Assembly (NCBI RefSeq): GCF_004319545.1
Contig: NZ_CP036313.1
Location: forward strand, 4,776,501 to 4,840,500
From: Desulfobacter hydrogenophilus
GTDB taxonomy: Bacteria; Desulfobacterota; Desulfobacteria; Desulfobacterales; Desulfobacteraceae
Length of the DNA stretch: 64,000 nt
Reading direction: 5' to 3'
Positions 1-64,000 of this stretch are shown here, in pieces. The notes under the pieces are model-generated. The model was not told where the DNA came from and searched no databases. It saw only the letters and a list, made by a program, of their open reading frames with translations. The position numbers were made by a program, and so were the translations under genes. Each line of letters opens with the position of its first letter. The stretch's first letter is position 1.

Positions 1-1
1 G

Positions 2-1504
2 ATCAATGCCATGGCATGTGCAGAGAAGGCCCGGCAGATCCTGCCGGACAGCCTCATTGTCTTTGGGGGACCCGGGGCCACCTTTATGGCGGATTTCCTG
101 TTTGGCGCCTGCCCGGCCCTGGATGTGATTGTCAAAGGCGAAGGCGAAATCAGCACAACAAAACTGGTCAATGCCGCAAAAAAAGTAAAAGCGAATTTTG
201 GGACCATCCACCAGGCCCAGATTATCAGAGCAGAATTGGCACAGGATCTTGGCCGGATTCCCGGCATTGTTTTCCGTAACGGACCGACCCTTCAAGACAC
301 TGGCCCAAGTGAGCTGGTCAAGGACCTGGACACCCTGCCCCACCCGTCCCGGTATTTCACTTACCAGCACCTGGCTATGTCCAGGGGATGCCCAGGGAAA
401 TGCACTTTTTGCGGATCTCCGAAATTCTGGGGCACCTCCCTTGTCCGCCGCCACTCACCCCAATGGCTGTTTGAAGAGATAAAGGCGCTTGCCCAAAAAG
501 GTGTAACCCATTTTTTCATCAGTGACGACACCTTTACTATGGATTGTGATGCCGTCAGGGCGTTATGCGAAAAAATTATCCAGGCAGATCTTGGCATCAC
601 CTGGAATGCCATCTCCCGGGTGGATTATATTAACGAAAGCATACTTGTCCCCATGCGCCGGGCCGGATGTATCCAGATCAGCTTTGGTGTTGAATCCGGG
701 GCTGGATCCATCAAAAAAATCCTTGGCAAACCCATCGACAATGCCACCTGCGTGGCAGCCTTTGAAAAGGTGCGCGCCGCCGGAATCCTGCCCCGGGCCT
801 ATTTTATCTATGGCTCACCGGGGGAGACGGATGCCACCATCCAGGACAGCATTGATCTTATGATCCGGTTAGGCCCGTTGAGCACGGTATTCTACATGCT
901 GGTCACCTTTCCCGGCACAGCTTTGTATAACCGTGCCGTGCAGAAAGGATGGACCCATGATGGTGTCTGGCAAAAAAACATTGAAGATTTGCCATGGTGG
1001 GAAATAGATCCCAATATGGACTTCTCCCGGGTTAAGGGCTGGGGGGACCGCCTCAGGCAGGCTTTTTTTGACCACCTTGAGGATTTTGTCAACCGCATTG
1101 CCCTTCATCCGGATAAAGCAGTTGCGTCCTTACATGCTGATTTTTTATCAAGGCTTGCCATGACCTTTTCCCATGGGGAATATGCCCGGGATTCCCGGGT
1201 CACAAATGCAGAACAGATCGCTATGAATCTGTTTGAAAAGGCGTTGCAATTTTATCCTTGTCCCAGAGCCTTCCAGGGACTTGCTATGATCCTTCAGAAA
1301 CAAAAAAAGTTTTCCAAGGCCATGGCCTTTCTTAACAAAGGCCTGTCCCATTTTCCAAAAGACAAGGATCTGTGTGTGTGCATGGGGGTGTGCCTGATGA
1401 ATACTGGTGATTTTCACAAGGCCTTAAAATATTTCACCCCGTTTGCCGATGATCCGGCTTTAGGGCAGTACATCAGTATATGCAAACAGAAAACAACGCT
1501 TTAA
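2..1504 (+). CDS. B12-binding radical SAM protein with C-terminal TPR (5' truncated by window)
   Basis: The reading frame is already open at base 2, so the true start lies outside the window. The visible N-terminus (VFGGPGAT, then VKGEGE about 30 residues later) is the end of a cobalamin-binding Rossmann domain. The radical SAM cluster motif CPGKCTFCG (CxxxCxxC) sits about 125 residues in, followed by the usual glycine-rich and GVESG strands of the SAM barrel. The last ~120 residues look like two or three tetratricopeptide units (AFQGLAMILQKQKKFSKAMAFL). Such enzymes do B12- or SAM-dependent methylations or rearrangements, often on peptide or lipid substrates; the substrate cannot be told here. 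The family call is firm, the reaction is unknown. Confidence 0.85.
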   Translation: MNAMACAEKARQILPDSLIVFGGPGATFMADFLFGACPALDVIVKGEGEISTTKLVNAAKKVKANFGTIHQAQIIRAELAQDLGRIPGIVFRNGPTLQDTGPSELVKDLDTLPHPSRYFTYQHLAMSRGCPGKCTFCGSPKFWGTSLVRRHSPQWLFEEIKALAQKGVTHFFISDDTFTMDCDAVRALCEKIIQADLGITWNAISRVDYINESILVPMRRAGCIQISFGVESGAGSIKKILGKPIDNATCVAAFEKVRAAGILPRAYFIYGSPGETDATIQDSIDLMIRLGPLSTVFYMLVTFPGTALYNRAVQKGWTHDGVWQKNIEDLPWWEIDPNMDFSRVKGWGDRLRQAFFDHLEDFVNRIALHPDKAVASLHADFLSRLAMTFSHGEYARDSRVTNAEQIAMNLFEKALQFYPCPRAFQGLAMILQKQKKFSKAMAFLNKGLSHFPKDKDLCVCMGVCLMNTGDFHKALKYFTPFADDPALGQYISICKQKTTL

Positions 1505-1584
1505 TTTTTTTTTACAAAACAGTTAACATTTTAATTTCTTCTTTACTTCATTTATCAATCTAATTCGGGGGAAATGTCCTTAAT

Positions 1585-3357
1585 ATGAACAACGATTATC
1601 AACTGGCCAATAAAACCAGAAAAGAACTAAAACTTAAGAATCTGCGCCGGGACATCCTTATCAGCGACGGCGCCAAAGCCCTTGATATGATCCTGGAGGC
1701 CCCCTCCCCTGCCACGTTAATCCAGTCCTTTCCGGATCAGGACCTGTACTATTTAATGCATAAAATCGGGGTTCATGATTTCATTCCGGTTCTGGCCCTG
1801 GCCGCATCCAGTCAGTGGGAGTATATTCTTGACGTGGAGGTCTGGGATGACGACCGGCTCAACACCCATATGATCACCCAGGTATTTTCTCTTCTGTTCA
1901 AAGCCGATCCCCAACGTCTTCTGCGTTGGACCATCACGGAAAAACCCGATTTTATAGAATATTATCTGTCACAAAAGATGTATATTTTTATTCGGGAACA
2001 TGATGAAGTACCACCCGAGGATTTTGAGGACTACATCACCTTGGATGATAAATTTTATTTCAGATTTCCAGGCCTGCAATCCGGTACAAATGAAAACTCG
2101 GAAGGGGAACTTTTACCTCAGGATACCCCCCGGGAAAATGGTTTGCCCGATGACGCGCCGGAATTAATCGAACAGATGATAAGAACCCTTGCCGCCATGG
2201 ACCTGTCGGTCCTCCACGGCCTGTTCCTTGAAACCCTAAGCCTTCTGCCGGCCGAAACAGAGGAAGAACAATTCCGGCAAAAAAATATCAGACTTGCAGA
2301 AAAAGGGTTTTTACCGGCCCATGAGGCCGTTGGAATTTACCAACCGGTTGCCGGAAAAGACTTAACACATAGACCTGCAATCACCAATAAATCCAAGGCA
2401 CTTGATCCGGATATTCCCCTGCCGCCCATGTTTTTCACCCAGTTTTTAAAAGGTGACAACCTGTTTGCAAAAACATTGAAACAAATCAGTGCGCAAGGAG
2501 GAATACCAGACCTTGACAGCGAACTTGCGGCCCTGATCAACAAGGTCATCAGTGCAGACCGGATCAGAATCAGGAATCGAGAATCCATTGAAAAGCCACT
2601 TGAAAAAACCATGTCAACCTTAAGTTTAGGACTTGAGGTGCTTATGGAAGGCTCCAAAATCAGCGTGGAGCGTGCCGTGGATCTGATTACAAAATATTTT
2701 CTTGAAGATATTTTCAGAACCGGAAGCCGGGAAAGTGCAAGGCTGCAGGCAATGGTGCGCAAATGGTATGAGACAAGTTTTATCGGGGCAAAAGACCTGC
2801 CCTTAAGTTTTCTGGGGGAAACGTACCTGGGCATCATCGGAGGGCTCATGGTTCAGCGGCCCATGTTTTTTGCCAACTATGCAGACAAGATCTTGTACCG
2901 CAATTTTGCCGGCCTTTCCGATATCAGGGCCACCCAGCGACAACTGGATGAAATCATCTGCCTGGATGATTTTCTCAACCGCCTGAATGTGGACATTGCC
3001 ACCTTTACCTTTGGGGTGCTCACATACAAAAGCATGATCCTGACCTTGTGGATCCGGGACCGTATGGGTCTGAATAAATCAAAGCCATTGAGTCTTGCGC
3101 CCATTGAAATTTCTAAATTCAAAGATTTCTTTGCCCAGCTTTTCGGGCCTGAGGGGACCATCGGCGATACCCAGGCAAAGGATTTGGGATTATGGGCAGC
3201 ACAGGCATCCGGCGTACATGAGACAGATCTGCCCACGGCGCTCCAGGGCATTTTGTACGCACTTTTGCGGGAATTGGAGTCGGAATACGGTCATGTACGA
3301 GTCCAGGACCTGGATCCACGGTTTATGCCCATGTTTCTTCTGGCCGGGCAGAAGTAA
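1585..3357 (+). CDS. DUF6178 family protein
   Basis: A 590-residue soluble protein without signal peptide or obvious membrane segment. The N-terminus (SPATLIQSFPDQDLYYL.HKIG) and the repeated acidic/aromatic helices match what I recall of the DUF6178 family, which is common in sulfate-reducing Desulfobacterota and has no known function. It follows the radical SAM gene by 80 bp on the same strand and may share its transcript. It is convergent with the two-component genes, with only 6 bp between the stops. No catalytic motif was seen. Confidence 0.7.
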   Translation: MNNDYQLANKTRKELKLKNLRRDILISDGAKALDMILEAPSPATLIQSFPDQDLYYLMHKIGVHDFIPVLALAASSQWEYILDVEVWDDDRLNTHMITQVFSLLFKADPQRLLRWTITEKPDFIEYYLSQKMYIFIREHDEVPPEDFEDYITLDDKFYFRFPGLQSGTNENSEGELLPQDTPRENGLPDDAPELIEQMIRTLAAMDLSVLHGLFLETLSLLPAETEEEQFRQKNIRLAEKGFLPAHEAVGIYQPVAGKDLTHRPAITNKSKALDPDIPLPPMFFTQFLKGDNLFAKTLKQISAQGGIPDLDSELAALINKVISADRIRIRNRESIEKPLEKTMSTLSLGLEVLMEGSKISVERAVDLITKYFLEDIFRTGSRESARLQAMVRKWYETSFIGAKDLPLSFLGETYLGIIGGLMVQRPMFFANYADKILYRNFAGLSDIRATQRQLDEIICLDDFLNRLNVDIATFTFGVLTYKSMILTLWIRDRMGLNKSKPLSLAPIEISKFKDFFAQLFGPEGTIGDTQAKDLGLWAAQASGVHETDLPTALQGILYALLRELESEYGHVRVQDLDPRFMPMFLLAGQK

Positions 3358-3363
3358 ACAAAT

Positions 3364-4104
3364 TTACTCCCCGGGTTCAAAAATATAGCCCACAGACCTG
3401 CGACTTTTAAAATATACCGGGAATTTGGGTCTGGGTTCAAAATATTTCCTGAATCTGACAATGAAGTTGTCCACAGTGCGGGTGGAGGTATCCCTGGCAT
3501 AGCCCCACCCGGCCTTAAGAAGCATTTTCCGGGACAGGGGCTTTCCCTGATGGGCGATGAAAATGCGCAGCAAAATGATTTCCTGCTCGGTCAGGACCAC
3601 TTCACCGGATGCACACTGGGCCGTGGATGTCACAAAATCAATGTGGTTTGTCCCAAAGGAATAAGAATTGCCTTCAAATAAAGAACAGCCTGATTTTTCG
3701 TCATTTTTCCCAGGTTGTGCGTACCATTCTTTGCGTTTTACAAGCCGCGCCACACGCAAAAGAAATTCTTCGAGATCAAAAGGTTTAGACAGGTAATCAT
3801 CCACCCCGTATTTCAATCCCCGAACTTTATCCCGGGTGTCCCCCCGGGCCGACAAAATCAGCACAGGAATTTTTTCATCCTCCCGGCGGATGGTCTGGAG
3901 AATGGAAAACCCGTCAACCATGGGCAGCATAATATCCAGAACAATAAGATCTGGGTGCCAGGTACGCCATTTTTCAAGACCTTCAATGCCGTCGGCAGCC
4001 ACTTTGGCCGCATATCCCTGAAGAGTGAGGTTCAACTTAATTCCCTCGGCAATATGGGATTCATCTTCTATGATCAGAACACGTTTTTTTTCAGCCGTTT
4101 CCAT
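3364..4104 (-). CDS. OmpR/PhoB-family response regulator
   Basis: 246 residues. An N-terminal receiver domain has the acidic pair in LIIEDES, the phospho-acceptor Asp in LIVLDIMLPMVDG (about residue 56), Ser/Ala in LILSARG and the conserved Lys in LSKPFD. After a linker of ~30 residues comes a winged-helix effector domain (LTEQEIILLRIF, then RTVDNFIVRFRKYFE and VGYIF). It is therefore a DNA-binding transcription factor. The start overlaps the end of the upstream kinase gene by 31 bp, so the two are translationally coupled and form one system. Target genes are not evident. Confidence 0.9.
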   Translation of the reverse strand: METAEKKRVLIIEDESHIAEGIKLNLTLQGYAAKVAADGIEGLEKWRTWHPDLIVLDIMLPMVDGFSILQTIRREDEKIPVLILSARGDTRDKVRGLKYGVDDYLSKPFDLEEFLLRVARLVKRKEWYAQPGKNDEKSGCSLFEGNSYSFGTNHIDFVTSTAQCASGEVVLTEQEIILLRIFIAHQGKPLSRKMLLKAGWGYARDTSTRTVDNFIVRFRKYFEPRPKFPVYFKSRRSVGYIFEPGE

Positions 4105-5090
4105 AATTCTTTATCTCTAACGCCGGCTATGCTTGCCCGGGGAATGGTAATTGTAAATTTGGCGCCTTTTCCCTTACCTTCACTGGAAACCGAGGCCCGC
4201 CAGCCATGAATGGCAGCAATACTTGATACAAGATACAACCCAAGGCCAGAGCCTGTATTTGCCTGGTTACTATTCCTGTCTCCCTGGTAAAATTTTCGAA
4301 AAATCTTTTTTGCATCCTGTTTCTCCACACCTATACCATTATCAATAAAATCTATGGTAACTTTCTGCAAGTAACTTTTAAATAAAACGGTCAGACAAGG
4401 TGTGCTGCTTTGATTGTAGCGGAGGGCATTTGAAAAAATATTGGTCAGCAGAATATCCAATAAAAAGGCGTTCACCGAATACTCGAATCTGCCACCGGAC
4501 GGATTTTCAATCTTTATCTCAAGATCCCTGAACAGGGAAGCATTTTTCAGACAGAACCTTTTTAAAAGTACCACAAGGCTTTCCCGGGTGACCTTTGATC
4601 CAAAATTTTGGCTCTCTATACGTGCCAAATTAAGAATCCGGTCTATATTCTCCGTGAGCCGGTCAATATCCTTGAGCATATCAGTACTGTATTTTTTTAC
4701 ATCCCCATGGTCCATGGGATGCCGGACAAAAGTTTCAAGATAAAGGCGAAGAGACGTGACAGGCGTTTTCAATTCATGGGTAAAATTATAGATAAAATTG
4801 TGCTGAAGCCGGAACAGGTTCACCGTTTTTTGATAATAGATAAAGGCTAGAAAAATGCCGGCCAAAACAACAAAGATCAAAAGGCTTAGGACAAGTATTG
4901 TCATACCTGTTTTGGAAGGAAAAATGGCCTGGGGCGCAATGTTGAACTTAAGCATCACCACCTCAAGGGCCGAACGGATCTCCATGTACAGACTGACCGT
5001 GAGGACCAGGAATGTGGCAAGGGCAAAAATGGAGCAGGCAAAAATAAACACCGGATGGAGATACCACCGGGAAGGGTTCAAAATCTGCAT
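4074..5090 (-). CDS. Membrane sensor histidine kinase
   Basis: 338 residues with two transmembrane helices (about residues 12-35 and 62-87) that enclose a short external loop of roughly 27 residues. The HisKA motif FTHELKTPVTSL carries the phosphorylated His. The HATPase domain has the N box (NIFSNALRYNQ), G1 (DNGIGV) and G2 (GSGLGLYLV). No HAMP domain is apparent between TM2 and HisKA. The short external loop suggests it senses membrane state or a partner rather than a large ligand. It pairs with the overlapping response regulator at 3364-4104. Confidence 0.88.
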   Translation of the reverse strand: MQILNPSRWYLHPVFIFACSIFALATFLVLTVSLYMEIRSALEVVMLKFNIAPQAIFPSKTGMTILVLSLLIFVVLAGIFLAFIYYQKTVNLFRLQHNFIYNFTHELKTPVTSLRLYLETFVRHPMDHGDVKKYSTDMLKDIDRLTENIDRILNLARIESQNFGSKVTRESLVVLLKRFCLKNASLFRDLEIKIENPSGGRFEYSVNAFLLDILLTNIFSNALRYNQSSTPCLTVLFKSYLQKVTIDFIDNGIGVEKQDAKKIFRKFYQGDRNSNQANTGSGLGLYLVSSIAAIHGWRASVSSEGKGKGAKFTITIPRASIAGVRDKELWKRLKKNVF

Positions 5091-5276
5091 GGATCAGTCT
5101 TTTTCAGTATGAGATGTACCTTTTGCAACTTTCGCGTAAAACAGAAATAATCTCTCTTTTTACTGCGTCATTATTTCCCAAATTTTAAAAAAGTCAAGAT
5201 ATTATCTTTATTTCAGGAAGATAAACACCTCCAATTCTCCAAAAAAACGATTTGTATTCTAACAGCCCTCCAAGCA

Positions 5277-6497
5277 TTAGTTGAGACTTACAGCGTCATC
5301 AGGAATAATCACCGCCTGGGTTACAGCTGAAAGGCTTGCGCTGTTAAGAATTTTTAATTCTTTGTTGTACCGTGTGCATAAATGCTTAACCTTTAGACAG
5401 GCATTATGGCTGTTGCAGCTCACGGGGCAGACAACAACATCACACCGTCTGACTTTAGCAGCAAGATCCTCATTGCTGCTTCTAAGATAGCCATCATGGT
5501 AGTCAAACTCGCCACCGGCCTTTTCAACAATCTGCCGGTAATAGGATTTCATCTTCGTAATTCCACCTATCATAAAAATCCGTCTGGCACACAGGCGGCG
5601 CCTTGGACAATTCTCGTTGGGGCAGGCCCCTGTTACCGGACAAGTTTTAGGCTCCCGGCGAGTGCATATATCATCCGTCCCGGCAGCAAAGATCGAAGAT
5701 AGTTGTGCGAACTCACCCTTGAGCATTGCGTTCTCATTTTTGGCACTGAACAATTGAATCTCAAGTTGTTTTTTTTCCCGTTCCGCGCGAAGAGTCTCTT
5801 CCTTTTGACAGCTCAATACCTGTTCAAGACGTTCAACCTCCTGATTTAGGTCCGGGCCTGACGACTGCTGAAAAATCGTTTGGGTCTCAAGTTCACCAAG
5901 TTTCTTTTTCAGTCGGACGTTGTCCGTTTCAAGAGAAGTCTTTTCTTTATCTGCCTGCCTCAACTGACTAACCAGCTCCCGAATTTTTTTATTTTTTTCA
6001 TTGCCCTTGTTTTTTTCCCGTATCAGGGTCTGATCAGCAGCTTCGAGTTTGCGTCGGATACTAAAAATTTCAATCATATTGGCATGGGAAAGCATATGAA
6101 CTTCACCATGAATATCCTGGAGTAGATCAGTTTCTGTATCCTTATGAGACACAATGGCATACATCACAGGGCCGATGACACCCCGGGCCGAATAGTCATT
6201 CCATAAGGCCCTGACCTCTTTCGCATCTTTTTTTTTATACAGGACCGCAATTTGCTTCATATACTTTCTGGACTGATGCCGTATATAATTATTTGTCTTG
6301 ATGGACACCGCATTTTCATCCCCCATACACCCCATAATATACGAGTGGTATTCATAGGGTTTGAGGCCGTTGACATCCCAGCCGCACTTTTTAAGAATAT
6401 CTTTATGCTTGTCCACAGACAACATGGCACCAATCACCGGACATTTAAAATTACGTTCAATTTCCCATATATTTGAAAAACACTTCATCGCATCCAT
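5277..6497 (-). CDS. Coiled-coil protein with C-terminal DUF2325 domain
   Basis: About 406 residues. I chose the ATG at 6497 because GGAGG lies 5 bases upstream; the frame stays open to a TTG at 6509. Residues ~150-270 are a charged coiled coil rich in Glu, Lys and Gln. This is followed by a cysteine cluster (CPVTGACPNENCPRRRLC), probably a metal site, and then a DUF2325 domain (FMIGGITKMKSYYRQIVE, VVVCPVSCNSHNAC, KELKILNS). DUF2325 proteins are poorly characterised. The N-terminal ~140 residues are not recognised. It is monocistronic, with tRNA-Asn upstream. Confidence 0.75.
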   Translation of the reverse strand: MDAMKCFSNIWEIERNFKCPVIGAMLSVDKHKDILKKCGWDVNGLKPYEYHSYIMGCMGDENAVSIKTNNYIRHQSRKYMKQIAVLYKKKDAKEVRALWNDYSARGVIGPVMYAIVSHKDTETDLLQDIHGEVHMLSHANMIEIFSIRRKLEAADQTLIREKNKGNEKNKKIRELVSQLRQADKEKTSLETDNVRLKKKLGELETQTIFQQSSGPDLNQEVERLEQVLSCQKEETLRAEREKKQLEIQLFSAKNENAMLKGEFAQLSSIFAAGTDDICTRREPKTCPVTGACPNENCPRRRLCARRIFMIGGITKMKSYYRQIVEKAGGEFDYHDGYLRSSNEDLAAKVRRCDVVVCPVSCNSHNACLKVKHLCTRYNKELKILNSASLSAVTQAVIIPDDAVSLN

Positions 6498-6642
6498 CAA
6501 CTCCTCCAAACTTCATTTGATTGTAAAATTAAGTTAGATAAGACTAATAATTTTAAATTACATAACACTTCAGGAAATGTCAACAATGAAAATTTAAATT
6601 TATTAGCGAGGAAGGACTTTCTTTCAACCGAAGCTTAAAAAC

Positions 6643-6671
6643 AAAAAACCCGACAACCATAGGTTGTCGGG
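6643..6671 (-). terminator. Rho-independent terminator of tRNA-Asn
   Basis: A perfect 10-bp stem (CCCGACAACC paired with GGTTGTCGGG) with a 3-base loop. On the minus strand it is followed by TTTTTTGTTTTT. It lies just downstream of the minus-strand tRNA. Confidence 0.9.
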
Positions 6672-6686
6672 ATAATCTTTTTAGGT

Positions 6687-6762
6687 TGGCTCCCCAGCAC
6701 GGACTTGAACCGCGGACTTAGTGGTTAACAGCCACTCGCTCTGCCAACTGAGCTACTGGGGA
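6687..6762 (-). tRNA. tRNA-Asn(GTT), CCA encoded
   Basis: The minus strand folds as a cloverleaf. The acceptor stem is TCCCCAG/CTGGGGA and the D arm is GCTCAGTTGGCAGAGC. The anticodon loop CTGTTAA gives anticodon GTT. The T arm contains GGTTCAAGTCC and the 3' CCA is encoded. The length of 76 nt including CCA is normal. No other tRNA adjoins it. Confidence 0.96.
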
Positions 6763-6907
6763 GCAGCGTCTCTCAATGAAGACTCGAGGGTTATATCCCA
6801 GTCAGATTCCTTTGTCAAGCAGATTCAATAAAAAATTTGACATCCTCTTTTCTTAAGATTATTCTTCACTTGTAACAAAAAAAAATTCAGCAAAGAAAGG
6901 ACGCCAA

Positions 6908-7210
6908 ATGAATATTGACAGTATTCAAGGAATGAACGCTTACACAGCCAATGCGCTAATGACGAACACGGCTTCTGAGCAGAATAATTATAAGGAAGCA
7001 ACAGGCGTTGAACCCATTGAGAAAAGCCCCCAGGCTTCTCAAGAAGCCTTTCAAGTTGAGATCACACAACAAGCGTTAACACTGCAGGCTCAAAACACAG
7101 AAGACCCGGTCAAAAAAGATCAGGAGCAAACCGCTGAACAAATTCGGCAGACTCCGCAGACCCAGTCTCTTCCGGGCCGGCAGGGTAGTCAGCTTGACGT
7201 TATCGCCTGA
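6908..7210 (+). CDS. Small hypothetical protein (100 aa), Gln-rich
   Basis: The ATG follows AAAGAAAGG by 7 bases, a good ribosome binding site, and the gene ends just before a strong terminator. The protein is polar, rich in Gln, Thr and Glu, with no signal peptide, membrane segment or cysteine. The stretch FQVEITQQALTLQAQ is faintly like the short N-terminal motifs of flagellar-associated small proteins, but this is not enough to assign a role. The spacing and terminator make it likely to be a real monocistronic gene. Confidence 0.6.
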   Translation: MNIDSIQGMNAYTANALMTNTASEQNNYKEATGVEPIEKSPQASQEAFQVEITQQALTLQAQNTEDPVKKDQEQTAEQIRQTPQTQSLPGRQGSQLDVIA

Positions 7211-7245
7211 CATTAATATAATGACGAATTAAACTTGATAGGCAT

Positions 7246-7277
7246 AGACAGGGGCTTGGCCCTGTCTGCTTTTTTTT
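7246..7277 (+). terminator. Rho-independent terminator
   Basis: Stem AGACAGGG/CCCTGTCT with a 6-base loop, followed by GC and a run of eight T. It separates the small gene at 6908-7210 from the rseC-rnf operon. Confidence 0.88.
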
Positions 7278-7324
7278 GCAGCCTTAAAAGACCAACATGA
7301 ACCCCTTTTTCATAAGAGCATATC

Positions 7325-7771
7325 ATGATTACTGAAGACGGCATTGTCACCCACGCTACACCTGAAACAGCCTGGATTAAAACCACCCGCTCGGCAGCCT
7401 GCGAAAGCTGTTCTTCAAAGGATTCCTGCGGCGTCAGCCATCACCCTTCTGAAGAAATGACGGTTATTTTATCAAACACGCTTGGTGTAATAAAAGGAGA
7501 CCGCGTGATTGTGGGCATTAATTCAGCACCCATGCTTTTTTTAAGTTTCCTCCTTTATGTATTCCCAATTATACTGCTCATCATTGGAGCACTGATCGGG
7601 GATGCCCTTGCCCCTGTTTTGGAAATGAGCAGATCCGCCCTTTCCATGGGTTTTGGTTTCTTACTATTTGCAGTCGCTTTTTTTATTATTAGAAAAAAAC
7701 AAGCAGGCATGTCAAAAAAAGACAAATATAAACCCTTTCTCGTTAGAAAAAAAAGCCCGCTCAGTTCATAG
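7325..7771 (+). CDS. rseC: RseC/MucC family membrane protein
   Basis: 148 residues. The N-terminal domain has four cysteines, CESCSSKDSCG plus neighbours, in the pattern of RseC/MucC proteins. Two membrane helices follow (about residues 72-98 and 103-123) and a basic tail. In enterobacteria RseC belongs to the SoxR-reducing system together with Rsx (Rnf-like) proteins. Its place immediately before the rnf operon fits an assembly or redox-coupling role with Rnf. The start codon has only a weak ribosome binding site. Confidence 0.82.
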   Translation: MITEDGIVTHATPETAWIKTTRSAACESCSSKDSCGVSHHPSEEMTVILSNTLGVIKGDRVIVGINSAPMLFLSFLLYVFPIILLIIGALIGDALAPVLEMSRSALSMGFGFLLFAVAFFIIRKKQAGMSKKDKYKPFLVRKKSPLSS

Positions 7772-7902
7772 AAATCACACCTTTTGTAATAAACAAATTT
7801 ACACCACTTTTTCCTTGTAAATCTAAAATCAATATACTATATACGCTTCCAGTTGTGGGTTCGTCGTTAAACTCTAACCCCTAAAATATTGAGAGAAGAA
7901 TT

Positions 7903-8268
7903 ATGACATCACAACGCGACCTGAAAATAGCTGTATGGATCATGATCGTTCTTTTAGTCACAGGGATTGTATGTTACGCGTCCTTTTCCTCACCTGTTCC
8001 GGATAATCCAGTCAGACTGATGTTTCAGAACAAAGCAGGCAAAGTTTTATTCACTCATCTCATGCACACAGACGATTATTCTTTAGATTGTCTGGACTGC
8101 CATCACAACCTCGAAGATGGCGAAATCTACAACTGCAGCGAGTGCCATGAGCAAGAAGGTGATGAAGACATGCCGTCAAGGGCTGACGCATTCCACGCCC
8201 AGTGCAAGGGATGCCATGAAGATTATGGTGCGGGTCCGGTAGAATGTAATGCATGTCACGCACAATAA
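7903..8268 (+). CDS. Membrane-anchored tetrahaem cytochrome c (cytochrome c3/c7-like)
   Basis: 121 residues. An N-terminal hydrophobic helix (about residues 10-27) acts as uncleaved anchor or signal peptide. Four CXXCH haem motifs follow: CLDCH, CSECH, CKGCH and CNACH. Extra histidines such as FTHLMH can serve as distal ligands, as in class III cytochromes. It should face the periplasm. It precedes rnfC by 78 bp on the same strand. In Desulfovibrio and in Methanosarcina acetivorans a multihaem cytochrome is also encoded with Rnf, so an electron-transfer partner role is the natural inference. Confidence 0.88.
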   Translation: MTSQRDLKIAVWIMIVLLVTGIVCYASFSSPVPDNPVRLMFQNKAGKVLFTHLMHTDDYSLDCLDCHHNLEDGEIYNCSECHEQEGDEDMPSRADAFHAQCKGCHEDYGAGPVECNACHAQ

Positions 8269-8346
8269 TTTTTTCAGGATGACAGATATTGACCTGAATA
8301 AATTTAAGGCTTGGCTTAAGACTTTTACAACACTTAAGGACTAATT

Positions 8347-9618
8347 ATGATTAAACGATCTCTTTTCGCTCTATCCAAACCCAGGCTGACGTATGATTTG
8401 CTTGATACGTCTGTGCAATCCGCAGATGAGATTGCAGTACCTGGCAGTCTTACCCTTCTTTTGCCTGAAAAAATTGACAGCGCAAAAAAGGCTCTGATCG
8501 GCCCGGGAGATGCTGTCAAAAAAGGGCAGAAATTAAAACTCTACGATGACAGCATACCTTATGTTTTATCTCCTGTTGCAGGTACGATTAAGGGATTTGA
8601 TTCCTATTCCGATGACTTCGGCAACGCAGCGACCTATATATTGGTCAAGCCTGACCCATCGGCCAAAGGCGATGATCAATGGGCCCAGACAGATCTGGTA
8701 CAAACGCTTGAGTTTGCAGCCGATTATCTTGGACAAATCCCCGGGGCATTGCCCGTTTCAACCCTGACAAACCCAAACTATAATATCAGGACCATTGTCG
8801 TGACAGGTGCAGACACAGATATTTTGTGTGATACCTGTCAATTTGTCTGCACCGCATATGCAGGCCTGATGGTCGCCGGGGCCAAAATTCTTAAGGCGAT
8901 AACCCGGGCCGACCGAATCTGCATTACCGTGCCTGAAAATCTTTCAGCCCAGGTAGATCTTGATGGCTTTAATGTACTCAGAACGTCTGATACATACCCA
9001 TCTAATTTGCCCGCCATGGTAATGAAAGATCACTTGGGTAAGGAACTTTCACCCGGTGCGACCCCTGAAGATGAGGGTGTCTGTTTTATTCGCCCCGAGG
9101 CATTGGTTTCCCTTGCCCGGACTTACGAAACCGGACAACCGGTGTTCGATAAGATCATTACCCTGATTGACAAAGGCGGAAAAAGATGTCGGGTCAAGGC
9201 CACCATCGGTACACCGATCAGTAAAATATTTTCCTGTTTTAATGTTCAGATCAATGAACGGGACCGGATCATCATCGGCGGCCCCATGCGCGGCTATGCC
9301 ACCTATACGGTTCATCACCCCGTGGTTCCGGATATGGATACAATTATTGTTCAAGACAGGGATGTTGTTCCGGAACTTTCGGACAATGCCTGTGTTAATT
9401 GCGGTGAGTGCATCCGCGTCTGTCCGGCCAATATACCCGTGAACCTGCTGGTTCGGTATCTTGAAGCAAACCTTTATGAAGAAGCAGCAGACAGGTTCGA
9501 TCTGGAGTCCTGTATCGAGTGTGGACTTTGCGGCTATGTATGCAGGGCCAGGATTCCTTTATATCAGTATATCCGCTTGGGTAAACATGAACTGTTGACC
9601 CTTCGTGAAAATGCTTGA
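8347..9618 (+). CDS. rnfC: Rnf complex subunit RnfC, divergent
   Basis: 423 residues. The N-terminal barrel-sandwich region (LSPVAGTIKGFD), the SLBB-like middle part and two C-terminal [4Fe-4S] motifs (CVNCGECIRVCP and CIECGLCGYVC) identify RnfC. The start has AAGGA 6 bases upstream. In typical RnfC the middle domain binds FMN and NADH through a glycine-rich GGAGFPT loop and a GAECEP motif. Here the aligned stretches read IPGALPVST and GADTDILCD, so the nucleotide site appears lost. The following rnfD starts 18 bp downstream. RnfC here probably keeps its Fe-S wire but may not oxidise or reduce NAD directly. Confidence 0.88.
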   Translation: MIKRSLFALSKPRLTYDLLDTSVQSADEIAVPGSLTLLLPEKIDSAKKALIGPGDAVKKGQKLKLYDDSIPYVLSPVAGTIKGFDSYSDDFGNAATYILVKPDPSAKGDDQWAQTDLVQTLEFAADYLGQIPGALPVSTLTNPNYNIRTIVVTGADTDILCDTCQFVCTAYAGLMVAGAKILKAITRADRICITVPENLSAQVDLDGFNVLRTSDTYPSNLPAMVMKDHLGKELSPGATPEDEGVCFIRPEALVSLARTYETGQPVFDKIITLIDKGGKRCRVKATIGTPISKIFSCFNVQINERDRIIIGGPMRGYATYTVHHPVVPDMDTIIVQDRDVVPELSDNACVNCGECIRVCPANIPVNLLVRYLEANLYEEAADRFDLESCIECGLCGYVCRARIPLYQYIRLGKHELLTLRENA

Positions 9619-9635
9619 AAGGTGGGAGAAAGCCA

Positions 9636-10601
9636 ATGACAAACACTAAACTGATCGTTTCCCATGCCCCTTTCTGGCATAACGGAGACACCCTGTTTCA
9701 ACAGAATCTGAATTTCATTATCGCCCTTATACCGGCCGCACTTTTCGGTATTTTACATTTTGGTGCGCCTGCTATAGGGGTGTTGACCCTTGCGACGTCA
9801 TCAGCCATGCTCTGGGAAGTAATCATGTCGGTCCTCTCCAAGAAAAAAATGGCCATAGGCAATATGGAATCCGCAGTCATCGGCCTGCTGTTCGGTATGA
9901 TGGTTCCGGCCACAATGCCTTGGTGGGTTGTAATCACCGGCACATTTATAGCAGTAATCCTGGGAAAATTTGTATTTGGTGGTACCGGCGGTAATCCTTT
10001 CCACCCAACGCTGGTCGGTATTGCCATTCTCACGATGTCCTGGCCCGCTTTCTTAGACTTTGATACGGCTTATGTATCGTACCAGTTTGATTTTACTGCC
10101 CTTGCACCCTTGGTCGCGCTGAAATCCCAGGGCACATCCGCTCTGGCCTCATTTTCCAATTATGATCTACTCATGGGCAATGAAGTAGGCGGTATTGGTT
10201 CCACCTTCGGGCTTGGCATCATCATAGGCGGAATTTATTTGATGCTAACGGGCTATTCCCGCTGGGAAATTGTAGTGGCGTTCATTGCTGGGGTATTAAT
10301 TACCGCAACAATTTTCTTTGCGCTCCATCCCGACGCATATGCCCCCCCCCTGTTTCACCTGTTTGCAGGGTATACCCTTTTAGGTGCCTTCTTCCTGGCT
10401 GTGGAAAATTCATCTTCACCAGTTAATCGCATTCCTATGCTGATTTACGGATTTTTAGGTGGATTTATGGTTATCCTGGTCCGCAATATCGGTATTTATC
10501 CGGACGGAACGGTCCTGGCCATCTTGTTGATCAACCTTATCAATCCGCTGATTGATATAATAAGACCCAAAGCACTTGGAAAGGGGGTATCCAATGCGTG
10601 A
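9636..10601 (+). CDS. rnfD: Rnf complex subunit RnfD
   Basis: About 321 residues and highly hydrophobic, with roughly nine membrane helices. I chose the ATG at 9636 because GGGAGA lies 6 bases before it; the frame is open from 9615. The family motif around the covalently bound FMN is seen as GGIGSTFGLG (about residue 190). The stretch GGTGGNPFHPTLVG is typical of RnfD/NqrB. It forms part of the membrane ion-translocating core with RnfA, E and G. Its end overlaps rnfG by 8 bp. Confidence 0.92.
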   Translation: MTNTKLIVSHAPFWHNGDTLFQQNLNFIIALIPAALFGILHFGAPAIGVLTLATSSAMLWEVIMSVLSKKKMAIGNMESAVIGLLFGMMVPATMPWWVVITGTFIAVILGKFVFGGTGGNPFHPTLVGIAILTMSWPAFLDFDTAYVSYQFDFTALAPLVALKSQGTSALASFSNYDLLMGNEVGGIGSTFGLGIIIGGIYLMLTGYSRWEIVVAFIAGVLITATIFFALHPDAYAPPLFHLFAGYTLLGAFFLAVENSSSPVNRIPMLIYGFLGGFMVILVRNIGIYPDGTVLAILLINLINPLIDIIRPKALGKGVSNA

Positions 10602-11175
10602 GATGTTAAGTATGATAGTGGTGCTAACCGTTCTTACGGCAGTATCCGGCGGCCTCCTGGCAGCTGTTAAGGTGAAAACTGAGCCTCAAATTGAAGAACA
10701 GGTACTTAAATTTCAAAAAGCGCCTGCCATCGAAGCAATTTTTGCGGATGCCACCAATGACCCTATCCAAGAACGATTTAACGTCAAGGCTGAAGGCATT
10801 GAACTACAGGTTTTTCCAACCACTTTGACAGATGGGGTAAAAGCTGTTGCATTTGAAGCAAAAGGAACCGGATTCGGCGGTCCCATCGGGTTGATGATGG
10901 GTGTAAACCTTGACACCGATGAAATCATTGCCGTTCGGGTGACCACCCACTCTGAAACACCGGGTATCGGTTCCAGAGCCAAAGAGGACCTCTCTTTTGT
11001 CACCCAGTTTGCCGGCATGACCATGGCATCAAATTTTGGTATAAAAAACCAGGGCGGCGACATTGATGCCATGTCCGGGGCTACGGTGACATCCGTTGGT
11101 GTCAGCCAGGCCGCAGTGGCAGCCCAGGATTTATATAAGAAACTGAAACCTGAAATTGTTAAACATATGAATTAA
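10594..11175 (+). CDS. rnfG: Rnf complex subunit RnfG (FMN-binding)
   Basis: About 193 residues. The ATG at 10594 is preferred over a TTG at 10576; it overlaps the rnfD stop by 8 bp, which suggests coupling. One N-terminal membrane anchor is followed by an FMN-binding domain exposed to the periplasm. The flavinylation motif SGATVTS (about residue 161) contains the Thr that would carry FMN through a phosphodiester bond. No apbE flavin transferase gene lies in this window, so it must be elsewhere. Confidence 0.92.
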   Translation: MREMLSMIVVLTVLTAVSGGLLAAVKVKTEPQIEEQVLKFQKAPAIEAIFADATNDPIQERFNVKAEGIELQVFPTTLTDGVKAVAFEAKGTGFGGPIGLMMGVNLDTDEIIAVRVTTHSETPGIGSRAKEDLSFVTQFAGMTMASNFGIKNQGGDIDAMSGATVTSVGVSQAAVAAQDLYKKLKPEIVKHMN

Positions 11176-11199
11176 TAAGGTCGTTCAGGAGAGATAATT

Positions 11200-11808
11200 A
11201 TGGCACAATCCCTGGTAAAAGAATTCACAAAAGGACTTTGGGTTGAGATACCTCTATTCCGCCTTGTCCTTGGGCTATGCCCCGCCCTTGCCGTGACCAA
11301 AACGTGTGAGAACGGCATCGGTATGGGAGTGGCGACTACCTTTGTCCTTTTGTTCTCAAACATTTTAGTCTCCATGCTTAGAAATATAATCCCCACCAAG
11401 GTCAGAATTGCCTGCTACATCGTTATTATTGCCACCTTTGTAACCATCGTGGAATTCATGATGCAGGCATATATGTATGAACTGTTCCTGAAACTGGGTA
11501 TTTTCATTCCTCTAATCGTTGTAAACTGTATCGTACTTGGCCGGGCCGAGGCATTTGCCGGAAAAAATACCGTGCTGCCGTCTGCTGCCGACGGTCTTGG
11601 CATGGGTATTGGGTTTACCTTAGCACTGTCCTCCCTTGGGGCGGTACGCGAGCTTATCGGTGCAGGCACCCTGACCGTGTGGGGCGGTACCCCGCTGTTT
11701 ACAATCGGGCATGGCTATATTCCCTTTCAATTCATGGTTGAAGCTCCGGGCGCATTTATCGGCCTGGGCCTGATGCTCTGCCTGATGAACCTCATCGGAC
11801 AAAAATAA
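11200..11808 (+). CDS. rnfE: Rnf complex subunit RnfE
   Basis: 202 residues, six predicted membrane helices, starting with a good GGAGAG ribosome binding site. The motif GLCPALAVTKT near residue 25 and VNCIVLGRAEAF near residue 110 are typical of RnfE/NqrD; the cysteines in them belong to the membrane iron site that RnfA and RnfE share. It lies between rnfG and rnfA in the standard order C-D-G-E-A-B. Confidence 0.94.
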   Translation: MAQSLVKEFTKGLWVEIPLFRLVLGLCPALAVTKTCENGIGMGVATTFVLLFSNILVSMLRNIIPTKVRIACYIVIIATFVTIVEFMMQAYMYELFLKLGIFIPLIVVNCIVLGRAEAFAGKNTVLPSAADGLGMGIGFTLALSSLGAVRELIGAGTLTVWGGTPLFTIGHGYIPFQFMVEAPGAFIGLGLMLCLMNLIGQK

Positions 11809-11826
11809 GGTAAGGAGATTTATAAC

Positions 11827-12402
11827 ATGGGTGATTTATTTGTTCTGGCAATTAGCTGCATTTTCATCAACAATATTCTCCTTGCTCAATTCTTAGGCAA
11901 CTGTCCCTTTTTGGGTACCTCCAAAAAGATGGAAACTGCTGTGGGCATGGGCATGGCGGTTGTATTTGTTCTGGTCATGGCAGGCATGATAACCTGGATC
12001 GTAGACACGTATCTACTTAAAGCGCTGGATGTTGAATTTCTACGGACTGTGTCCTTTATTTTGGTTATAGCCTCTCTGGTTCAATTCGTGGAAATGTTTT
12101 TAAAAAAGAGTATCCCGGGGCTGTATGCAGGCTTGGGCATATTTCTTCCACTGATTACAACTAACTGCGCGGTGATGGGCGTGTGTCTGATCAACATCAA
12201 GGACGAATACAGCTTTATTGAAGCCTTGGTGTCCTCGTTTTCCTATGCCGTGGGTTTTGGTCTTGCCCTGGTTCTGTTTGCAGGCGTCAGGGAACGGGTC
12301 ATCCTCGCCAGGGTGCCCAAACCTTTACAGGATACCTCCATTGGTCTTATGACCGCCGGCATGATCGCATTGATCTTTACCGTCTTCAGGGGCATGGTTT
12401 AG
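11827..12402 (+). CDS. rnfA: Rnf complex subunit RnfA
   Basis: 191 residues with six membrane helices, preceded by AAGGAG. The motifs NNILLAQFLGNCPFLG and TTNCAVMGVCL are hallmarks of RnfA/NqrE; their cysteines ligate the intramembrane Fe-S cluster formed with RnfE. It follows rnfE by 18 bp and is followed by rnfB 31 bp later. Confidence 0.94.
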   Translation: MGDLFVLAISCIFINNILLAQFLGNCPFLGTSKKMETAVGMGMAVVFVLVMAGMITWIVDTYLLKALDVEFLRTVSFILVIASLVQFVEMFLKKSIPGLYAGLGIFLPLITTNCAVMGVCLINIKDEYSFIEALVSSFSYAVGFGLALVLFAGVRERVILARVPKPLQDTSIGLMTAGMIALIFTVFRGMV

Positions 12403-12433
12403 TTTAACACAAAAAATAATATAAGGTGATTGT

Positions 12434-14518
12434 ATGATTCCAGCTATACTGCTAATGCTGGGCATTGGCGCAACATGCGGCATCGTGCTCAGTCTTTCCT
12501 CCAAAATCTTTTATGTGTATGAAGACCCCAGAATTGCACAGGTAGAAAACAATCTTGCAGGCGCCAACTGCGGTGGCTGTGGATATGCGGGTTGTTCTGC
12601 AGCCGCAGAAGCCGTTGTGTTAGGCAAGGAACCCCCAACCGTTTGCGTTATCAATTCCAAAGAAGGGGTTGAAGCTGTTTCTCGTATCATGGGTGTGGAT
12701 GCGGGTGCTGCTGAAGCTCCGTTATCCTACAACATGTGCGAGGGCGGCAACCGGGCTGCTAACAAGTACCATTATATGGGTGTGTCATCATGCAAAGCCA
12801 TGGCCGCTGTCTTTGGCGGACACAGGGTTTGTACAGTTGGTTGCATTGGTCTTGGGGACTGTATCAAGGCATGCCAGTTCAGTGCGCTTCATATGGGACC
12901 GAATGGTTATCCCGTGGTTGATGACAATAAATGCGTTGGCTGTGGCGCCTGCCAGAAAGCCTGCCCCAAAGATATTATTCAAGTCAAGACCCTGAGCGAA
13001 AAACTAATGGAATTCAACCAGGAGCAAGGTGCTTTGGCACCGTGTTCCCAGACTTGTCCTGCTGAAATCAATATTCCAAAATATATCAGTGAAATAAAAG
13101 CCGGTAAATATGACGAAGCGGTTCAGACCATACGCATGAGAAACCCCCTTCTCCTTTCCTGCGGAAGGGTATGTCCTCATCCTTGTGAAGATATGTGCAG
13201 AAGAGGTATTGAGGATGAACCGGTTTCCATTAACCAGCTCAAACGCTTTGTTGCTGACTATGAAATGAATTCTGGTTCCCGGATCCCGATTACCTGTGCC
13301 CCTGATACCGGTAAAAAAGTGGCTGTAATTGGCGGCGGACCTGCCGGACTTTCCTGTGCATATTTCTTAAGACGGATCGGTCATCAAGTCGATATTTTTG
13401 ACGCTATGCCAAAACTTGGCGGTATTATTAGATACGGCATCCCAGAGTACAGACTTCCTAAAAAGGTTCTGGATTGGGAAATCCAGGGAATTCTCGATTT
13501 AGGAATAAATGCCTTTACCCAAGTTAAATTCGGATCAGACTTTGGACTAAGCTCTTTGGTAGCCACGGGATACCACGCCGTTTTCATGGGAATTGGTGCC
13601 TGGAAAGATTATGCCCTTGGCATTGAAGGGGAAGACCTTAACGGATGCTATAAGGGAATTGACTGGCTTTCGAAATTTGCTAGTGGTCAGGAAATGAAAT
13701 TAGGGAAAAGCGCTGCTATCGTCGGTGGTGGAAACAGTGCCATTGACTGCGTCAGGACACTGATGCGGCTGGGTCTTGAAAAAGTGTACATTGTTTACAG
13801 AAGAACCCGGAATGAAATGCCTGCCAATGCAGTGGAAATTGTTGCAGCAGAAGAGGAAGGCATTGATTTTGTATTCCTTGCAGCCCCCACACGGGTCATT
13901 GGAGATGATGAGGGCAAAGTTAAAGGCCTTGAATACCTGCAGATGGAACTAGGTGAACCGGATGCATCCGGTAGAAGGCGGCCTATACCGATTGAAGGGT
14001 CTGAAACGGTACTGGATGTTGATATGGTCATCTCTGCCATTAGTCAGGCACCGGACCCCTCTTTTAAGGACAATGATTCAACTCCGAGAATGAAAGATCT
14101 GGAGATGACCCGTTGGAATACCATTGACAACAATCCTGAAACCCTGCAATCTTCAATCCCATATATTTTCACTGGGGGGGATTCTGCAACCGGGCCTTCC
14201 CTTGTTGTTACTGCCATTGGCGGCGGAAGGCGTGCAGCCCGCTCCATTGACCTGTTCCTGAAAGGAAAACCGGTTGAACCGGTCGAAAATTCCTTACAAG
14301 GAAAAAGAATCCCTGAATCTATTTTCAAAAAAGTTGACGGCATAACGCCCAGCAAACGGGCTAAAATGCCGGAAATACCGGTTAGCCAGAGGCTGGATTC
14401 AATGATTGAGGTCGATCTGGTTCTGCCCGAAGACCAGGCTCTTGCCGAGGCCGATCGCTGTCTGAACTGTTGCAGGATCTGCTACAATCCTGATACAGAA
14501 TTTCCCATTGCCAAATAA
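12434..14518 (+). CDS. rnfB: RnfB fused to a GltD-like FAD/NAD(P) oxidoreductase domain
   Basis: 694 residues, more than twice a plain RnfB. Residues 1-25 are a membrane anchor. Next comes the RnfB Fe-S domain (NCGGCGYAGC, about residue 45) and two [4Fe-4S] sites, CTVGCIGLGDCIKAC and CVGCGACQKACP (to about 185). From about residue 200 it reads as the beta subunit of glutamate synthase: CSQTCPAEINIP and CGRVCPHPCEDMC for Fe-S clusters, VAVIGGGPAGLSC for FAD (about 298) and AAIVGGGNSAIDC for NAD(P) (about 433). It ends in a further cysteine motif (CLNCCRIC). The single continuous frame argues against an error. Coupled with the degenerate RnfC, it may be the pyridine-nucleotide or flavin entry point of this complex. 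Confidence 0.9.
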   Translation: MIPAILLMLGIGATCGIVLSLSSKIFYVYEDPRIAQVENNLAGANCGGCGYAGCSAAAEAVVLGKEPPTVCVINSKEGVEAVSRIMGVDAGAAEAPLSYNMCEGGNRAANKYHYMGVSSCKAMAAVFGGHRVCTVGCIGLGDCIKACQFSALHMGPNGYPVVDDNKCVGCGACQKACPKDIIQVKTLSEKLMEFNQEQGALAPCSQTCPAEINIPKYISEIKAGKYDEAVQTIRMRNPLLLSCGRVCPHPCEDMCRRGIEDEPVSINQLKRFVADYEMNSGSRIPITCAPDTGKKVAVIGGGPAGLSCAYFLRRIGHQVDIFDAMPKLGGIIRYGIPEYRLPKKVLDWEIQGILDLGINAFTQVKFGSDFGLSSLVATGYHAVFMGIGAWKDYALGIEGEDLNGCYKGIDWLSKFASGQEMKLGKSAAIVGGGNSAIDCVRTLMRLGLEKVYIVYRRTRNEMPANAVEIVAAEEEGIDFVFLAAPTRVIGDDEGKVKGLEYLQMELGEPDASGRRRPIPIEGSETVLDVDMVISAISQAPDPSFKDNDSTPRMKDLEMTRWNTIDNNPETLQSSIPYIFTGGDSATGPSLVVTAIGGGRRAARSIDLFLKGKPVEPVENSLQGKRIPESIFKKVDGITPSKRAKMPEIPVSQRLDSMIEVDLVLPEDQALAEADRCLNCCRICYNPDTEFPIAK

Positions 14519-14544
14519 TTTGGCACCAAGAAAAAGTTAAACAT

Positions 14545-14578
14545 ACGGGTCTGACCGCATTTGCGGCAGACCCGTTTT
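14545..14578 (+). terminator. Rho-independent terminator of the rnf operon
   Basis: Stem ACGGGTCTG/CAGACCCGT with an inner CCGC/GCGG pairing, followed by TTTT. It lies 27 bp after the rnfB stop. Confidence 0.85.
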
Positions 14579-14634
14579 AATTTCAACGCTTAAAGACAAA
14601 CACATAATTAAACGATTCCCAAGAAAAAATTGAA

Positions 14635-15693
14635 ATGCCGAAACAGGACCAATCGCCAAAAAAAAAGCCGGATAAGCCCCATAAAAAGATAAAAAAAACC
14701 GTCTTGTTTTCGGCTATATTCTGTGTGTGCTTTGCTGCGGTAGCCGGTGCCGCTATGCTTTGGATGTTTTTTTTTATTAAGGCCCCCGCAGGGACACGTT
14801 CTCAACCGGTTACCTTCACGGTATCTTCCGGCCAACATTTATCCATCATAGCCCAAAATCTTAAAGACCAGGATTTAATTTCAAATCTAATTGCATTTAA
14901 ACTTTATGTCCGAATAAAAAAGGCAACGACTCGGATAAAGGCCGGAGAGTACGAAATGAACACCGGTATGAGCCCACAAACCATCGTAAACATTCTAACG
15001 TTAGGTAAGAACAAACTATACCGGCTAACGATCCCCGAAGGGCTGAACATGGAAGAAATTTCGACGCTCGCCCAGGAAGCCGGTTTGTGTTCCCGGAAGC
15101 AATTTTTATCTTTATGCAATGATCTTGAATTTATCAATCAGTTGGAATTACCGGGTATGACATTAGAAGGCTATTTGTTTCCGGATACCTATTTTTTTTC
15201 CAAGGAGACCGACTGTAAAACCTTAATCAAAAAAATGATATATACCTTTAACAAAACATTTAATGACAAGTGGAAAGCCCGAGCGAAAAAGATAGGCTTA
15301 AGCGTCCATGAAGTTATCATCCTTGCCTCAATAATTGAAAAGGAGACCGGCAATGGGAAAGAAAGGTCTATCATTTCATCGGTCTTCCATAATCGACTAA
15401 AACGCCAGATGCGACTTGAAAGTGACCCTACAGTAATTTACGGGATTTCTGATTATCACGGAAGAATTCGATATAAACATTTAAGGCGTGTCACACCCTA
15501 TAACACCTACAAGATAAATGGACTTCCGGCCGGACCCATTGCCAATCCAGGCGCCCAAGCCCTAAAGGCAGCCCTGTATCCTGCCCAGACAAACTACCTT
15601 TTCTTTGTATCAAAAAACGACTCCACGCATAAATTTTCAACCAACCTGAAAGACCACAACAAGGCAGTTAAAAAATACCAGCTTAACCAGTGA
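14635..15693 (+). CDS. mltG: Endolytic murein transglycosylase MltG
   Basis: 352 residues. A Lys-rich cytoplasmic tail and a single membrane helix (about residues 22-45) anchor a periplasmic domain. The catalytic Glu lies in ASIIEKETG (about residue 241). The family motifs SVFHNRL, SDPTVIYG and YNTYKINGLPAGPI all follow. MltG cuts nascent glycan strands and sets their length. The ribosome binding site is weak. It is convergent with the Smr gene, 11 bp between stops. Confidence 0.94.
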   Translation: MPKQDQSPKKKPDKPHKKIKKTVLFSAIFCVCFAAVAGAAMLWMFFFIKAPAGTRSQPVTFTVSSGQHLSIIAQNLKDQDLISNLIAFKLYVRIKKATTRIKAGEYEMNTGMSPQTIVNILTLGKNKLYRLTIPEGLNMEEISTLAQEAGLCSRKQFLSLCNDLEFINQLELPGMTLEGYLFPDTYFFSKETDCKTLIKKMIYTFNKTFNDKWKARAKKIGLSVHEVIILASIIEKETGNGKERSIISSVFHNRLKRQMRLESDPTVIYGISDYHGRIRYKHLRRVTPYNTYKINGLPAGPIANPGAQALKAALYPAQTNYLFFVSKNDSTHKFSTNLKDHNKAVKKYQLNQ

Positions 15694-15704
15694 CTACCCC
15701 AGAT

Positions 15705-16379
15705 TTAATGATCAAACCTTTTAAGATAAACAAGCACGGCACCGAATTTTGATTTCTTTGCGCCCTCCCATTTAAAATATAGGACAATATTTTCCTTTTT
15801 CATCTCCTTTAGCAGGTCCTCCACCACATGGGGAAGCACAGGAGCGCCCTCGGAGTGAAGTCCTTTGCCCACAATAATGCGCAGTGTAAAAAAACCCTGA
15901 ACATGGGCACTTGAAATAAAAGAGCGGGCTTTGAGCTGGGCGCCGATGGCTGTGAACCCGTGGAGGTCAAGATTTGCTTCGGGTGGCGGGTAACGCTTGA
16001 GCCTTCGTTTCAAGGGCATAGGCTTAGGTGTATGGCGGGGGGGACGATTATGTTCAAGAAAGGCTTTCAGCAGGGTTGAAAACGGCTCTTTGGATTCAGG
16101 CGCTGTCAGCCCCTGTTCTGCAGTCTTATCATCAGATGACGTATGGTGGCCAATATTTTTATTCATCCAGGTCTCATAATCATCCAGAAAAGGCAGGCCA
16201 TGTTTATTTAAATTTTTTTTGGGTTCAACAGAATTTTTTAACTTCTCCTTATTTTCTTTTAAATCCTCTTCGCCATCCATTAAAAATGCTTCTATAAAAT
16301 CTGTGTCCGATGCCAGCTTAGGCAGATCCTTTTTATGCTTTAATTTTTGTTTATTTTTCCTGGTATTTTTCTTTGTCAT
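15705..16379 (-). CDS. Smr-domain protein
   Basis: About 224 residues from the ATG at 16379; the frame is open to 16415. The first ~110 residues are Lys-rich and disordered-looking. The C-terminal ~85 residues form an Smr domain with NLDLHGF and the IIVGKGLHSEG loop. Free-standing Smr proteins of this type are nucleic-acid binding and often nucleases. It is divergent from the RNB nuclease gene with ~95 bp between starts, so the two probably share a promoter region. Confidence 0.85.
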   Translation of the reverse strand: MTKKNTRKNKQKLKHKKDLPKLASDTDFIEAFLMDGEEDLKENKEKLKNSVEPKKNLNKHGLPFLDDYETWMNKNIGHHTSSDDKTAEQGLTAPESKEPFSTLLKAFLEHNRPPRHTPKPMPLKRRLKRYPPPEANLDLHGFTAIGAQLKARSFISSAHVQGFFTLRIIVGKGLHSEGAPVLPHVVEDLLKEMKKENIVLYFKWEGAKKSKFGAVLVYLKRFDH

Positions 16380-16473
16380 AATAGCTATCTTACTTGAAAA
16401 ACAGGTTGTTTTCAAGGTGCTACCTTTGTTTGCCGGATTTGACTTTAATGCACCTTCCTGCTATTGTCCCTGC

Positions 16474-18453
16474 ATGAATATTGGCAACATTGTTGAATAT
16501 ATAGACCAGCAAAAAATTATTTCTGCGGTTATTTTAAGTGAAGCAAAAGGAAAACTTCGGCTGCTCAATGAAAACAGTCGGGAAGTCAGCTTTTCCGAAA
16601 AACGTCTTGCACATGTTTCCGAGACAGAGCTGGATACAAGACTGCCCAAAACAACTTTGGTATCCCACCTCAAACAGGTAACAAAAACCCGCAGAGAACT
16701 ATCAGCGTCTATTGATATCAAGGGTTTATGGGAAATCCTTCATGATGATCCCCAGGAAATTGATATTTCCGCCATGACGTTATTCTGCTTTGACCCCCCT
16801 TTGACCCCAGATCACGAAGCAGCCGTTATTCGAGCCTTTTTTAATGACCGCCTCTATTTCAAATTTAACAAAGTAATTTTTTTACCTTTCACACAAGCTC
16901 AGGTTGAGGCAAAAAAACGGCAAATCAGGGATGAAGAACGAAAGAATGCCCTAATCACAAAAGGCGCAGATTGGCTGGTCCGGCTTCGGGATCAAGATGA
17001 TGTCAGTGAAGAACAGGATCCTGTTCTCCTGAAAATTTTAAAAGACTATTATATTTTCGGCAATGATGCAGAAAAAGCATTTATAGCAAAAAAAATCATC
17101 AAACAAGCAGGCCTTAGCTCCCCTGATCGATTGTTTGAACTTTTTGTAAAAGCCGGTATCTGGGATGTGGATGAAAACCTGGACCTGTTATCCCTGCAAA
17201 TTCCCACTTCATTTTCAACCAAGGAGAGCCAGGCAGCTGACCAACTGTGCAAAACTGCCCCCCTGGTATATAACGATCCCAAGCGCAAGGATCTGACAAA
17301 TCTGCCCTTAATTACCATTGACGGCCAGTCCACCCAGGATTATGACGACGCCATCAGCCTTGAAACAACGGAAAACGGATATCGGCTTGGCATTCATATT
17401 ATTGATGTCGGGGCCTGCATCCGTAACGGGGACACTATTGATATGGCCGCCAGGGAGCGTGCCTCGTCCATTTACATGCCCGACGACAAACTGCCCATGA
17501 TTCCACCCAGTCTGTCCGAAGATCTGTGCAGTCTCAAGGAGGGTCAGTTGCGGCCGGGGGTTTCAACCCTGGTACAGATGAACCGTTTTTTTGAAGTACA
17601 GGACTATCAAATTGTTCCTTCGGTGATCAAGGTTCACCAGCAGATGAGTTATACCGAGGCCAATATTGTAAACGGTAAAAACGACCCCATCACTACACTT
17701 TACAAAATGGCAACCGTACTGCGGGAAAAACGGCTCAAAGCCGGGGCCATCCAGATCACCCTGCCCGAGGTCAATGTATGGCTGGATGACAATAAAAATA
17801 TCCATTATACAAAAGTGGACCGGGAAAATCCGTCCAGGATGCTGGTCTCAGAGATGATGATTCTGGCCAACACCCTGATGGCTGAATTTTTAAAAAATAA
17901 CGACATGCCTGGGGTTTTCCGCTCCCAAGCTCAGCCTAAACAACGTATTTTCAAGGGTATTGAAACGGAACTAATGCCCAATTTCCTCCAGCGCAAACAA
18001 TTAAGCCGGGCTGTTATCACCACCCATGCCGAGCCGCATGCAGGCCTTGGGGTACCTGCCTATGTTACCGCCACCTCCCCCATCAGGCGCTACCATGATC
18101 TGCTTACCCAGCGCCAGATCAAAGCGATATTAGGTATCGGCACCCCCTATTCATCCAAGGACCTTGACAATATCCTTGCATCTATTTCCGTTGCTGTGTC
18201 CAATACGGGACGCATCCAGGCAGCCCGTAAACGCTACTGGGTGATCAAATATCTGCAGGATTTAAGAGGAGAAAGCTTTGAAGGACTGGTGCTTGATGCA
18301 TACAGGGACCATTACAACGTTTTGCTCAAGGAATTCATGCTTGAATCCAGGCTACCGACATCCGGGCTCAAACTTAAATCAGGAGACCGGATTCAAGTAA
18401 CAATCCAGCATGCGGATGCACGGCGCGGTCAGTTGACGCTATTTGCTGTCTAA
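16474..18453 (+). CDS. RNB-domain exoribonuclease (RNase II/R type)
   Basis: 659 residues from the ATG at 16474. The frame is open back to 16219, but that would overlap the divergent smr gene and give an implausible N-terminus. The RNB catalytic core begins near residue 270, with TIDGQSTQDYDDAISL supplying the metal-binding aspartates, followed by GIHIIDVGA and the MPDDKLPMIPPSLSEDLCSL region. The C-terminal TSPIRRYHDLLTQRQ motif is also diagnostic. A C-terminal S1-like strand pattern ends the protein. It degrades RNA 3' to 5'. No clear ribosome binding site precedes the chosen start. Confidence 0.88.
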   Translation: MNIGNIVEYIDQQKIISAVILSEAKGKLRLLNENSREVSFSEKRLAHVSETELDTRLPKTTLVSHLKQVTKTRRELSASIDIKGLWEILHDDPQEIDISAMTLFCFDPPLTPDHEAAVIRAFFNDRLYFKFNKVIFLPFTQAQVEAKKRQIRDEERKNALITKGADWLVRLRDQDDVSEEQDPVLLKILKDYYIFGNDAEKAFIAKKIIKQAGLSSPDRLFELFVKAGIWDVDENLDLLSLQIPTSFSTKESQAADQLCKTAPLVYNDPKRKDLTNLPLITIDGQSTQDYDDAISLETTENGYRLGIHIIDVGACIRNGDTIDMAARERASSIYMPDDKLPMIPPSLSEDLCSLKEGQLRPGVSTLVQMNRFFEVQDYQIVPSVIKVHQQMSYTEANIVNGKNDPITTLYKMATVLREKRLKAGAIQITLPEVNVWLDDNKNIHYTKVDRENPSRMLVSEMMILANTLMAEFLKNNDMPGVFRSQAQPKQRIFKGIETELMPNFLQRKQLSRAVITTHAEPHAGLGVPAYVTATSPIRRYHDLLTQRQIKAILGIGTPYSSKDLDNILASISVAVSNTGRIQAARKRYWVIKYLQDLRGESFEGLVLDAYRDHYNVLLKEFMLESRLPTSGLKLKSGDRIQVTIQHADARRGQLTLFAV

Positions 18454-18496
18454 GCCCAATGTTCATACACTCAAGCTGAGCTGAGACTGTTGTTTA

Positions 18497-18560
18497 CCAT
18501 GAAGAACATGGAGAACACGAAAAATATATACCGGAAAATAAATCTTCATGCTCTTCATGG
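18497..18560. repeat. Inverted repeat in the gap between the RNB nuclease and purH
   Basis: Arms at 18497-18513 and 18544-18560 match at 15 of 17 positions (CCATGAAGAACATGGAG against the complement of the right arm). They enclose 30 bases of A/T-rich sequence. It sits between the converging RNB and purH genes and could end both transcripts, though no T-run follows closely. Confidence 0.6.
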
Positions 18561-18590
18561 CTTTGTTTTAATTTGGAAGCATCTTGACGT

Positions 18591-19841
18591 TTAGTGTTTA
18601 AAACTTCTCTGGCCTGTGTATACCATGCTGGCGCCATTTTCATTGCAGGCCTCAATGGACTGGTAATCATTCATGGAGCCGCCGGGCTGGATAATGGCTG
18701 TTACCCCCTGTCGCAAACCCACATCAATGCCGTCCCTGAACGGGAAAAAAGCATCTGAGATCATGGAAGAACCAATAAGCCCACCCTTTTGTTTTGCCAC
18801 ATCCGCTTCAATTTCGGCTTTTTTATCTTCATCGGTCATGTCGGCAAATGAAATATTGTAGCGTTCAAAGCAGTATCGGTCACACAATTTGCGATAGGCC
18901 TTGTCCACGGCGATTTCCGCAACCCCCACCCGGTCCTGTTCACCGGTGCCGATACCCACAGTGCAGTTGTCCTTGACATATATTACGGAATTAGACGTAA
19001 TACCGGACTCCACCAGCCAGCCAAAAAGCATATCCTCGTATTCCTGGTCCGTGGGTACCCGGTCTACTTTATATGTTGTTCCCTTGTAGTCTGTGGAAGC
19101 AATAAAAAGATCTTCTTTTTTGAGTGTCTTGGGCACAAATGACCACTGGGCCACAATGCCGCCGTCCATAAGGCTTTTGAAATCCACCACCCGCTCACCA
19201 ATAAAGGATTGTAGTTTGTCCATGGCGTTGATCCGGATCACACGCAGATTTTTCCGCCGACCCAGAATCTCAATGACCCCATCCTCAAACTCCGGAGCCA
19301 CCACCACTTCAGCGTACTGATCGGCAATGCCTTCGGCGGTTGCTTTGTCCACGGCCTTGTTCAGGGCAATGCATCCGCCAAACGCCGCGATACGATCTGC
19401 CATATAGGCTTTGGCATAGGCCTGTTCCAGGCTGTCCGCCCGGGCAGCCCCGCAGGGATTGTTGTGCTTAACAATGACGGCACAGGGGGTATCCGTAAAA
19501 TACCGAAGGATATTCAGGGAGTTGTCTGCATCCGTTAAATTGGTTTTGCCCGGGTGTTTACCCGATTGCAGCAGTTCAATATCGGACACAAGATGTTTAC
19601 CCGGCACGATGGTTTTTGCGTCTCCGAGTGCCAAATTCCCATTTACCAGCCGATATAATGCGGCTTCCTGGCCCGGATTCTCCCCGTAACGAAGGCCCTT
19701 TTCCACGCCATCAATAATCCAGGAGGCCTTTTCATAAAACAGGGTCTGCCGGCTATCTCCATTCACAAAGGAAATTTCCATGGCCGGAGTAAAATGGTCA
19801 TCCATTATGGTTTTATACATTTTTTTAAGATCTGTGCTCAT
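18591..19841 (-). CDS. purH: AICAR transformylase (PurH C-terminal half as separate protein)
   Basis: 416 residues. It catalyses the formyl transfer from 10-formyl-THF to AICAR, the ninth step of purine synthesis. The motif VIVKHNNPCGAA holds the catalytic Lys-His pair, and AFGGCIALN, YKGTTYKVDR and the end MVYTGQRSFKH fit the AICARFT domain. In most bacteria this is fused to IMP cyclohydrolase; here the cyclohydrolase is a separate gene immediately upstream, with only one base between its stop and this ATG. The first ~30 residues have no match to the standard fold and could be a linker remnant. Confidence 0.9.
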   Translation of the reverse strand: MSTDLKKMYKTIMDDHFTPAMEISFVNGDSRQTLFYEKASWIIDGVEKGLRYGENPGQEAALYRLVNGNLALGDAKTIVPGKHLVSDIELLQSGKHPGKTNLTDADNSLNILRYFTDTPCAVIVKHNNPCGAARADSLEQAYAKAYMADRIAAFGGCIALNKAVDKATAEGIADQYAEVVVAPEFEDGVIEILGRRKNLRVIRINAMDKLQSFIGERVVDFKSLMDGGIVAQWSFVPKTLKKEDLFIASTDYKGTTYKVDRVPTDQEYEDMLFGWLVESGITSNSVIYVKDNCTVGIGTGEQDRVGVAEIAVDKAYRKLCDRYCFERYNISFADMTDEDKKAEIEADVAKQKGGLIGSSMISDAFFPFRDGIDVGLRQGVTAIIQPGGSMNDYQSIEACNENGASMVYTGQRSFKH

Positions 19842-19842
19842 A

Positions 19843-20526
19843 TCATTCCCCTGTTTTATAACACAATTGAACGTCTTGTTTTGAAAGTCCAGTCAGGTAA
19901 TCAGCAATGGCCCGATCGTACTGGGCGGTATGCTCAAAAGCCTTGGATGCAAGTGAATATCGGTCTTTGAGCCCCAAAGCCCCGTCCTTTGTTTTAAGAA
20001 CGTCCAGGATACCGTCATAGGATTTGGGATCCACCACCGAGGCCACCCGGATAAAATTTTTAGCAGCGGCCCGAATCATGGTCGGCCCACCAATATCAAT
20101 ATTGCCCCGGGCATTTTCCAGGGTAACATTTTCCTTGGCAATGGTCTGGGCAAATGGATAGAGATTGACCACAACCATATCAATGGGTAGCGCATGGGTT
20201 CTTTTCAGATCATTCTGGTGGGCAGTATTATAAGTTTCAGTCAAAAGGCCCAGATAAATTTTAAAATCAAGGGTCTTAACAAGCCCTCCCTGGGTTTCGG
20301 GCTGGCCGGTATAATCAGAGACCTGTTTAAGGTTGTCTTGGGCATCAGATCCAAGAATCTCTTTTATTTTGGAATAGGTTCCGCCGGTGGATAAAATGAT
20401 GATATCCGGATTGATCCCAAGCAGCTCCGGAATGAATGTCGCAAGTCCGCTTTTATCGGATACGCTGACCAGAACAGTCTTAATTTTCACCAAATCATCA
20501 ATGCTTTCTACCACGTTTTTCGTCAT
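19843..20526 (-). CDS. purH: IMP cyclohydrolase (PurH N-terminal half, MGS-like domain)
   Basis: 227 residues. The MGS-like fold is shown by VLVSVSDKSGLATFIPEL, ILSTGGTYSKI, TGQPETQGGLVKTL, VVNLYPF and NIDIGGPTMIRAAAKNF, all hallmarks of the IMP cyclohydrolase domain. The protein ends soon after the domain (CYKTGE) at a TGA. The downstream AICAR transformylase gene begins one base later on the same strand. Together they complete inosine monophosphate synthesis from AICAR. The split is clean and looks functional rather than a frameshift, since a GGGGA ribosome binding site precedes the second gene. Confidence 0.9.
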   Translation of the reverse strand: MTKNVVESIDDLVKIKTVLVSVSDKSGLATFIPELLGINPDIIILSTGGTYSKIKEILGSDAQDNLKQVSDYTGQPETQGGLVKTLDFKIYLGLLTETYNTAHQNDLKRTHALPIDMVVVNLYPFAQTIAKENVTLENARGNIDIGGPTMIRAAAKNFIRVASVVDPKSYDGILDVLKTKDGALGLKDRYSLASKAFEHTAQYDRAIADYLTGLSKQDVQLCYKTGE

Positions 20527-20608
20527 GGTTGTTCCTTCTCGTATATAATTAGGTTGGTGCTATATATTTTAAATGCAGGCATGCTTTAACCCATTCTTAC
20601 GGGTGAAG

Positions 20609-21319
20609 TCAAGTTGAGGAGCTGTCATTTTCCCGGATCATGCGTCCAAGAGACTGAACAAGAGTTCGGGTCTTTTCGACATGCTCAGGCGGAATCATAA
20701 GCGCAGGAATCTTTAAATTTTGGGCGATTTCGGAAATCTTGTCATTCTCCTTCAATCGATTACAACCCAAGGCATTCTTTCCTGCATATTCCAGCAGATC
20801 AAGGAAGCTGCCGTATACACCACCTGCATCCAAATGTTCCACAAACTGCATGAAAATAGTTGTTATGGTTAATGCAAGAAAGGGCATATCCGCCTGCCCT
20901 GTCTGCCGACAAGGGGTTGTGGACATCATCACCCGACACCCCAAGGGGCGGACAGGATAGATGGAACAAATCCCATCTTCAAGCAAAGGACAGGTTCCCC
21001 AGGACGGATCGTTTTCTTCCTCATCGGCATCACGGCCCTCCATACAGGCCAGAGCAAATCCGTTGGTGGTCTGAAGAGGCCGGTACCGGCGGCTTTGCCC
21101 GGCACGGTCCAGCCGCACACGGATATCGTCCAGCGCCCCGGCATCCAGACGGTCTTGGATATAGGCAATTTCAAGACCTGTGGCCGTGACATTACAGGTA
21201 CAGCAGTCTGCACACTGTTTTGCGCAGGCAAATGGAAATGCAGCCATAGCCGTGTCAAACAAGGCGTAGATCTCCTCAAGGGTCTTAACAGCTTTATCGA
21301 ATTTTGCAATACATGTCAT
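20609..21319 (-). CDS. YkgJ-family cysteine-cluster protein
   Basis: 236 residues with the metal-binding pattern of the YkgJ/zinc- or iron-chelating family. CAKQCADCCTCNV lies near residue 30. CPLLEDGICSIYPVRPLGC follows in the middle, in which the Cys and the YPxRPxxCR turn are diagnostic. No signal peptide is present, so it acts in the cytosol. The function of the family is not established. It lies downstream of purH on the same strand with ~80 bp gaps and is divergent from the cstA remnant. Confidence 0.82.
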   Translation of the reverse strand: MTCIAKFDKAVKTLEEIYALFDTAMAAFPFACAKQCADCCTCNVTATGLEIAYIQDRLDAGALDDIRVRLDRAGQSRRYRPLQTTNGFALACMEGRDADEEENDPSWGTCPLLEDGICSIYPVRPLGCRVMMSTTPCRQTGQADMPFLALTITTIFMQFVEHLDAGGVYGSFLDLLEYAGKNALGCNRLKENDKISEIAQNLKIPALMIPPEHVEKTRTLVQSLGRMIRENDSSST

Positions 21320-21355
21320 GGGCTATTTTAATCAACCAAAAAGGAGAACGCAAAC

Positions 21356-21766
21356 ATAAACGCTTTATCAATCATGATCCTATCCTTTGCAGGGTATCTT
21401 ATCATGTACAACCTTTACGGTCGATACATCGGCAAAAAGATATTCAACCTGGCCCAGAAAGCAGGTATCCCTGCCGTAGAAATGGAAGACGGGGTGAATT
21501 ATGTGCCCACTAAAAAAGAGGTGATCTTTGGGCATATTTTTACGTCCATTGCCGGCACAGGTCCCTTTGTATGACCGGCCATTGCCATGATGGTGCTGAC
21601 CATCTGGGCGCTTCTCCTGAATCAGACCACATATGGCGCCAACCACAATGTACTGTTGCAAACAGTGAACGGCATCAGTCTGGTGCTGGCTGTCTGGATT
21701 TTTATTGAAGGCCTGATCAAAATTGCAACGGTGAAAATCAATGTAAACGATTATAAATACGAATGA
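21356..21766 (+). pseudogene. cstA: Internally deleted carbon-starvation protein CstA remnant
   Basis: One reading frame carries the N-terminus of CstA (SFAGYLIMYNLYGRYIG, VIFGHIFTSIAGTGPFV). It then meets TGA at 21572, and continues as the C-terminal end (PAIAMMVLTIWALLLNQ and two more hydrophobic stretches) to 21766. The TGA falls on the second Gly of the conserved GPxxGP motif, where GGA is expected. The expected start codon after AAGGAG reads ATA (21356) rather than ATG. Several hundred codons between the two ends are missing. Three independent lesions make this a dead peptide/pyruvate transporter gene. Confidence 0.85.
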
Positions 21767-21879
21767 ATGAATAATCTTTCTGGGTAGGATGCTTCCCGCC
21801 CGGAATCCTAATTTTTCCATGGTTTCTGATTTAAAACGTTTAAAACTAATAGCACCCCTTTAAGCCTCTTTACTGGCTG

Positions 21880-22260
21880 ATGACAGGTCCGGCTGTATTC
21901 ATTCTTGCATGCCTTCTTGTAACCCGTAATTTCAGCGGACTACCCCCGGCTCCCACCATCCGGCAGTTGCCTGAAATCTGGCATGCGATCCTTTTCACAA
22001 GCGCTGCCGTTACAGCCATTGCAGGGCCTATCATGATACGGGTGATATTTGCCCATAGGGTCAGACAAAACACCCGGGTGCAAATTTCTGCAATCACAAC
22101 ACTCCGGGCGAAGGATCAAAGAACCACCGATCCCCTTCGCCCATGCCGAATTTTGATGGATCATCTACCCTACTGTACCCATCCTCTGGTGGGAATTGGC
22201 ACACTGACCCGGTTTACCAGGCAGTCTGATCTTAATCTGCCTGGAGCATTGAGAAAATAA
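21880..22260 (+). CDS. Doubtful ORF, possible membrane protein fragment
   Basis: 126 codons. The first ~65 residues contain two hydrophobic stretches with proline-rich spacing (FILACLLVTR and HAILFTSAAVTAIAGPIMIR) and look like part of a membrane protein. The rest is polar and unconvincing. No ribosome binding site is seen. It lies beside the decayed cstA and may be another remnant. No family was recognised. Confidence 0.25.
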   Translation: MTGPAVFILACLLVTRNFSGLPPAPTIRQLPEIWHAILFTSAAVTAIAGPIMIRVIFAHRVRQNTRVQISAITTLRAKDQRTTDPLRPCRILMDHLPYCTHPLVGIGTLTRFTRQSDLNLPGALRK

Positions 22261-22261
22261 A

Positions 22262-22546
22262 TTATTCACCGACCTTTTCAATGTCCAAACCGATCATAAA
22301 GTGATCTTTAAATCCACTGGGTGTACCGTCAAGGATATATTTAATGCGAGTAGGTTTACGAACTGCAGGAATGGTCTTGTCCTGGTAATGAAAAATCATG
22401 GGAACAAGGTCACCGCTTTTAAGACTCTCCAACGCCCTTGAGTGCTTTGTCACCAGAGCGAAAAAAGGCTCTGATTCATTTTTTCTCAACTTGAACTGAT
22501 AAAAAATTCCCGGATTATCCAGTTGAAATTCAGCACTGAAATACAT
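22262..22546 (-). CDS. Small conserved-looking hypothetical protein (94 aa)
   Basis: The ATG at 22546 has AGGAGG 5 bases upstream; the frame extends to a GTG at 22570 that is less likely. The product is soluble and mixed alpha/beta (MYFSAEFQLDNPG, LVPMIFHYQDKTIPAVRKP). It has a loose resemblance to small beta-barrel signalling domains, but no family motif is secure. The good start site supports a real gene. Confidence 0.6.
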   Translation of the reverse strand: MYFSAEFQLDNPGIFYQFKLRKNESEPFFALVTKHSRALESLKSGDLVPMIFHYQDKTIPAVRKPTRIKYILDGTPSGFKDHFMIGLDIEKVGE

Positions 22547-22570
22547 ATTGTCCTCCTGTTGCATCTTCAC

Positions 22571-23066
22571 TGATCAATAGCCTCCTTTTCAAACTTTTAC
22601 AAAACACATAACTATTATTTTTATATCTTCAAATTCAATTAGGATTTAATGAGAACGTCAGCAACTTATGTACCATCCGCCCCTGCCCCAAAAACACAAA
22701 AAAATTCAGGCAGATCTAAAAGGTTATTTTCAGGATAAAAACCCCCCTATCAAATAGCAGGTATCCGGTTACCAAAAAGGTGTTAAAAGTTACGAAAATT
22801 GCATCTTGGTATCAAAAAACGCCTGGAAGTGATTGTTCCAAAAACATGATACGAACAAAATTGATACCCGTGAAGATTAGGTACTCGGAAAAAATAAATG
22901 TTACAGATTTTGCGCCGATTTTTATTCGTATTCAAGATGCAACCCAGTCATCATATTGTTCCTGGTGCACTGAGTCGCAACGAAAAATACGGATAAGGAG
23001 GCAAATAAAATAGAGGATTTATTTTTTCCCGTGTTCCTCATTTCGTAACCATGACGCCTTTTTACT
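22571..23066. other. Gene-free stretch
   Basis: About 500 bp, A/T-rich. Short open frames on both strands here have no ribosome binding site and unnatural composition. I see no terminator, tRNA or repeat copy. Confidence 0.6.
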
Positions 23067-24428
23067 TTATTTATAGACTGTAGGATCAATATCGTACTTT
23101 CTGACCTTATAATGCATGGCCCGTTTACTGATACCCAAAAGATCGGCCGCATCTTTTTGAACTCCCCTTGATTCTTTCAAGGCCCTTATAATGGTATCCT
23201 TTTCACTCTGTGCAATGGAAAACGCCTGGGAATTGGGCAGATCTGAAGTCAGTACCGCATTTGCCCTGATGCTTTCAATCTGAAGGTCCCATGGTTCAAT
23301 AACCTGATTTTGGCACAGAACAGCCCCGGCTTCAATGGTATTTTTCAATTCCCGGACATTGCCGGGCCAGGGATGTTCTTCCAGCACTTTAACTGCGGCA
23401 TCGGAAATACGTAACTGATCAGTACCGTGTATCTGGCCATAGTTGCCGGCGAAGAACTCGGCCAAAGGATAAATATCTTCTTTTCGCTCCCGCAAAGGCG
23501 GAATGGTCAGGGTGATTCCCTTGAGCCGATAGTACAGATCCTGTCGGAAGCTTCCCTCATCAATGGCCTGGGCAAGATCGGCATTGGTCGCGGCAATCAC
23601 CCGACAGTCCACAGATGTTTCTTTTACCGCGCCTACCTGGCGGATTTTTTTATCCTCCAGGAATCTTAACATACGGCATTGCATGTCATGGGAGATATTG
23701 CCGATCTCATCCAGGAAAAGAGTCCCGGAGTGCGCGGCCTCGATAAGCCCGACCTTATCCTTTACGGCATGGGTAAACGCCCCTTTCAGATGGCCGAACA
23801 ATTCACTTTCAAGGATACCTGCCGGCGTTGATCCACAGTCCACAACCATGTAAGGCTGTTTTTTTCTTGGGCTATTTTTGTGAATACATCCGGCAATACA
23901 CTCCTTACCTACCCCACTCTCCCCGAGAATTAGCACGTTGACCTCGGTGACAGCCACCTTTTTTACCGTGGTATAAAGATGCTTCATGACAGCGGACTTT
24001 CCCCAGTAAAATCCGGATTCAAACAGAGGCACAGGTCCCGTGCCGACACCTGTGCCGCGCAAGGCTATCACAGCATTGATTTTTTCAATCAGTTCCAAAC
24101 CGTCAAAAGGCTTGGAAATATAATCGGCAGCGCCCAATTTTATAGCATCCACAGCATCCGGTATGGTGCCGTAGGCAGTCAAAAAAATCACAGGCAGATC
24201 CGGCAGGGACCTACGTATATCAGTGAATAACTCCATTCCGCCTTTTCCCGGCATTTTTATATCTGAAAGCAAAAGATCTATGCCCTTCTTCGCTTTGAGA
24301 ATCTGTTCAGCCCCTGCTGCATTCTTTGCTTTCAAGACCTTGAAGTTGGATGCGGAAAGCCTTTCCTCCAAGACTTCCAGGATATTGGGGTCATCGTCAA
24401 CAATGAGTATTTTATATGCTGCCGTCAC
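23067..24428 (-). CDS. Sigma-54-dependent response regulator, GlrR/QseF-like
   Basis: 453 residues: receiver domain (phospho-Asp in LLLSDIKMPGKGG, about residue 56), AAA+ domain with Walker A GESGVGKE (about 169), Walker B GTLFLDEIG, and a C-terminal Fis-type helix-turn-helix (DAADLLGISKRAMHYKVRK). The loop that contacts sigma-54 normally reads GAFTGA; here it is GAFTHA. The gene overlaps the lipoprotein gene upstream by 4 bp. The gene order kinase-lipoprotein-regulator equals the GlrK-QseG-GlrR locus of enterobacteria, which responds to envelope signals. Targets of this copy are unknown. Confidence 0.9.
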   Translation of the reverse strand: MTAAYKILIVDDDPNILEVLEERLSASNFKVLKAKNAAGAEQILKAKKGIDLLLSDIKMPGKGGMELFTDIRRSLPDLPVIFLTAYGTIPDAVDAIKLGAADYISKPFDGLELIEKINAVIALRGTGVGTGPVPLFESGFYWGKSAVMKHLYTTVKKVAVTEVNVLILGESGVGKECIAGCIHKNSPRKKQPYMVVDCGSTPAGILESELFGHLKGAFTHAVKDKVGLIEAAHSGTLFLDEIGNISHDMQCRMLRFLEDKKIRQVGAVKETSVDCRVIAATNADLAQAIDEGSFRQDLYYRLKGITLTIPPLRERKEDIYPLAEFFAGNYGQIHGTDQLRISDAAVKVLEEHPWPGNVRELKNTIEAGAVLCQNQVIEPWDLQIESIRANAVLTSDLPNSQAFSIAQSEKDTIIRALKESRGVQKDAADLLGISKRAMHYKVRKYDIDPTVYK

Positions 24429-25111
24429 TGGTTCTCCCTTTGTTCCTGCCGTTCCTTATCAATTTTTTCAAGCACGGTTATCTGGTGCAAAAGATCAGTT
24501 ATCCGTAACTCCTGCTCCATGTTCTGCTCTTCTAAGGCTGTTGTTTTTTGCCCGAGGGAATCAATTTTTTTTTGCATGTTAAGACGCTCTTTTTTATAAA
24601 TTTCCTCTCTGGTATAAAGCGCATTAAGCTTTTTCAAAATACCCGACCGTTCGGATTCGAGCAAGACCATACCGTGGGCCAGGGCTTTCTCCAGCATCCC
24701 GGGGTGCATTTTTGACCGCGGATTGCAAACGGTTTCCCGTCCAGAAGGATACTGGCCCCCGGAAGTTGAAATCCGGCAGGGCAGTTGTGAAGGCAAAAGC
24801 AGAAGCTGCTCCACAGCGACTCTAAAGGCCGGGGCATTTTCGGCAAGGACCATGTCAAGACAAACATTTCCATAATGGCCGACTGCCTGACATTGTGCAT
24901 CACGTTCATTTAAAGCAAGTTGTGAAAAAATCTGACGGGAAAGGGTATAATCTTCATTTAAATATGCCTCCTGACCTTGTATTGCCATCGTATTCCGGCA
25001 AACGACAGTGCAGACAGGTATCATGCTGCACCCGCTGAAAAACACCCCGATACACCCGATAAGAACCAGGGCCCTGAAAACAAGAAGGAAACGCTTGAGC
25101 ACTCTTTCCAT
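24425..25111 (-). CDS. Outer-membrane-type lipoprotein, QseG-like position
   Basis: About 228 residues from the ATG at 25111; the frame is open to 25153. A signal peptide ends in the lipobox FSGC. The middle contains a helical, TPR-like part with several cysteines (LNERDAQCQAVGHYGNVC), and residues ~165-228 form a coiled coil. It lies between the sensor kinase and the sigma-54 regulator, just as QseG (YfhG) does. QseG binds the kinase periplasmic domain, and by position and architecture this protein may do the same. Sequence similarity to QseG could not be measured. Confidence 0.65.
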   Translation of the reverse strand: MERVLKRFLLVFRALVLIGCIGVFFSGCSMIPVCTVVCRNTMAIQGQEAYLNEDYTLSRQIFSQLALNERDAQCQAVGHYGNVCLDMVLAENAPAFRVAVEQLLLLPSQLPCRISTSGGQYPSGRETVCNPRSKMHPGMLEKALAHGMVLLESERSGILKKLNALYTREEIYKKERLNMQKKIDSLGQKTTALEEQNMEQELRITDLLHQITVLEKIDKERQEQRENQ

Positions 25112-25256
25112 AAACAATTTCAGGTAAAAATCAGATATCCATAAAAACCGCATATAAAAAAATCCTTAAGATTCATTTATTAAAAGGTGTTGAAAACGAA
25201 GTCTCATTTTGACTATTATTTTCTGTAAAAGAGATCGTCGATTTCAATACCCTTTA

Positions 25257-26690
25257 TTAAAACACTGGTAAAGTAAAGGAAAAAGTACACCCTTTATCCG
25301 GTTTATTCTCCACAAAAATTTTTCCGCCATTGGCCTGAATAATCCGCCGGGCAATATTTAAACCAAGCCCTACCCCGTCCATGTGTTTGCGAACCTCCCT
25401 GGCCCGGTAATATTTCTTAAAAATCAAATTTTTTTTATCGTCGGGAATCCCCGGCCCTTCATCACTGATACCACATGTCAGAAAATGCTTTCCCGGTCCA
25501 CGGGTCAAACGGATATCCACCCGGCTGTTGTCCGGTGAAAATTTCAGCGCATTATCCAGGATATTTATAATGACCTGCATAATTTCCTTTTCATCGCCTC
25601 TGACCATGGGCGCCTGTCCAAGGGCCTTAAATTCCGTGCGGATGCCCCGGGTCTTTGCCCCGGGCGTAATACTTAAAATAGCGGATTGCACAAGCTGGTT
25701 GGGATCAAAAGGGGCAACCTGTCTTTTCTTAATACCTGAAACCAGGAAGGACGCATCCAGCAAGTGGTTTAAAAGGCCTGTAATCCGGGCAATCTCATTG
25801 CCGGAGATGGTTAAAAATTTCTTCTGCTTCTCATTGACCGGCCCAAGAACCTCTTCGGTCAACAAATTCACAGATTCACGGATGGAAGACAAGGGACTTC
25901 TGATTTCATGGCTTAAGGTGGCAATAAAATCCGAACGAATTTCGTCATCGGCTTTAAGTTGCCGGTTCATATCATTGAACGCCGCAGCCAGCTCCCCAAA
26001 TTCATCGTTGGAAGTAATATCCATCTCATAAGTGTAATTATCATCAGAGACCCGCTTAAGCCCGGATTTCAATTTATTCAGGGGAACAATAATGGATCTG
26101 GAAATAAACCCAACGCCCATAACGCCCACCAGTATTGAAATACCAAACCCGATTATGCAGTTTCTTATCACTTGGCGGCTTAAACGGTTAATCAGGATCA
26201 GCGCCTGCTCAATTTTGTCTTCATTGTCCTTTCTGACCGCGGCAATGGTGTCCATCCATTGGTCCATCACATCGGCATCAATCCAGGTATAATCCTCACT
26301 CATAATTTGTTCCATGGATACATCCGACTTGATATAGCCACCAAAGGCCCGATCAATGTTACGCCAGTATCCCGCAGGTGTTTCCCGCCTTGCATCCAGC
26401 CCAATGATCTCGACAAGCACCTTTTGGTAATTGCGCCTGGCCGTTCCAAAATAGTCAAAATAAACATCTTTTTCCAGCAGTTTCAATTTCTTGATATTGG
26501 CGTCCATATCAAGAAGATTATTTTTAAGATCATTGGACAATACCGCAATCCGGTTGCTGATGCTCACAATCCGGGCAGAGGTATCGGACATTTCCCGAAC
26601 CTTCATAAACAGGCCATAGACTGTGCCATAAAATATAAAGATAAAAAAAAAGAGAAAAATAAAAAGCTTTTTTGATATACCAGGTGTCAT
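25257..26690 (-). CDS. Sensor histidine kinase, GlrK/QseE-like
   Basis: About 477 residues from the ATG at 26690; earlier in-frame codons lead to an unlikely N-terminus before the first membrane helix. TM1 is at about 7-27, a mostly helical periplasmic domain of ~140 residues follows, then TM2. HAMP (PLNKLKSGLKRVSDDNY), HisKA with FIATLSHEIRSPLSSI, and HATPase boxes NILDNALKFSPD, DEGPGIPD and GVGLGLNIA complete it. With the lipoprotein and sigma-54 regulator downstream it forms an envelope-sensing system. Confidence 0.88.
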   Translation of the reverse strand: MTPGISKKLFIFLFFFIFIFYGTVYGLFMKVREMSDTSARIVSISNRIAVLSNDLKNNLLDMDANIKKLKLLEKDVYFDYFGTARRNYQKVLVEIIGLDARRETPAGYWRNIDRAFGGYIKSDVSMEQIMSEDYTWIDADVMDQWMDTIAAVRKDNEDKIEQALILINRLSRQVIRNCIIGFGISILVGVMGVGFISRSIIVPLNKLKSGLKRVSDDNYTYEMDITSNDEFGELAAAFNDMNRQLKADDEIRSDFIATLSHEIRSPLSSIRESVNLLTEEVLGPVNEKQKKFLTISGNEIARITGLLNHLLDASFLVSGIKKRQVAPFDPNQLVQSAILSITPGAKTRGIRTEFKALGQAPMVRGDEKEIMQVIINILDNALKFSPDNSRVDIRLTRGPGKHFLTCGISDEGPGIPDDKKNLIFKKYYRAREVRKHMDGVGLGLNIARRIIQANGGKIFVENKPDKGCTFSFTLPVF

Positions 26691-26902
26691 GAATATATTG
26701 TTACCATCTGCATAGGTGGAAGCCCTTTTAGCATGCCCGAACAGCCAAGTCAAATCCCGGCTGGGGCAAGCATATTTAGAGAATTTAATCAAAACCGCGA
26801 CCAAAAGCAATCAACAACATTCACCTGTATTGAATTTCCATGATGGATACTTTATCTTTATGAGGTTAAGGGACTCAGAATAACGTAAAAAAGGAGAATT
26901 TA

Positions 26903-28048
26903 ATGGGTGCTGATGTATTTTTCATGGACATAACCGCCACATCAAGGGAAAACCTGCCTGCCAAGTTGGAACGTCTGGTAACCACGGCAGGGCTTCACGC
27001 AATCCTGGACAAAAATGACCTGACCGCTGTAAAGGTGCATTTCGGTGAACAGGGAAATACGGCTTATATCCGCCCTGTCCTTATCCGTAAAATTATCCGG
27101 GCCATCAGAAAAGCAGACGCCACACCTTTTCTGACCGATGCCAACACCCTTTACGTGGGCACCCGCTCTGATGCAGTCTCCCATATCAAAACCGCTGTGG
27201 AAAATGGATTTTCATATTCATCCATGGATGCAGCCCCGTTGATCATTGCCGACGGCCTGTTCGGAAAAAGCGAGACTGCTGTAAGGGTGAATCTCAAACA
27301 CAACAAGGAAGTATTTATCGGGTCGGAAATCATCAATGCCAACGCCCTAGTGTCACTGGCCCATTTCAAGGGACATGAGCTGTCCGGATTCGGCGGCACC
27401 CTTAAAAATCTGGGGATGGGATGTGCATCCCGCCGGGGCAAGTTGGACCAGCATTCCAATGTAAGTCCTAAAATCAAACGCAAAACCTGCATTGGTTGCG
27501 GCCTGTGTGCCCAACATTGCCCGGGGCAGGCCATAACCATTGAGAACAAAAAAGCCTATATGAATAAAACGGCCTGTATCGGATGTGCCGAATGTATTGT
27601 GCGTTGCCCCACCCAGTCCATCAACATCAACTGGAACCAGGATGTCCCCGTATTTCTTGAAAAAATGATGGAATATACCGCCGGCGTACTGAAAGATAAA
27701 ACCGGGAAATGCCTGTTTGTTAACTTTATCACCAATATCTCCCCGAAATGTGACTGCCTACCCTATGCCGAGGCTCCCATCTGCAACGATATCGGCGTGG
27801 TGGCATCCTGTGATCCCGTAGCCATTGACCAGGCCAGTGCAGACCTTGTTAACCAGGCCCAGGGTCTTGCCTCTTCGGTGTTGACCACCCACCTGGACCC
27901 GGGGGAGGACAAATTCAAAGGACTTTATCCGCACGTGGACTGGGAACACCAACTTGCGTATGCCCAGGAGATCGGCCTTGGTAAAAGACGTTACAACCTG
28001 ATCAAACTGGAGACCCTGGCATATAAAAATCCAGGGGCACACAGCTAA
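26903..28048 (+). CDS. DUF362 domain protein with two [4Fe-4S] sites
   Basis: 381 residues, start with AAGGAG 7 bases upstream. The DUF362 core is visible (KVHFGEQGNTAYIRP, LTDANTLYVGTR, LAHFKGHELSGFGG, LKNLGMGCASR). A two-cluster ferredoxin insert lies at about residues 195-235 (CIGCGLCAQHCPG and CIGCAECIVRCPT). The protein is cytosolic. DUF362 proteins are widespread in anaerobes, with no settled reaction. It is co-transcribed with the J-domain gene 2 bp downstream. Confidence 0.88.
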   Translation: MGADVFFMDITATSRENLPAKLERLVTTAGLHAILDKNDLTAVKVHFGEQGNTAYIRPVLIRKIIRAIRKADATPFLTDANTLYVGTRSDAVSHIKTAVENGFSYSSMDAAPLIIADGLFGKSETAVRVNLKHNKEVFIGSEIINANALVSLAHFKGHELSGFGGTLKNLGMGCASRRGKLDQHSNVSPKIKRKTCIGCGLCAQHCPGQAITIENKKAYMNKTACIGCAECIVRCPTQSININWNQDVPVFLEKMMEYTAGVLKDKTGKCLFVNFITNISPKCDCLPYAEAPICNDIGVVASCDPVAIDQASADLVNQAQGLASSVLTTHLDPGEDKFKGLYPHVDWEHQLAYAQEIGLGKRRYNLIKLETLAYKNPGAHS

Positions 28049-28050
28049 CC

Positions 28051-29046
28051 ATGTATCTGGCAAAAGTAAAAAAAAACGGACAGACCACCTATATCCTCCG
28101 GGAATCTGTCAGACAGGGTGAACAGATAGTGGCCCGGGACATTTTTGACATAGGTCCCTGCCCCGGAGCCTGGATTGATTATCCCGGCGGAAATGCCTGG
28201 TACTTAAATCCGGATCTGGAATCAAGGATTTCAAGTCTGGCCGGCACCTTTGACAGCGACCAGTTTGAAGACCTGTTCCGGCCTTTTATGCGACCCGCCA
28301 TCCGCAGGGCCACCCAGACATTCAGGCAACGCGCCTTTAAGCAGTATACGCCGATGACCCGGGCGCAGAAAGAGACCATTGCAAGACAGGTTCATGCCTT
28401 TGACAAACGCCGGGCCCATTTTCTTAAATTCGGCAACATGGACCAGGGGCCCATGGTTAATATGCCGGCAGTAATTTTCAGGCAGTTACACAACAAATCC
28501 CGGGATGAAATTGAACAAGGCTTCATGGACCAGGAGCGGGTTTTAAAAAGAAAAGATCTTAAATCCTACATTTATACGGCGCTTGATCTCCATCGCTTTT
28601 TCAAAGGGTTCATGGCCAAGCAGATGCCCCATGCACTGGACCAGGATAAAGTAGAGGCATTTTTTATCCAGGAGTTATGTCTGCTGAATAAGGAACTTTT
28701 CGGACTGACCAGCCGGCTGCATGAATATTTGATCCGGTATGCCGTCATGTTTTTTGATCACACTTACGGGGATTCGGTGCTGTTGGATGATATGGTTAAA
28801 GATTTCCAGTTCCGTCAAAGAAGTCGCGGGTTTAAGCCGCCTGCGGCCACCCGGCAACTTGCGCTATCCCAGGCATTCAAAATCTTTAATCTCACGGCCA
28901 AGAGCTTGGAAACCATGGATAAAAAAGATCTCGCCCGAAAATTCAGGCGTCTTGCAAGACAACATCATCCGGACAGGGGCGGTAGCCACGACAGGTTTGT
29001 GGAACTTAACAACGCCTACCAGGCCCTGCTTGAAAAAATATCATAA
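28051..29046 (+). CDS. Protein with C-terminal J domain
   Basis: 331 residues. The last ~55 residues are a J domain with the HPD motif in LARQHHPDRGGSHDRF, the site that stimulates the ATPase of DnaK-type chaperones. The first ~270 residues have no recognised domain; they are helical and rich in Arg and Phe. The start follows the DUF362 stop by 2 bp. A co-chaperone that delivers the DUF362 Fe-S protein or its client to Hsp70 is possible but only inferred from position. Confidence 0.78.
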   Translation: MYLAKVKKNGQTTYILRESVRQGEQIVARDIFDIGPCPGAWIDYPGGNAWYLNPDLESRISSLAGTFDSDQFEDLFRPFMRPAIRRATQTFRQRAFKQYTPMTRAQKETIARQVHAFDKRRAHFLKFGNMDQGPMVNMPAVIFRQLHNKSRDEIEQGFMDQERVLKRKDLKSYIYTALDLHRFFKGFMAKQMPHALDQDKVEAFFIQELCLLNKELFGLTSRLHEYLIRYAVMFFDHTYGDSVLLDDMVKDFQFRQRSRGFKPPAATRQLALSQAFKIFNLTAKSLETMDKKDLARKFRRLARQHHPDRGGSHDRFVELNNAYQALLEKIS

Positions 29047-29164
29047 CGGTGAACATCCCGGAATTGATTGACAAGAAAAGGTGTTGACGTTAAATATGTA
29101 ATTATTGCTTCAGATTATAGATGTTTCATACAAAATTATTCATAATCTAAAAAAGAGGATTCGG

Positions 29165-31193
29165 GTGTTACGCGTTTTCCTGAAAAAAATAATTCTGCCG
29201 CTTTTGTTTCTACCAGGTCTATTCCTTATTTTACCTGCCAGATGCCCAGCCGCACAGGACCAGGACCTAACTGAATTTTCCATTGAAGAACTCATGGACA
29301 TCAAAGTAACGTCCGTGAGTAAAAAAAGCCAACGGCTGTCTGATAGTGCGGCCGCAATTTTCGTGATCACCCGGGAGGATATCAGACGGTCCGGTGCCAC
29401 CAGTATTCCTGATGCCCTGCGCATGGCCCCGGGCGTGAATGTGGCACGCATTGATGCCAACAAATGGGCAGTAAACTGCAGGGGATTTAACAGCCGGTTC
29501 TCCCCAAGTCTTCAGGTGCTTGTTGACGGACGCAGTGTGTATACCCCCAGTTTTTCAGGCGTTTACTGGGAAGTAACAAATGTGCTGCTTGAGGATGTGG
29601 ACCGCATTGAGGTGATCCGCGGCCCCGGAGCGACCATCTGGGGATCCAATGCTGTCAATGGGGTGATCAATATCATCACCAAGCGTGCCGATGATACCCA
29701 GGGGGGGGGTTTTACAGGCGTCTGCTGGATCAGTAGAAAAAAATATGGTCGCCGCAAGATATGGGGCCGGCATGGGTAAAGACAAATTCTGGCGGATTTA
29801 CGCCAAACACAGGGCCAGGGATGAATTTGATCGTGTTTCCGGAGAAAATGCAAGTGACGACTGGCAGATCAATCAGGCCGGGTTCCGCATGGATGCCCAA
29901 ATGTCTTCGGCTGACGATTTCACACTCCAGGGAGATATCTACGACGGGCATATCCACCAGGACCTCTATCTTTACAGTCAGGCGTCGCCATACATGGATG
30001 AATTTCCCGTAAAAACAAAGGTCTTTGGGGGTAATATCATGGGCCGGTGGACAAAGATACTTTCCGGGACATCGGAAATGTCTGTGCAGATGTATTACGA
30101 TGTGATGCATCGTTCCGAGGATATGCTCAACGAAGACCGGCACAACTTTGATGTGGAATTTCAGCACCGCTTCGGGCTGGGTTTGGGGAATGATATTATC
30201 TGGGGACTTCGGCTGCGCCATTTATATGATGATTATTCAGGCTCAAAAGTTGCATATATGGATCCTATCAACAAAAGAAATCTTCTATACTCGGCCTTTA
30301 TCCAAGATGAGATATCTTTACTTGAGGATAAAATTAAATTGACCATTGGTTCAAAATTTGAGCACAACGATTATACCGGCCTTGAAATTCAGCCTTCCAC
30401 GAGGCTATTGTGGACGCCCGGTGAGCACCACAGGGTGTGGGCGGCCATTTCCCGGGCCACCCGGATTCCCTCCCGAATTGAAGCCGATGCGATCGTCTAT
30501 CTCTCTGGAACGGATATCACCGGCAGCCCGTTCCCTTTGTATACCAGATTCGTAAACAATAAGGATCAATCGGCAGAAACACTGTGGTCATGGGAAGCAG
30601 GATACCGCTTTATCCCGCAACAAAACCTCTCAATTGATTTGGCGCTGTTTTTCAATGATTATCAAAATCTAAGGATATATTCACCGCAGGGTTCTGCCTA
30701 TTTTGACGACGAGAGCCAAATGCTTATTCAGGATGTTGGGTTAAGCAACATGTCCAATGCCCAATCCTGGGGGGCAGAGATCTCCGTGGATCTGGCCACA
30801 AGCAGGAAAGTCAAATGGACCCTTGCTTATTCATTGACATTCCATGATTATGATAATGACGAGGATTTTGAAATCGATTTTGGTTTTACAAAACATCAAA
30901 TTTCCTTGAGGGGCCGGTTTGATTTAACGAAAAATTTGACCCTGGACGCCTGGTTTAGATATGTGGGCAAAACAAAAGCAAATGACGTATTTTCAGACAC
31001 TCTAATCTATGAAATTGACGATTACGTAACCCTGGATCTGCGCTTGGGATGGAAAATCCGGCCGGATCTGGAATTTTTCCTGACCGGGCAAAATCTGCTC
31101 CAGGACAGCCACCTTGAATTTGTCCAGGAAGCATTCAGTTATCCTGTGGAAGTCCCTCGTAGCGCTTATGCCGGACTGACCTATAAATTCTAA
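29165..31193 (+). pseudogene. TonB-dependent receptor 1, out of frame at a G9 tract
   Basis: The GTG at 29165 follows AAGAGGA by 5 bases. A signal peptide (to about ARCPAA), a TonB-box-like ELMDI segment and the plug domain (SIPDALRMAPGVNVARID, VDRIEVIRGPGATIWGSNA) are read in one frame to DTQGG. At nine G's (29701-29709) the frame shifts; the barrel (from QASAGSVEKNMVAARYG to the terminal AYAGLTYKF) continues in the next frame to 31193. With eight G's the two parts join exactly as in the paralogues at 41855 and 48720. It is either phase-off, a true pseudogene or a read error. It leads an operon with YfiR-like and kinase genes, whose frames are intact. Confidence 0.88.
29701..29709 (+). repeat. 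Homopolymeric G9 tract inside receptor 1
   Basis: Nine consecutive G at the codons for DTQGG. Receptors 2 and 3 have six G at the same place. Such a tract is prone to slipped-strand mispairing, and eight G's would restore the frame. Confidence 0.9.
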
Positions 31194-31211
31194 CGACATG
31201 CCCTATTCCCC

Positions 31212-31817
31212 ATGGCAATAAAAACAAAACGGATGCAAATTTTAAAAAATAAAGGAATACAAATATTCATCCCGGTCTGCATCTGTCAGTTTCTGTTATG
31301 TATTATTGCCATAGGAACAGTCCAGTCACAAAACCTTGAAGAATATAGGGTCAAGGCAGCCTTTGTTTATAATTTCACCAAACTCATTCAATGGCCCGAA
31401 ACTGCATTTGACAGTGAAGGAAAGAACTTTAAAATAGCGGTGTTCGGTAATGAATATCTTAAAGAAGGCTTCCAGACCATTGACGGCAAAATCAGCACCG
31501 GACGCACCATATCCATCCAGTATCTTGACCCTGAAACTAATGATTATAAAAAAACGCTGGCAGAAAATCAGATTGTATTCATCAGCAGGCATACGCGTTT
31601 GCCACAAATCTTAAAAATTTTAAGTAATATTGGAGACAGACCGATTCTAACTATTGGTGAAGTGAAAAATTTCAGCCGGGCCGGGGGCATTATTCAGTTT
31701 TTCACAAGAGAGGATCATCTCCATTTTGAAGTTAATATTAACAGAGCTGAGGCACACCAGCTCAAATTCAGTTCCCGGCTGCTAAAACTGGCTGTTATCG
31801 TAAATGAAAAAGAATGA
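31212..31817 (+). CDS. YfiR-family (DUF4154) periplasmic protein
   Basis: 201 residues. An N-terminal signal/anchor helix (about 14-37) precedes a DUF4154 domain: [20 protein letters not shown] near residue 44, [13 protein letters not shown], and the end [19 protein letters not shown]. In Pseudomonas, YfiR is the periplasmic repressor of the CHASE8-containing diguanylate cyclase YfiN. Here the next gene, overlapping by 4 bp, encodes a kinase with a CHASE8-like sensor, so the same periplasmic control is likely. It follows the TonB receptor by 18 bp. Confidence 0.85.
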
Positions 31818-33925
31818 AACCCCAAAAAATATCAAAGCATAGCGTCGTTTCCATCAGGACAAAACTGATCCTGACCCTTGGGTTTACGGCATTACTGGCC
31901 CTTTTTATGATGGCCGCTTCCATGGTGGCCTATGAAACTCATAATGCCAGAAACAATCTGGTTGATGAACTTGTATCCATGGCGAACCTGATTGCGTTGA
32001 ATTCTTCGGTTGCCATGATGTTCAATGACCGGAATGCGGCATTGGAGGATCTAAGCGCGTTGTCTGCAAAACAGGGCATTATCGGCGCAATCCTTTACGA
32101 CACCCATGGGAAAATTTACGCTGAGTTCTCAAAAGGAGCCGTTTCCATTGACACGCTGGCCCATGAAGTCAAACAGGTATGCACACCAGGCATGTCCCCA
32201 ATTGAAATAGTTACTGCCCAAAAAACGTTCAGCGGGGTTACAAACAGCCATACCCATGTGATCCTCCCGGTCAATTTTAAAGACAATTTTTTAGGGGCCA
32301 TTCATTTGATTGATGATATGCAGCAACAGAAAAAAAGACTGGCTGCCTATTATCTGATTGTTGCGAGCATTGTTATCGTCTCGTTGGTAGTGGTCTTGAT
32401 TCTGTCTTCGAAACTGCAGTCCATCTTCACCCGACCATTATTTGATGTCATTGATTCCATGCGGCAAGTGACCCAAAAAAAGGACTATCAGGTCAGGGTA
32501 AAAAAATATAGTGACGATGAGTTTGGTGTGCTTGTGGAACAGTTTAACCAGATGATTAAAGAAGTCCAGGCCAGGGACAACGCGCTAAAATCATATAGTT
32601 CAAGCCTTGAAGCCAGGGTCGAACAAAGAACCCAGGACCTGACCCAGGCCAAGGAAGCACTCGAGTCTACGGTCATTCGCCTGAAAAAGGCCCAGAAGAA
32701 GGCAGAAGAAGCCAGCCAGGTAAAATCCCAGTTCCTTGCCAACATGAGCCATGAAATCAGAACGCCCATGAACGGCATTATCGGCATGACGGAAATTTTG
32801 CTTTCGTCCAAACTTTCGAGTGACCAGGAAACATTTGCGATCAATATCCAAAAATCAGCCCAGATGCTGCTTGCAATCATCAGTGATATTTTAGATTTTT
32901 CCAAAATTGAAGCGGGCAAACTTGAAGTTGAATCCATTGCCTTTGATATAGGCAGCCTGCTGACGGACATTAAAACACTTCTGATGTCTGTAGCCAGGGA
33001 TAAAAACCTAACGTTAACCGTTGAAATCCAAAAGGGTGCACACCTTTTCCTGATGGGAGACCCCACAAGAATCAGGCAGGTGCTGATTAATTTAGTGGGC
33101 AATGCCATAAAATTTACAGAAAAGGGGGGGGTAACCATCATGGTGTCCACGACCCTGATAGAGGACAGTGAATTTCACAGCGTTGGTGACCGGGAATCCC
33201 GGGTTGACCTGACCATTTCCATCAAAGATACCGGTATCGGTATCCCACCTAAAAAGCAACATCTCTTATTTACACCCTTTTACCAGACTAACGCCTCTTT
33301 TACGCGCAAATACGGAGGTACCGGACTTGGTCTTGCCATTTCATCGGATCTGGTGTCACTTATGGGAGGTACCATCAGGTGCACCAGCAAGCCGGGACAG
33401 GGAAGCATATTCTCTTTTGTTCTTCCTTTAAATAAGGCAAAACAAAGCGTTAATGAGATGTCTGTAGCCGTCAATACCCGTCCCAAAAAAACAGACAAGA
33501 TCAATCTTCATGTGCTGGTAGCCGAAGATAATATCACCAACCAGGATGTTTTTTCAGCCATGCTTAAGAAATTTGGTTGCAGGGTGGATATTGCAGCCAC
33601 GGGTGTTGATGCCAGAGATAAGTTCATTTCTTTAAAACCGGACATCATCCTCATGGACTGCCAGATGCCGGAAATGGACGGTTACCAGGCCACCCAGGAA
33701 ATCAGAAGACATGAGACAACCCTTGACACCCATACCCCAATCATCGCCATCACCGCCCATGCCATGACGGATGATAAGGAGAAGTGCCGAAATGCAGGCA
33801 TGGACGATTTTTTAACCAAACCCTTCATGATGAACGATCTTTTGGAAATACTAAAGAGATGGGGGCCTCATCCGAATCTGTCCGGCCCCGATTCTGCAGA
33901 TATTGCCGACAACACGACCCGATAG
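31814..33925 (+). CDS. Hybrid histidine kinase with CHASE8-like sensor (CHASE8-HAMP-HisKA-HATPase-REC)
   Basis: 703 residues. TM1 at about 18-38, then a periplasmic CHASE8-type domain ([37 protein letters not shown]) as in YfiN, and TM2 at about 180-202. HAMP follows ([17 protein letters not shown]), then a coiled coil and HisKA ([14 protein letters not shown], His about residue 313). HATPase boxes are [18 protein letters not shown] and [11 protein letters not shown]-terminal receiver has Asp about 614 in [12 protein letters not shown]. No HPt domain is present, so an external phosphotransfer protein is needed or the REC acts on the kinase. Translationally coupled to the YfiR gene. Confidence 0.9.
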
Positions 33926-34686
33926 TCAAACAGCGTAATATCTCCCGGCGCCTCCAGCTGTTCCTTAATCCGCTTGCGTTTTATTTGTTCTGCGGTCATC
34001 AGATATCTCATCTTTTTACCCCCCGGGGACTAAACAGATAAGCACAATATTTTTCATAAGAAATATATGTTAATCAAAAGTTTGTATCAAAAAAGTTCAA
34101 TATTATTCTCTGGATCTCTCCCTTTGCCGTCTTCATTTGAAACGATAACATTTTCTTCGGATATATCGTCCAACTGGATAGGAATTTGATCAATGAAGAA
34201 TGTTATTTCACCCAATTTCGCAACCAACGCTTCAAATTCGCCCCCAAAGAACCTGGAACATGGCTATAGCAAACCTGTTACAATATGTCCTTTGAATCGA
34301 ATGTTCATCCCGGCAGAAAAAAGATTTTTATAAAAGTATCTATGGCATTCTAATGAATTACACCTGGCCCAAAATCGGATATTTCAAATACTTTAAACCC
34401 TGGGGCAGGCACCACCACAAGAAAACTCCATATCCAAGCCAGAACAGACAAATGATAGCCGGGAGAGTCATGATCCAAAAGCTATGACCATTACCAACAG
34501 ACAGGATACACTGGGCCAGGTTCAGGGTGTTATGCTGGACATGGGGGATGATTCCCCGGATAAGGATTTTGAAAAAAAATTAGACAAAATTGATGTCAGG
34601 TCACCATCTAATTGCTTGACTCTTTAGGAAAATCGATTAATATATTCCAAGTTCTTTCAATCTAAACTAAAAAAAAGGCTGCAATT
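33926..34686. other. 760-bp stretch with coding debris, no intact gene
   Basis: On the minus strand a frame of ~55 codons ending at 34087 reads like the tail of a real protein (FFGGEFEALVAKLGEITFF) but has a stop and no start upstream. On the plus strand 34484-34627 encodes 47 residues (MTITNRQDTLGQVQG...) without a clear ribosome binding site. Neither family is recognised. The composition suggests a degraded former gene region. Confidence 0.4.
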
Positions 34687-34977
34687 TTGACCTGTACCAA
34701 ATCAACACTCATCGAAAAAATTTCAGAGACATTTGACCAAAACCCATCTCAGTCCAAAGAGGTCCTTGAAACCCTGATTGAAATCATGAAGTCCACCCTG
34801 GCTTCCGGTGAAGATATTATGGTTTCCGGATTCGGGAAATTCCAGGTAATTGAAAAGTCGCCAAGAAAGGGGAGGAATCCGGCTACAGGGGATGCCATGA
34901 TCCTTGAAAAAAGGCGGGTTGTCACGTTTAAATGTGCGGGAAAGCTTAAAAATAGAATCAACGAAAAAATACAATAA
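34687..34977 (+). CDS. HU/IHF-family DNA-binding protein, IHF-alpha-like
   Basis: 96 residues. It starts at TTG: the family N-terminus (TKSTLIEKISE) begins only 3 codons later and no ATG or GTG is available. AAGG lies 8 bases upstream. The DNA-binding arm and saddle motifs are seen in VSGFGKFQVIEKSPRKGRNPATGD, with the intercalating Pro in NPATG. This is a nucleoid protein that bends DNA, needed for sigma-54 promoters among others. The alpha/beta subunit choice is uncertain; the length favours IHF-alpha. A palindromic repeat begins at its stop codon. Confidence 0.85.
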   Translation: MTCTKSTLIEKISETFDQNPSQSKEVLETLIEIMKSTLASGEDIMVSGFGKFQVIEKSPRKGRNPATGDAMILEKRRVVTFKCAGKLKNRINEKIQ

Positions 34978-35064
34978 CAACCATGGGCTGACTTGGTCTA
35001 TCAGCGTCCAGGCTCAGCCCATAACGAAACAAGAAAGTAATTCAACAACTTATTGAAATTTTCA
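34975..35064. repeat. Dispersed palindromic repeat, copy D
   Basis: Begins at the ihfA-like stop codon (TAACAACCATGG). It has a 9-bp inverted repeat ATGGGCTGA/TCAGCCCAT and ends in GAAATTTTCAT. It is adjacent to copy C in the same orientation, and related to copies at 41714, 54481 and 60259. Confidence 0.75.
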
Positions 35065-35153
35065 TATAACGGCCATGGCTGACCTGGTCTTTCACCGAGG
35101 TCAGATCACAACAAATCATGAAAGAAACTAATAGGTTAGTTCAATTCTTTCAT
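35065..35153. repeat. Dispersed palindromic repeat, copy C
   Basis: TATAACGGCCATGG at one end, then hairpin arms TGACCT and AGGTCA, and CACAACAAATCATGAAAG. The reverse complement is nearly identical to copy A at 60259-60347 over about 85 bp. It lies between the ihfA-like and recD2 genes. Confidence 0.82.
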
Positions 35154-35216
35154 ATAAAAAAAACCAAAAATCACACGATTTTCATGTAACCGAATTTATT
35201 TTTTTCCATGCAGCGG

Positions 35217-37763
35217 CTATAATTTTACCTCTTTTGTGAGCAAAACCTGGAGCGCGGTCTGGCGGCGACTGATATCCTGGTTTCCCACTGCCATGCCTAA
35301 AGCCCTTCGAGTGCCTACAAAAACGGCCAATTTTCTAGCACGGGTAATTCCTGTGTAAATCAGGTTGCGGAAAAGCATTTTAAAGTGCTGGGTCAAAACC
35401 GGAATGATCACCACCTCAAATTCACTGCCCTGGGATTTATGGATGGTGATGGCATAAGCCAGGTCAAGTTCCATGATGTCTGCCTGCTGATAGTGCACCA
35501 CCCGGTTATCCGGTAAAAAACGGACCGTGCAGGTAATATCCATGGTGTTAATCCGGTCGATGATGCCGATATCCCCGTTAAATACCCCCAGATCATAGTT
35601 GTTTTTTCTGTGAATCACCCGGTCACCGGTTCTGAATACCCGCCGGCCCACGGTGAGCTGGGCCTTGCCCGGGCCCATGGGATTATAGCCGTCCTGAATT
35701 TCACGGTTCAAAGAAAGGGTACCAAGACTGCCCCGGGTCATGGGGGAAAGGATCTGAATTTCCGTATCTCTTCCCAAATATTTGGGAATCCACTCCAGAT
35801 ATAATTTTTTTACCGCATCCAAAGCAGATAGACCATAATGCAAAGAGGACCATGGGTGAACCTTCTCCACCACTGCCATAAGTTCTTGAATACGATTTTC
35901 AGTCCCTGCCAGACGGGCCAAATCCACATGAGCAAACTTTTTAGGAATCTCAATTTCAGTCTCCCAGGGTGAACACGACTCATTAACCCTGAATTCATAT
36001 AAATCACCATGATCATTGTCCCGGGCATCACCGGGGATAGAAATCTCTTGAACATTACTGCTGTTTGGCGTTTCCGGGTCAACAGGTGTATATAAACGTT
36101 TAACCCGGCCGACAAAGTTGAGCTGTTCTTTGGTGACTTCATCGGAATCAATAAACATACAGTCGGTTCCGTCCTGCCAGATGGACGGATACTTAAACGG
36201 ACTTTTGATCCATGGTATCCGGCCCTTATTGATCTGGTGGGCAAACTTTATGATCATAGAAAACCGGGCCTGGCGAAACACCTGGGTAAGCCGAAAACAG
36301 GGCACGGCTTGAGACGCAATGATATCTTTAAGTACGTTGCCAGCCCCCACCGAAGGCAATTGGTCATAATCACCGATAAATACGACCTGGCTGTGCCGTG
36401 GCACGGCTTTAAGCAAAGAGGCCGTCAGATTAATATCCAGCATGGAGCATTCGTCCACCACCAGAAAATCTGTTTTTAAAGGGGAACTTTCATCGCGTTT
36501 AAATCCCCCGGCTTTCCAGCCCAAAAGCCGGTGAATGGTTTTGGCCGGTTTTCCGATCACCTCGCTCATACGCTGGGCAGCCCGGCCCGTAGGCGCGGCC
36601 AGCATCACCTTTTGTCCCATGGCCTCGAGCAGGCGGACCATCACCCGTGTGGCCGTGGTTTTACCGCATCCGGGACCACCTGTGAGAACGGAAAAATGCT
36701 GCTGCACCGCCCCCTTGACCGCCGCTACCTGTTCAACGGAAAGCTGCATCTGAAAACGTTGGCAAAACAACGCTACCCACCGGTCAATCCGGGCCTGGTC
36801 AAAGGTGCGTTCAGGCCCGGGATCTAAAAGACGTTTGGCCACATACGCCTCGTCAAAATAAAGAGAGCGGGCATAGTAACAGGCCACAGGCTGCCCGGTG
36901 TCATCGAACAGGTCCCTGCGCATCAAAAGTCGCTGGGCTTCCATCTGTGTTAAAAGGGATTCAAGCTGCCGAGACAGATCAAGCTCGAGCAGATCTTTTA
37001 CCTGTTCTTTGATCTGGGGAAACGTAAGATAACAATGCCCGAACTCCCGGGCTGCAGACAGTACGTGGCGGATACCGGCGGTGATTCTTGGCGGACTGTC
37101 CGTTTCAAGGCCAATGCTCAAGGCCACCTTATCCGCAGTAAAAAAGCCAATACCGAAAAAATCAGCAGCAAGACGATACGGGTCCTGGGTGATCCAGGCA
37201 ATGGCATTATCGCCGTATTCTTTAAATATGCGAACGGAAAACAACGTGGAGATCCCGTGGGACTGCAGAAACATCATCACATCCCGGATGGCCCGGTGCT
37301 CCGCCCAGGCCGTTGAAATCATTTCAAGCTTTTTATGGGCAATCCCCGGCACCTCCACAAGGCGCCCAATATCGGATTCAAACACATCCAGGGTCTGGTC
37401 CTTGAAATATCCCACAATTTTTTTTGCGGTTTTGGGCCCCACCCCTTTGATCAGCCCGGAACCGAGATATTTTTCCAGGGCCGATGCCGTAGCAGGCTTT
37501 TTCTCCCTGGCATGCACGGCCTTGAACTGCCGGCCAAATTTTGGGTGCATCGTCCATGCCCCCTCAAATTCCATGGAGGCACCGGCAAACACCTTTGTCT
37601 GATGGACCACAACAGTTTCCCGGCTACCCGGACGATCAAAGGGCTGTACTTTAAGAATGGACCAGCCATTGTCCGGGTTATGGAATGTGACCCGGTCCAC
37701 GACACCTTTTAAGACCTCGTTGATGTGGCCGGAATCAGACAATGTATCTGTTCTCTGGTTCAT
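35217..37763 (-). CDS. recD2: RecD2-type SF1B DNA helicase
   Basis: 848 residues. An N-terminal OB-like region and helix-hairpin-helix units (SGLIKGVGPKTAKKIVGYF, GRLVEVPGIAHKKLEM) precede the helicase core. Walker A is LTGGPGCGKTT (about residue 357), Walker B FLVVDECSMLD, and the last motif is AITIHKSQGSEF followed by LIYTGITRARK. RecD2 unwinds DNA 5' to 3' without RecBC. Between the motif GDYDQLPSVGAG and SPMTRGSLGT there is a stretch of ~100 extra residues (about 545-660) compared with the usual ~740-residue protein. Its neighbour upstream, the anhydrase-like gene, is divergent. Confidence 0.9.
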   Translation of the reverse strand: MNQRTDTLSDSGHINEVLKGVVDRVTFHNPDNGWSILKVQPFDRPGSRETVVVHQTKVFAGASMEFEGAWTMHPKFGRQFKAVHAREKKPATASALEKYLGSGLIKGVGPKTAKKIVGYFKDQTLDVFESDIGRLVEVPGIAHKKLEMISTAWAEHRAIRDVMMFLQSHGISTLFSVRIFKEYGDNAIAWITQDPYRLAADFFGIGFFTADKVALSIGLETDSPPRITAGIRHVLSAAREFGHCYLTFPQIKEQVKDLLELDLSRQLESLLTQMEAQRLLMRRDLFDDTGQPVACYYARSLYFDEAYVAKRLLDPGPERTFDQARIDRWVALFCQRFQMQLSVEQVAAVKGAVQQHFSVLTGGPGCGKTTATRVMVRLLEAMGQKVMLAAPTGRAAQRMSEVIGKPAKTIHRLLGWKAGGFKRDESSPLKTDFLVVDECSMLDINLTASLLKAVPRHSQVVFIGDYDQLPSVGAGNVLKDIIASQAVPCFRLTQVFRQARFSMIIKFAHQINKGRIPWIKSPFKYPSIWQDGTDCMFIDSDEVTKEQLNFVGRVKRLYTPVDPETPNSSNVQEISIPGDARDNDHGDLYEFRVNESCSPWETEIEIPKKFAHVDLARLAGTENRIQELMAVVEKVHPWSSLHYGLSALDAVKKLYLEWIPKYLGRDTEIQILSPMTRGSLGTLSLNREIQDGYNPMGPGKAQLTVGRRVFRTGDRVIHRKNNYDLGVFNGDIGIIDRINTMDITCTVRFLPDNRVVHYQQADIMELDLAYAITIHKSQGSEFEVVIIPVLTQHFKMLFRNLIYTGITRARKLAVFVGTRRALGMAVGNQDISRRQTALQVLLTKEVKL

Positions 37764-37907
37764 ATCGGGTCACCATACAGGACACGGCAGACCAAAACAA
37801 CTTATTTTGGTGGCGTTTAATCTGAAACAAAAAAGGTGAACAATATAGACAAATGTGGTATTTGAAGTTTCTGATATAAATAAAAAATGATTTTAAGGAG
37901 AGGAAAA

Positions 37908-38972
37908 ATGAAAAAAACATCACTTCGGTTGATATTATGCCTACTAATGACATGCATGCTTGCGTTTACCGGCTGCTCAGGAGAACAGAAAAAACCAAAA
38001 CCCAGCCCGGACGAATCCCTTCAGATGCTCAAGGATGGCAATGAACGTTTTCTCAATGGAAAATCCGAACAGCCGCATCTGGACAAAAACCGGATGATGA
38101 AGGCCGGTCTGGAAGATCAGGGGGATCATGCCTATGCCACCGTCCTGGCCAATTCTGATTCCAGGGTCCCTGTGGAAGCAATCTTTGACGCCGGAATCAT
38201 GGATATTTTTGTTATCCGGGTGGCCGGAAATGTATGTGATAACAATGAAGTCGGCTCCATAGAATATGGTCTTGCGCATGTTCGCACACCGGTTGTGGTT
38301 GTATTGGGCAATACACAATGCGGCGCAGTGACAGCCGTCACCCGGGCGATCAACGGAAACGGCCATGCCATGGAAAGAAATATTCCAACGCTGTTCGATA
38401 ACATTGGACCTGCTGTCAGAAAGACCATGGAAAAGTATCCCCAGGCAAAAGGTGATGAAATAATTCCCCTTGCCATTGAAGAAAATGTCTGGACCAGCAT
38501 TCGGGATCTGTTCATGAAAAGTCCTGCCACACGGGGTCTTGTCAAATCCGGCAAAGCCAAAGTGGTGGGTGCCATCTATGATGTCAGTGACGGTAGGGTC
38601 TACTGGCTTGAGGATGGGACAGTAGACAGCATTTTACAAGAAGTGGAAGCTGATCCGAACCGTGCCATGGAAGCCATGGCAGACCTCATCCTGCCCCCCG
38701 AACCATCACATGATGCCGCACCTGAAACTCATGAAGTAGCGCCTGACGCCCAGGATGACGCGACTGACGCCCAGGAAATCGCACCTGAAGCGAATGAGGC
38801 AGCGCCTGAAGCCCAGGAAGTTGAAGTCGCACCGGAAGCTGATGAGGCTGCCACTGACGCCCAGGAAGTAGCGCCTGAAACCGATGATGACGCGCCTGAA
38901 GTTTTAGCGCCGTCAGAGGCTGAGGAAACGCCTGCTGACCCAGAAACCCATGACAGTGACAGCCATCTTTAA
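37908..38972 (+). CDS. Beta-carbonic-anhydrase-like lipoprotein lacking two zinc ligands
   Basis: 354 residues from the ATG at 37908, which has AAGGAGAGG 5 bases upstream. A signal peptide ends in a lipobox (LAFTGC), so it is exported and lipid-anchored. The beta-class fold is clear: NERFLNGK, ANSDSRVPVEAIFD, RVAGNVCD and VVVLGNTQCGAVTA. In active enzymes the zinc is held by Cys in CSDSR, His in LGHTQCG and the last Cys. Here the first is Asn (about residue 82) and the second Asn (about 135); only Cys138 remains, while the Asp-Arg dyad is kept. After residue ~265 comes a ~90-residue acidic tail of imperfect APEAxE repeats. It is probably not a normal carbonic anhydrase. Confidence 0.85.
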   Translation: MKKTSLRLILCLLMTCMLAFTGCSGEQKKPKPSPDESLQMLKDGNERFLNGKSEQPHLDKNRMMKAGLEDQGDHAYATVLANSDSRVPVEAIFDAGIMDIFVIRVAGNVCDNNEVGSIEYGLAHVRTPVVVVLGNTQCGAVTAVTRAINGNGHAMERNIPTLFDNIGPAVRKTMEKYPQAKGDEIIPLAIEENVWTSIRDLFMKSPATRGLVKSGKAKVVGAIYDVSDGRVYWLEDGTVDSILQEVEADPNRAMEAMADLILPPEPSHDAAPETHEVAPDAQDDATDAQEIAPEANEAAPEAQEVEVAPEADEAATDAQEVAPETDDDAPEVLAPSEAEETPADPETHDSDSHL

Positions 38973-39109
38973 ATACATGACAAGCCGGGGGGCGCACCAC
39001 GCGCCTTCCGGCATCATTCGACACAGCAGTTCGTAACAATACTTGACATCTTTTATTTTGAAATGATAAATCAGCTTCAAGCCACACAATTCAAAAAAGA
39101 GTGTATTCC

Positions 39110-40954
39110 ATGACGACGGCAACTGACAATTCCAGTAAATCAGCCAAAAATATTTCACCTGCGGATATTCAAAAACAGAATCTGATTTCCCAATGGGCCT
39201 TTGATACCCGCCCCATATTAGGCCGGTTCCATTTATGGCTCGAAGATGTGCGCATTCACTGGTACAGCGACGAATCCCAAAAAAAAATCAAACGCCGCCA
39301 CATGGATGAGATCTCCTTCACCGACGGGCGTACCGAAAAAATGCTGGCCGTCACCGCCGCTGTTACGGCCTTGGGCACCCGGCTTTTTGGCCGTTACGGG
39401 GAAGGCAAGGGGCTGCCCAAAACAGAACTGAATCTGGTGAAAAAAGATGCCGATGCCATTTCCGCCTACGCCATGAGCGAAAGCCTGTGGTACCTGTCCC
39501 GCACCCTGCCGGAAAACCATGCCATCATGGTCTGTTTAGGGGAAGGGCTGATGCCCAAAGCCGGTGAAACCGCTGAAATGGGCGCCAACCCCCTGCTGGG
39601 ATTCGGCAGAATCTATGCCCGGCCCCAGGTGGCTAAATTCCTTGAAGACCGGGTGCTGCGGCTGATCAATGAGCCCGAATACGCCTGGGAAAGATTTTCC
39701 CGGGATATCCAGAAAAGGGACATCACCGTGTGGGGAGCTGCCATCGACACCCTGGAAAACACCTCGAGGTTTGCCAAGGGCGAAACCACCGGCCCCATGA
39801 GTATATTCCATCTTTTTGACCAGCCTTTAATCATCAGCGACCAGTATGAAGGGTACATGGGGTGCCTTGTACTCCCGAAACAGGTTGTGGAAAACGCAGC
39901 GTTGAAATCCGTTCTGGTCAATTATTTCACTCCGCGTCATATGGTTATGAATGCCATTCAAGAGACCTTTGACGGAATAAAAGCGGAAAATGTCCATGTC
40001 TGGACCCTCACTGGGGACGCCCGGCGGGAAAGAATTGAAAACCTCTGGGACCAATGGCGGGATGCCGGCGCACACCTTATTGACGAAAACTGGATTCTTC
40101 CCACAGGGATAGCGCCGTTCACCGATTCTGGCACCTATGCGCCGACCTTTGCAGTCAAGCTATGGACCGATAACAAGGATGATATTCACCTGCTGGTGGT
40201 GGATGGATATGCCGCGTCCGCCGAGGCCATGCAGGCAGCCAGCCTGTCCGGCATTCTGGGCCTGGATGTATCCCTTGCCGTGCTCTCCTCAAAATTCAAG
40301 CTGCCCTATAATAAGGATGCCGTTGCCATGAAGCTGGATCCCCAAGACAATAATTTTGCCACAAAACTTGAACAGGATCTGTTTGAAACCGATGTGCCCC
40401 AGGAAATGATTGAAATTTATCGCGACAGCATCATGGAAGCTAAAAACGCCGGCATCCCCTTAAAACCGCGCACCATCAATGCAAGCGATCTGATTGCCGC
40501 CAAAAAATGGCAGACCCTGGCCGTGTCGGGATACATGCTTCAGGATCCCTACAGTGGTGCCCCCGGCGTAAAACAGATCAGTGAGGACACTTGGGAAGTA
40601 ACTGTTCGGTTAACGTCAGAATTCGGGGACAAGGCCATTACCTTTGCCCTTCGCCTGTTAGAGCCGTTGCCGCAGAGTAAGCTTGTTTTCTCGCCGCTGC
40701 TCAATCGATTTTTCAAGGGAGAAGATTTCAAGACCCGGGCCGTTAAAATTTCAGACTCCGGTAGAATCCGCAACGAACTTCAGACACTGTGTACCGAAGC
40801 CCTGGAACATTTTGGAGACAAGATCGTGGTACGTTTTGACAAAATTACGCCAACCACCATTTCAGCTGTGGAGCAGGAAATGCTCAAACAGATTCTGGCC
40901 TGGTACAAGGAAAATTATCCCATCTGGTTTGAGTGGCTTGAGCTGTCAGTATAG
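39110..40954 (+). CDS. Large hypothetical protein (614 aa)
   Basis: The frame is open from a GTG at 39101; the ATG at 39110 is preferred, although no strong ribosome binding site precedes either. It has no signal peptide and no membrane helix, so it is cytosolic. Motif-like stretches are WAFDTRPILGRFHLWLED, PENHAIMVCLGEGLMPKAG, LTGDARRERIENLWDQWRDAG and ILGLDVSLAVLSSKFK. I recognise no family. Codon use and composition match neighbours, so the gene is real. It follows the anhydrase-like gene by ~140 bp and may be transcribed with it. Confidence 0.75.
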   Translation: MTTATDNSSKSAKNISPADIQKQNLISQWAFDTRPILGRFHLWLEDVRIHWYSDESQKKIKRRHMDEISFTDGRTEKMLAVTAAVTALGTRLFGRYGEGKGLPKTELNLVKKDADAISAYAMSESLWYLSRTLPENHAIMVCLGEGLMPKAGETAEMGANPLLGFGRIYARPQVAKFLEDRVLRLINEPEYAWERFSRDIQKRDITVWGAAIDTLENTSRFAKGETTGPMSIFHLFDQPLIISDQYEGYMGCLVLPKQVVENAALKSVLVNYFTPRHMVMNAIQETFDGIKAENVHVWTLTGDARRERIENLWDQWRDAGAHLIDENWILPTGIAPFTDSGTYAPTFAVKLWTDNKDDIHLLVVDGYAASAEAMQAASLSGILGLDVSLAVLSSKFKLPYNKDAVAMKLDPQDNNFATKLEQDLFETDVPQEMIEIYRDSIMEAKNAGIPLKPRTINASDLIAAKKWQTLAVSGYMLQDPYSGAPGVKQISEDTWEVTVRLTSEFGDKAITFALRLLEPLPQSKLVFSPLLNRFFKGEDFKTRAVKISDSGRIRNELQTLCTEALEHFGDKIVVRFDKITPTTISAVEQEMLKQILAWYKENYPIWFEWLELSV

Positions 40955-41011
40955 AATGCTTTATATTTTTGCATTCTTTTCACGATTCATCCGTCCAATG
41001 CTTGAAATGGC

Positions 41012-41490
41012 GTGATGCTTAACATTGGCAATGAGGCCGTTGTCAGGGGTCATGGCAACGGGCTGCATTTTTTTTGCAGGCTACCCCATTCATTACCCCG
41101 GCCACCACAATTTTCAATAATATGCTTAAAATGCTGCCTCCCCAAGGCGGCATATGTATTCAGGGCGAGAATGAAATTGCCTCCATGGGATATTGCATCG
41201 GCTTCCATGGCCGGGAAAAAGGCACTCACCGCCACCTCAGGCCCCGGTATCAGCCTGTATTCGGACCATATTTCCTTTGCCGTCGGCATCCCGGACACCC
41301 CACCCAGGTGAAAGAAATTGATTTCAAGGCATTAAAAATCAGCAGGCCGGACTGGGCCCTGGCATCTCTGGAGAATCCTAGCTAAACAAGAGCTGTGCCT
41401 GAAAACGGATATGTTGCTGTCAGCTTTTAAATCACGTTTCAACCCCAAGGTATTTGCCCTGGCCGAAGAGACCATCAGTAAAGTGTCCTG
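41012..41490 (+). pseudogene. Remnant of a 2-oxoacid:ferredoxin oxidoreductase (KorA/VorB-type) gene
   Basis: Pieces of the alpha subunit are scattered over all three plus frames. They are NIGNEAVVRG, then ITPATTIFNNMLKMLPPQGG with IQGENEIASMGYCIG, then SMAGKKALTATSGPGISLYS with HISFAVG. In order these are the conserved N-terminal ~100 residues of the pyruvate/2-oxoglutarate:ferredoxin oxidoreductase alpha chain. At least three small indels break it, and most of the gene and any beta subunit are missing. A last piece (FKSRFNPKVFALAEE, to 41490) might be the end of a gamma subunit, but this is uncertain. Confidence 0.75.
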
Positions 41491-41610
41491 ATATAAAAAA
41501 TTACCAATCGCACGCATCTTTCCATTGACAAGGCGAATATATTATTAGATTCTTACTAAACAGTTCCACCATATGATGATATAGGTTTCTTTTTATTCCT
41601 GTCTTAAAAA

Positions 41611-41683
41611 CCGCAGATTAAATAAGTCGGGCAAAAATAACGCTAAAAGGCAAGCTATTTTGTTCAAGTTATTTAATCTGCGG
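41611..41683. repeat. Perfect 15-bp inverted repeat
   Basis: Arms CCGCAGATTAAATAA (41611-41625) and its exact complement (41669-41683) with 43 bases between. It could be the ends of a tiny mobile element or a long hairpin. No second copy was noticed in the window. Confidence 0.7.
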
Positions 41684-41713
41684 TCCTAAGTGTAACGGGA
41701 TTTATAAAAAAAA

Positions 41714-41794
41714 ACTGAGTTAACCTTTTAATTTATTTAATGATTTGTTGTGGTCTATCCTCGGTGAAAAACCAGGTCGGCCATGACCGTTATA
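41714..41794. repeat. Dispersed palindromic repeat, copy B
   Basis: Contains TGATTTGTTGTGGTC, CCTCGGTGAAAAACCAGG and ACCGTTATA, the same core as copies A and C. It lies in the leader of the receptor 2 operon. Confidence 0.8.
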
Positions 41795-41854
41795 AAAGAT
41801 TTAAGGTCCCCTTTTTTTTGAAATAAACAAAAATGAGTCCTTTTGGGAGATTGG

Positions 41855-43843
41855 ATGCGCTGGAGATTCTGGATATCTGTAACTTTTGTCGTCTGTTTTT
41901 TATCGTATTCCATGGTCGCGCCTGTTTTCGCAAATGCAGGTGACGAAGATATACTGGAGATGGATCTGGATAGTCTGATGGATGTCCAGATTACATCTGC
42001 CGGTCGCAAGTCCCAGGTCCTTTCAGATGTTCCTGCTGCAGTCTATGTCATCCACCGGGAAAAATTACTTGAGTCCGGCGCAACAACCATTGCCGAAGCT
42101 CTTCGGCTGGTCCCGGGACTTCAAGTGGCCCGGATCAACGCCAATCGGTGGGCCATTTCCTCAAGAGGGTTCAACGGTACTTTTTCCAATAAACTGCTGG
42201 TACAGATTGACGGCCGCAGCGTGTATACCCCAAGTTATTCAGGGGTATACTGGGATCTTCAGCATGTGATGCTGGAGGATGTGGACCGGATCGAAGTGAT
42301 TCGAGGACCCGGGGCAACCTTGTGGGGTGCCAATGCCGTAAACGGCATTATCAATGTCATTACCCTGCCGGCATCGGACACCCAGGGGGGATTGGTCAGC
42401 CTGGGAACAGGAACTCATGAAAAATTCATGGCCGGTGCAAGGGTGGGGACCAAACTGAATACAGATACCTATGCCCGGTTCTATGCCATGGGAAATGACC
42501 GGGATTCCTTTGTAAAAGCCTCCGACGGCAGTGACGGGAACGACGGATGGAAGAACAGTCAGGCCGGCTTCAGGATTGATGGAGACAATGGGGTTCGCCA
42601 TACATGGACCCTCCAGGGAGATATCTTCCAGGTGGATAGTGAGCAGGACGTTACCCCTCCCTTCCCTCCAGATAGTGGCTCTTTAGTGGACAGTGTGAAA
42701 TCCCACGGGGGAAATATTTTAGGCCGATGGACATTGAAAGATTCTAACCATGATATCTGTACGGTCCAGGCGTATTATGATTTCAACACCAGAGATGAGT
42801 TTTCTCTGGAGCAGACCCATCATACCTTTGATATGGATTTTCAACATAGATTTCAGCCAGCACGCGGCCATGACGTGGTCTGGGGCATGGGATACCGGAT
42901 GGTCCGGGATGATTTTGCCAACACCTTTCAGGTTCAAATTATACCGGAAACCCAAACCACGCATCTGTTCAGCGGGTTTGCCCAGGATGAGATTACCATA
43001 ATTGATGACCTGCTCTGGCTCACTATAGGATCAAAGATCGAACATAACGATTATACCGGGGTAGAAATTCAGCCGAATGTAAGAATACTGTGGCGGCCCG
43101 GGGAAAGACACAGCTTTTGGACATCTGTGGCACGGGCCGTCCGGACACCGTCACGGATGGAGGCTTCCGGGAAAATTATTCAGGGCATTATCCCCTTCCC
43201 GGTGTATACTCAAATTTCCCTGAACGGTAGTCCGAAATATGATGCTGAAAAGCTTATTGCATTGGAAACCGGTTACCGGTATGCCGCCGGTAAAAATTTC
43301 TCAGCGGATATTTCTTTGTTTTACAACCGGTATACTGATCTTGGAGGAATAGTTTCGGGGGAAAACCAGTGGAGCATGTATTTTGCCAATAATATGGAAG
43401 GCAATACCTATGGAATGGAAGTCTCCGTGACTTGGCTGCCGGTGGAATGGATGGAAACCGAAGTCACCTACAGCTGCCTTCAAATGGATATTACCGGCGA
43501 TGAATACTCAAAGAAAACAATAGAAGAAACCTCTCCCTCACACCAGGCAGGCCTGAGATTGGGCATTGATTTGACAAAAAATCTTCGGCTGAATCTCTGG
43601 GCAAGATATACGGGAAAAATTAAATTTGTGGATTTCACCAATACCGATCTCTACCGGCATGTGATTGACGACACCTTTTCACTGGATGCAAATATTCGAT
43701 GGCGAATCAACGGCGATATTGATTTCACGGTGGCAGGACAGAATCTGTTGGATGGTGACTTCATGGAATACGGATCCGACGGTTACCTGACCCCGATTGA
43801 AATTCAACGGATTCTGTATGCCAAAATTACGTGGAAATTTTAA
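41855..43843 (+). CDS. TonB-dependent receptor 2 (intact)
   Basis: About 662 residues from the ATG at 41855 (GGGAGA 4 bases upstream; frame open to a TTG at 41843). A signal peptide ends near VFANAG. A TonB-box-like LDSLMDVQITSAG follows, then the plug domain (TTIAEALRLVPGLQVARIN, VDRIEVIRGPGATLWGANA) and a 22-strand barrel ending in a C-terminal aromatic residue (YAKITWKF). It takes up or senses a ligand across the outer membrane. The missing central signature of siderophore receptors means the substrate is open. It is the first gene of the receptor-YfiR-kinase-GGDEF/EAL operon. Confidence 0.9.
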   Translation: MRWRFWISVTFVVCFLSYSMVAPVFANAGDEDILEMDLDSLMDVQITSAGRKSQVLSDVPAAVYVIHREKLLESGATTIAEALRLVPGLQVARINANRWAISSRGFNGTFSNKLLVQIDGRSVYTPSYSGVYWDLQHVMLEDVDRIEVIRGPGATLWGANAVNGIINVITLPASDTQGGLVSLGTGTHEKFMAGARVGTKLNTDTYARFYAMGNDRDSFVKASDGSDGNDGWKNSQAGFRIDGDNGVRHTWTLQGDIFQVDSEQDVTPPFPPDSGSLVDSVKSHGGNILGRWTLKDSNHDICTVQAYYDFNTRDEFSLEQTHHTFDMDFQHRFQPARGHDVVWGMGYRMVRDDFANTFQVQIIPETQTTHLFSGFAQDEITIIDDLLWLTIGSKIEHNDYTGVEIQPNVRILWRPGERHSFWTSVARAVRTPSRMEASGKIIQGIIPFPVYTQISLNGSPKYDAEKLIALETGYRYAAGKNFSADISLFYNRYTDLGGIVSGENQWSMYFANNMEGNTYGMEVSVTWLPVEWMETEVTYSCLQMDITGDEYSKKTIEETSPSHQAGLRLGIDLTKNLRLNLWARYTGKIKFVDFTNTDLYRHVIDDTFSLDANIRWRINGDIDFTVAGQNLLDGDFMEYGSDGYLTPIEIQRILYAKITWKF

Positions 43844-43847
43844 AGCG

Positions 43848-44405
43848 ATGAGCAGGGCAGTAATGTCCATACCCGTAATCGTTTTCTTGGTTCTATCTTT
43901 TACTTTTATGCCCGGCGTGGTAGCCGCACAGAATTGGACCGGACGTTTGAGCGTGTCAGAATATAAACTTCGAGCGGCCTACCTCTATAATTTCAGCAAG
44001 TTCATCCGTTGGCCGGAATCTGCGTTTGAAAGTAAAGAATCCGCATTTGTCATCGGGCTTCTGGGGGAGGATGTACCCATGGCAATTTCAGAATTGTTGA
44101 AGTCAAGGACCATTGGCTCCCGCCCCATTAAAGTAAGGGAGTATCGAACCGGGGAGAGCATGGATGGCTGCCACTTGCTTTACCTGCACTCCAGCCAGAA
44201 ATGGAAGCCTGTTCTCAGGACACTGAAATCGTCAAGGGTGATTACGGTGGGGGATGCCCCATCCTTTGCGGACGACGGCGGTGCCATACAATTTGTCACC
44301 ATACGCAACCGGCTGCGGTTCATCATCAATTTGAAAGCCCCAGGTTTCGCCGGGGTTGATCTTGATTCCCGGCTTTTGTCCCTGGCCCTGGAAATAAAGA
44401 AATAG
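43848..44405 (+). CDS. YfiR-family (DUF4154) periplasmic protein
   Basis: About 185 residues from the ATG at 43848, 4 bp after the receptor stop; the frame is open further upstream inside the receptor. A signal peptide ends near VVAAQ. The DUF4154 domain begins with [20 protein letters not shown] and continues with [18 protein letters not shown]. It is the second YfiR homologue of the window; the two share the (V/Y)xK(A/L)RAAxxYNF(S/T)K motif. The hybrid kinase with CHASE8-like sensor follows 11 bp downstream. Confidence 0.85.
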
Positions 44406-44416
44406 GGGAAGCATGC

Positions 44417-46843
44417 ATGAATAGTTGGTTTAAAAAAATGTCCATTAAAAACAAACTCAATATTGTTATCTTAGGCGCCTGTTCCGCAGTACTTTTGCTG
44501 ACCGTTCTGATTGTATTTGCCACCCAGTGGTTCCTTTACAAGCGCAACGCAATGGAAGAGCTTAGCAGTCTGGCTCGGATCGTGGGGGATAACAGCGCCG
44601 CGGCCCTGATGTTCGAAGACCGTCAGGTGTTGAGTAAAAGCCTTGAATCCCTGGGGCAACGATCTTCACTTTACAGGTCTGCCTTTTATGGCATCGACGG
44701 TATGGTGATTGCGGAACTGTCCTATACGCTTGAACCTGATACGTCCCGTTCTCTGAACATTCCGCCATTCCCAAAAAATTATTTTAAAACCAATGAAACG
44801 ATGAGCTGGGTTGAAAAGCATCACCTCAATATCCTCCAGCCCGTCATCGTGGATGGGGAAAAAATTGCATTTTTATTCCTCCAGGCGGGCGTGGAGGAAT
44901 TGTATCGTCTTCTGCTTGAGTGGACAGGATATCTGGCCTTGGCCGCCCTTGCAGGTATGTTTCTTGCGAGCATAATGGCCAGCAGTCTGCAACGCATATT
45001 TACCGTACCTGTAATCAGGTTGACCCAGGCGATCAGGCAAATTTCAGAAGAAAAGGATTACACCCTCCGGGTGGCGAGTGATACCGGGGATGAATTGGGG
45101 GTGTTGGCAGCCGGATTCAACCAGATGTTGGAAAAAATTGAGGAGCGGGATGCTCATCTTGAAGAGCAGGTCCGGGACAGAACCTTAAAGCTCCAGAAGG
45201 CCATGGAAAAGGCCGTGATCCTGGCTGATCAGGCCCAGGCCGCTAACCGAAGTAAATCCATGTTTCTGGCCAATATGAGCCATGAGATCAGGACCCCCAT
45301 GAACGGGGTGCTGGGCATGGCGGAACTGCTAATGGATACCCCTTTAACCCGGAATCAAAAAAAACTTATAAATACCATCAAGGTGTCCGGGGACTCCCTG
45401 CTGCTCATCATCAACGATATTCTTGATTTTACAAAGATTGAAGCCGGAAAACTGGCACTTGAATCAACGCCCTGCAACCTTGAAAAGCTGGTAAAAGACA
45501 CCGTGGATCTCGTCGCAGGCCAGGCCGAGAGCAAACAATTAAAGCTGATTGTAGACATGGGGCAACTGGCTTATCCTTTTGTGAAAGCCGATCCTTTAAG
45601 GATACGCCAAATTATTTTAAATCTACTTTCCAATGCCCTCAAATTCACCAATGAAGGCACAATACGGATCCGACTGAAGACCCTGGAAGAAAAAGGTCCC
45701 TTCACGAAGGTCCGTTTTTTGGTTAAGGATTCTGGAATTGGGATGGAAAAAGATGTCTGTGCGCGGTTGTTCAAACCCTTTACCCAGGCAGACGAATCCA
45801 CCACCCGGGAATTCGGAGGTACCGGACTGGGCCTGGCCATTTCCAAACAGCTGGTGGAATTGATGGGCGGCCAGATTTCATGTGAAAGCCGATCCGGCAT
45901 CGGCAGTGAATTCATGTTTCAGCTTAAGTTTGAGAAAGTATTGGAAGATAATGTGACTCCAGTTAAGTTTTCAAGTGAAACCAGTTCTATAATGGCGGAC
46001 CCGGATGTGTACGACCGGCTTTCTGAAGCAGAGGTCCTCCCGGAAAAGGCACCGCTGGTGTTGGTGGTGGAGGATAATACCATCAATCAGGAGGTCTCTT
46101 CCGGAATTTTGAAAAATCTTGGCTGCAGAGTGGATCTGGCCGAAAACGGTGAAATAGCGCTGGCTGCCGTGGAGGATAAATCTTACGATATAATTTTCAT
46201 GGACTGCCAGATGCCGGTCATGGATGGATATGATGCCACCCGCAGAATCCGGGCCATGGGTAACAGCTCCAGGAACGATGGCGAGTTGCCGATTATCGCA
46301 CTGACAGCCCACGCCCTGGCCGGAGATCGGGTTAAATGTATTGAAGCCGGTATGGACGATCATTTGGCAAAACCCTTTGGCAAATCCCAAATGGCGGAGA
46401 TCTTGAGGCGCTGGCTGCCTGAATGGAAGGACAATACTATAGATCAGCCCCCCCGGGAGGATGATCATACCGATGCTGAACCCAACGAAGGGGTAATTTG
46501 CATGGCGTCCCTGGATGTGATCCGTGGAATGCAGCCCCCCGGTGCAGATGATATTCTCACCAAGATCATCAAAATATTTTTAAGGGACGCCCCTGAGCGG
46601 ACACAAAAAATATCCCTTGCCATGGCGGCCGGGGATATAGAATCTATCAGGGACCATGCACATTACATGAAATCCAGCAGCGGGAATCTTGGCGCTGTTT
46701 ATCTATCCTCCCTATATAGAAAATTGGAGGAAAACAGCCGGAAAACCGATTCTTTGGACCGTTTATCTCACATCATAACGGAAATCGGGCCGGCCCTTGA
46801 CCAGGCGATGAATCAATTAAAGGAATATATGGTGGAAATATGA
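44417..46843 (+). CDS. Hybrid histidine kinase with CHASE8-like sensor and HPt (CHASE8-HAMP-HK-REC-HPt)
   Basis: 808 residues. TM1 at about 15-37, a CHASE8-like periplasmic domain ([40 protein letters not shown]), TM2 at about 170-192, then HAMP ([17 protein letters not shown]). HisKA has [14 protein letters not shown] (His about 289). HATPase boxes [17 protein letters not shown] and GTGLGLAIS follow, and the receiver has Asp about 596 ([12 protein letters not shown]). The C-terminal HPt domain carries a His in [14 protein letters not shown] (about residue 747), so a full internal phosphorelay is present. Its stop overlaps the start of the REC-GGDEF-EAL gene (ATGA), the likely relay target. 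Confidence 0.92.
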
Positions 46844-48630
46844 ATCAACACGGGGACAACGAAAATCGAGATCTTACAGCTTCTGAAAACCCATTGATTT
46901 TGGCGGCTGACGACGACGAAGCCATCCGTATGCTCATGAAAGTTGCCCTTGAGGGATATGGGTTCCGGGTGGAGGTTGCGGAAAACGGCCGGGAGGCTGT
47001 TGACGCGTTTGAAAAATTGAATCCCCATGCCATTCTCATGGATGTGAACATGCCTGAAATGGATGGGTTTACGGCATGCAAAACCATTCGTTCTCTCCCC
47101 AGTGGCAAGCATGTTCCTGTTTTGATGATGACGGGCCTGGAGGACGTGGAATCCATTGACCGCGCTTTTATCGCCGGGGCCACGGATTTCATCAGCAAAC
47201 CCATTAACTGGGCGGTTCTCAAATATCGTATCAAATACATGCTCAGGGCCAGTGCAGCTTTTAATGACGTGATCCTGCAGCAGAAACAGATCCAGGAATT
47301 GGCTTATTATGACCACCTCACAGGCCTTGCCAACCGGGCCATGTTCCGGGACAACCTGCTATGTGAAGTGGAAAACTGCGGGAAAGATAAATTGCTTGCG
47401 GTGCTGTTCCTGGATCTTGATCGGTTCAAGTTGGTAAATGACAGTCTCGGACACAAGGCTGGTGACACCTTGCTCCAGCAGGTGGCGGAGCGGATTAAAA
47501 CCTGTATCCGGAATACTGACAGCCTGGCATGGTTAAAAGAGGACGCAAAGCAGGTGATGGTTTCACGCCAGGGTGGGGATGAGTTTACCGTACTCCTCCC
47601 AAGCCTAAAAGCGCCTGACAATGCCGGTTGGGTGGCGAAACGGATAAATGAAAAATTGTGCCGGGTATTTTATATTGACGACCACGAAGTTTTCATCTCT
47701 GCCAGTATCGGCATCAGTCTGTTTCCCATAGACGGCAACGATGCCGAGTCCTTGATCGCCCATGCGGACTTGGCCATGTATCATGCCAAAGAAATCGGAG
47801 GAAACCGGTTTCAATTTTTCGAGCAGGAATTAAATATTCAGGCAAAGGAACGGCTGGAGTTTGAAAACGATTTAAGAAAAGCGATAACCGGAGATGAATT
47901 TTCCCTTTTTTACCAGCCCCAGGTCTCTTTGCTGGATGGCAGGATCATTGGCGCCGAAGCCTTGAGCCGGTGGCATAATCCCCGGATGGGCAATGTTTCT
48001 CCGGCTGAATTTATTCCGGCCATAGAAGAGATGGGACTGGTCATCCCCTTTACCGACTGGGTGATCCGGGAAGCCGGCCGCCAGCAACTGGAATGGTATA
48101 ACCATGGGATTAAGGCGGTCCGGGTGGCGGTGAATATTTCAAGTAAGCATTTTGTTGAACAGGATATCCCGGATAAAATAATTAAAATGCTCGAGGCGCA
48201 TAACTTGCCGTCTTCATGCTTGGAGGTGGAACTCACCGAAAGTGTTATGGCCGCTCACGGCTCCAAAACTCTGGACATACTGAATCAGCTCAAGGAGATA
48301 GGCCTGACCATTTCCGTGGATGATTTCGGAACGGGTTATTCCTCCTTGAGCTATTTGAAAACATTTCCCGTTGATGTGGTGAAGATCGATAGATTTTTCA
48401 TCAAAGACATTTTAACGGGGAAGAAAGACGAATCCATTGTTAAAGCCATGGTATCCATGGCTCACAGCATGGGCATGAAAGTGGTGGCCGAAGGCATTGA
48501 AAACAGGGAGCAACTTGAGATACTGCATCGCATGGGATGCGACTACGGCCAGGGGTTTCTGTTCAGTCCGGCGATTACCCGGGATGAATTTTCCGGTATG
48601 TTGGAAGCAAAAAAACGGTTTCTACTCTAA
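46840..48630 (+). CDS. REC-GGDEF-EAL c-di-GMP signalling protein
   Basis: 596 residues. The receiver has Asp about 68 in [12 protein letters not shown]. The GGDEF domain keeps an intact RQGGDEF site (about 245) for c-di-GMP synthesis. The EAL domain keeps the ALSRWHNP region with E-A-L (about 373), and [14 protein letters not shown] plus the KIDR and EGIE motifs for hydrolysis. Both activities look possible, so phosphorylation of the receiver probably decides which prevails. The start overlaps the kinase stop by 4 bp, which makes it the output of the receptor-YfiR-kinase-HPt chain. Confidence 0.93.
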
Positions 48631-49717
48631 TATTTTTCTCTGTGGGTTCCCCGGTTTTAGAGCCATGAAATAAATGGAATAAGCGTGAAAACAATTATAA
48701 TAAAATCAAGGTGCTATCCATGTTACAATTTAAGATTATTTTATCTGAATTATTTCATTTGAACTATTATTTTGTTTTTTTATGTTTTTTGACGCTCTGC
48801 CCATTTCAGGCCTTGGCCGCACAGAAGGATATTTTTGAACTGACCATGGAAGAGTTGATGGATATTGAAGTCACCTCGGTGGGGAAAAAAAGCCAGAATC
48901 TTTCGAACAGTGCCACGGCCATCCATGTCATCACCAACAAGGAAATAAAACGATCGGGCGTGACCAATATTCCGGATGCCCTGCGCATGGTACCCGGGAT
49001 TACCGTGGCAAGGATTGATTCCAATAAATGGGCGGTGAGCGCCAGGGGATTTGCTGGCCGTTTTGCCAATGCGCTGCTGGTCCTCATAGACGGTAGAAGT
49101 ATCTATACCTCCGCTTTTTCAGGGGTTTACTGGGAGGTTAACGATGTGCTGCTGGAGGATGTGGACCGGATTGAGGTGATCCGGGGGCCCGGGGCCACTG
49201 TCTGGGGGGCCAATGCGGTGAACGGGGTCATCAATATTATCACTAAACATGCTGGCGATACCCAGGGGGGATATGTCGCCCTTGGTTCCGGAAACTATGA
49301 AAATGTAATTTCAAGCGTTAGATACGGGGATTCGATAGGGAAAGACACTTTCTGGCGGTTCTATGCAAAACATCAAAGCAGAGATGAATTCACTCTGGAG
49401 TCAGGATCGGATGCTGGTGATGCCTGGTCCAAAACCCAAGCCGGATTCCGGCTGGATTCCATGCTTTCAAGTAAAGACAGCCTCACCGTCCAGGGGGATA
49501 TCTATGAGGCTGACATTGATCAGACCTTGCTCCTGGCCGACCTGACTCCGCCAACGTACATGACGGCCACCCCGAAAGAAACAGATACCAAGGGATGGAA
49601 TATTTTATCCCGGTGGCAGCGAACCATTTCCCCGGATTCTGATTTCACCCTCCAGGTTTATTATGACGGAAAAAATCAGGCCGAGGAGATCAACGAAGCA
49701 GACCGTGATACCTTTGA

Positions 49718-51400
49718 CTCGATGATCCAGTTTTTTTGAGGGAAGAACAGGTAATCAGTATTGAAAAATGCAAAGGCTGGTCAAGTCGATGCTATAATAC
49801 CAATTTTCCAAACTGATATCTCACTCATCGGTTGGCCAGCCTTCAATGAGCAGAGTAAAATAAATGTTATTTGAATACAATAGTTCAATTGCAGTATAAC
49901 ACCTCATTTATGAAAATAAGGAATGAGGCGGATGTGTTAATAAATAAGCTGTTGCCGTTTGTTGAAAAGTATACTGATTCACTGAATACTGAATTAACAC
50001 AGTCATCCCCAGGAATGACCTTAAGCAAATCACAAAAATTCTGGCTGGGTTTCTGCATCACTGGAATCATCTTGACCAGCAGCATCAATTGGGCTGCTTT
50101 TTCACGTATCAGTGTGGGATTGTATAAAACTACAGCTCTTTCCTGGATGTTTCGCCATTCTAAAATTGCTTGGGAGCATCTGTTTCATCTCAGCCTTAAA
50201 ATTATTTTCAAAGTATATGGCATTACCAAAGGTGTTGTCAGTATTGATGATTCCGATAAAAAGCGTAGTAAATGCACAACAAAAATTTTTGGAGTCCACA
50301 AAATAAAAGACAAATCAACGGGTGGTTTTTGCATGGGGCAAGGCTTAGTATTTTTGGTGTTGATAACACCAAAACTCAGCTTTCCAATTGGCTACGCCTT
50401 TCATATTCCTGATCCAAAAATCAGCGAATGGACCAAGGAGGATAAAAGATTAAAAAAGGCTGGCGTACCAAAATCAGAACGCCCAAAAAAACCGGTGCGC
50501 TCAGAAGAATATCCTACCATTCCAATGATTGCCAAGGCTCTTTTAAAAATATTTGTAGAGAAACACCCGGAAATAAAAATAGAAGCGATTGTTGCAGATG
50601 CCTTATATGGGAATGCTGAGTTCATGGATGAAGCGTCTAAAATTGCAGGAAACGCCCAAGTTATCAGCCAAATAAGGTACAATCAAAATATTTTACTCAA
50701 GAGCGATAAAAAATCAGTTGAAACATATTTTAAAAATATTCAACCAATTCAAAAGACCATACATGTACGTGGAGGTAAAGAGGTTGTTGTACTCATTAAA
50801 AGTGCCAGAATACATGTGTGTGCTCATAAGAAAAAAAGATTTGTCATTGCAATAAAATACATTGGAGAAAAGGACTATCGGTATCTTGCCGCTTCGGATC
50901 TGACCTGGCGATATCCTGATATCATAGACGCATTTACACTCAGATGGTTAGTAGAGGTTTTTATTCAAGACCATAAGACGAATGAAGGCTGGGGAAATTT
51001 GACCAAACAACCTGATGAAGACGGGTCTTACAGAAGTTTGACCCTGAGTCTGTTGGTTGATCATTGTCTCCTGCTTCATCCTGACCAGGTGGCCTCGATA
51101 AATAACAAACTGCACGCAAGAACTGTTGGCAGCCTATGTGACACCGTCAAAGTTGACTGCATCTTATCCTTTGTCGAACAAATCATTCATAGTGATGACC
51201 CAGAATCCCATTTCAAGCAGATCTCGGTATTTTTAAAAGAGCATTTTGTAAAGGCAAACGATTCTCAAAAGCACATGAATCTAAATTCTTGGGGGAATTA
51301 TCAATCCGCCCCATCATTAAAATACAAAGCATTCTGTTAGCATGGGGATAATAACTGCCAGCGAGGTCTCATGTCAATTTTTAAAAACTGGATCATCGAG
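49718..51400 (+). mobile_element. 1683-bp insertion sequence with 18-bp inverted repeats
   Basis: Ends are CTCGATGATCCAGTTTTT at 49718 and its perfect complement ending at 51400. It is flanked by a 5-bp direct repeat TTTGA (49713-49717 and 51401-51405). It carries one DDE transposase gene and an internal inverted repeat (AAGGCTGG/CCAGCCTT) near 49771. It disrupts TonB receptor 3. Confidence 0.95.
49910..51340 (+). CDS. DDE transposase of the IS in receptor 3
   Basis: About 476 residues from the ATG at 49910; the frame is open to a TTG at 49871. Probable catalytic residues are D in GVVSIDDSDKKRS, D in EAIVADALYGN and E in RWLVEVFIQDHK. It resembles IS4/IS701-like transposases in layout, but the family was not settled. 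Composition is A/T-richer than the interrupted receptor, which fits a foreign element. It is complete and may be active. Confidence 0.88.
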   Translation: MKIRNEADVLINKLLPFVEKYTDSLNTELTQSSPGMTLSKSQKFWLGFCITGIILTSSINWAAFSRISVGLYKTTALSWMFRHSKIAWEHLFHLSLKIIFKVYGITKGVVSIDDSDKKRSKCTTKIFGVHKIKDKSTGGFCMGQGLVFLVLITPKLSFPIGYAFHIPDPKISEWTKEDKRLKKAGVPKSERPKKPVRSEEYPTIPMIAKALLKIFVEKHPEIKIEAIVADALYGNAEFMDEASKIAGNAQVISQIRYNQNILLKSDKKSVETYFKNIQPIQKTIHVRGGKEVVVLIKSARIHVCAHKKKRFVIAIKYIGEKDYRYLAASDLTWRYPDIIDAFTLRWLVEVFIQDHKTNEGWGNLTKQPDEDGSYRSLTLSLLVDHCLLLHPDQVASINNKLHARTVGSLCDTVKVDCILSFVEQIIHSDDPESHFKQISVFLKEHFVKANDSQKHMNLNSWGNYQSAPSLKYKAFC

Positions 51401-52728
51401 TTTGACATTGATGCCACCCACCGGTTTGCTTTAGGGACGTGGAACGATATTGTCTGGGGAATCCGGTACCGGTATACCCGGGACCGGTTTTTTGAGTCGT
51501 ATATCGTTTCCATGGATCCCACGGAAAAAGAAGATCATCTTTTCAGCGGATTTATTCAGGATGAAATATCCCTGGCCGACGATGCCGTGAAGCTGACCCT
51601 AGGGTCAAAAATAGAATACAATGAATACAGCCACATGGAGATTCAGCCCAGCATCAGAGCCCTGTGGAAGGTAAACAATGAACATAAAGTCTGGGGAGCG
51701 ATCTCCCGGGCGGTAAGGACCCCCAGCCGGTTTGAGTCCGATGGAGAAATTAAAAATGCTGCTTTTAACACATCCCAGATCATTCCCGACCTGCCGGGAC
51801 TTCCCTTTACCCTTGTCACCCAGGGAAACGACAACTACGATTCCGAAGAAGTGATAGCCTATGAGCTGGGGTATCGGTTTATCCCGACCGAGTCATTGTC
51901 AATGGATCTGGCAGTATTTTTCAACGACTACGACCATCTTAGAACCGGGGAGTTAAATCAGGTTTTCACAGGCAGCGGGGTTACCCAATATCTAACCCTT
52001 GGCAATGAGGCCTCCGCAGAAACCTACGGATTGGAGTTGTCTTTGAAATACAAATACTCTGATTTTTTTCAAGGGCACCTGGCCTATAGTTTTCTTGAAA
52101 ACAAAATGGAAGGATTCAATAGTTTCGGGTTTCCCCGTCATCAGATTTCGCTGCAGGGTGATTTTGCCATCTCAAAAAACATGCAGCTCAATCTTTGGTT
52201 CCGTTTTGTGGATAAGATGGACACTATTTATTTCTTTGATACCAGCGGGAAATATGAAGCCGATCGTTACCTGACCATGGATGTCCGGTTTGCCTGGCAG
52301 ATTCGACCTAACCTGGAGCTCTCTGTGGTGGGCCAGAATCTATTAAGAGGGGACCACGTGGAATTTGTACAGGAATCTTTTTCCACTCCGGTTGAAGTGG
52401 GGCCATCGGCTTATTGCAAATTGACTTATCGTTTTTAAGGGGATTATCCAATTAAGCACTGCTGGGGCAACCAACGGGCTTGCTTTGGTCAACGTCCGCC
52501 CACAAGTAAGTTTAAAACTTATATACGGCGAATATATAAACCTACAACATACCATAAGAGCCACTGACATAAAAATTAAGCCTTCAACCGATTGGTAGAA
52601 AACTGCCGGCCTGGTATAAAAGACAGTTTACTAAATTACAGACCTTTCTTGCGGGTTTTGTCTCTAAGGGCAAGGCAGGAGCGGCCTTAAAACCAGGATG
52701 TGGAATAAACTTAACCGGGAGAGAACCA

Positions 52729-54483
52729 ATGACGTTGAAAAGCTTTTATAAAGAGGTGATGGCACTCAATGGGATCCAGGATATGGGCCAACGTGAAGTC
52801 CAAGCAAAAACGTTTTTTGAAAAACTGAATTCAGCCGAACTGCCCAAAACATTTAACTGGGCCCAGGAAATTTTTGAAGATATACACGTCAAAGAGCGGC
52901 CGGACCAGCCGGCGCTTATCTGGGCCGACCTGCATACAGATGAACAAGAGCAGTATACATACACCCAGTTGGCTGAAAACGGCAACAAGATGTTAAATTA
53001 TCTGCGTAAAAAAGGGGTTGAAAAAGGTGATAACCTTTATATGCTGACACCCATTGTCCCCCAAACCTGGTTTGCCTCCTTTGCGGCCATCAAAGGCGGT
53101 CTTGTTGCTGTCCCCACGGCCACCACCATGACCGAACGCGAAATCCAGTTCCGCTTTGAAGCGTATCCACCCGATGTTATTATTGCCCATGAGAGCCTGG
53201 CCGACCTGGTGGATGACGCCTTGGCCAAGGCCGAATGTACACCCAAGGCCAAAATTATCCTTGGTGCAAAAAAGGGATGGACATCCTATCCTCAGATTGC
53301 AGAGGAATCACCCCAGGCATCACCTGCGACCATTAACAGTGAGGACGTTCTGTTCTGCTTTTTCACCTCCGGTACCACAGGGCTTCCCAAACGGGTAGGC
53401 CATTCCGCCCTCTCCTATCCTTTGGGCCATATGTCAACAGCCGTGATCCTCGGGCTTGAGCCCGGAGGCGTTCATCACAACTTGAGTGCGCCCGGATGGG
53501 CTAAATGGGCATGGAGCAGCTTTTTCAGCCCCTTTAACGTCGGCGGCACGGCCACAGGCTTTAATTTCACCACGCTGGATATTAAAAAATACTTAAGCTT
53601 TGTGGCTAAATATAAAATCAATTCATTCTGCGCACCACCCACGGCCTGGCGCGCCTTTGTGGGCCTTGATCTGGCAGGGTATGATTTTTCGGCCCTGAAG
53701 TACTCGTTGAGTGCAGGCGAACCGTTGAATCCGGAAGTCATTGACCAATGGCGGGACGCCACGGGTACTGAAATCCGTGATTTTTACGGCCAGACCGAAT
53801 CCACAGCCATGATCGGCAATCCGCCCTGGATGGAAGGCAAAATGCGCTTAGGTTCCTTTGGATATCCCGCATTCATGTATGATGTCATTCTAGCCGACGA
53901 TGAAGGCAAAGAGATTAGAGAACCTGACACCACCGGCCATATTGTAATTCGTCTTTCCAACTGGCGCGCCATTGGACTGTTTCAGGAATATATCGACAAT
54001 GAGGCAACAACATCTCAAGCATTTAAGCACGGACTGTATTTCACCGGTGACAAAGCCACTTTTGACAAGGACGGCTACTGGTGGTTTGTGGGCCGCGCTG
54101 ATGATGTCATCAAAACCAGTGATTACCGGGTTGGCCCCTTTGAGGTGGAAAGTGCGTTGATTGAGCACCCGGCCGTTATGGAGACTGCCGTGGTAGGCGT
54201 GCCTGATCCCAACCGTCACCAGTTGGTAAAAGCGTTTGTTATCCTGGGTGCCGGTCAGAAACCATCAAGGGAACTGGCTTTGGAACTGTTCAAGCACACC
54301 ATTGATGTGCTGGCCAAATTCAAGATTCCCAGAATTATTGAATTTGTGGAGGTACTGCCCAAAACCATCTCCGGAAAAATCCGTCGTATAGAGCTCCGGG
54401 AAAATGAGGAGAGCAAAACCGAAGACCAGGTAACTGAATTCTTTTATCATCAGTTCCCGGAATTAAGCTCCAAAAACAAATAA
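52729..54483 (+). CDS. Medium-chain acyl-CoA synthetase (AMP-forming)
   Basis: 584 residues with GGGAGA 6 bases before the ATG. The AMP-binding signature FTSGTTGLPKRVGHS is near residue 211. The adenylate-forming core motifs follow (IRDFYGQTESTAMIGN, LYFTGDKATFDKDG, GRADDVIKTSDYRVGPFEVE), and the catalytic Lys is in PKTISGKIRR (about 548). The PGWAKWAWSSFFSPFNVGG stretch matches the ACSM-like branch that activates medium-chain or aromatic acids rather than acetate alone. It makes acyl-CoA, AMP and PPi. It stands alone, with a palindromic repeat at its stop codon and a terminator behind. Confidence 0.9.
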   Translation: MTLKSFYKEVMALNGIQDMGQREVQAKTFFEKLNSAELPKTFNWAQEIFEDIHVKERPDQPALIWADLHTDEQEQYTYTQLAENGNKMLNYLRKKGVEKGDNLYMLTPIVPQTWFASFAAIKGGLVAVPTATTMTEREIQFRFEAYPPDVIIAHESLADLVDDALAKAECTPKAKIILGAKKGWTSYPQIAEESPQASPATINSEDVLFCFFTSGTTGLPKRVGHSALSYPLGHMSTAVILGLEPGGVHHNLSAPGWAKWAWSSFFSPFNVGGTATGFNFTTLDIKKYLSFVAKYKINSFCAPPTAWRAFVGLDLAGYDFSALKYSLSAGEPLNPEVIDQWRDATGTEIRDFYGQTESTAMIGNPPWMEGKMRLGSFGYPAFMYDVILADDEGKEIREPDTTGHIVIRLSNWRAIGLFQEYIDNEATTSQAFKHGLYFTGDKATFDKDGYWWFVGRADDVIKTSDYRVGPFEVESALIEHPAVMETAVVGVPDPNRHQLVKAFVILGAGQKPSRELALELFKHTIDVLAKFKIPRIIEFVEVLPKTISGKIRRIELRENEESKTEDQVTEFFYHQFPELSSKNK

Positions 54484-54573
54484 CAACCATGGGTCGGTCT
54501 CGCCTATCGACACCTTGGCCCAACTCGCAACAAAAAAATGGAAGTAAATTAACAATTTATTATAATTTTCATA
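54481..54573. repeat. Dispersed palindromic repeat, copy E
   Basis: Starts at the acyl-CoA synthetase stop codon with TAACAACCATGGG, exactly as copy D starts at the ihfA-like stop. It ends in TAATTTTCAT. It is more diverged than A-C in the middle. Confidence 0.65.
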
Positions 54574-54599
54574 CATACCCAATACTGTAAAACCGTTAC

Positions 54600-54637
54600 A
54601 GGCAGCAGGTTTTAAAAGACCTGCTGCCTGTTTTTTT
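54600..54637 (+). terminator. Rho-independent terminator
   Basis: Stem AGGCAGCAGGT/ACCTGCTGCCT, 8-base loop, then G and a run of seven T. It ends the acyl-CoA synthetase transcript and separates it from the Ni/Co genes. Confidence 0.92.
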
Positions 54638-54935
54638 AAGTATTTGTCATAAAACAGTACGGTAAAAGTTGCCGATAAACCAAGCAATTATTGCTGTGCC
54701 CCCAAAGTTATAAATACGTATATAATCAGGCACACCATGAGCACCCTGTATAACAGTTCCAATTGATTCAATTGTTTTTTTAAGCTAAAAGAAGATTTTT
54801 ATAATGCAGGCACGAAGCCTGTGGTTCAAATTAAATTTCATTATTTTTTCGGACCCGGCCAAGAAGGTTGAAACTTAAGCTGGTAAGACTATTTGCGTAA
54901 TTGTTTAACACTTCAAGAATTCCCAGGAGGAAAAA
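54638..54935. other. Leader before the Ni/Co transport genes, no clear riboswitch
   Basis: About 300 bp, A/T-rich. A small hairpin is possible near 54810 (GCAGGCACGAAGCCTGT). I do not see the conserved cobalamin or NiCo riboswitch boxes, but these cannot be excluded by eye. Confidence 0.4.
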
Positions 54936-55718
54936 ATGATGAAAAAATCAGTGATCACATCAGGGCTCATGTTTTTTGTTCTTATTTTTACTGCCGTAAG
55001 TGTCCAGGCACATTACGGAATGATTATCCCTTCGGACAACATGTTTATGCAGAATGACGACCGCACTGTTCATATCATCGCCTCTTTTTCCCATCCCTTT
55101 GAAGGACACGGGATGGAACTTGTCAATCCCAATGTATTTGCCGTGCGTGCCAATGGCCAGACCCAGGATCTTTTAGGCACGTTGAAACAGACAAAGGTTA
55201 TGGATCACACGGCCTGGACAACAGATTACAAAATCAAAAGGCCCGGCGTTTATATGTTCTACATGGAACCTGAACCCTATTGGGAACCTGCCGAAGACTG
55301 CTTTATCATTCATTACACTAAAACCGTGGTTACCGCTTTCGGGGATGACGAAGGATGGGACCAGGAAATCGGGCTCAAAACAGAAATCGTTCCGTTGTCA
55401 AAGCCGTTTGCACAGTATGCCGGCAACGTGTTCCAGGGTATTGTTAAATTAGACGGCAAAGCCGTACCTTATGCAGAAGTTGAAGTGGAATATTACAACG
55501 AAGACGGAAAAGCCCAAGCCCCCACAGATTACATGGTTACCCAGACAATCAAGGCTGATGCCTACGGTGTATTCACCTATGCTGCACCCAAGGCCGGCTG
55601 GTGGGGCTTTGCAGCACTTAATGAAGCTGATTTCACCCTTAAAGCTGACGGGCAGGATAAAGGTGTTGAGTTGGGTGCGGTGATATGGGTAAAATTTGAA
55701 ACCTGGACAACGAAATAG
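54936..55718 (+). CDS. DUF4198 protein, periplasmic NikK-like component
   Basis: 260 residues with AGGAGG 5 bases before the ATG. A signal peptide is cleaved near VSVQAHYGM, which leaves an N-terminal His in the mature protein. The domain is a DUF4198 beta-sandwich ([51 protein letters not shown]). Such proteins (NikK) accompany NikM/CbiM nickel and cobalt transporters and are thought to handle the metal in the periplasm. It is 8 bp upstream of cbiM. Confidence 0.85.
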
Positions 55719-55726
55719 AAGGTATT

Positions 55727-56386
55727 ATGCATATTTCTGACGGTGTTCTTTCTGCACCGATTTTAGGGGCCGGAATGGCCCTGGCTGCGGCCGGCACTGC
55801 CGTAGGCTTGAAAAAACTTAAAGAAGATAAAATTCCCCAGGCCGCTATTTTGTCGGCCGCTTTTTTTGTGGCGTCCCTTATTCATGTGCCCATCGGGCCT
55901 TCCAGCGTCCATCTGATTCTCAACGGTATTCTTGGCCTGATGCTTGGCTGGACCGCTTTTCCATCCATTTTGATAGCGCTACTGCTCCAGGGGGTGCTGT
56001 TCCAGTTCGGCGGTATCACCACCCTGGGGGTCAACACGGTTATTATGGCCACACCAGCAGTGGCCTGTTATTACCTGTTTGCAGGAGTTGTCCACAAACC
56101 TGGCGCGATATCCTATATAGCCTCCTTTGCCTGCGGATTTTTAAGTGTTTTTTTCAGTAGCCTGCTTGTGGGCACTGCCTTGATGTTTACCCAAGAAAGT
56201 TTTTTCGAGGTGGCTTGGGCCGTTGTTATAGCCCATCTTCCGGTTATGTTCATTGAGGGTCTTGTGACAATTTTCTGTGTCGGTTTTCTTAAAAAGGTGC
56301 AGCCTGAACTTCTGCCTAAATGGTCTGCGGCACAGCATCAGGCCGCATTGGACAGCAGAACGAAAATGGTTGAAAAACAGGTATAA
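55727..56386 (+). CDS. cbiM: Cobalt/nickel ECF transporter S component CbiM/NikM
   Basis: 219 residues, about seven membrane helices. The N-terminus MHISDGVL is the metal-binding end of the family: the amino terminus and His2 coordinate Ni or Co in the membrane, so the start must be at 55727. GPSSVHLILNGILGLMLG and GGITTLGVNTVIMATPA are further family motifs. It normally works with CbiQ/EcfT and an ATPase CbiO; neither gene is in this window. It lies between the NikK-like and NikL-like genes. Confidence 0.92.
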   Translation: MHISDGVLSAPILGAGMALAAAGTAVGLKKLKEDKIPQAAILSAAFFVASLIHVPIGPSSVHLILNGILGLMLGWTAFPSILIALLLQGVLFQFGGITTLGVNTVIMATPAVACYYLFAGVVHKPGAISYIASFACGFLSVFFSSLLVGTALMFTQESFFEVAWAVVIAHLPVMFIEGLVTIFCVGFLKKVQPELLPKWSAAQHQAALDSRTKMVEKQV

Positions 56387-56391
56387 GGACC

Positions 56392-57024
56392 ATGGAAACA
56401 ATAATGATATATCGAAAATATTTTATAATGTTTTCCTATCTGATGCTCTTTTTCATTCTTTCAAGCGGCAATGCCTTGGCACATAAAGTCACAGTGTTTG
56501 CATGGGTGGAAGGAGGCACCGTTCTGGGAGAAGGTAAATTCAGCGGCGGCAAAAAAGCACAGAACGCAGAGATTATTGTCTGGAGCTTAAATGGAAAAGA
56601 ACTTCTACGCACCCGAACCAATAAAAAGGGCGAATTTTCATTTCCCATACCGGCAAGGACCGCCATGCGCATTGAGCTCACCGCCGGCATGGGACACAAG
56701 GCCGAATGGACCATCCCGCTTGAAGATATAGATGAAACCGCTGCAGCGAAAAGCGCCCAGGATACCGGGCCCCCGCCACATGAACCCGCCCCCCCCGGAC
56801 AGGCGGCGCAGCCAGCAATATCCATTGACCCGGTCCAGCTTGAAGCCATCGTGGAAAAGGCTGTAACAAAGGCGCTGAATAAAAAAATTACACCATTGAC
56901 CAAAATAGTGGCAGGTCTGGAACAAAAAGGCCCGACCATGAATGAAATTCTTGGCGGCATTGGATACATATTCGGCCTGATGGGCGTGGCCATGTATTTT
57001 TCTTTCCGCAAAAAAAAACCTTGA
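56392..57024 (+). CDS. NikL-like membrane protein of the Ni/Co module
   Basis: 210 residues. A signal peptide ends near ALAHK, with a His at the mature N-terminus. A small beta domain follows (VTVFAWVEGGTVLGEGKFSGG, NAEIIVWSLNGKELLRTRTN), then a Pro-rich linker (PPPHEPAPPGQAAQ) and a helical part. A C-terminal membrane helix ends in RKKKP. This layout equals NikL/CbiN-type accessory proteins of nickel transporters. It follows cbiM by 5 bp in the same operon. Confidence 0.75.
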   Translation: METIMIYRKYFIMFSYLMLFFILSSGNALAHKVTVFAWVEGGTVLGEGKFSGGKKAQNAEIIVWSLNGKELLRTRTNKKGEFSFPIPARTAMRIELTAGMGHKAEWTIPLEDIDETAAAKSAQDTGPPPHEPAPPGQAAQPAISIDPVQLEAIVEKAVTKALNKKITPLTKIVAGLEQKGPTMNEILGGIGYIFGLMGVAMYFSFRKKKP

Positions 57025-57285
57025 TATAAAGCAGATGCACGAAGTCACTATAAAATAAAAAAAGAGAATCGAGTCAGGCCCGAGCCGCCCGTGAATAATA
57101 CATCAGTATTCACAATAATAAATCATATTTGAACGGCTTATAGGAGGGACGTCCAAACACCGGTATTCTGTTTGGGACCGCAGATTATAAAACAAAAAAT
57201 TGAAAATTATTGCATGAACGGCCATGTCAGACTATAACTTTGCGGACATCATTAAATGAAGAGAAGCAAAAGGGAGGAAAAAGCT

Positions 57286-58350
57286 TTGAACAAAACCATT
57301 CGTTTTTTTGCGGTTATATCATTGACATGTTGCCTGGCGTTAGGATTAACCACCCAGGTTTATGCCAAAAACGTTTTACTTAAAGTGCCCTGCTCGGTGC
57401 CGTTCAGTGTACCCATTTTAGGACATGATATTGTGGGCACCATTGCCGACACCATTAACAAATCATCAAACGGCACATTAAAAGTCAAACTCTATGCGCC
57501 AGGAAAACTGGTACCGTCTCTGGAAGTGCTTGATGCGGTCAGCTCAGGAAAAACCAATGCCGGGTATACGGCAGCGTTCTACTATGCAGGCAAGAACCCG
57601 GCCAGTGTGCTTTTCAGTTCTTTCCCCTTTGGACCGGATCCTGAAGAATATATTGCCTGGTATTACTATGGCAACGGCTTAAAGCTTTACCAGGAGATGT
57701 ATGACCATTACGGATATAACGTTAAGGTAATCCCGGCAGGTATCATCAGCGCCGAGACCTCGGGCTGGTTCACCAAGCCCATTGAAAAGGTTGAAGACCT
57801 GAAGGGCATTAAAATGCGTATTTCCGGCCTTGGCGGCAAGGTGTTAACCAAGCTGGGCGTATCGGTCACCATGCTTCCCGTAGGTGAAATCTTCCAGGCC
57901 CTGGAAAAAGGGCTGATTGATGCCACGGAATTTTCCATGCCCGTATGCGATGCGCCTTTAGGCTTTTATAAAGTAGCCAAATACAACTATTACCCGGGCT
58001 GGCACCAGCCTTCCACAGTCCAGGAACTATTGATCAACAAGGAGACTTGGAATGCCCTGGATGAATCCCAGCAGACCCTGATTGAGACCGCCTGCATGGC
58101 AGCCACCCTGAAATCATTGGCACTAAGCAACGGTATGCAGGGCAAAATTATCAAAGAAAATACGGAAAAACACGGTGTTAAAAACCTGTACTGGTCCGAC
58201 GAGATGCTGGCTGCCTTTGAAGCAGCCTGGAAAGAGGTTGTTCAAGAAGAAATCGCCAAAGATCCCATGTTCAAAAAAACCTGGGAAGACCTGGAACAGT
58301 TCAGAGCCGAATATAAAAAATGGGCGGATGTGGGATTTTTGCCCCGGTAA
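57286..58350 (+). CDS. dctP: TRAP transporter solute-binding protein DctP
   Basis: About 354 residues if it starts at the TTG at 57286, which has GGGAGG 7 bases upstream; an ATG at 57256 in frame adds ten residues but has no ribosome binding site. A signal peptide ends near QVYAK. The DctP fold shows in LKVKLYAPGKLVPSLEVLDAV, the GIKMRISGLGGKV region with the Arg that binds the carboxylate, and the ALEKGLIDATEFS helix. The substrate is an organic acid of unknown identity. First gene of dctPQM. Confidence 0.88.
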   Translation: MNKTIRFFAVISLTCCLALGLTTQVYAKNVLLKVPCSVPFSVPILGHDIVGTIADTINKSSNGTLKVKLYAPGKLVPSLEVLDAVSSGKTNAGYTAAFYYAGKNPASVLFSSFPFGPDPEEYIAWYYYGNGLKLYQEMYDHYGYNVKVIPAGIISAETSGWFTKPIEKVEDLKGIKMRISGLGGKVLTKLGVSVTMLPVGEIFQALEKGLIDATEFSMPVCDAPLGFYKVAKYNYYPGWHQPSTVQELLINKETWNALDESQQTLIETACMAATLKSLALSNGMQGKIIKENTEKHGVKNLYWSDEMLAAFEAAWKEVVQEEIAKDPMFKKTWEDLEQFRAEYKKWADVGFLPR

Positions 58351-58356
58351 TTTATT

Positions 58357-58872
58357 GTGAATATATTTGTTAATATAATTGAAAAAACCATTATCCACAT
58401 AGGCAAAGCCGTATCATGGCTCAATGTCCTGCTGATCCTGGTTATTCTGGTCCAGGTGGTCATGCGCTATCTGTTCTCCTTCAGCTCGGTGGCTTTGGAG
58501 GAACTGCAGTGGCATCTGTATGCCGTGGGTATCATGGTCGGTCTCTCCTATGCCCTGACCGAAAATATCCATGTGCGCCTGGATCTACTCCATGGTCGAT
58601 TGCGAAAGAAAACCCGGGCATGGATCGATATCATCGGCCTGACCGTACTGGTGCTGCCCTGGTGTTATGTGATCATCCTGCACGGCCTTGATTTTGTGGC
58701 AGCTTCATGGCGGGTTAAGGAAGCATCTGCGTCTCCCACAGGGCTTAGTTGTTATTATATTATAAAGTCTGTGATCCCCGTAAGTTTTGGCTTGCTGACC
58801 CTGGCTGCCCTGGCCCGCATTTTAAAACAAATTCTGGTGATAGCCGGAAAAAAGGTGCCCCATGACGCATGA
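58357..58872 (+). CDS. dctQ: TRAP transporter small membrane subunit DctQ
   Basis: 171 residues with four membrane helices, beginning at GTG 6 bp after the dctP stop. The ALEELQWHLYAVGIMVGLSYAL stretch (SSVALEEL) and the last helices match DctQ. The end overlaps dctM by 11 bp. It pairs with DctM to form the sodium-driven permease. Confidence 0.88.
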   Translation: MNIFVNIIEKTIIHIGKAVSWLNVLLILVILVQVVMRYLFSFSSVALEELQWHLYAVGIMVGLSYALTENIHVRLDLLHGRLRKKTRAWIDIIGLTVLVLPWCYVIILHGLDFVAASWRVKEASASPTGLSCYYIIKSVIPVSFGLLTLAALARILKQILVIAGKKVPHDA

Positions 58873-60247
58873 AGATATCCTAGTCATTGCCATGATGGTC
58901 TCCTTTATCGGGCTGCTGTTCACCGGTTTTCCAATTGCACTGATTCTTGGCGGGGTCTCCATTCTGTTTGCCGGTATCGGCTACGTTTCGGACCTGTACT
59001 TTGACACCATGACCGGACTGGACTTCATGTCCATCGGCATGGAGGTGAACCGGATATTCGCCATCATGAACAACTGGATTATGGTGGCCCTGCCCATGTT
59101 TATCTTCATGGGTCTGATGCTGGACCGATCCGGCATTGCCGAAAATATGATGCAAAACATCCAGGTCCTTTTCGGCAGGGTCCGAGGCGGGCTTGCCATC
59201 ACAGTAACATTTATCGGCATTATCCTGGCTGCCAGCACCGGAATCATCGGGGCCTCGGTGGTCCTTCTAGGGCTTTTATCCATGCCTGTAATGCTCAACC
59301 AGGGATATTCCAAATCTTTGGCCTGCGGCACCATCTGCGGTGCAGGGACGTTAGGCATTCTCATCCCGCCCTCCATTATGCTGGTCATGATGGCGGACAG
59401 ACTGGGAGTGCCCGTGGGGGATCTGTTCATGGGCGCGCTGTTCCCCGGCCTTTTACTGGCAAACCTTTACATGGTCTATATCCTTGTTCTGGCCTGGCTT
59501 TCACCCCGAAAAGCGCCACTGATCCCGAACCAGCCGGACTTGACCTGGAACCTGGTGGGATCAGCTTTGAAAACCTGTATTCCGCCGGTGATCCTGGTAT
59601 TCGCCGTTTTAGGTACCATCTCATTTGGTATGGCAACGCCAACCGAAGCCAGCGGTATCGGGGCCCTGGGCGGCCTAATTCTCACCATTGTCAACGGCCG
59701 ATTCACTTTCAAAGTTCTAAAGGAAGTGGTCCACCAGACTTTCAGTATCACGGCCTATATTTTCGCCATCGTAATCGGGGCCACCTGTTTTGCCCTGGTA
59801 TTGCGGGAACTGGGCGGCGACGCCCTGGTGGAGGAAACGCTGACAAGCCTGCCGTTCGGCCCCTACGGCATAGTGGCCTTTATTCTTGGTATTGTATTTT
59901 TTCTGGGATTTTTTCTGGACTGGATTGAAATCACCTTGATTATCCTGCCCCTGCTGGCACCGGTAATCCCGTCACTGGGCATAGATCTTGGCGTCTGGCC
60001 CAACATAGACAATCCCGCCCTGATCTGGTTTGCCATTCTGGTGGCCGTGGTGCTCCAGACCTCGTTTCTCACGCCGCCCGTGGGATTTGCCATCTTTTAT
60101 CTAAGGGGGGTATGTCCGCCCGAAGTGAAACTCAAGCATCTATACAAAGGCGTTATTCCTTTTATCATTCTCCAGCTCATCGGTCTTGCCGTCATTGTGA
60201 TCTGGCCTGAAATCATCCTGTGGCTGCCTTCGGTTACCTACCAGTAG
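58862..60247 (+). CDS. dctM: TRAP transporter large permease DctM
   Basis: 461 residues, about twelve membrane helices. Motifs GLMLDRSGIAENM, ASTGIIGASVVLLGLLSMPVM, CGAGTLGILIPPSIMLV and TPTEASGIGALGG are those of DctM, the sodium-coupled transport subunit. It completes the dctPQM operon with the overlapping dctQ. A palindromic repeat follows the stop. Confidence 0.94.
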   Translation: MTHEDILVIAMMVSFIGLLFTGFPIALILGGVSILFAGIGYVSDLYFDTMTGLDFMSIGMEVNRIFAIMNNWIMVALPMFIFMGLMLDRSGIAENMMQNIQVLFGRVRGGLAITVTFIGIILAASTGIIGASVVLLGLLSMPVMLNQGYSKSLACGTICGAGTLGILIPPSIMLVMMADRLGVPVGDLFMGALFPGLLLANLYMVYILVLAWLSPRKAPLIPNQPDLTWNLVGSALKTCIPPVILVFAVLGTISFGMATPTEASGIGALGGLILTIVNGRFTFKVLKEVVHQTFSITAYIFAIVIGATCFALVLRELGGDALVEETLTSLPFGPYGIVAFILGIVFFLGFFLDWIEITLIILPLLAPVIPSLGIDLGVWPNIDNPALIWFAILVAVVLQTSFLTPPVGFAIFYLRGVCPPEVKLKHLYKGVIPFIILQLIGLAVIVIWPEIILWLPSVTYQ

Positions 60248-60258
60248 ATTCGGTTTAT

Positions 60259-60347
60259 ATGAAAGAACTGAACTAACCGTTTAGTTTCTTTCATGATTTG
60301 TTGTGGCCTAACCTCGGTGAAAAACCAGGTCGGCCATGGCCGTTATA
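60259..60347. repeat. Dispersed palindromic repeat, copy A
   Basis: GAAAGAACTGAACTAACC with a partial palindrome to GTTTAGTTTCTTTC, then TGATTTGTTGTGG, hairpin arms ACCT and AGGT around CGGTGAAAAACC, and GGCCATGGCCGTTATA. Nearly the reverse complement of copy C. Twelve bases after dctM. Confidence 0.82.
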
Positions 60348-60446
60348 CAAAAAGATTCAGAAGGTCTATAAATCCTTACTGAAACTATAACATGGACCGT
60401 TAATACGCAGGTCTTGAATTATTATTTTTTAATCTGGCGTAAAAAT

Positions 60447-60665
60447 CCTGGCCCTATGGGCCAGGTCAGAGTGCAGTGGCTTTGCCATCTGTACGACTCA
60501 ATGTTACTCAATGATCAAGTTGTCCTCACAACGAAGATCAAGGAATAACAAATGAGTCGATTTCGAAAACTATCACAAACGATATGGCATTGCCAATATC
60601 ACATTGTTTGGGTACCAACTATACCCCTTTTAGGGGCAACCGAAAGCCTGGCCCTCTGGGCCAGG
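60447..60665 (+). mobile_element. Deleted IS200/IS605-type remnant with two near-identical hairpins
   Basis: An ATG at 60552 begins MSRFRKLSQTIWHCQYHIVW, the N-terminus typical of IS200-family TnpA transposases, but the frame runs out within ~45 codons. The piece lies between two 19-bp palindromes, CCTGGCCCTATGGGCCAGG (60447-60465) and CCTGGCCCTCTGGGCCAGG (60647-60665). These are the subterminal hairpins that such elements use instead of inverted repeats. It is a non-autonomous leftover of ~220 bp. Confidence 0.7.
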
Positions 60666-61800
60666 ATTCTTTACTCAAAAAATCTTATAGTTTAAGACAG
60701 AATCCTTTCTTTTGCTCGTCCCTCGGTCCCTTGCCCGGCATCCGGCCGATGCCTCAGCCTGACCAGTCTTGAGGCCCTCGGGCAAAACGCAGGCCGAAGT
60801 AGTTGAAGCGCACGTCATGGTGCCAGTAGCGGCGGAAGACGCGATAGGCACTATTACCATCCTCCCAGCCCAACTTTTCGACTATAGATTGTAGAATGTT
60901 GTAATCACAAGGATTATCACTCACGCATCTCTTGTTATGACACTACTTTTGTTTAAAATTGTTTTAATCACCTCGCCTGGATGTAAACTTATCTCCAAAG
61001 CTTTATAAATTTTTTGTTGTCTGGGTTCTGGGCGTGTACTTTTTCTGATATGGAGGGTTTGGCCATCCTTGCATTGCATTGAAACAGTCACCCGATTTTG
61101 GCCTTCGAGCTGATTTCTTAATTGAGCCCAGCTACTGGTAATCTGTGATTTTTTAAGCCGATATCGAACGCTGTGAACCAGATGATAGGCCAGAACACTT
61201 ATAAAAAGATGCCCGGTGACACGTTCAGTCACCTGATGGAATACCGGCCGAATGCCCAATTCCGATTTCAATGAACGAAATACGGCTTCCAGGTCGGTCA
61301 ACATTGTATAGGTATGCCACAGCGTTTTCTCGTCCAGATCTTTATGGGACGTTCTCAGGCAATATACACCCGGCAGGTCCTTCCGAGTGCCCTGGTCAGT
61401 TCGGCGTTGCCAGTTCAGTTGGACGACGTTGCCGGTCTGTTCATCTTTGACGACATCAATCTGGTATTGACCTGAGACCCGTGAATACCTTTGCTTAAGG
61501 CGGTCGATTTTTTCCAGAATTTTATCGTATTTTTTCATGCGCCGTTTGATATGAAGACCTGATGCCAGATACGTGAGAGCCTCCTCAAAGTCTGAGATAA
61601 AACGTTCATGGATTGACCGCTTTTTTTCTTCGCGCTTTGCAGAGTGACAGTACAACAGCACCTCATTGCTTTCAGGGTCAATCACCTTTTGTACCTTGAC
61701 ACTACCGTTTTTATCCTGTTTGACGACCACGGACTCTTCCTCGAAAAAGTCCCTGTGGCGCTTGCGGCTGACAACGATATATTGATATCTCTTTTCTTCT

Positions 61801-63172
61801 GATTATAACGGATTTGGGGGACCCGTCCGTAAGCCTCCCAATGAACCCGAAATCAAAAGGTTCTGAAGCCAGTTTTCGTGGTACTGAAATCCGTTAATTC
61901 TTTCAAAAGAACTCACATGGCCTTTGTGCTTTACCGTCCATGGATTGAGCGGGGCAAAATTTTGGATAAGCGCCCAGGCACGTATGCTGAGATTGGCAGA
62001 TTTCATAGTGCCGTGAAAATATTTGGTACTGAATAAATGACGATCCATCCGTTGCATCAGCCGGTCAACCATGTTGCTCGTTCTATGTGCGCCAGGAAAA
62101 TCATAGGCTTGGGAAAACTGTGGAAGATTATCCCTAAGCTTCTTGATTTTAACTGAAATGACGTCTGGAACTTCATTCTCCGTATTTCGACACCATTCGG
62201 AAAGCCTCCGAACTCTTTGTGAGAATGATCTTTTGGACTCTGCCCTGAAGCAATCCCATAATCTGGTAGCCGCATCCAGGAAATGCTCCTTGTATTTTTT
62301 GCGTGAGCGATCACGTATGCCAATAAAAATGTGCAAAAAGCAGGATAGCACGGCTATCTTGGGAAACAGCTTTTTCCAGGCCTTCTGCGTTGACCGCCAT
62401 CCGTCGGTATTGACAGTATCCGGCTGATATTCCGGATTAATGCATTCAGCCTCCTCTTTAAAAACACCGTATGCTTTTTGAAGATCTTTACCGGATGCTG
62501 TTTCCGAAACACTGGCTCCTAAAATACAGTTATTTCCGACCGTCGTGGCAATATAGGTCTTTTCTCCCAAAAGGCGGGTATGTTTTTCATCAGCAGAAAG
62601 GTGCTGGGGTAATTTCTCTGGGGACTTGATAGTGGTTCCTACGAGGCTGTACCGGCCAATAGTTGCTTCAAGACGATACCAATACATGGGATTTTTCCCG
62701 AAACAGTGGCTCAGAGCCCAAAATGGAACAGCAAACTTACGCAAAAATAACGGTTTTTCAACATCTTTCACAAATCCAGTCATATACGGCATGGCAAAAG
62801 ACGGCCTTATTGTGTAACTGACACCAGCTATGACTATCCTTCTGATTTTTAATTTCAGTTTTTTTGAGACTCTGATCTCCTTCATTGTGTATCCGCAGGC
62901 GATTTCAGGCGGAAAAATATTAGGATGCTCCTTGATTACCATGTCTAATATTATCCGAAATTGGATGGCATGTTTAATGATGCTGTAATATTGTGCTTGA
63001 CAAACGTGCATACAAATAGTTCGATTCAGTCGGGGAGCGATGTTAGAGGCAGGAGTCATAATTTTCCTTAGTTGTTATAGTTGCTGTTCGCACTTCAACC
63101 ATAACTCAGGAAATGAATTTTTTCAGCCTATTTCATCGCTCCCCGACTCAGTCCCCCAAATCCGTTATAATC
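61801..63172 (-). mobile_element. 1372-bp IS with perfect 22-bp inverted repeats
   Basis: The ends 61801-61822 (beginning GATTATAACGG) and 63151-63172 are perfect inverted repeats. It encodes one 418-residue transposase whose TAA stop lies inside the left repeat. It interrupts the IS1634-like transposase in frame. No target-site duplication is visible, since the flanks rejoin without loss or gain. A TTATAA palindrome within the ends could be mistaken for one. Confidence 0.88.
61803..63059 (-). CDS. Transposase of the nested IS (family not settled)
   Basis: 418 residues. A DDE-type core is suggested by HLSADEKHTRLLGEKTYIATT, the VNTDGWRSTQKAWKKLFP stretch with an Asp, CFLHIFIGIRDRSRK and a late Asp/Glu region near HRTSNMVDRLMQR. 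The layout is like mutator/IS256-related enzymes, but I cannot name the family. The frame is intact from ATG to stop, so the element may be active. A cysteine/histidine-poor N-terminus offers no clear zinc finger. Confidence 0.8.
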   Translation of the reverse strand: MTPASNIAPRLNRTICMHVCQAQYYSIIKHAIQFRIILDMVIKEHPNIFPPEIACGYTMKEIRVSKKLKLKIRRIVIAGVSYTIRPSFAMPYMTGFVKDVEKPLFLRKFAVPFWALSHCFGKNPMYWYRLEATIGRYSLVGTTIKSPEKLPQHLSADEKHTRLLGEKTYIATTVGNNCILGASVSETASGKDLQKAYGVFKEEAECINPEYQPDTVNTDGWRSTQKAWKKLFPKIAVLSCFLHIFIGIRDRSRKKYKEHFLDAATRLWDCFRAESKRSFSQRVRRLSEWCRNTENEVPDVISVKIKKLRDNLPQFSQAYDFPGAHRTSNMVDRLMQRMDRHLFSTKYFHGTMKSANLSIRAWALIQNFAPLNPWTVKHKGHVSSFERINGFQYHENWLQNLLISGSLGGLRTGPPNPL

Positions 63173-63628
63173 AGCTTTTCTTTAATCCACTTGATATTAT
63201 CTTCAGACGCAATCGCTGCATCCATAACAATTGTGGTTTTTGGGGTAACAAACATATTCGATGATATCCGTCCGGCGTCCATGGTGCTAATTATTTTAGA
63301 TAGGGTGCCAGCCTCACTAACATTGCCCTCAAAGACTTTGCTACATCTTGGAAAACCGCTACTGTCAAGCACCAGGGCCAAGATTACCAGAGGACAATCA
63401 GAGCGTTCGAACTCACTGAATTTATGGTAATAAATTTTTCGTAGGGCCATAAAATATGGACCGAATAGTTGCTTTAAAGCCTTTTTTTCGAAAAGATGGG
63501 CCAGGCACTCCCGTCATCCGAGGCGCCATTATAACTATCATGCCAACAGTTTTGGCACCACTCCCAGACATTGCCGTGTATCTGGTACAGGCCCCAGGAA
63601 TATTGTATATATAACCTTTTGTACTTAA

Positions 63629-64000
63629 ATGTTTAATAATTTTTCATGGGATTATATTGTCATCCTTCATACTTTTCTTGACAAAAAGGAAGTTCCTATC
63701 CTAAATATGAAAGAATCCTCGGTGGGAGGGGTAGAGCATCCCGATGAGATGACCCATGACTACGATCCGTCGTTGCCTGGGTTCGAAGATATCTTGGACA
63801 AAAATCCGAAGCATGTATATTTCATGGATGAAAGCGACGCCATGATTTCGAAAAGCCGGGAATCGTTGGAGGCATTTTCAGATTTTTTAAGCATGAACGC
63901 ACTGCCCTTTCCCTATTGAGGTGGTCGGTTTCAGCAATGAGAAAGAAAATGCTCAAAGGCTTTCGAGGCTTTCCGACAGACAGGCGGATGCGGTGTCTGA
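63629..64000 (+). pseudogene. OmpA-domain protein fragment, frameshifted and cut by window end
   Basis: The first frame (63629-63919) ends in VYFMDESDAMISKSRESLEA and FSDFLSMNALPFP. The next frame continues as IEVVGFSNEKENAQRLSRLS and DRQADAVS to the window edge. Together these form the OmpA/MotB peptidoglycan-binding pattern (an IEVVGxS strand followed by N..LS..R...AV). One base lost near 63910 explains the break. The start is uncertain; the upstream ~60 residues are not recognised. Confidence 0.55.

What the first reader, a model, noticed from the sequence alone, without database searches (positions are those of the whole stretch)
7903..14518. Rnf variant: NADH site lost from RnfC, flavin/NAD(P) module fused to RnfB, tetrahaem cytochrome upstream
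Seen: RnfC lacks the GGAGFPT loop and the GAECEP motif (reads IPGALPVST and GADTDILCD) while its Fe-S motifs are intact. RnfB carries ~490 extra residues with FAD and NAD(P) Rossmann motifs and Fe-S cysteines of the GltD/NfnB type. A tetrahaem cytochrome gene opens the operon. Known: in usual Rnf, RnfC binds FMN and exchanges electrons with NAD, and RnfB takes electrons from ferredoxin; in Methanosarcina, Rnf works with a multihaem cytochrome instead of NAD. Inference: nucleotide chemistry has moved from RnfC to RnfB, perhaps with a bifurcating or NADP-linked role, and the cytochrome may be an alternative electron port.
Basis: partly seen in the sequence, partly recalled or inferred. Interest (0 to 1): 0.88.

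Follow-up and report, generated by a model that had tools for sequence, protein, structure and literature searches.

The report
Cytochrome-linked Rnf with missing flavin sites
A bacterial membrane redox pump (Rnf) in this Desulfobacter-like genome has lost the flavin-binding residues of its normal exit route to NADH, kept its periplasmic flavin site, and carries an NADP(H)-type module and a cytochrome gene; the variant is known in print, but I found no report of the loss in its RnfD subunit.

Summary
At 7903-14518 lie a tetrahaem cytochrome gene and rnfCDGEAB. RnfC keeps its fold and both [4Fe-4S] motifs but lacks the FMN/NADH loops. RnfB (694 aa) carries a FAD/NADP(H) module related to NfnA/NfnB/GltD.

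This type is already described: PMC5109826 (passages) reports a ~700 aa RnfB with NAD-binding sites, an RnfC without NADH domains, and a cytochrome in the cluster.

What I add is RnfD. Its covalent-FMN threonine (Thr153 of C. tetanomorphum RnfD) and the FMN-pocket Arg130 and Glu185 are all replaced in the window, while RnfG keeps its FMN threonine. Of 146 operons, 73 of 73 with an intact RnfC loop keep all three RnfD residues. The 59 operons of the window's class lost the RnfC loop: 51 lack all three RnfD residues, 4 keep only Glu, 4 only a Thr. On an RnfA+RnfE tree the class needs one change.

Best reading: a linearised Rnf, cytoplasmic NADPH/ferredoxin <-> RnfB <-> RnfA/E <-> RnfG <-> periplasmic cytochrome. 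That nucleotide chemistry simply "moved" is only partly right: small-RnfB operons share the loss, and 13 of 33 fused RnfBs have an eroded NADP motif. The role of RnfC is open.

The parts
7325..7771 (+).
   Evidence: PF04246 E=6.7e-31; RseC homologue in the stretch around 27 of 59 class operons against 1 of 73 intact ones, either strand, window counted
7903..8268 (+). tetrahaem c3-type cytochrome with an N-terminal hydrophobic segment (periplasmic and membrane-anchored by inference)
   Evidence: PF02085 E=1.5e-13; 4 CxxCH; homologue upstream of 42 of 59 class operons, window counted, and 0 of 73 intact ones
8347..9618 (+). RnfC without FMN/NADH loops, two 4Fe-4S motifs kept
   Evidence: model fold matches solved RnfC, TM 0.77-0.81
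9636..10601 (+). RnfD with the FMN pocket lost: Thr153->Ala, Arg130->Ile, Glu185->Ser, Ser284->Val (C. tetanomorphum numbering); Asp248->Glu
10594..11175 (+). RnfG, covalent-FMN motif SGATVTS kept
   Evidence: PF04205 and NF045876
11200..11808 (+). RnfE; two conserved cysteines kept (their role as cluster ligands is recalled)
11827..12402 (+). RnfA; two conserved cysteines kept (their role as cluster ligands is recalled)
12434..14518 (+). RnfB (residues about 1-190) fused to an NfnB/GltD-like FAD/NADP(H) Fe-S module (about 198-684)

Best explanation
It is a linearised Rnf. Electrons pass between cytoplasmic NADPH (at the FAD/NADP module of RnfB) and/or ferredoxin (at the RnfB Fe-S domains), then the RnfA/E iron-sulfur site, then the covalent FMN of RnfG in the periplasm, and leave or enter there through the tetrahaem cytochrome. 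The usual second half, RnfD-FMN to riboflavin to RnfC to NAD, is broken because RnfD and RnfC have both lost their FMN sites. Shown from sequence: the losses and the retained sites. Inferred: that the cytochrome is the RnfG partner, that NADPH is the nucleotide, that ion pumping is kept, and the direction. RnfC, whose two clusters are kept, probably serves as scaffold or Fe-S docking port beside RnfB; its partner is unknown.
For: RnfD Thr153, Arg130 and Glu185 are present in 73 of 73 operons with intact RnfC loop. Of 59 class members 51 lack all three (in four of these the Thr column is a gap: L152, L159, L215, L216), 4 keep only the Glu, 4 keep only a Thr in another context. RnfG FMN Thr is kept in 57 of 59: one row has no letters there, one reads SGAS. 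The RnfA/E cysteines are kept wherever the column is filled. The RnfB N-terminal cluster cysteines are kept in 33 of 33 fused RnfBs aligned, of 35 held. A multihaem cytochrome (3 or more CxxCH, same strand) is nearby in 43 of 59 and in 0 of 73 intact operons. The class needs one change on an RnfA+RnfE tree, SH-aLRT 99. In the C. tetanomorphum structure the path is RnfB, RnfAE, RnfG-FMN, RnfD-FMN, riboflavin, RnfC clusters, RnfC-FMN, with RnfG-FMN under 5 A from RnfD-FMN (PMC9588780, passages); without RnfD-FMN that step has no obvious acceptor. The NADP-type motif of the module is intact here, and a canonical Rnf and an NQR in the same genome could serve NADH. In M. [quoted passage not shown] In D. 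alaskensis, with a decahaem-linked Rnf, the rnfD mutant was milder than the rnfA mutant on H2 and formate (PMC4841214, passages); weak, since the insertions differ.
Against: Both RnfC cluster motifs are kept in 59 of 59 class members, which a mere scaffold would not need. The M. acetivorans authors route electrons outward through RnfC and RnfD to RnfG, and name a potential flavin motif in RnfD (PMC4023990). 16 of 59 have no multihaem cytochrome nearby, 11 of them with fused RnfB. In D. multivorans the cytochrome of the cluster was detected only in lactate-adapted cells, though the authors call it hard to detect (PMC5109826). The class is one clade, so the matching losses count as one event, not 59. 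RnfD Asp248 is kept as D (21) or E (47) in 68 rows called Thr-less (the 59 plus 9 named-locus rows, one of which, L021, is a misfiled canonical row), so riboflavin may remain. No biochemistry was seen for the fused type.
Confidence: 0.6

Rival explanations
1. RnfC is still an electron exit, entry or relay. Either RnfG flavin docks directly into the emptied RnfD pocket and passes the electron to riboflavin and the RnfC clusters, where a soluble protein (ferredoxin, Hdr- or DsrC-type partner) replaces NAD; or, as drawn for M. acetivorans, electrons run from RnfB through RnfC and RnfD out to RnfG.
For: Both RnfC cluster motifs kept 59 of 59; RnfD Asp/Glu248 kept; the fold of RnfC is kept. For the two-subunit NQR/RNF-like complexes, which also lack the RnfD flavinylation site, such sampling by the extracytosolic flavin was proposed (PMC11334425, passages). 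PMC5109826 calls for an unknown RnfC partner. M. acetivorans model: PMC4023990, passages.
Against: Arg130 and Glu185 of the FMN pocket are gone as well as Thr153 in 51 of 59 and Ser284 is replaced in the window, so the pocket is remodelled, not just empty. By eye and without a domain search, no shared extra cytoplasmic partner gene stood out in the gene lists of 12 class operons without a same-strand RnfB and of the 16 without a nearby cytochrome, apart from NfnAB-like genes in two.
Confidence: 0.25
2. RnfB's module is an electron-bifurcating or confurcating unit: NADPH oxidation is split between ferredoxin/RnfB clusters and another carrier, as in Nfn. (Compatible with the best explanation.)
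For: Closest solved relatives are bifurcating NfnABC, StnABC and NfnAB subunits. In G036 and G389 genes like NfnA and NfnB stand directly behind rnfA (by eye; the NfnB-like ones also match the module). FAD GxGxxG and eight module cysteines are invariant in 33 of 33 aligned.
Against: No NfnA-like gene (second flavin, NAD site) was seen in the window's operon. Non-bifurcating relatives (GltD, dihydropyrimidine dehydrogenase) share the fold. 13 of 33 fused RnfBs have lost the NADP motif and the GD motif near 582-583.
Confidence: 0.25
3. The complex runs mainly inward: periplasmic cytochrome (from H2 or formate) to RnfG, RnfA/E, RnfB, ferredoxin/NADP+, spending the ion gradient. (Same wiring as the best explanation, other direction.)
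For: D. alaskensis rnf mutants (decahaem-rnfCDGEABF arrangement) grow poorly or not at all on H2, formate or ethanol but like the parent on lactate-sulfate (PMC4841214, passages); four surveyed decahaem operons (family code f50) belong to the same class.
Against: The same paper concludes that Rnf builds the proton gradient. That organism's own RnfB and RnfD were not examined here.
Confidence: 0.3
4. RnfC and RnfD are decaying remnants of a redundant second Rnf and the operon is losing function.
For: A canonical Rnf exists in the same genome.
Against: The Fe-S motifs of RnfC, RnfG FMN Thr, RnfA/E cysteines and RnfB cysteines are kept across the class; five of six Rnf2 subunits were detected in D. 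multivorans under all tested substrates and the sixth under six (PMC5109826).
Confidence: 0.03

Closest known systems
Desulfobacula toluolica Tol2-type Rnf (Rnf2 of Desulfococcus multivorans; PMC5109826, passages read)
   Same: RnfB of ~700 aa with NAD-binding sites, RnfC lacking NADH-oxidoreductase and SLBB domains; in D. multivorans a small acidic cytochrome in the cluster and a canonical second Rnf in the genome; a different mode of action was already suggested there
   Different: The passages read say nothing of RnfD cofactors; the loss of its FMN site, its single origin and the spread are added here
Canonical ferredoxin:NAD Rnf (C. tetanomorphum, A. woodii, A. vinelandii structures)
   Same: Six homologous subunits, RnfG FMN motif, RnfA/E cysteines, RnfB clusters, fold of RnfC
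   Different: RnfC FMN/NADH loops and the RnfD FMN pocket lost; RnfB fused; cytochrome added
Rnf with multihaem cytochrome of Methanosarcina acetivorans (PMC4023990, passages read)
   Same: Cytochrome gene cotranscribed with rnf; no NAD(P) use; RnfG proposed to give electrons to the cytochrome
   Different: No RnfB fusion mentioned in the passages; the authors route electrons through RnfC and RnfD; the archaeal sequences were not compared here
Decahaem (dhcA)-rnfCDGEABF of Desulfovibrio (PMC4841214, PMC4287179, passages read)
   Same: Cytochrome-first operon; four surveyed operons of this layout have the same RnfC and RnfD losses
   Different: Small RnfB of about 300 aa in those four
NfnA/NfnB, NfnABC, StnC, GltD flavoprotein family
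   Same: The C-terminal 490 residues of RnfB: FAD and NADP motifs, Fe-S cysteines
   Different: Joined to RnfB in one protein; no NfnA-type partner seen in the window's operon
Two-subunit NQR/RNF-like complexes (PMC8238504, PMC11334425, passages read)
   Same: RnfD-like part lacks the flavinylation site; linear electron export proposed
   Different: Those keep only RnfD-like and RnfG-like parts; here all six Rnf subunits remain

Membership tests
Rnf complex (six subunits) | rnfCDGEAB genes in one cluster | tested here: met
Rnf complex (six subunits) | covalent FMN Thr in RnfG | tested here: met
   SGATVTS
Rnf complex (six subunits) | covalent FMN Thr in RnfD | tested here: not met
   Ala at Thr153
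Rnf complex (six subunits) | RnfC FMN/NADH site | tested here: not met
Rnf complex (six subunits) | ferredoxin:NAD oxidoreductase activity | not testable with these tools
   needs biochemistry; predicted absent
D. toluolica Tol2-type Rnf | RnfB about 700 aa with NAD-binding sites | tested here: met
   694 aa
D. toluolica Tol2-type Rnf | RnfC without NADH-oxidoreductase domain, cytochrome in the cluster | tested here: met
   definition
Methanosarcina-type Rnf with cytochrome | cytochrome gene in the rnf cluster | tested here: met
Methanosarcina-type Rnf with cytochrome | sequence kinship of cytochrome, RnfC and RnfD with the archaeal ones | not tested
NfnB/GltD family (RnfB C-terminal module) | FAD and NADP(H) motifs, Fe-S cysteines | tested here: met
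Electron-bifurcating Nfn | NfnA partner with second flavin and NAD site | tested here: not met
   no such gene seen among the ORFs of the window's operon; NfnA-like genes behind rnfA in two relatives (by eye)
Na+-NQR | NqrF-type NADH subunit in the cluster | tested here: not met
   absent at 7903-14518; a separate NQR-like cluster with a NqrF-like gene (by sequence, no domain search) is in L011

The most novel reading that the evidence does not exclude
A whole clade of Rnf complexes has been cut, in one event, from a cytoplasm-to-cytoplasm loop into a transmembrane conductor between cytoplasmic NADPH/ferredoxin and periplasmic cytochromes, with an RnfD that no longer carries FMN. If it still pumps ions, the RnfD FMN is not needed for coupling, and the pump must lie in RnfA/E with RnfG.
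Probability: 0.45. Interest if true: 0.75.

Novelty: new member of a known kind. Interest (0 to 1): 0.55.

Why it matters
The ion path of Rnf and Nqr is disputed: one model puts pumping at RnfD with its flavin, another at RnfA/E (review PMC12174285, passages). A natural Rnf whose RnfD has lost its FMN site, while the RnfA/E and RnfG sites stay, makes that question directly testable. It also offers a reason why some sulfate reducers carry two Rnf complexes, one for NADH and one tied to the periplasmic cytochrome pool. It may further explain a printed reading: PMC11434368 (passages) reports loss of rnfB and a FAD-dependent oxidoreductase gene instead in many Desulfovibrionaceae; by the pattern seen here that gene could be a fused RnfB (inference; those genomes were not checked by name).

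Tried and rejected
Rejected: decay of a redundant copy, because retained sites are conserved across the class. Rejected: frameshift or misassembly of RnfB, because the fusion is an open frame and recurs in many genomes. Rejected as sole explanation: transfer of NADH chemistry to RnfB, because small-RnfB members share the loss.

Led nowhere: the Pereira 2011 comparative paper (recalled) was not held under the two ids tried. The original D. toluolica papers were not seen; they are known here only through PMC5109826. NADP dependence of isocitrate dehydrogenase: only sub-cut-off matches to TIGR00183, so no physiological argument was drawn from it. Co-occurrence outside the window's phylum could not be tested. 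RnfB model confidence is only moderate (pLDDT 76), so no cluster distances were read from it.

Limits of the survey: 395 genomes of one phylum were searched; 146 had an RnfD-family match at E <= 1e-15. 160 loci from 137 genomes were fetched; matches cut off from the two listings were not fetched. 16 of the 160 had no RnfC-like protein of over 250 aa called and were left out; the 146 operons compared are 144 fetched plus the window plus the genome's own canonical operon. The RnfA+RnfE tree has 136 of the 146 rows, the RnfB tree 119. Of 35 fused RnfBs held (29 of the survey, 6 of named loci) 33 were aligned; L156 and L167 were left out. Named loci L012-L031 are not in the 146. Many stretches end at contig ends, so a missing RnfB or cytochrome can be a cut. 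The display was cut; all rows reappear.


Full report
What is there. The window lies in a 5.16-Mb genome. Its closest named RnfC relatives are Desulfobacter (up to 92% identity). At 7903-14518, on the + strand, stand a tetrahaem c3-type cytochrome, rnfC, rnfD, rnfG, rnfE, rnfA and rnfB, with gaps of at most 78 bp. An RseC/MucC-like gene ends 131 bp upstream. A canonical Rnf with intact RnfC and RnfD motifs and a 272-aa RnfB lies about 115 kb away, and a Na+-NQR-like cluster elsewhere. The only Complex1_51K (NADH/FMN) match in the genome at E <= 0.001 is that of the canonical RnfC.

RnfC. The FMN-binding glycine loop and the ECEP motif are gone, while both 4Fe-4S motifs remain. The predicted structure (pLDDT 89.9) best matches RnfC of A. 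vinelandii, A. woodii and C. tetanomorphum, with TM 0.77-0.81 normalised to the model. The fold is kept and the nucleotide site is not. A profile search found 1441 related proteins at E <= 1e-60 among the 7995 candidates scored; how many lack the site was not counted.

RnfB. The N-terminal 190 residues are RnfB with its cluster cysteines. Residues about 198-684 are an NfnB/GltD-like module whose closest solved relatives are subunits of the bifurcating NfnABC and StnABC and of NfnAB. FAD and NADP(H) motifs are intact in the window. That YRR binds the NADP phosphate is recalled, not tested.

RnfD, the new point. Against the solved C. tetanomorphum RnfD, the window has Ala at Thr153 (the covalent FMN site), Ile at Arg130, Ser at Glu185 and Val at Ser284; Asp248 is Glu. 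The roles of these residues and the electron path are from PMC9588780 (passages). RnfG keeps its SGAT motif, and RnfA/E keep their conserved cysteines.

Survey. In 395 genomes of the phylum, 146 had an RnfD-family match. 160 loci were fetched and 146 RnfC-bearing operons compared, window and own canonical operon included. Intact RnfC loop: 73 operons. All 73 have RnfD Thr, Arg and Glu; 0 have a nearby multihaem cytochrome; 67 have a small RnfB, 6 none in the stretch, 0 a fused one. The class of the window: 59 operons. All 59 lost the RnfC loop and all 59 kept both Fe-S motifs (at least four Cys each). 51 lack all three RnfD residues (four of them with a gap at the Thr column), 4 keep only the Glu (L098, L099, L102, L103) and 4 keep only a Thr in another context (L154, L156, L157, L167). 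RnfG Thr is kept in 57 of 59 (one row without letters there, one SGAS). 43 of 59 have a multihaem cytochrome nearby on the same strand. RnfB in the locus is fused in 29, small in 15 (one of them cut by its contig end), and absent or truncated in 15. A third set of 14 lacks the RnfC loop but keeps RnfD Thr: one truncated RnfC (L105), four NqrA/RnfC-like proteins (one, L191, with an 8-haem cytochrome nearby), and nine of a separate subtype with small or no RnfB found.

History. On a tree of RnfA+RnfE, which carry none of the traits, the 54 class members present need one change, SH-aLRT 99. The association is therefore one ancient event kept since, not 59 independent ones. On an RnfB N-terminal tree the 29 fused RnfBs form one clade with one truncated row (support 100), next to small-RnfB members of the class (support 95), while the RnfBs of the four decahaem operons fall elsewhere. 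So the cofactor losses are wider than the fusion. In 13 of 33 aligned fused RnfBs the YRR motif is eroded, the second Rossmann motif partly so, and the GD motif near residues 582-583 is changed too, while the first FAD glycines and eight module cysteines are invariant; whether those 13 still bind FAD is open. Of 18 genomes searched for fused RnfB, 8 carry a full-length one, 57-65% identical to the window's, away from the operon stretch fetched (in at least two, G252 and G275, that stretch ends at a contig end); 2 have it in the operon (G058, G103); 2 have only a 39-40% identical one elsewhere (G132, G254); 2 have a small RnfB (G370, G072); and in 4 no full-length one was listed (G210, G393, G001, G041).

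Mechanism. In known Rnf the electron returns to the cytoplasm through RnfD-FMN, riboflavin, the RnfC clusters and RnfC-FMN. Here two stations of that return path are missing and the outward half is kept, with a cytochrome gene at the head of the operon. The best reading is electron exchange between cytoplasmic NADPH/ferredoxin and periplasmic cytochrome through RnfB, RnfA/E and RnfG. Direction, ion coupling, and the job of the two RnfC clusters are not settled. For M. acetivorans another outward route, through RnfC and RnfD to RnfG, has been drawn (PMC4023990, passages). D. alaskensis work on a decahaem-linked Rnf reports both a gradient-building role and a need for Rnf on H2 or formate (PMC4841214, passages).

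Prior knowledge. PMC5109826 (passages) already describes the large RnfB, the RnfC without NADH domains, the cytochrome and a suggested different mode of action. PMC2702500 (passages) reports two rnf and one nqr system in D. autotrophicum. PMC11434368 (passages) reports a FAD-dependent oxidoreductase gene in place of rnfB in Desulfovibrionaceae. I found no statement on RnfD FMN loss in this class in the passages read or in the listings of searches. The library lacks most subscription journals, and the D. toluolica papers were not found, so an earlier report cannot be excluded.

Noticed in passing
L085 (G389) and L088 (G036), behind rnfA: Genes like NfnA (279 aa as read in L085) and NfnB (467 aa), named by eye, stand where rnfB is expected; a fused RnfB lies elsewhere in both genomes.
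   Followed up: partly
L068, L072, L073, L074, L076, L078, L081, L084, L091, L108, L112, L115, L116: Fused RnfB whose NADP motif and GD motif are eroded although the first FAD glycines and eight module cysteines are kept: perhaps an Fe-S/flavin module without nucleotide.
   Followed up: partly
L160, L166, L174, L183, L187, L189, L190, L200, L202: Another Rnf subtype: the RnfC glycine loop is missing but a TEFEP-like motif (in most) and RnfD Thr are kept, RnfB small or not found, no cytochrome nearby.
   Followed up: no
12 canonical operons of the survey (loci not listed by the call): RnfE has Ala in place of the second conserved cysteine in 12 of 72 canonical rows.
   Followed up: no
L011 5791-11630 (own genome): NQR-like cluster whose NqrA/RnfC-like subunit carries two RnfC-type 4Fe-4S motifs.
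   Followed up: partly
window 7325-7771: RseC-like gene upstream; RseC homologues lie in the stretches of 27 of 59 class operons but 1 of 73 intact ones. The title of PMC9124969 (listing only) calls rseC indispensable for autotrophy in C. ljungdahlii.
   Followed up: partly
G000:C1:1566886-1567734: Single ApbE (flavin transferase) match of the genome, not next to the operon; in L064 an ApbE-like gene (by eye) follows rnfA directly.
   Followed up: partly
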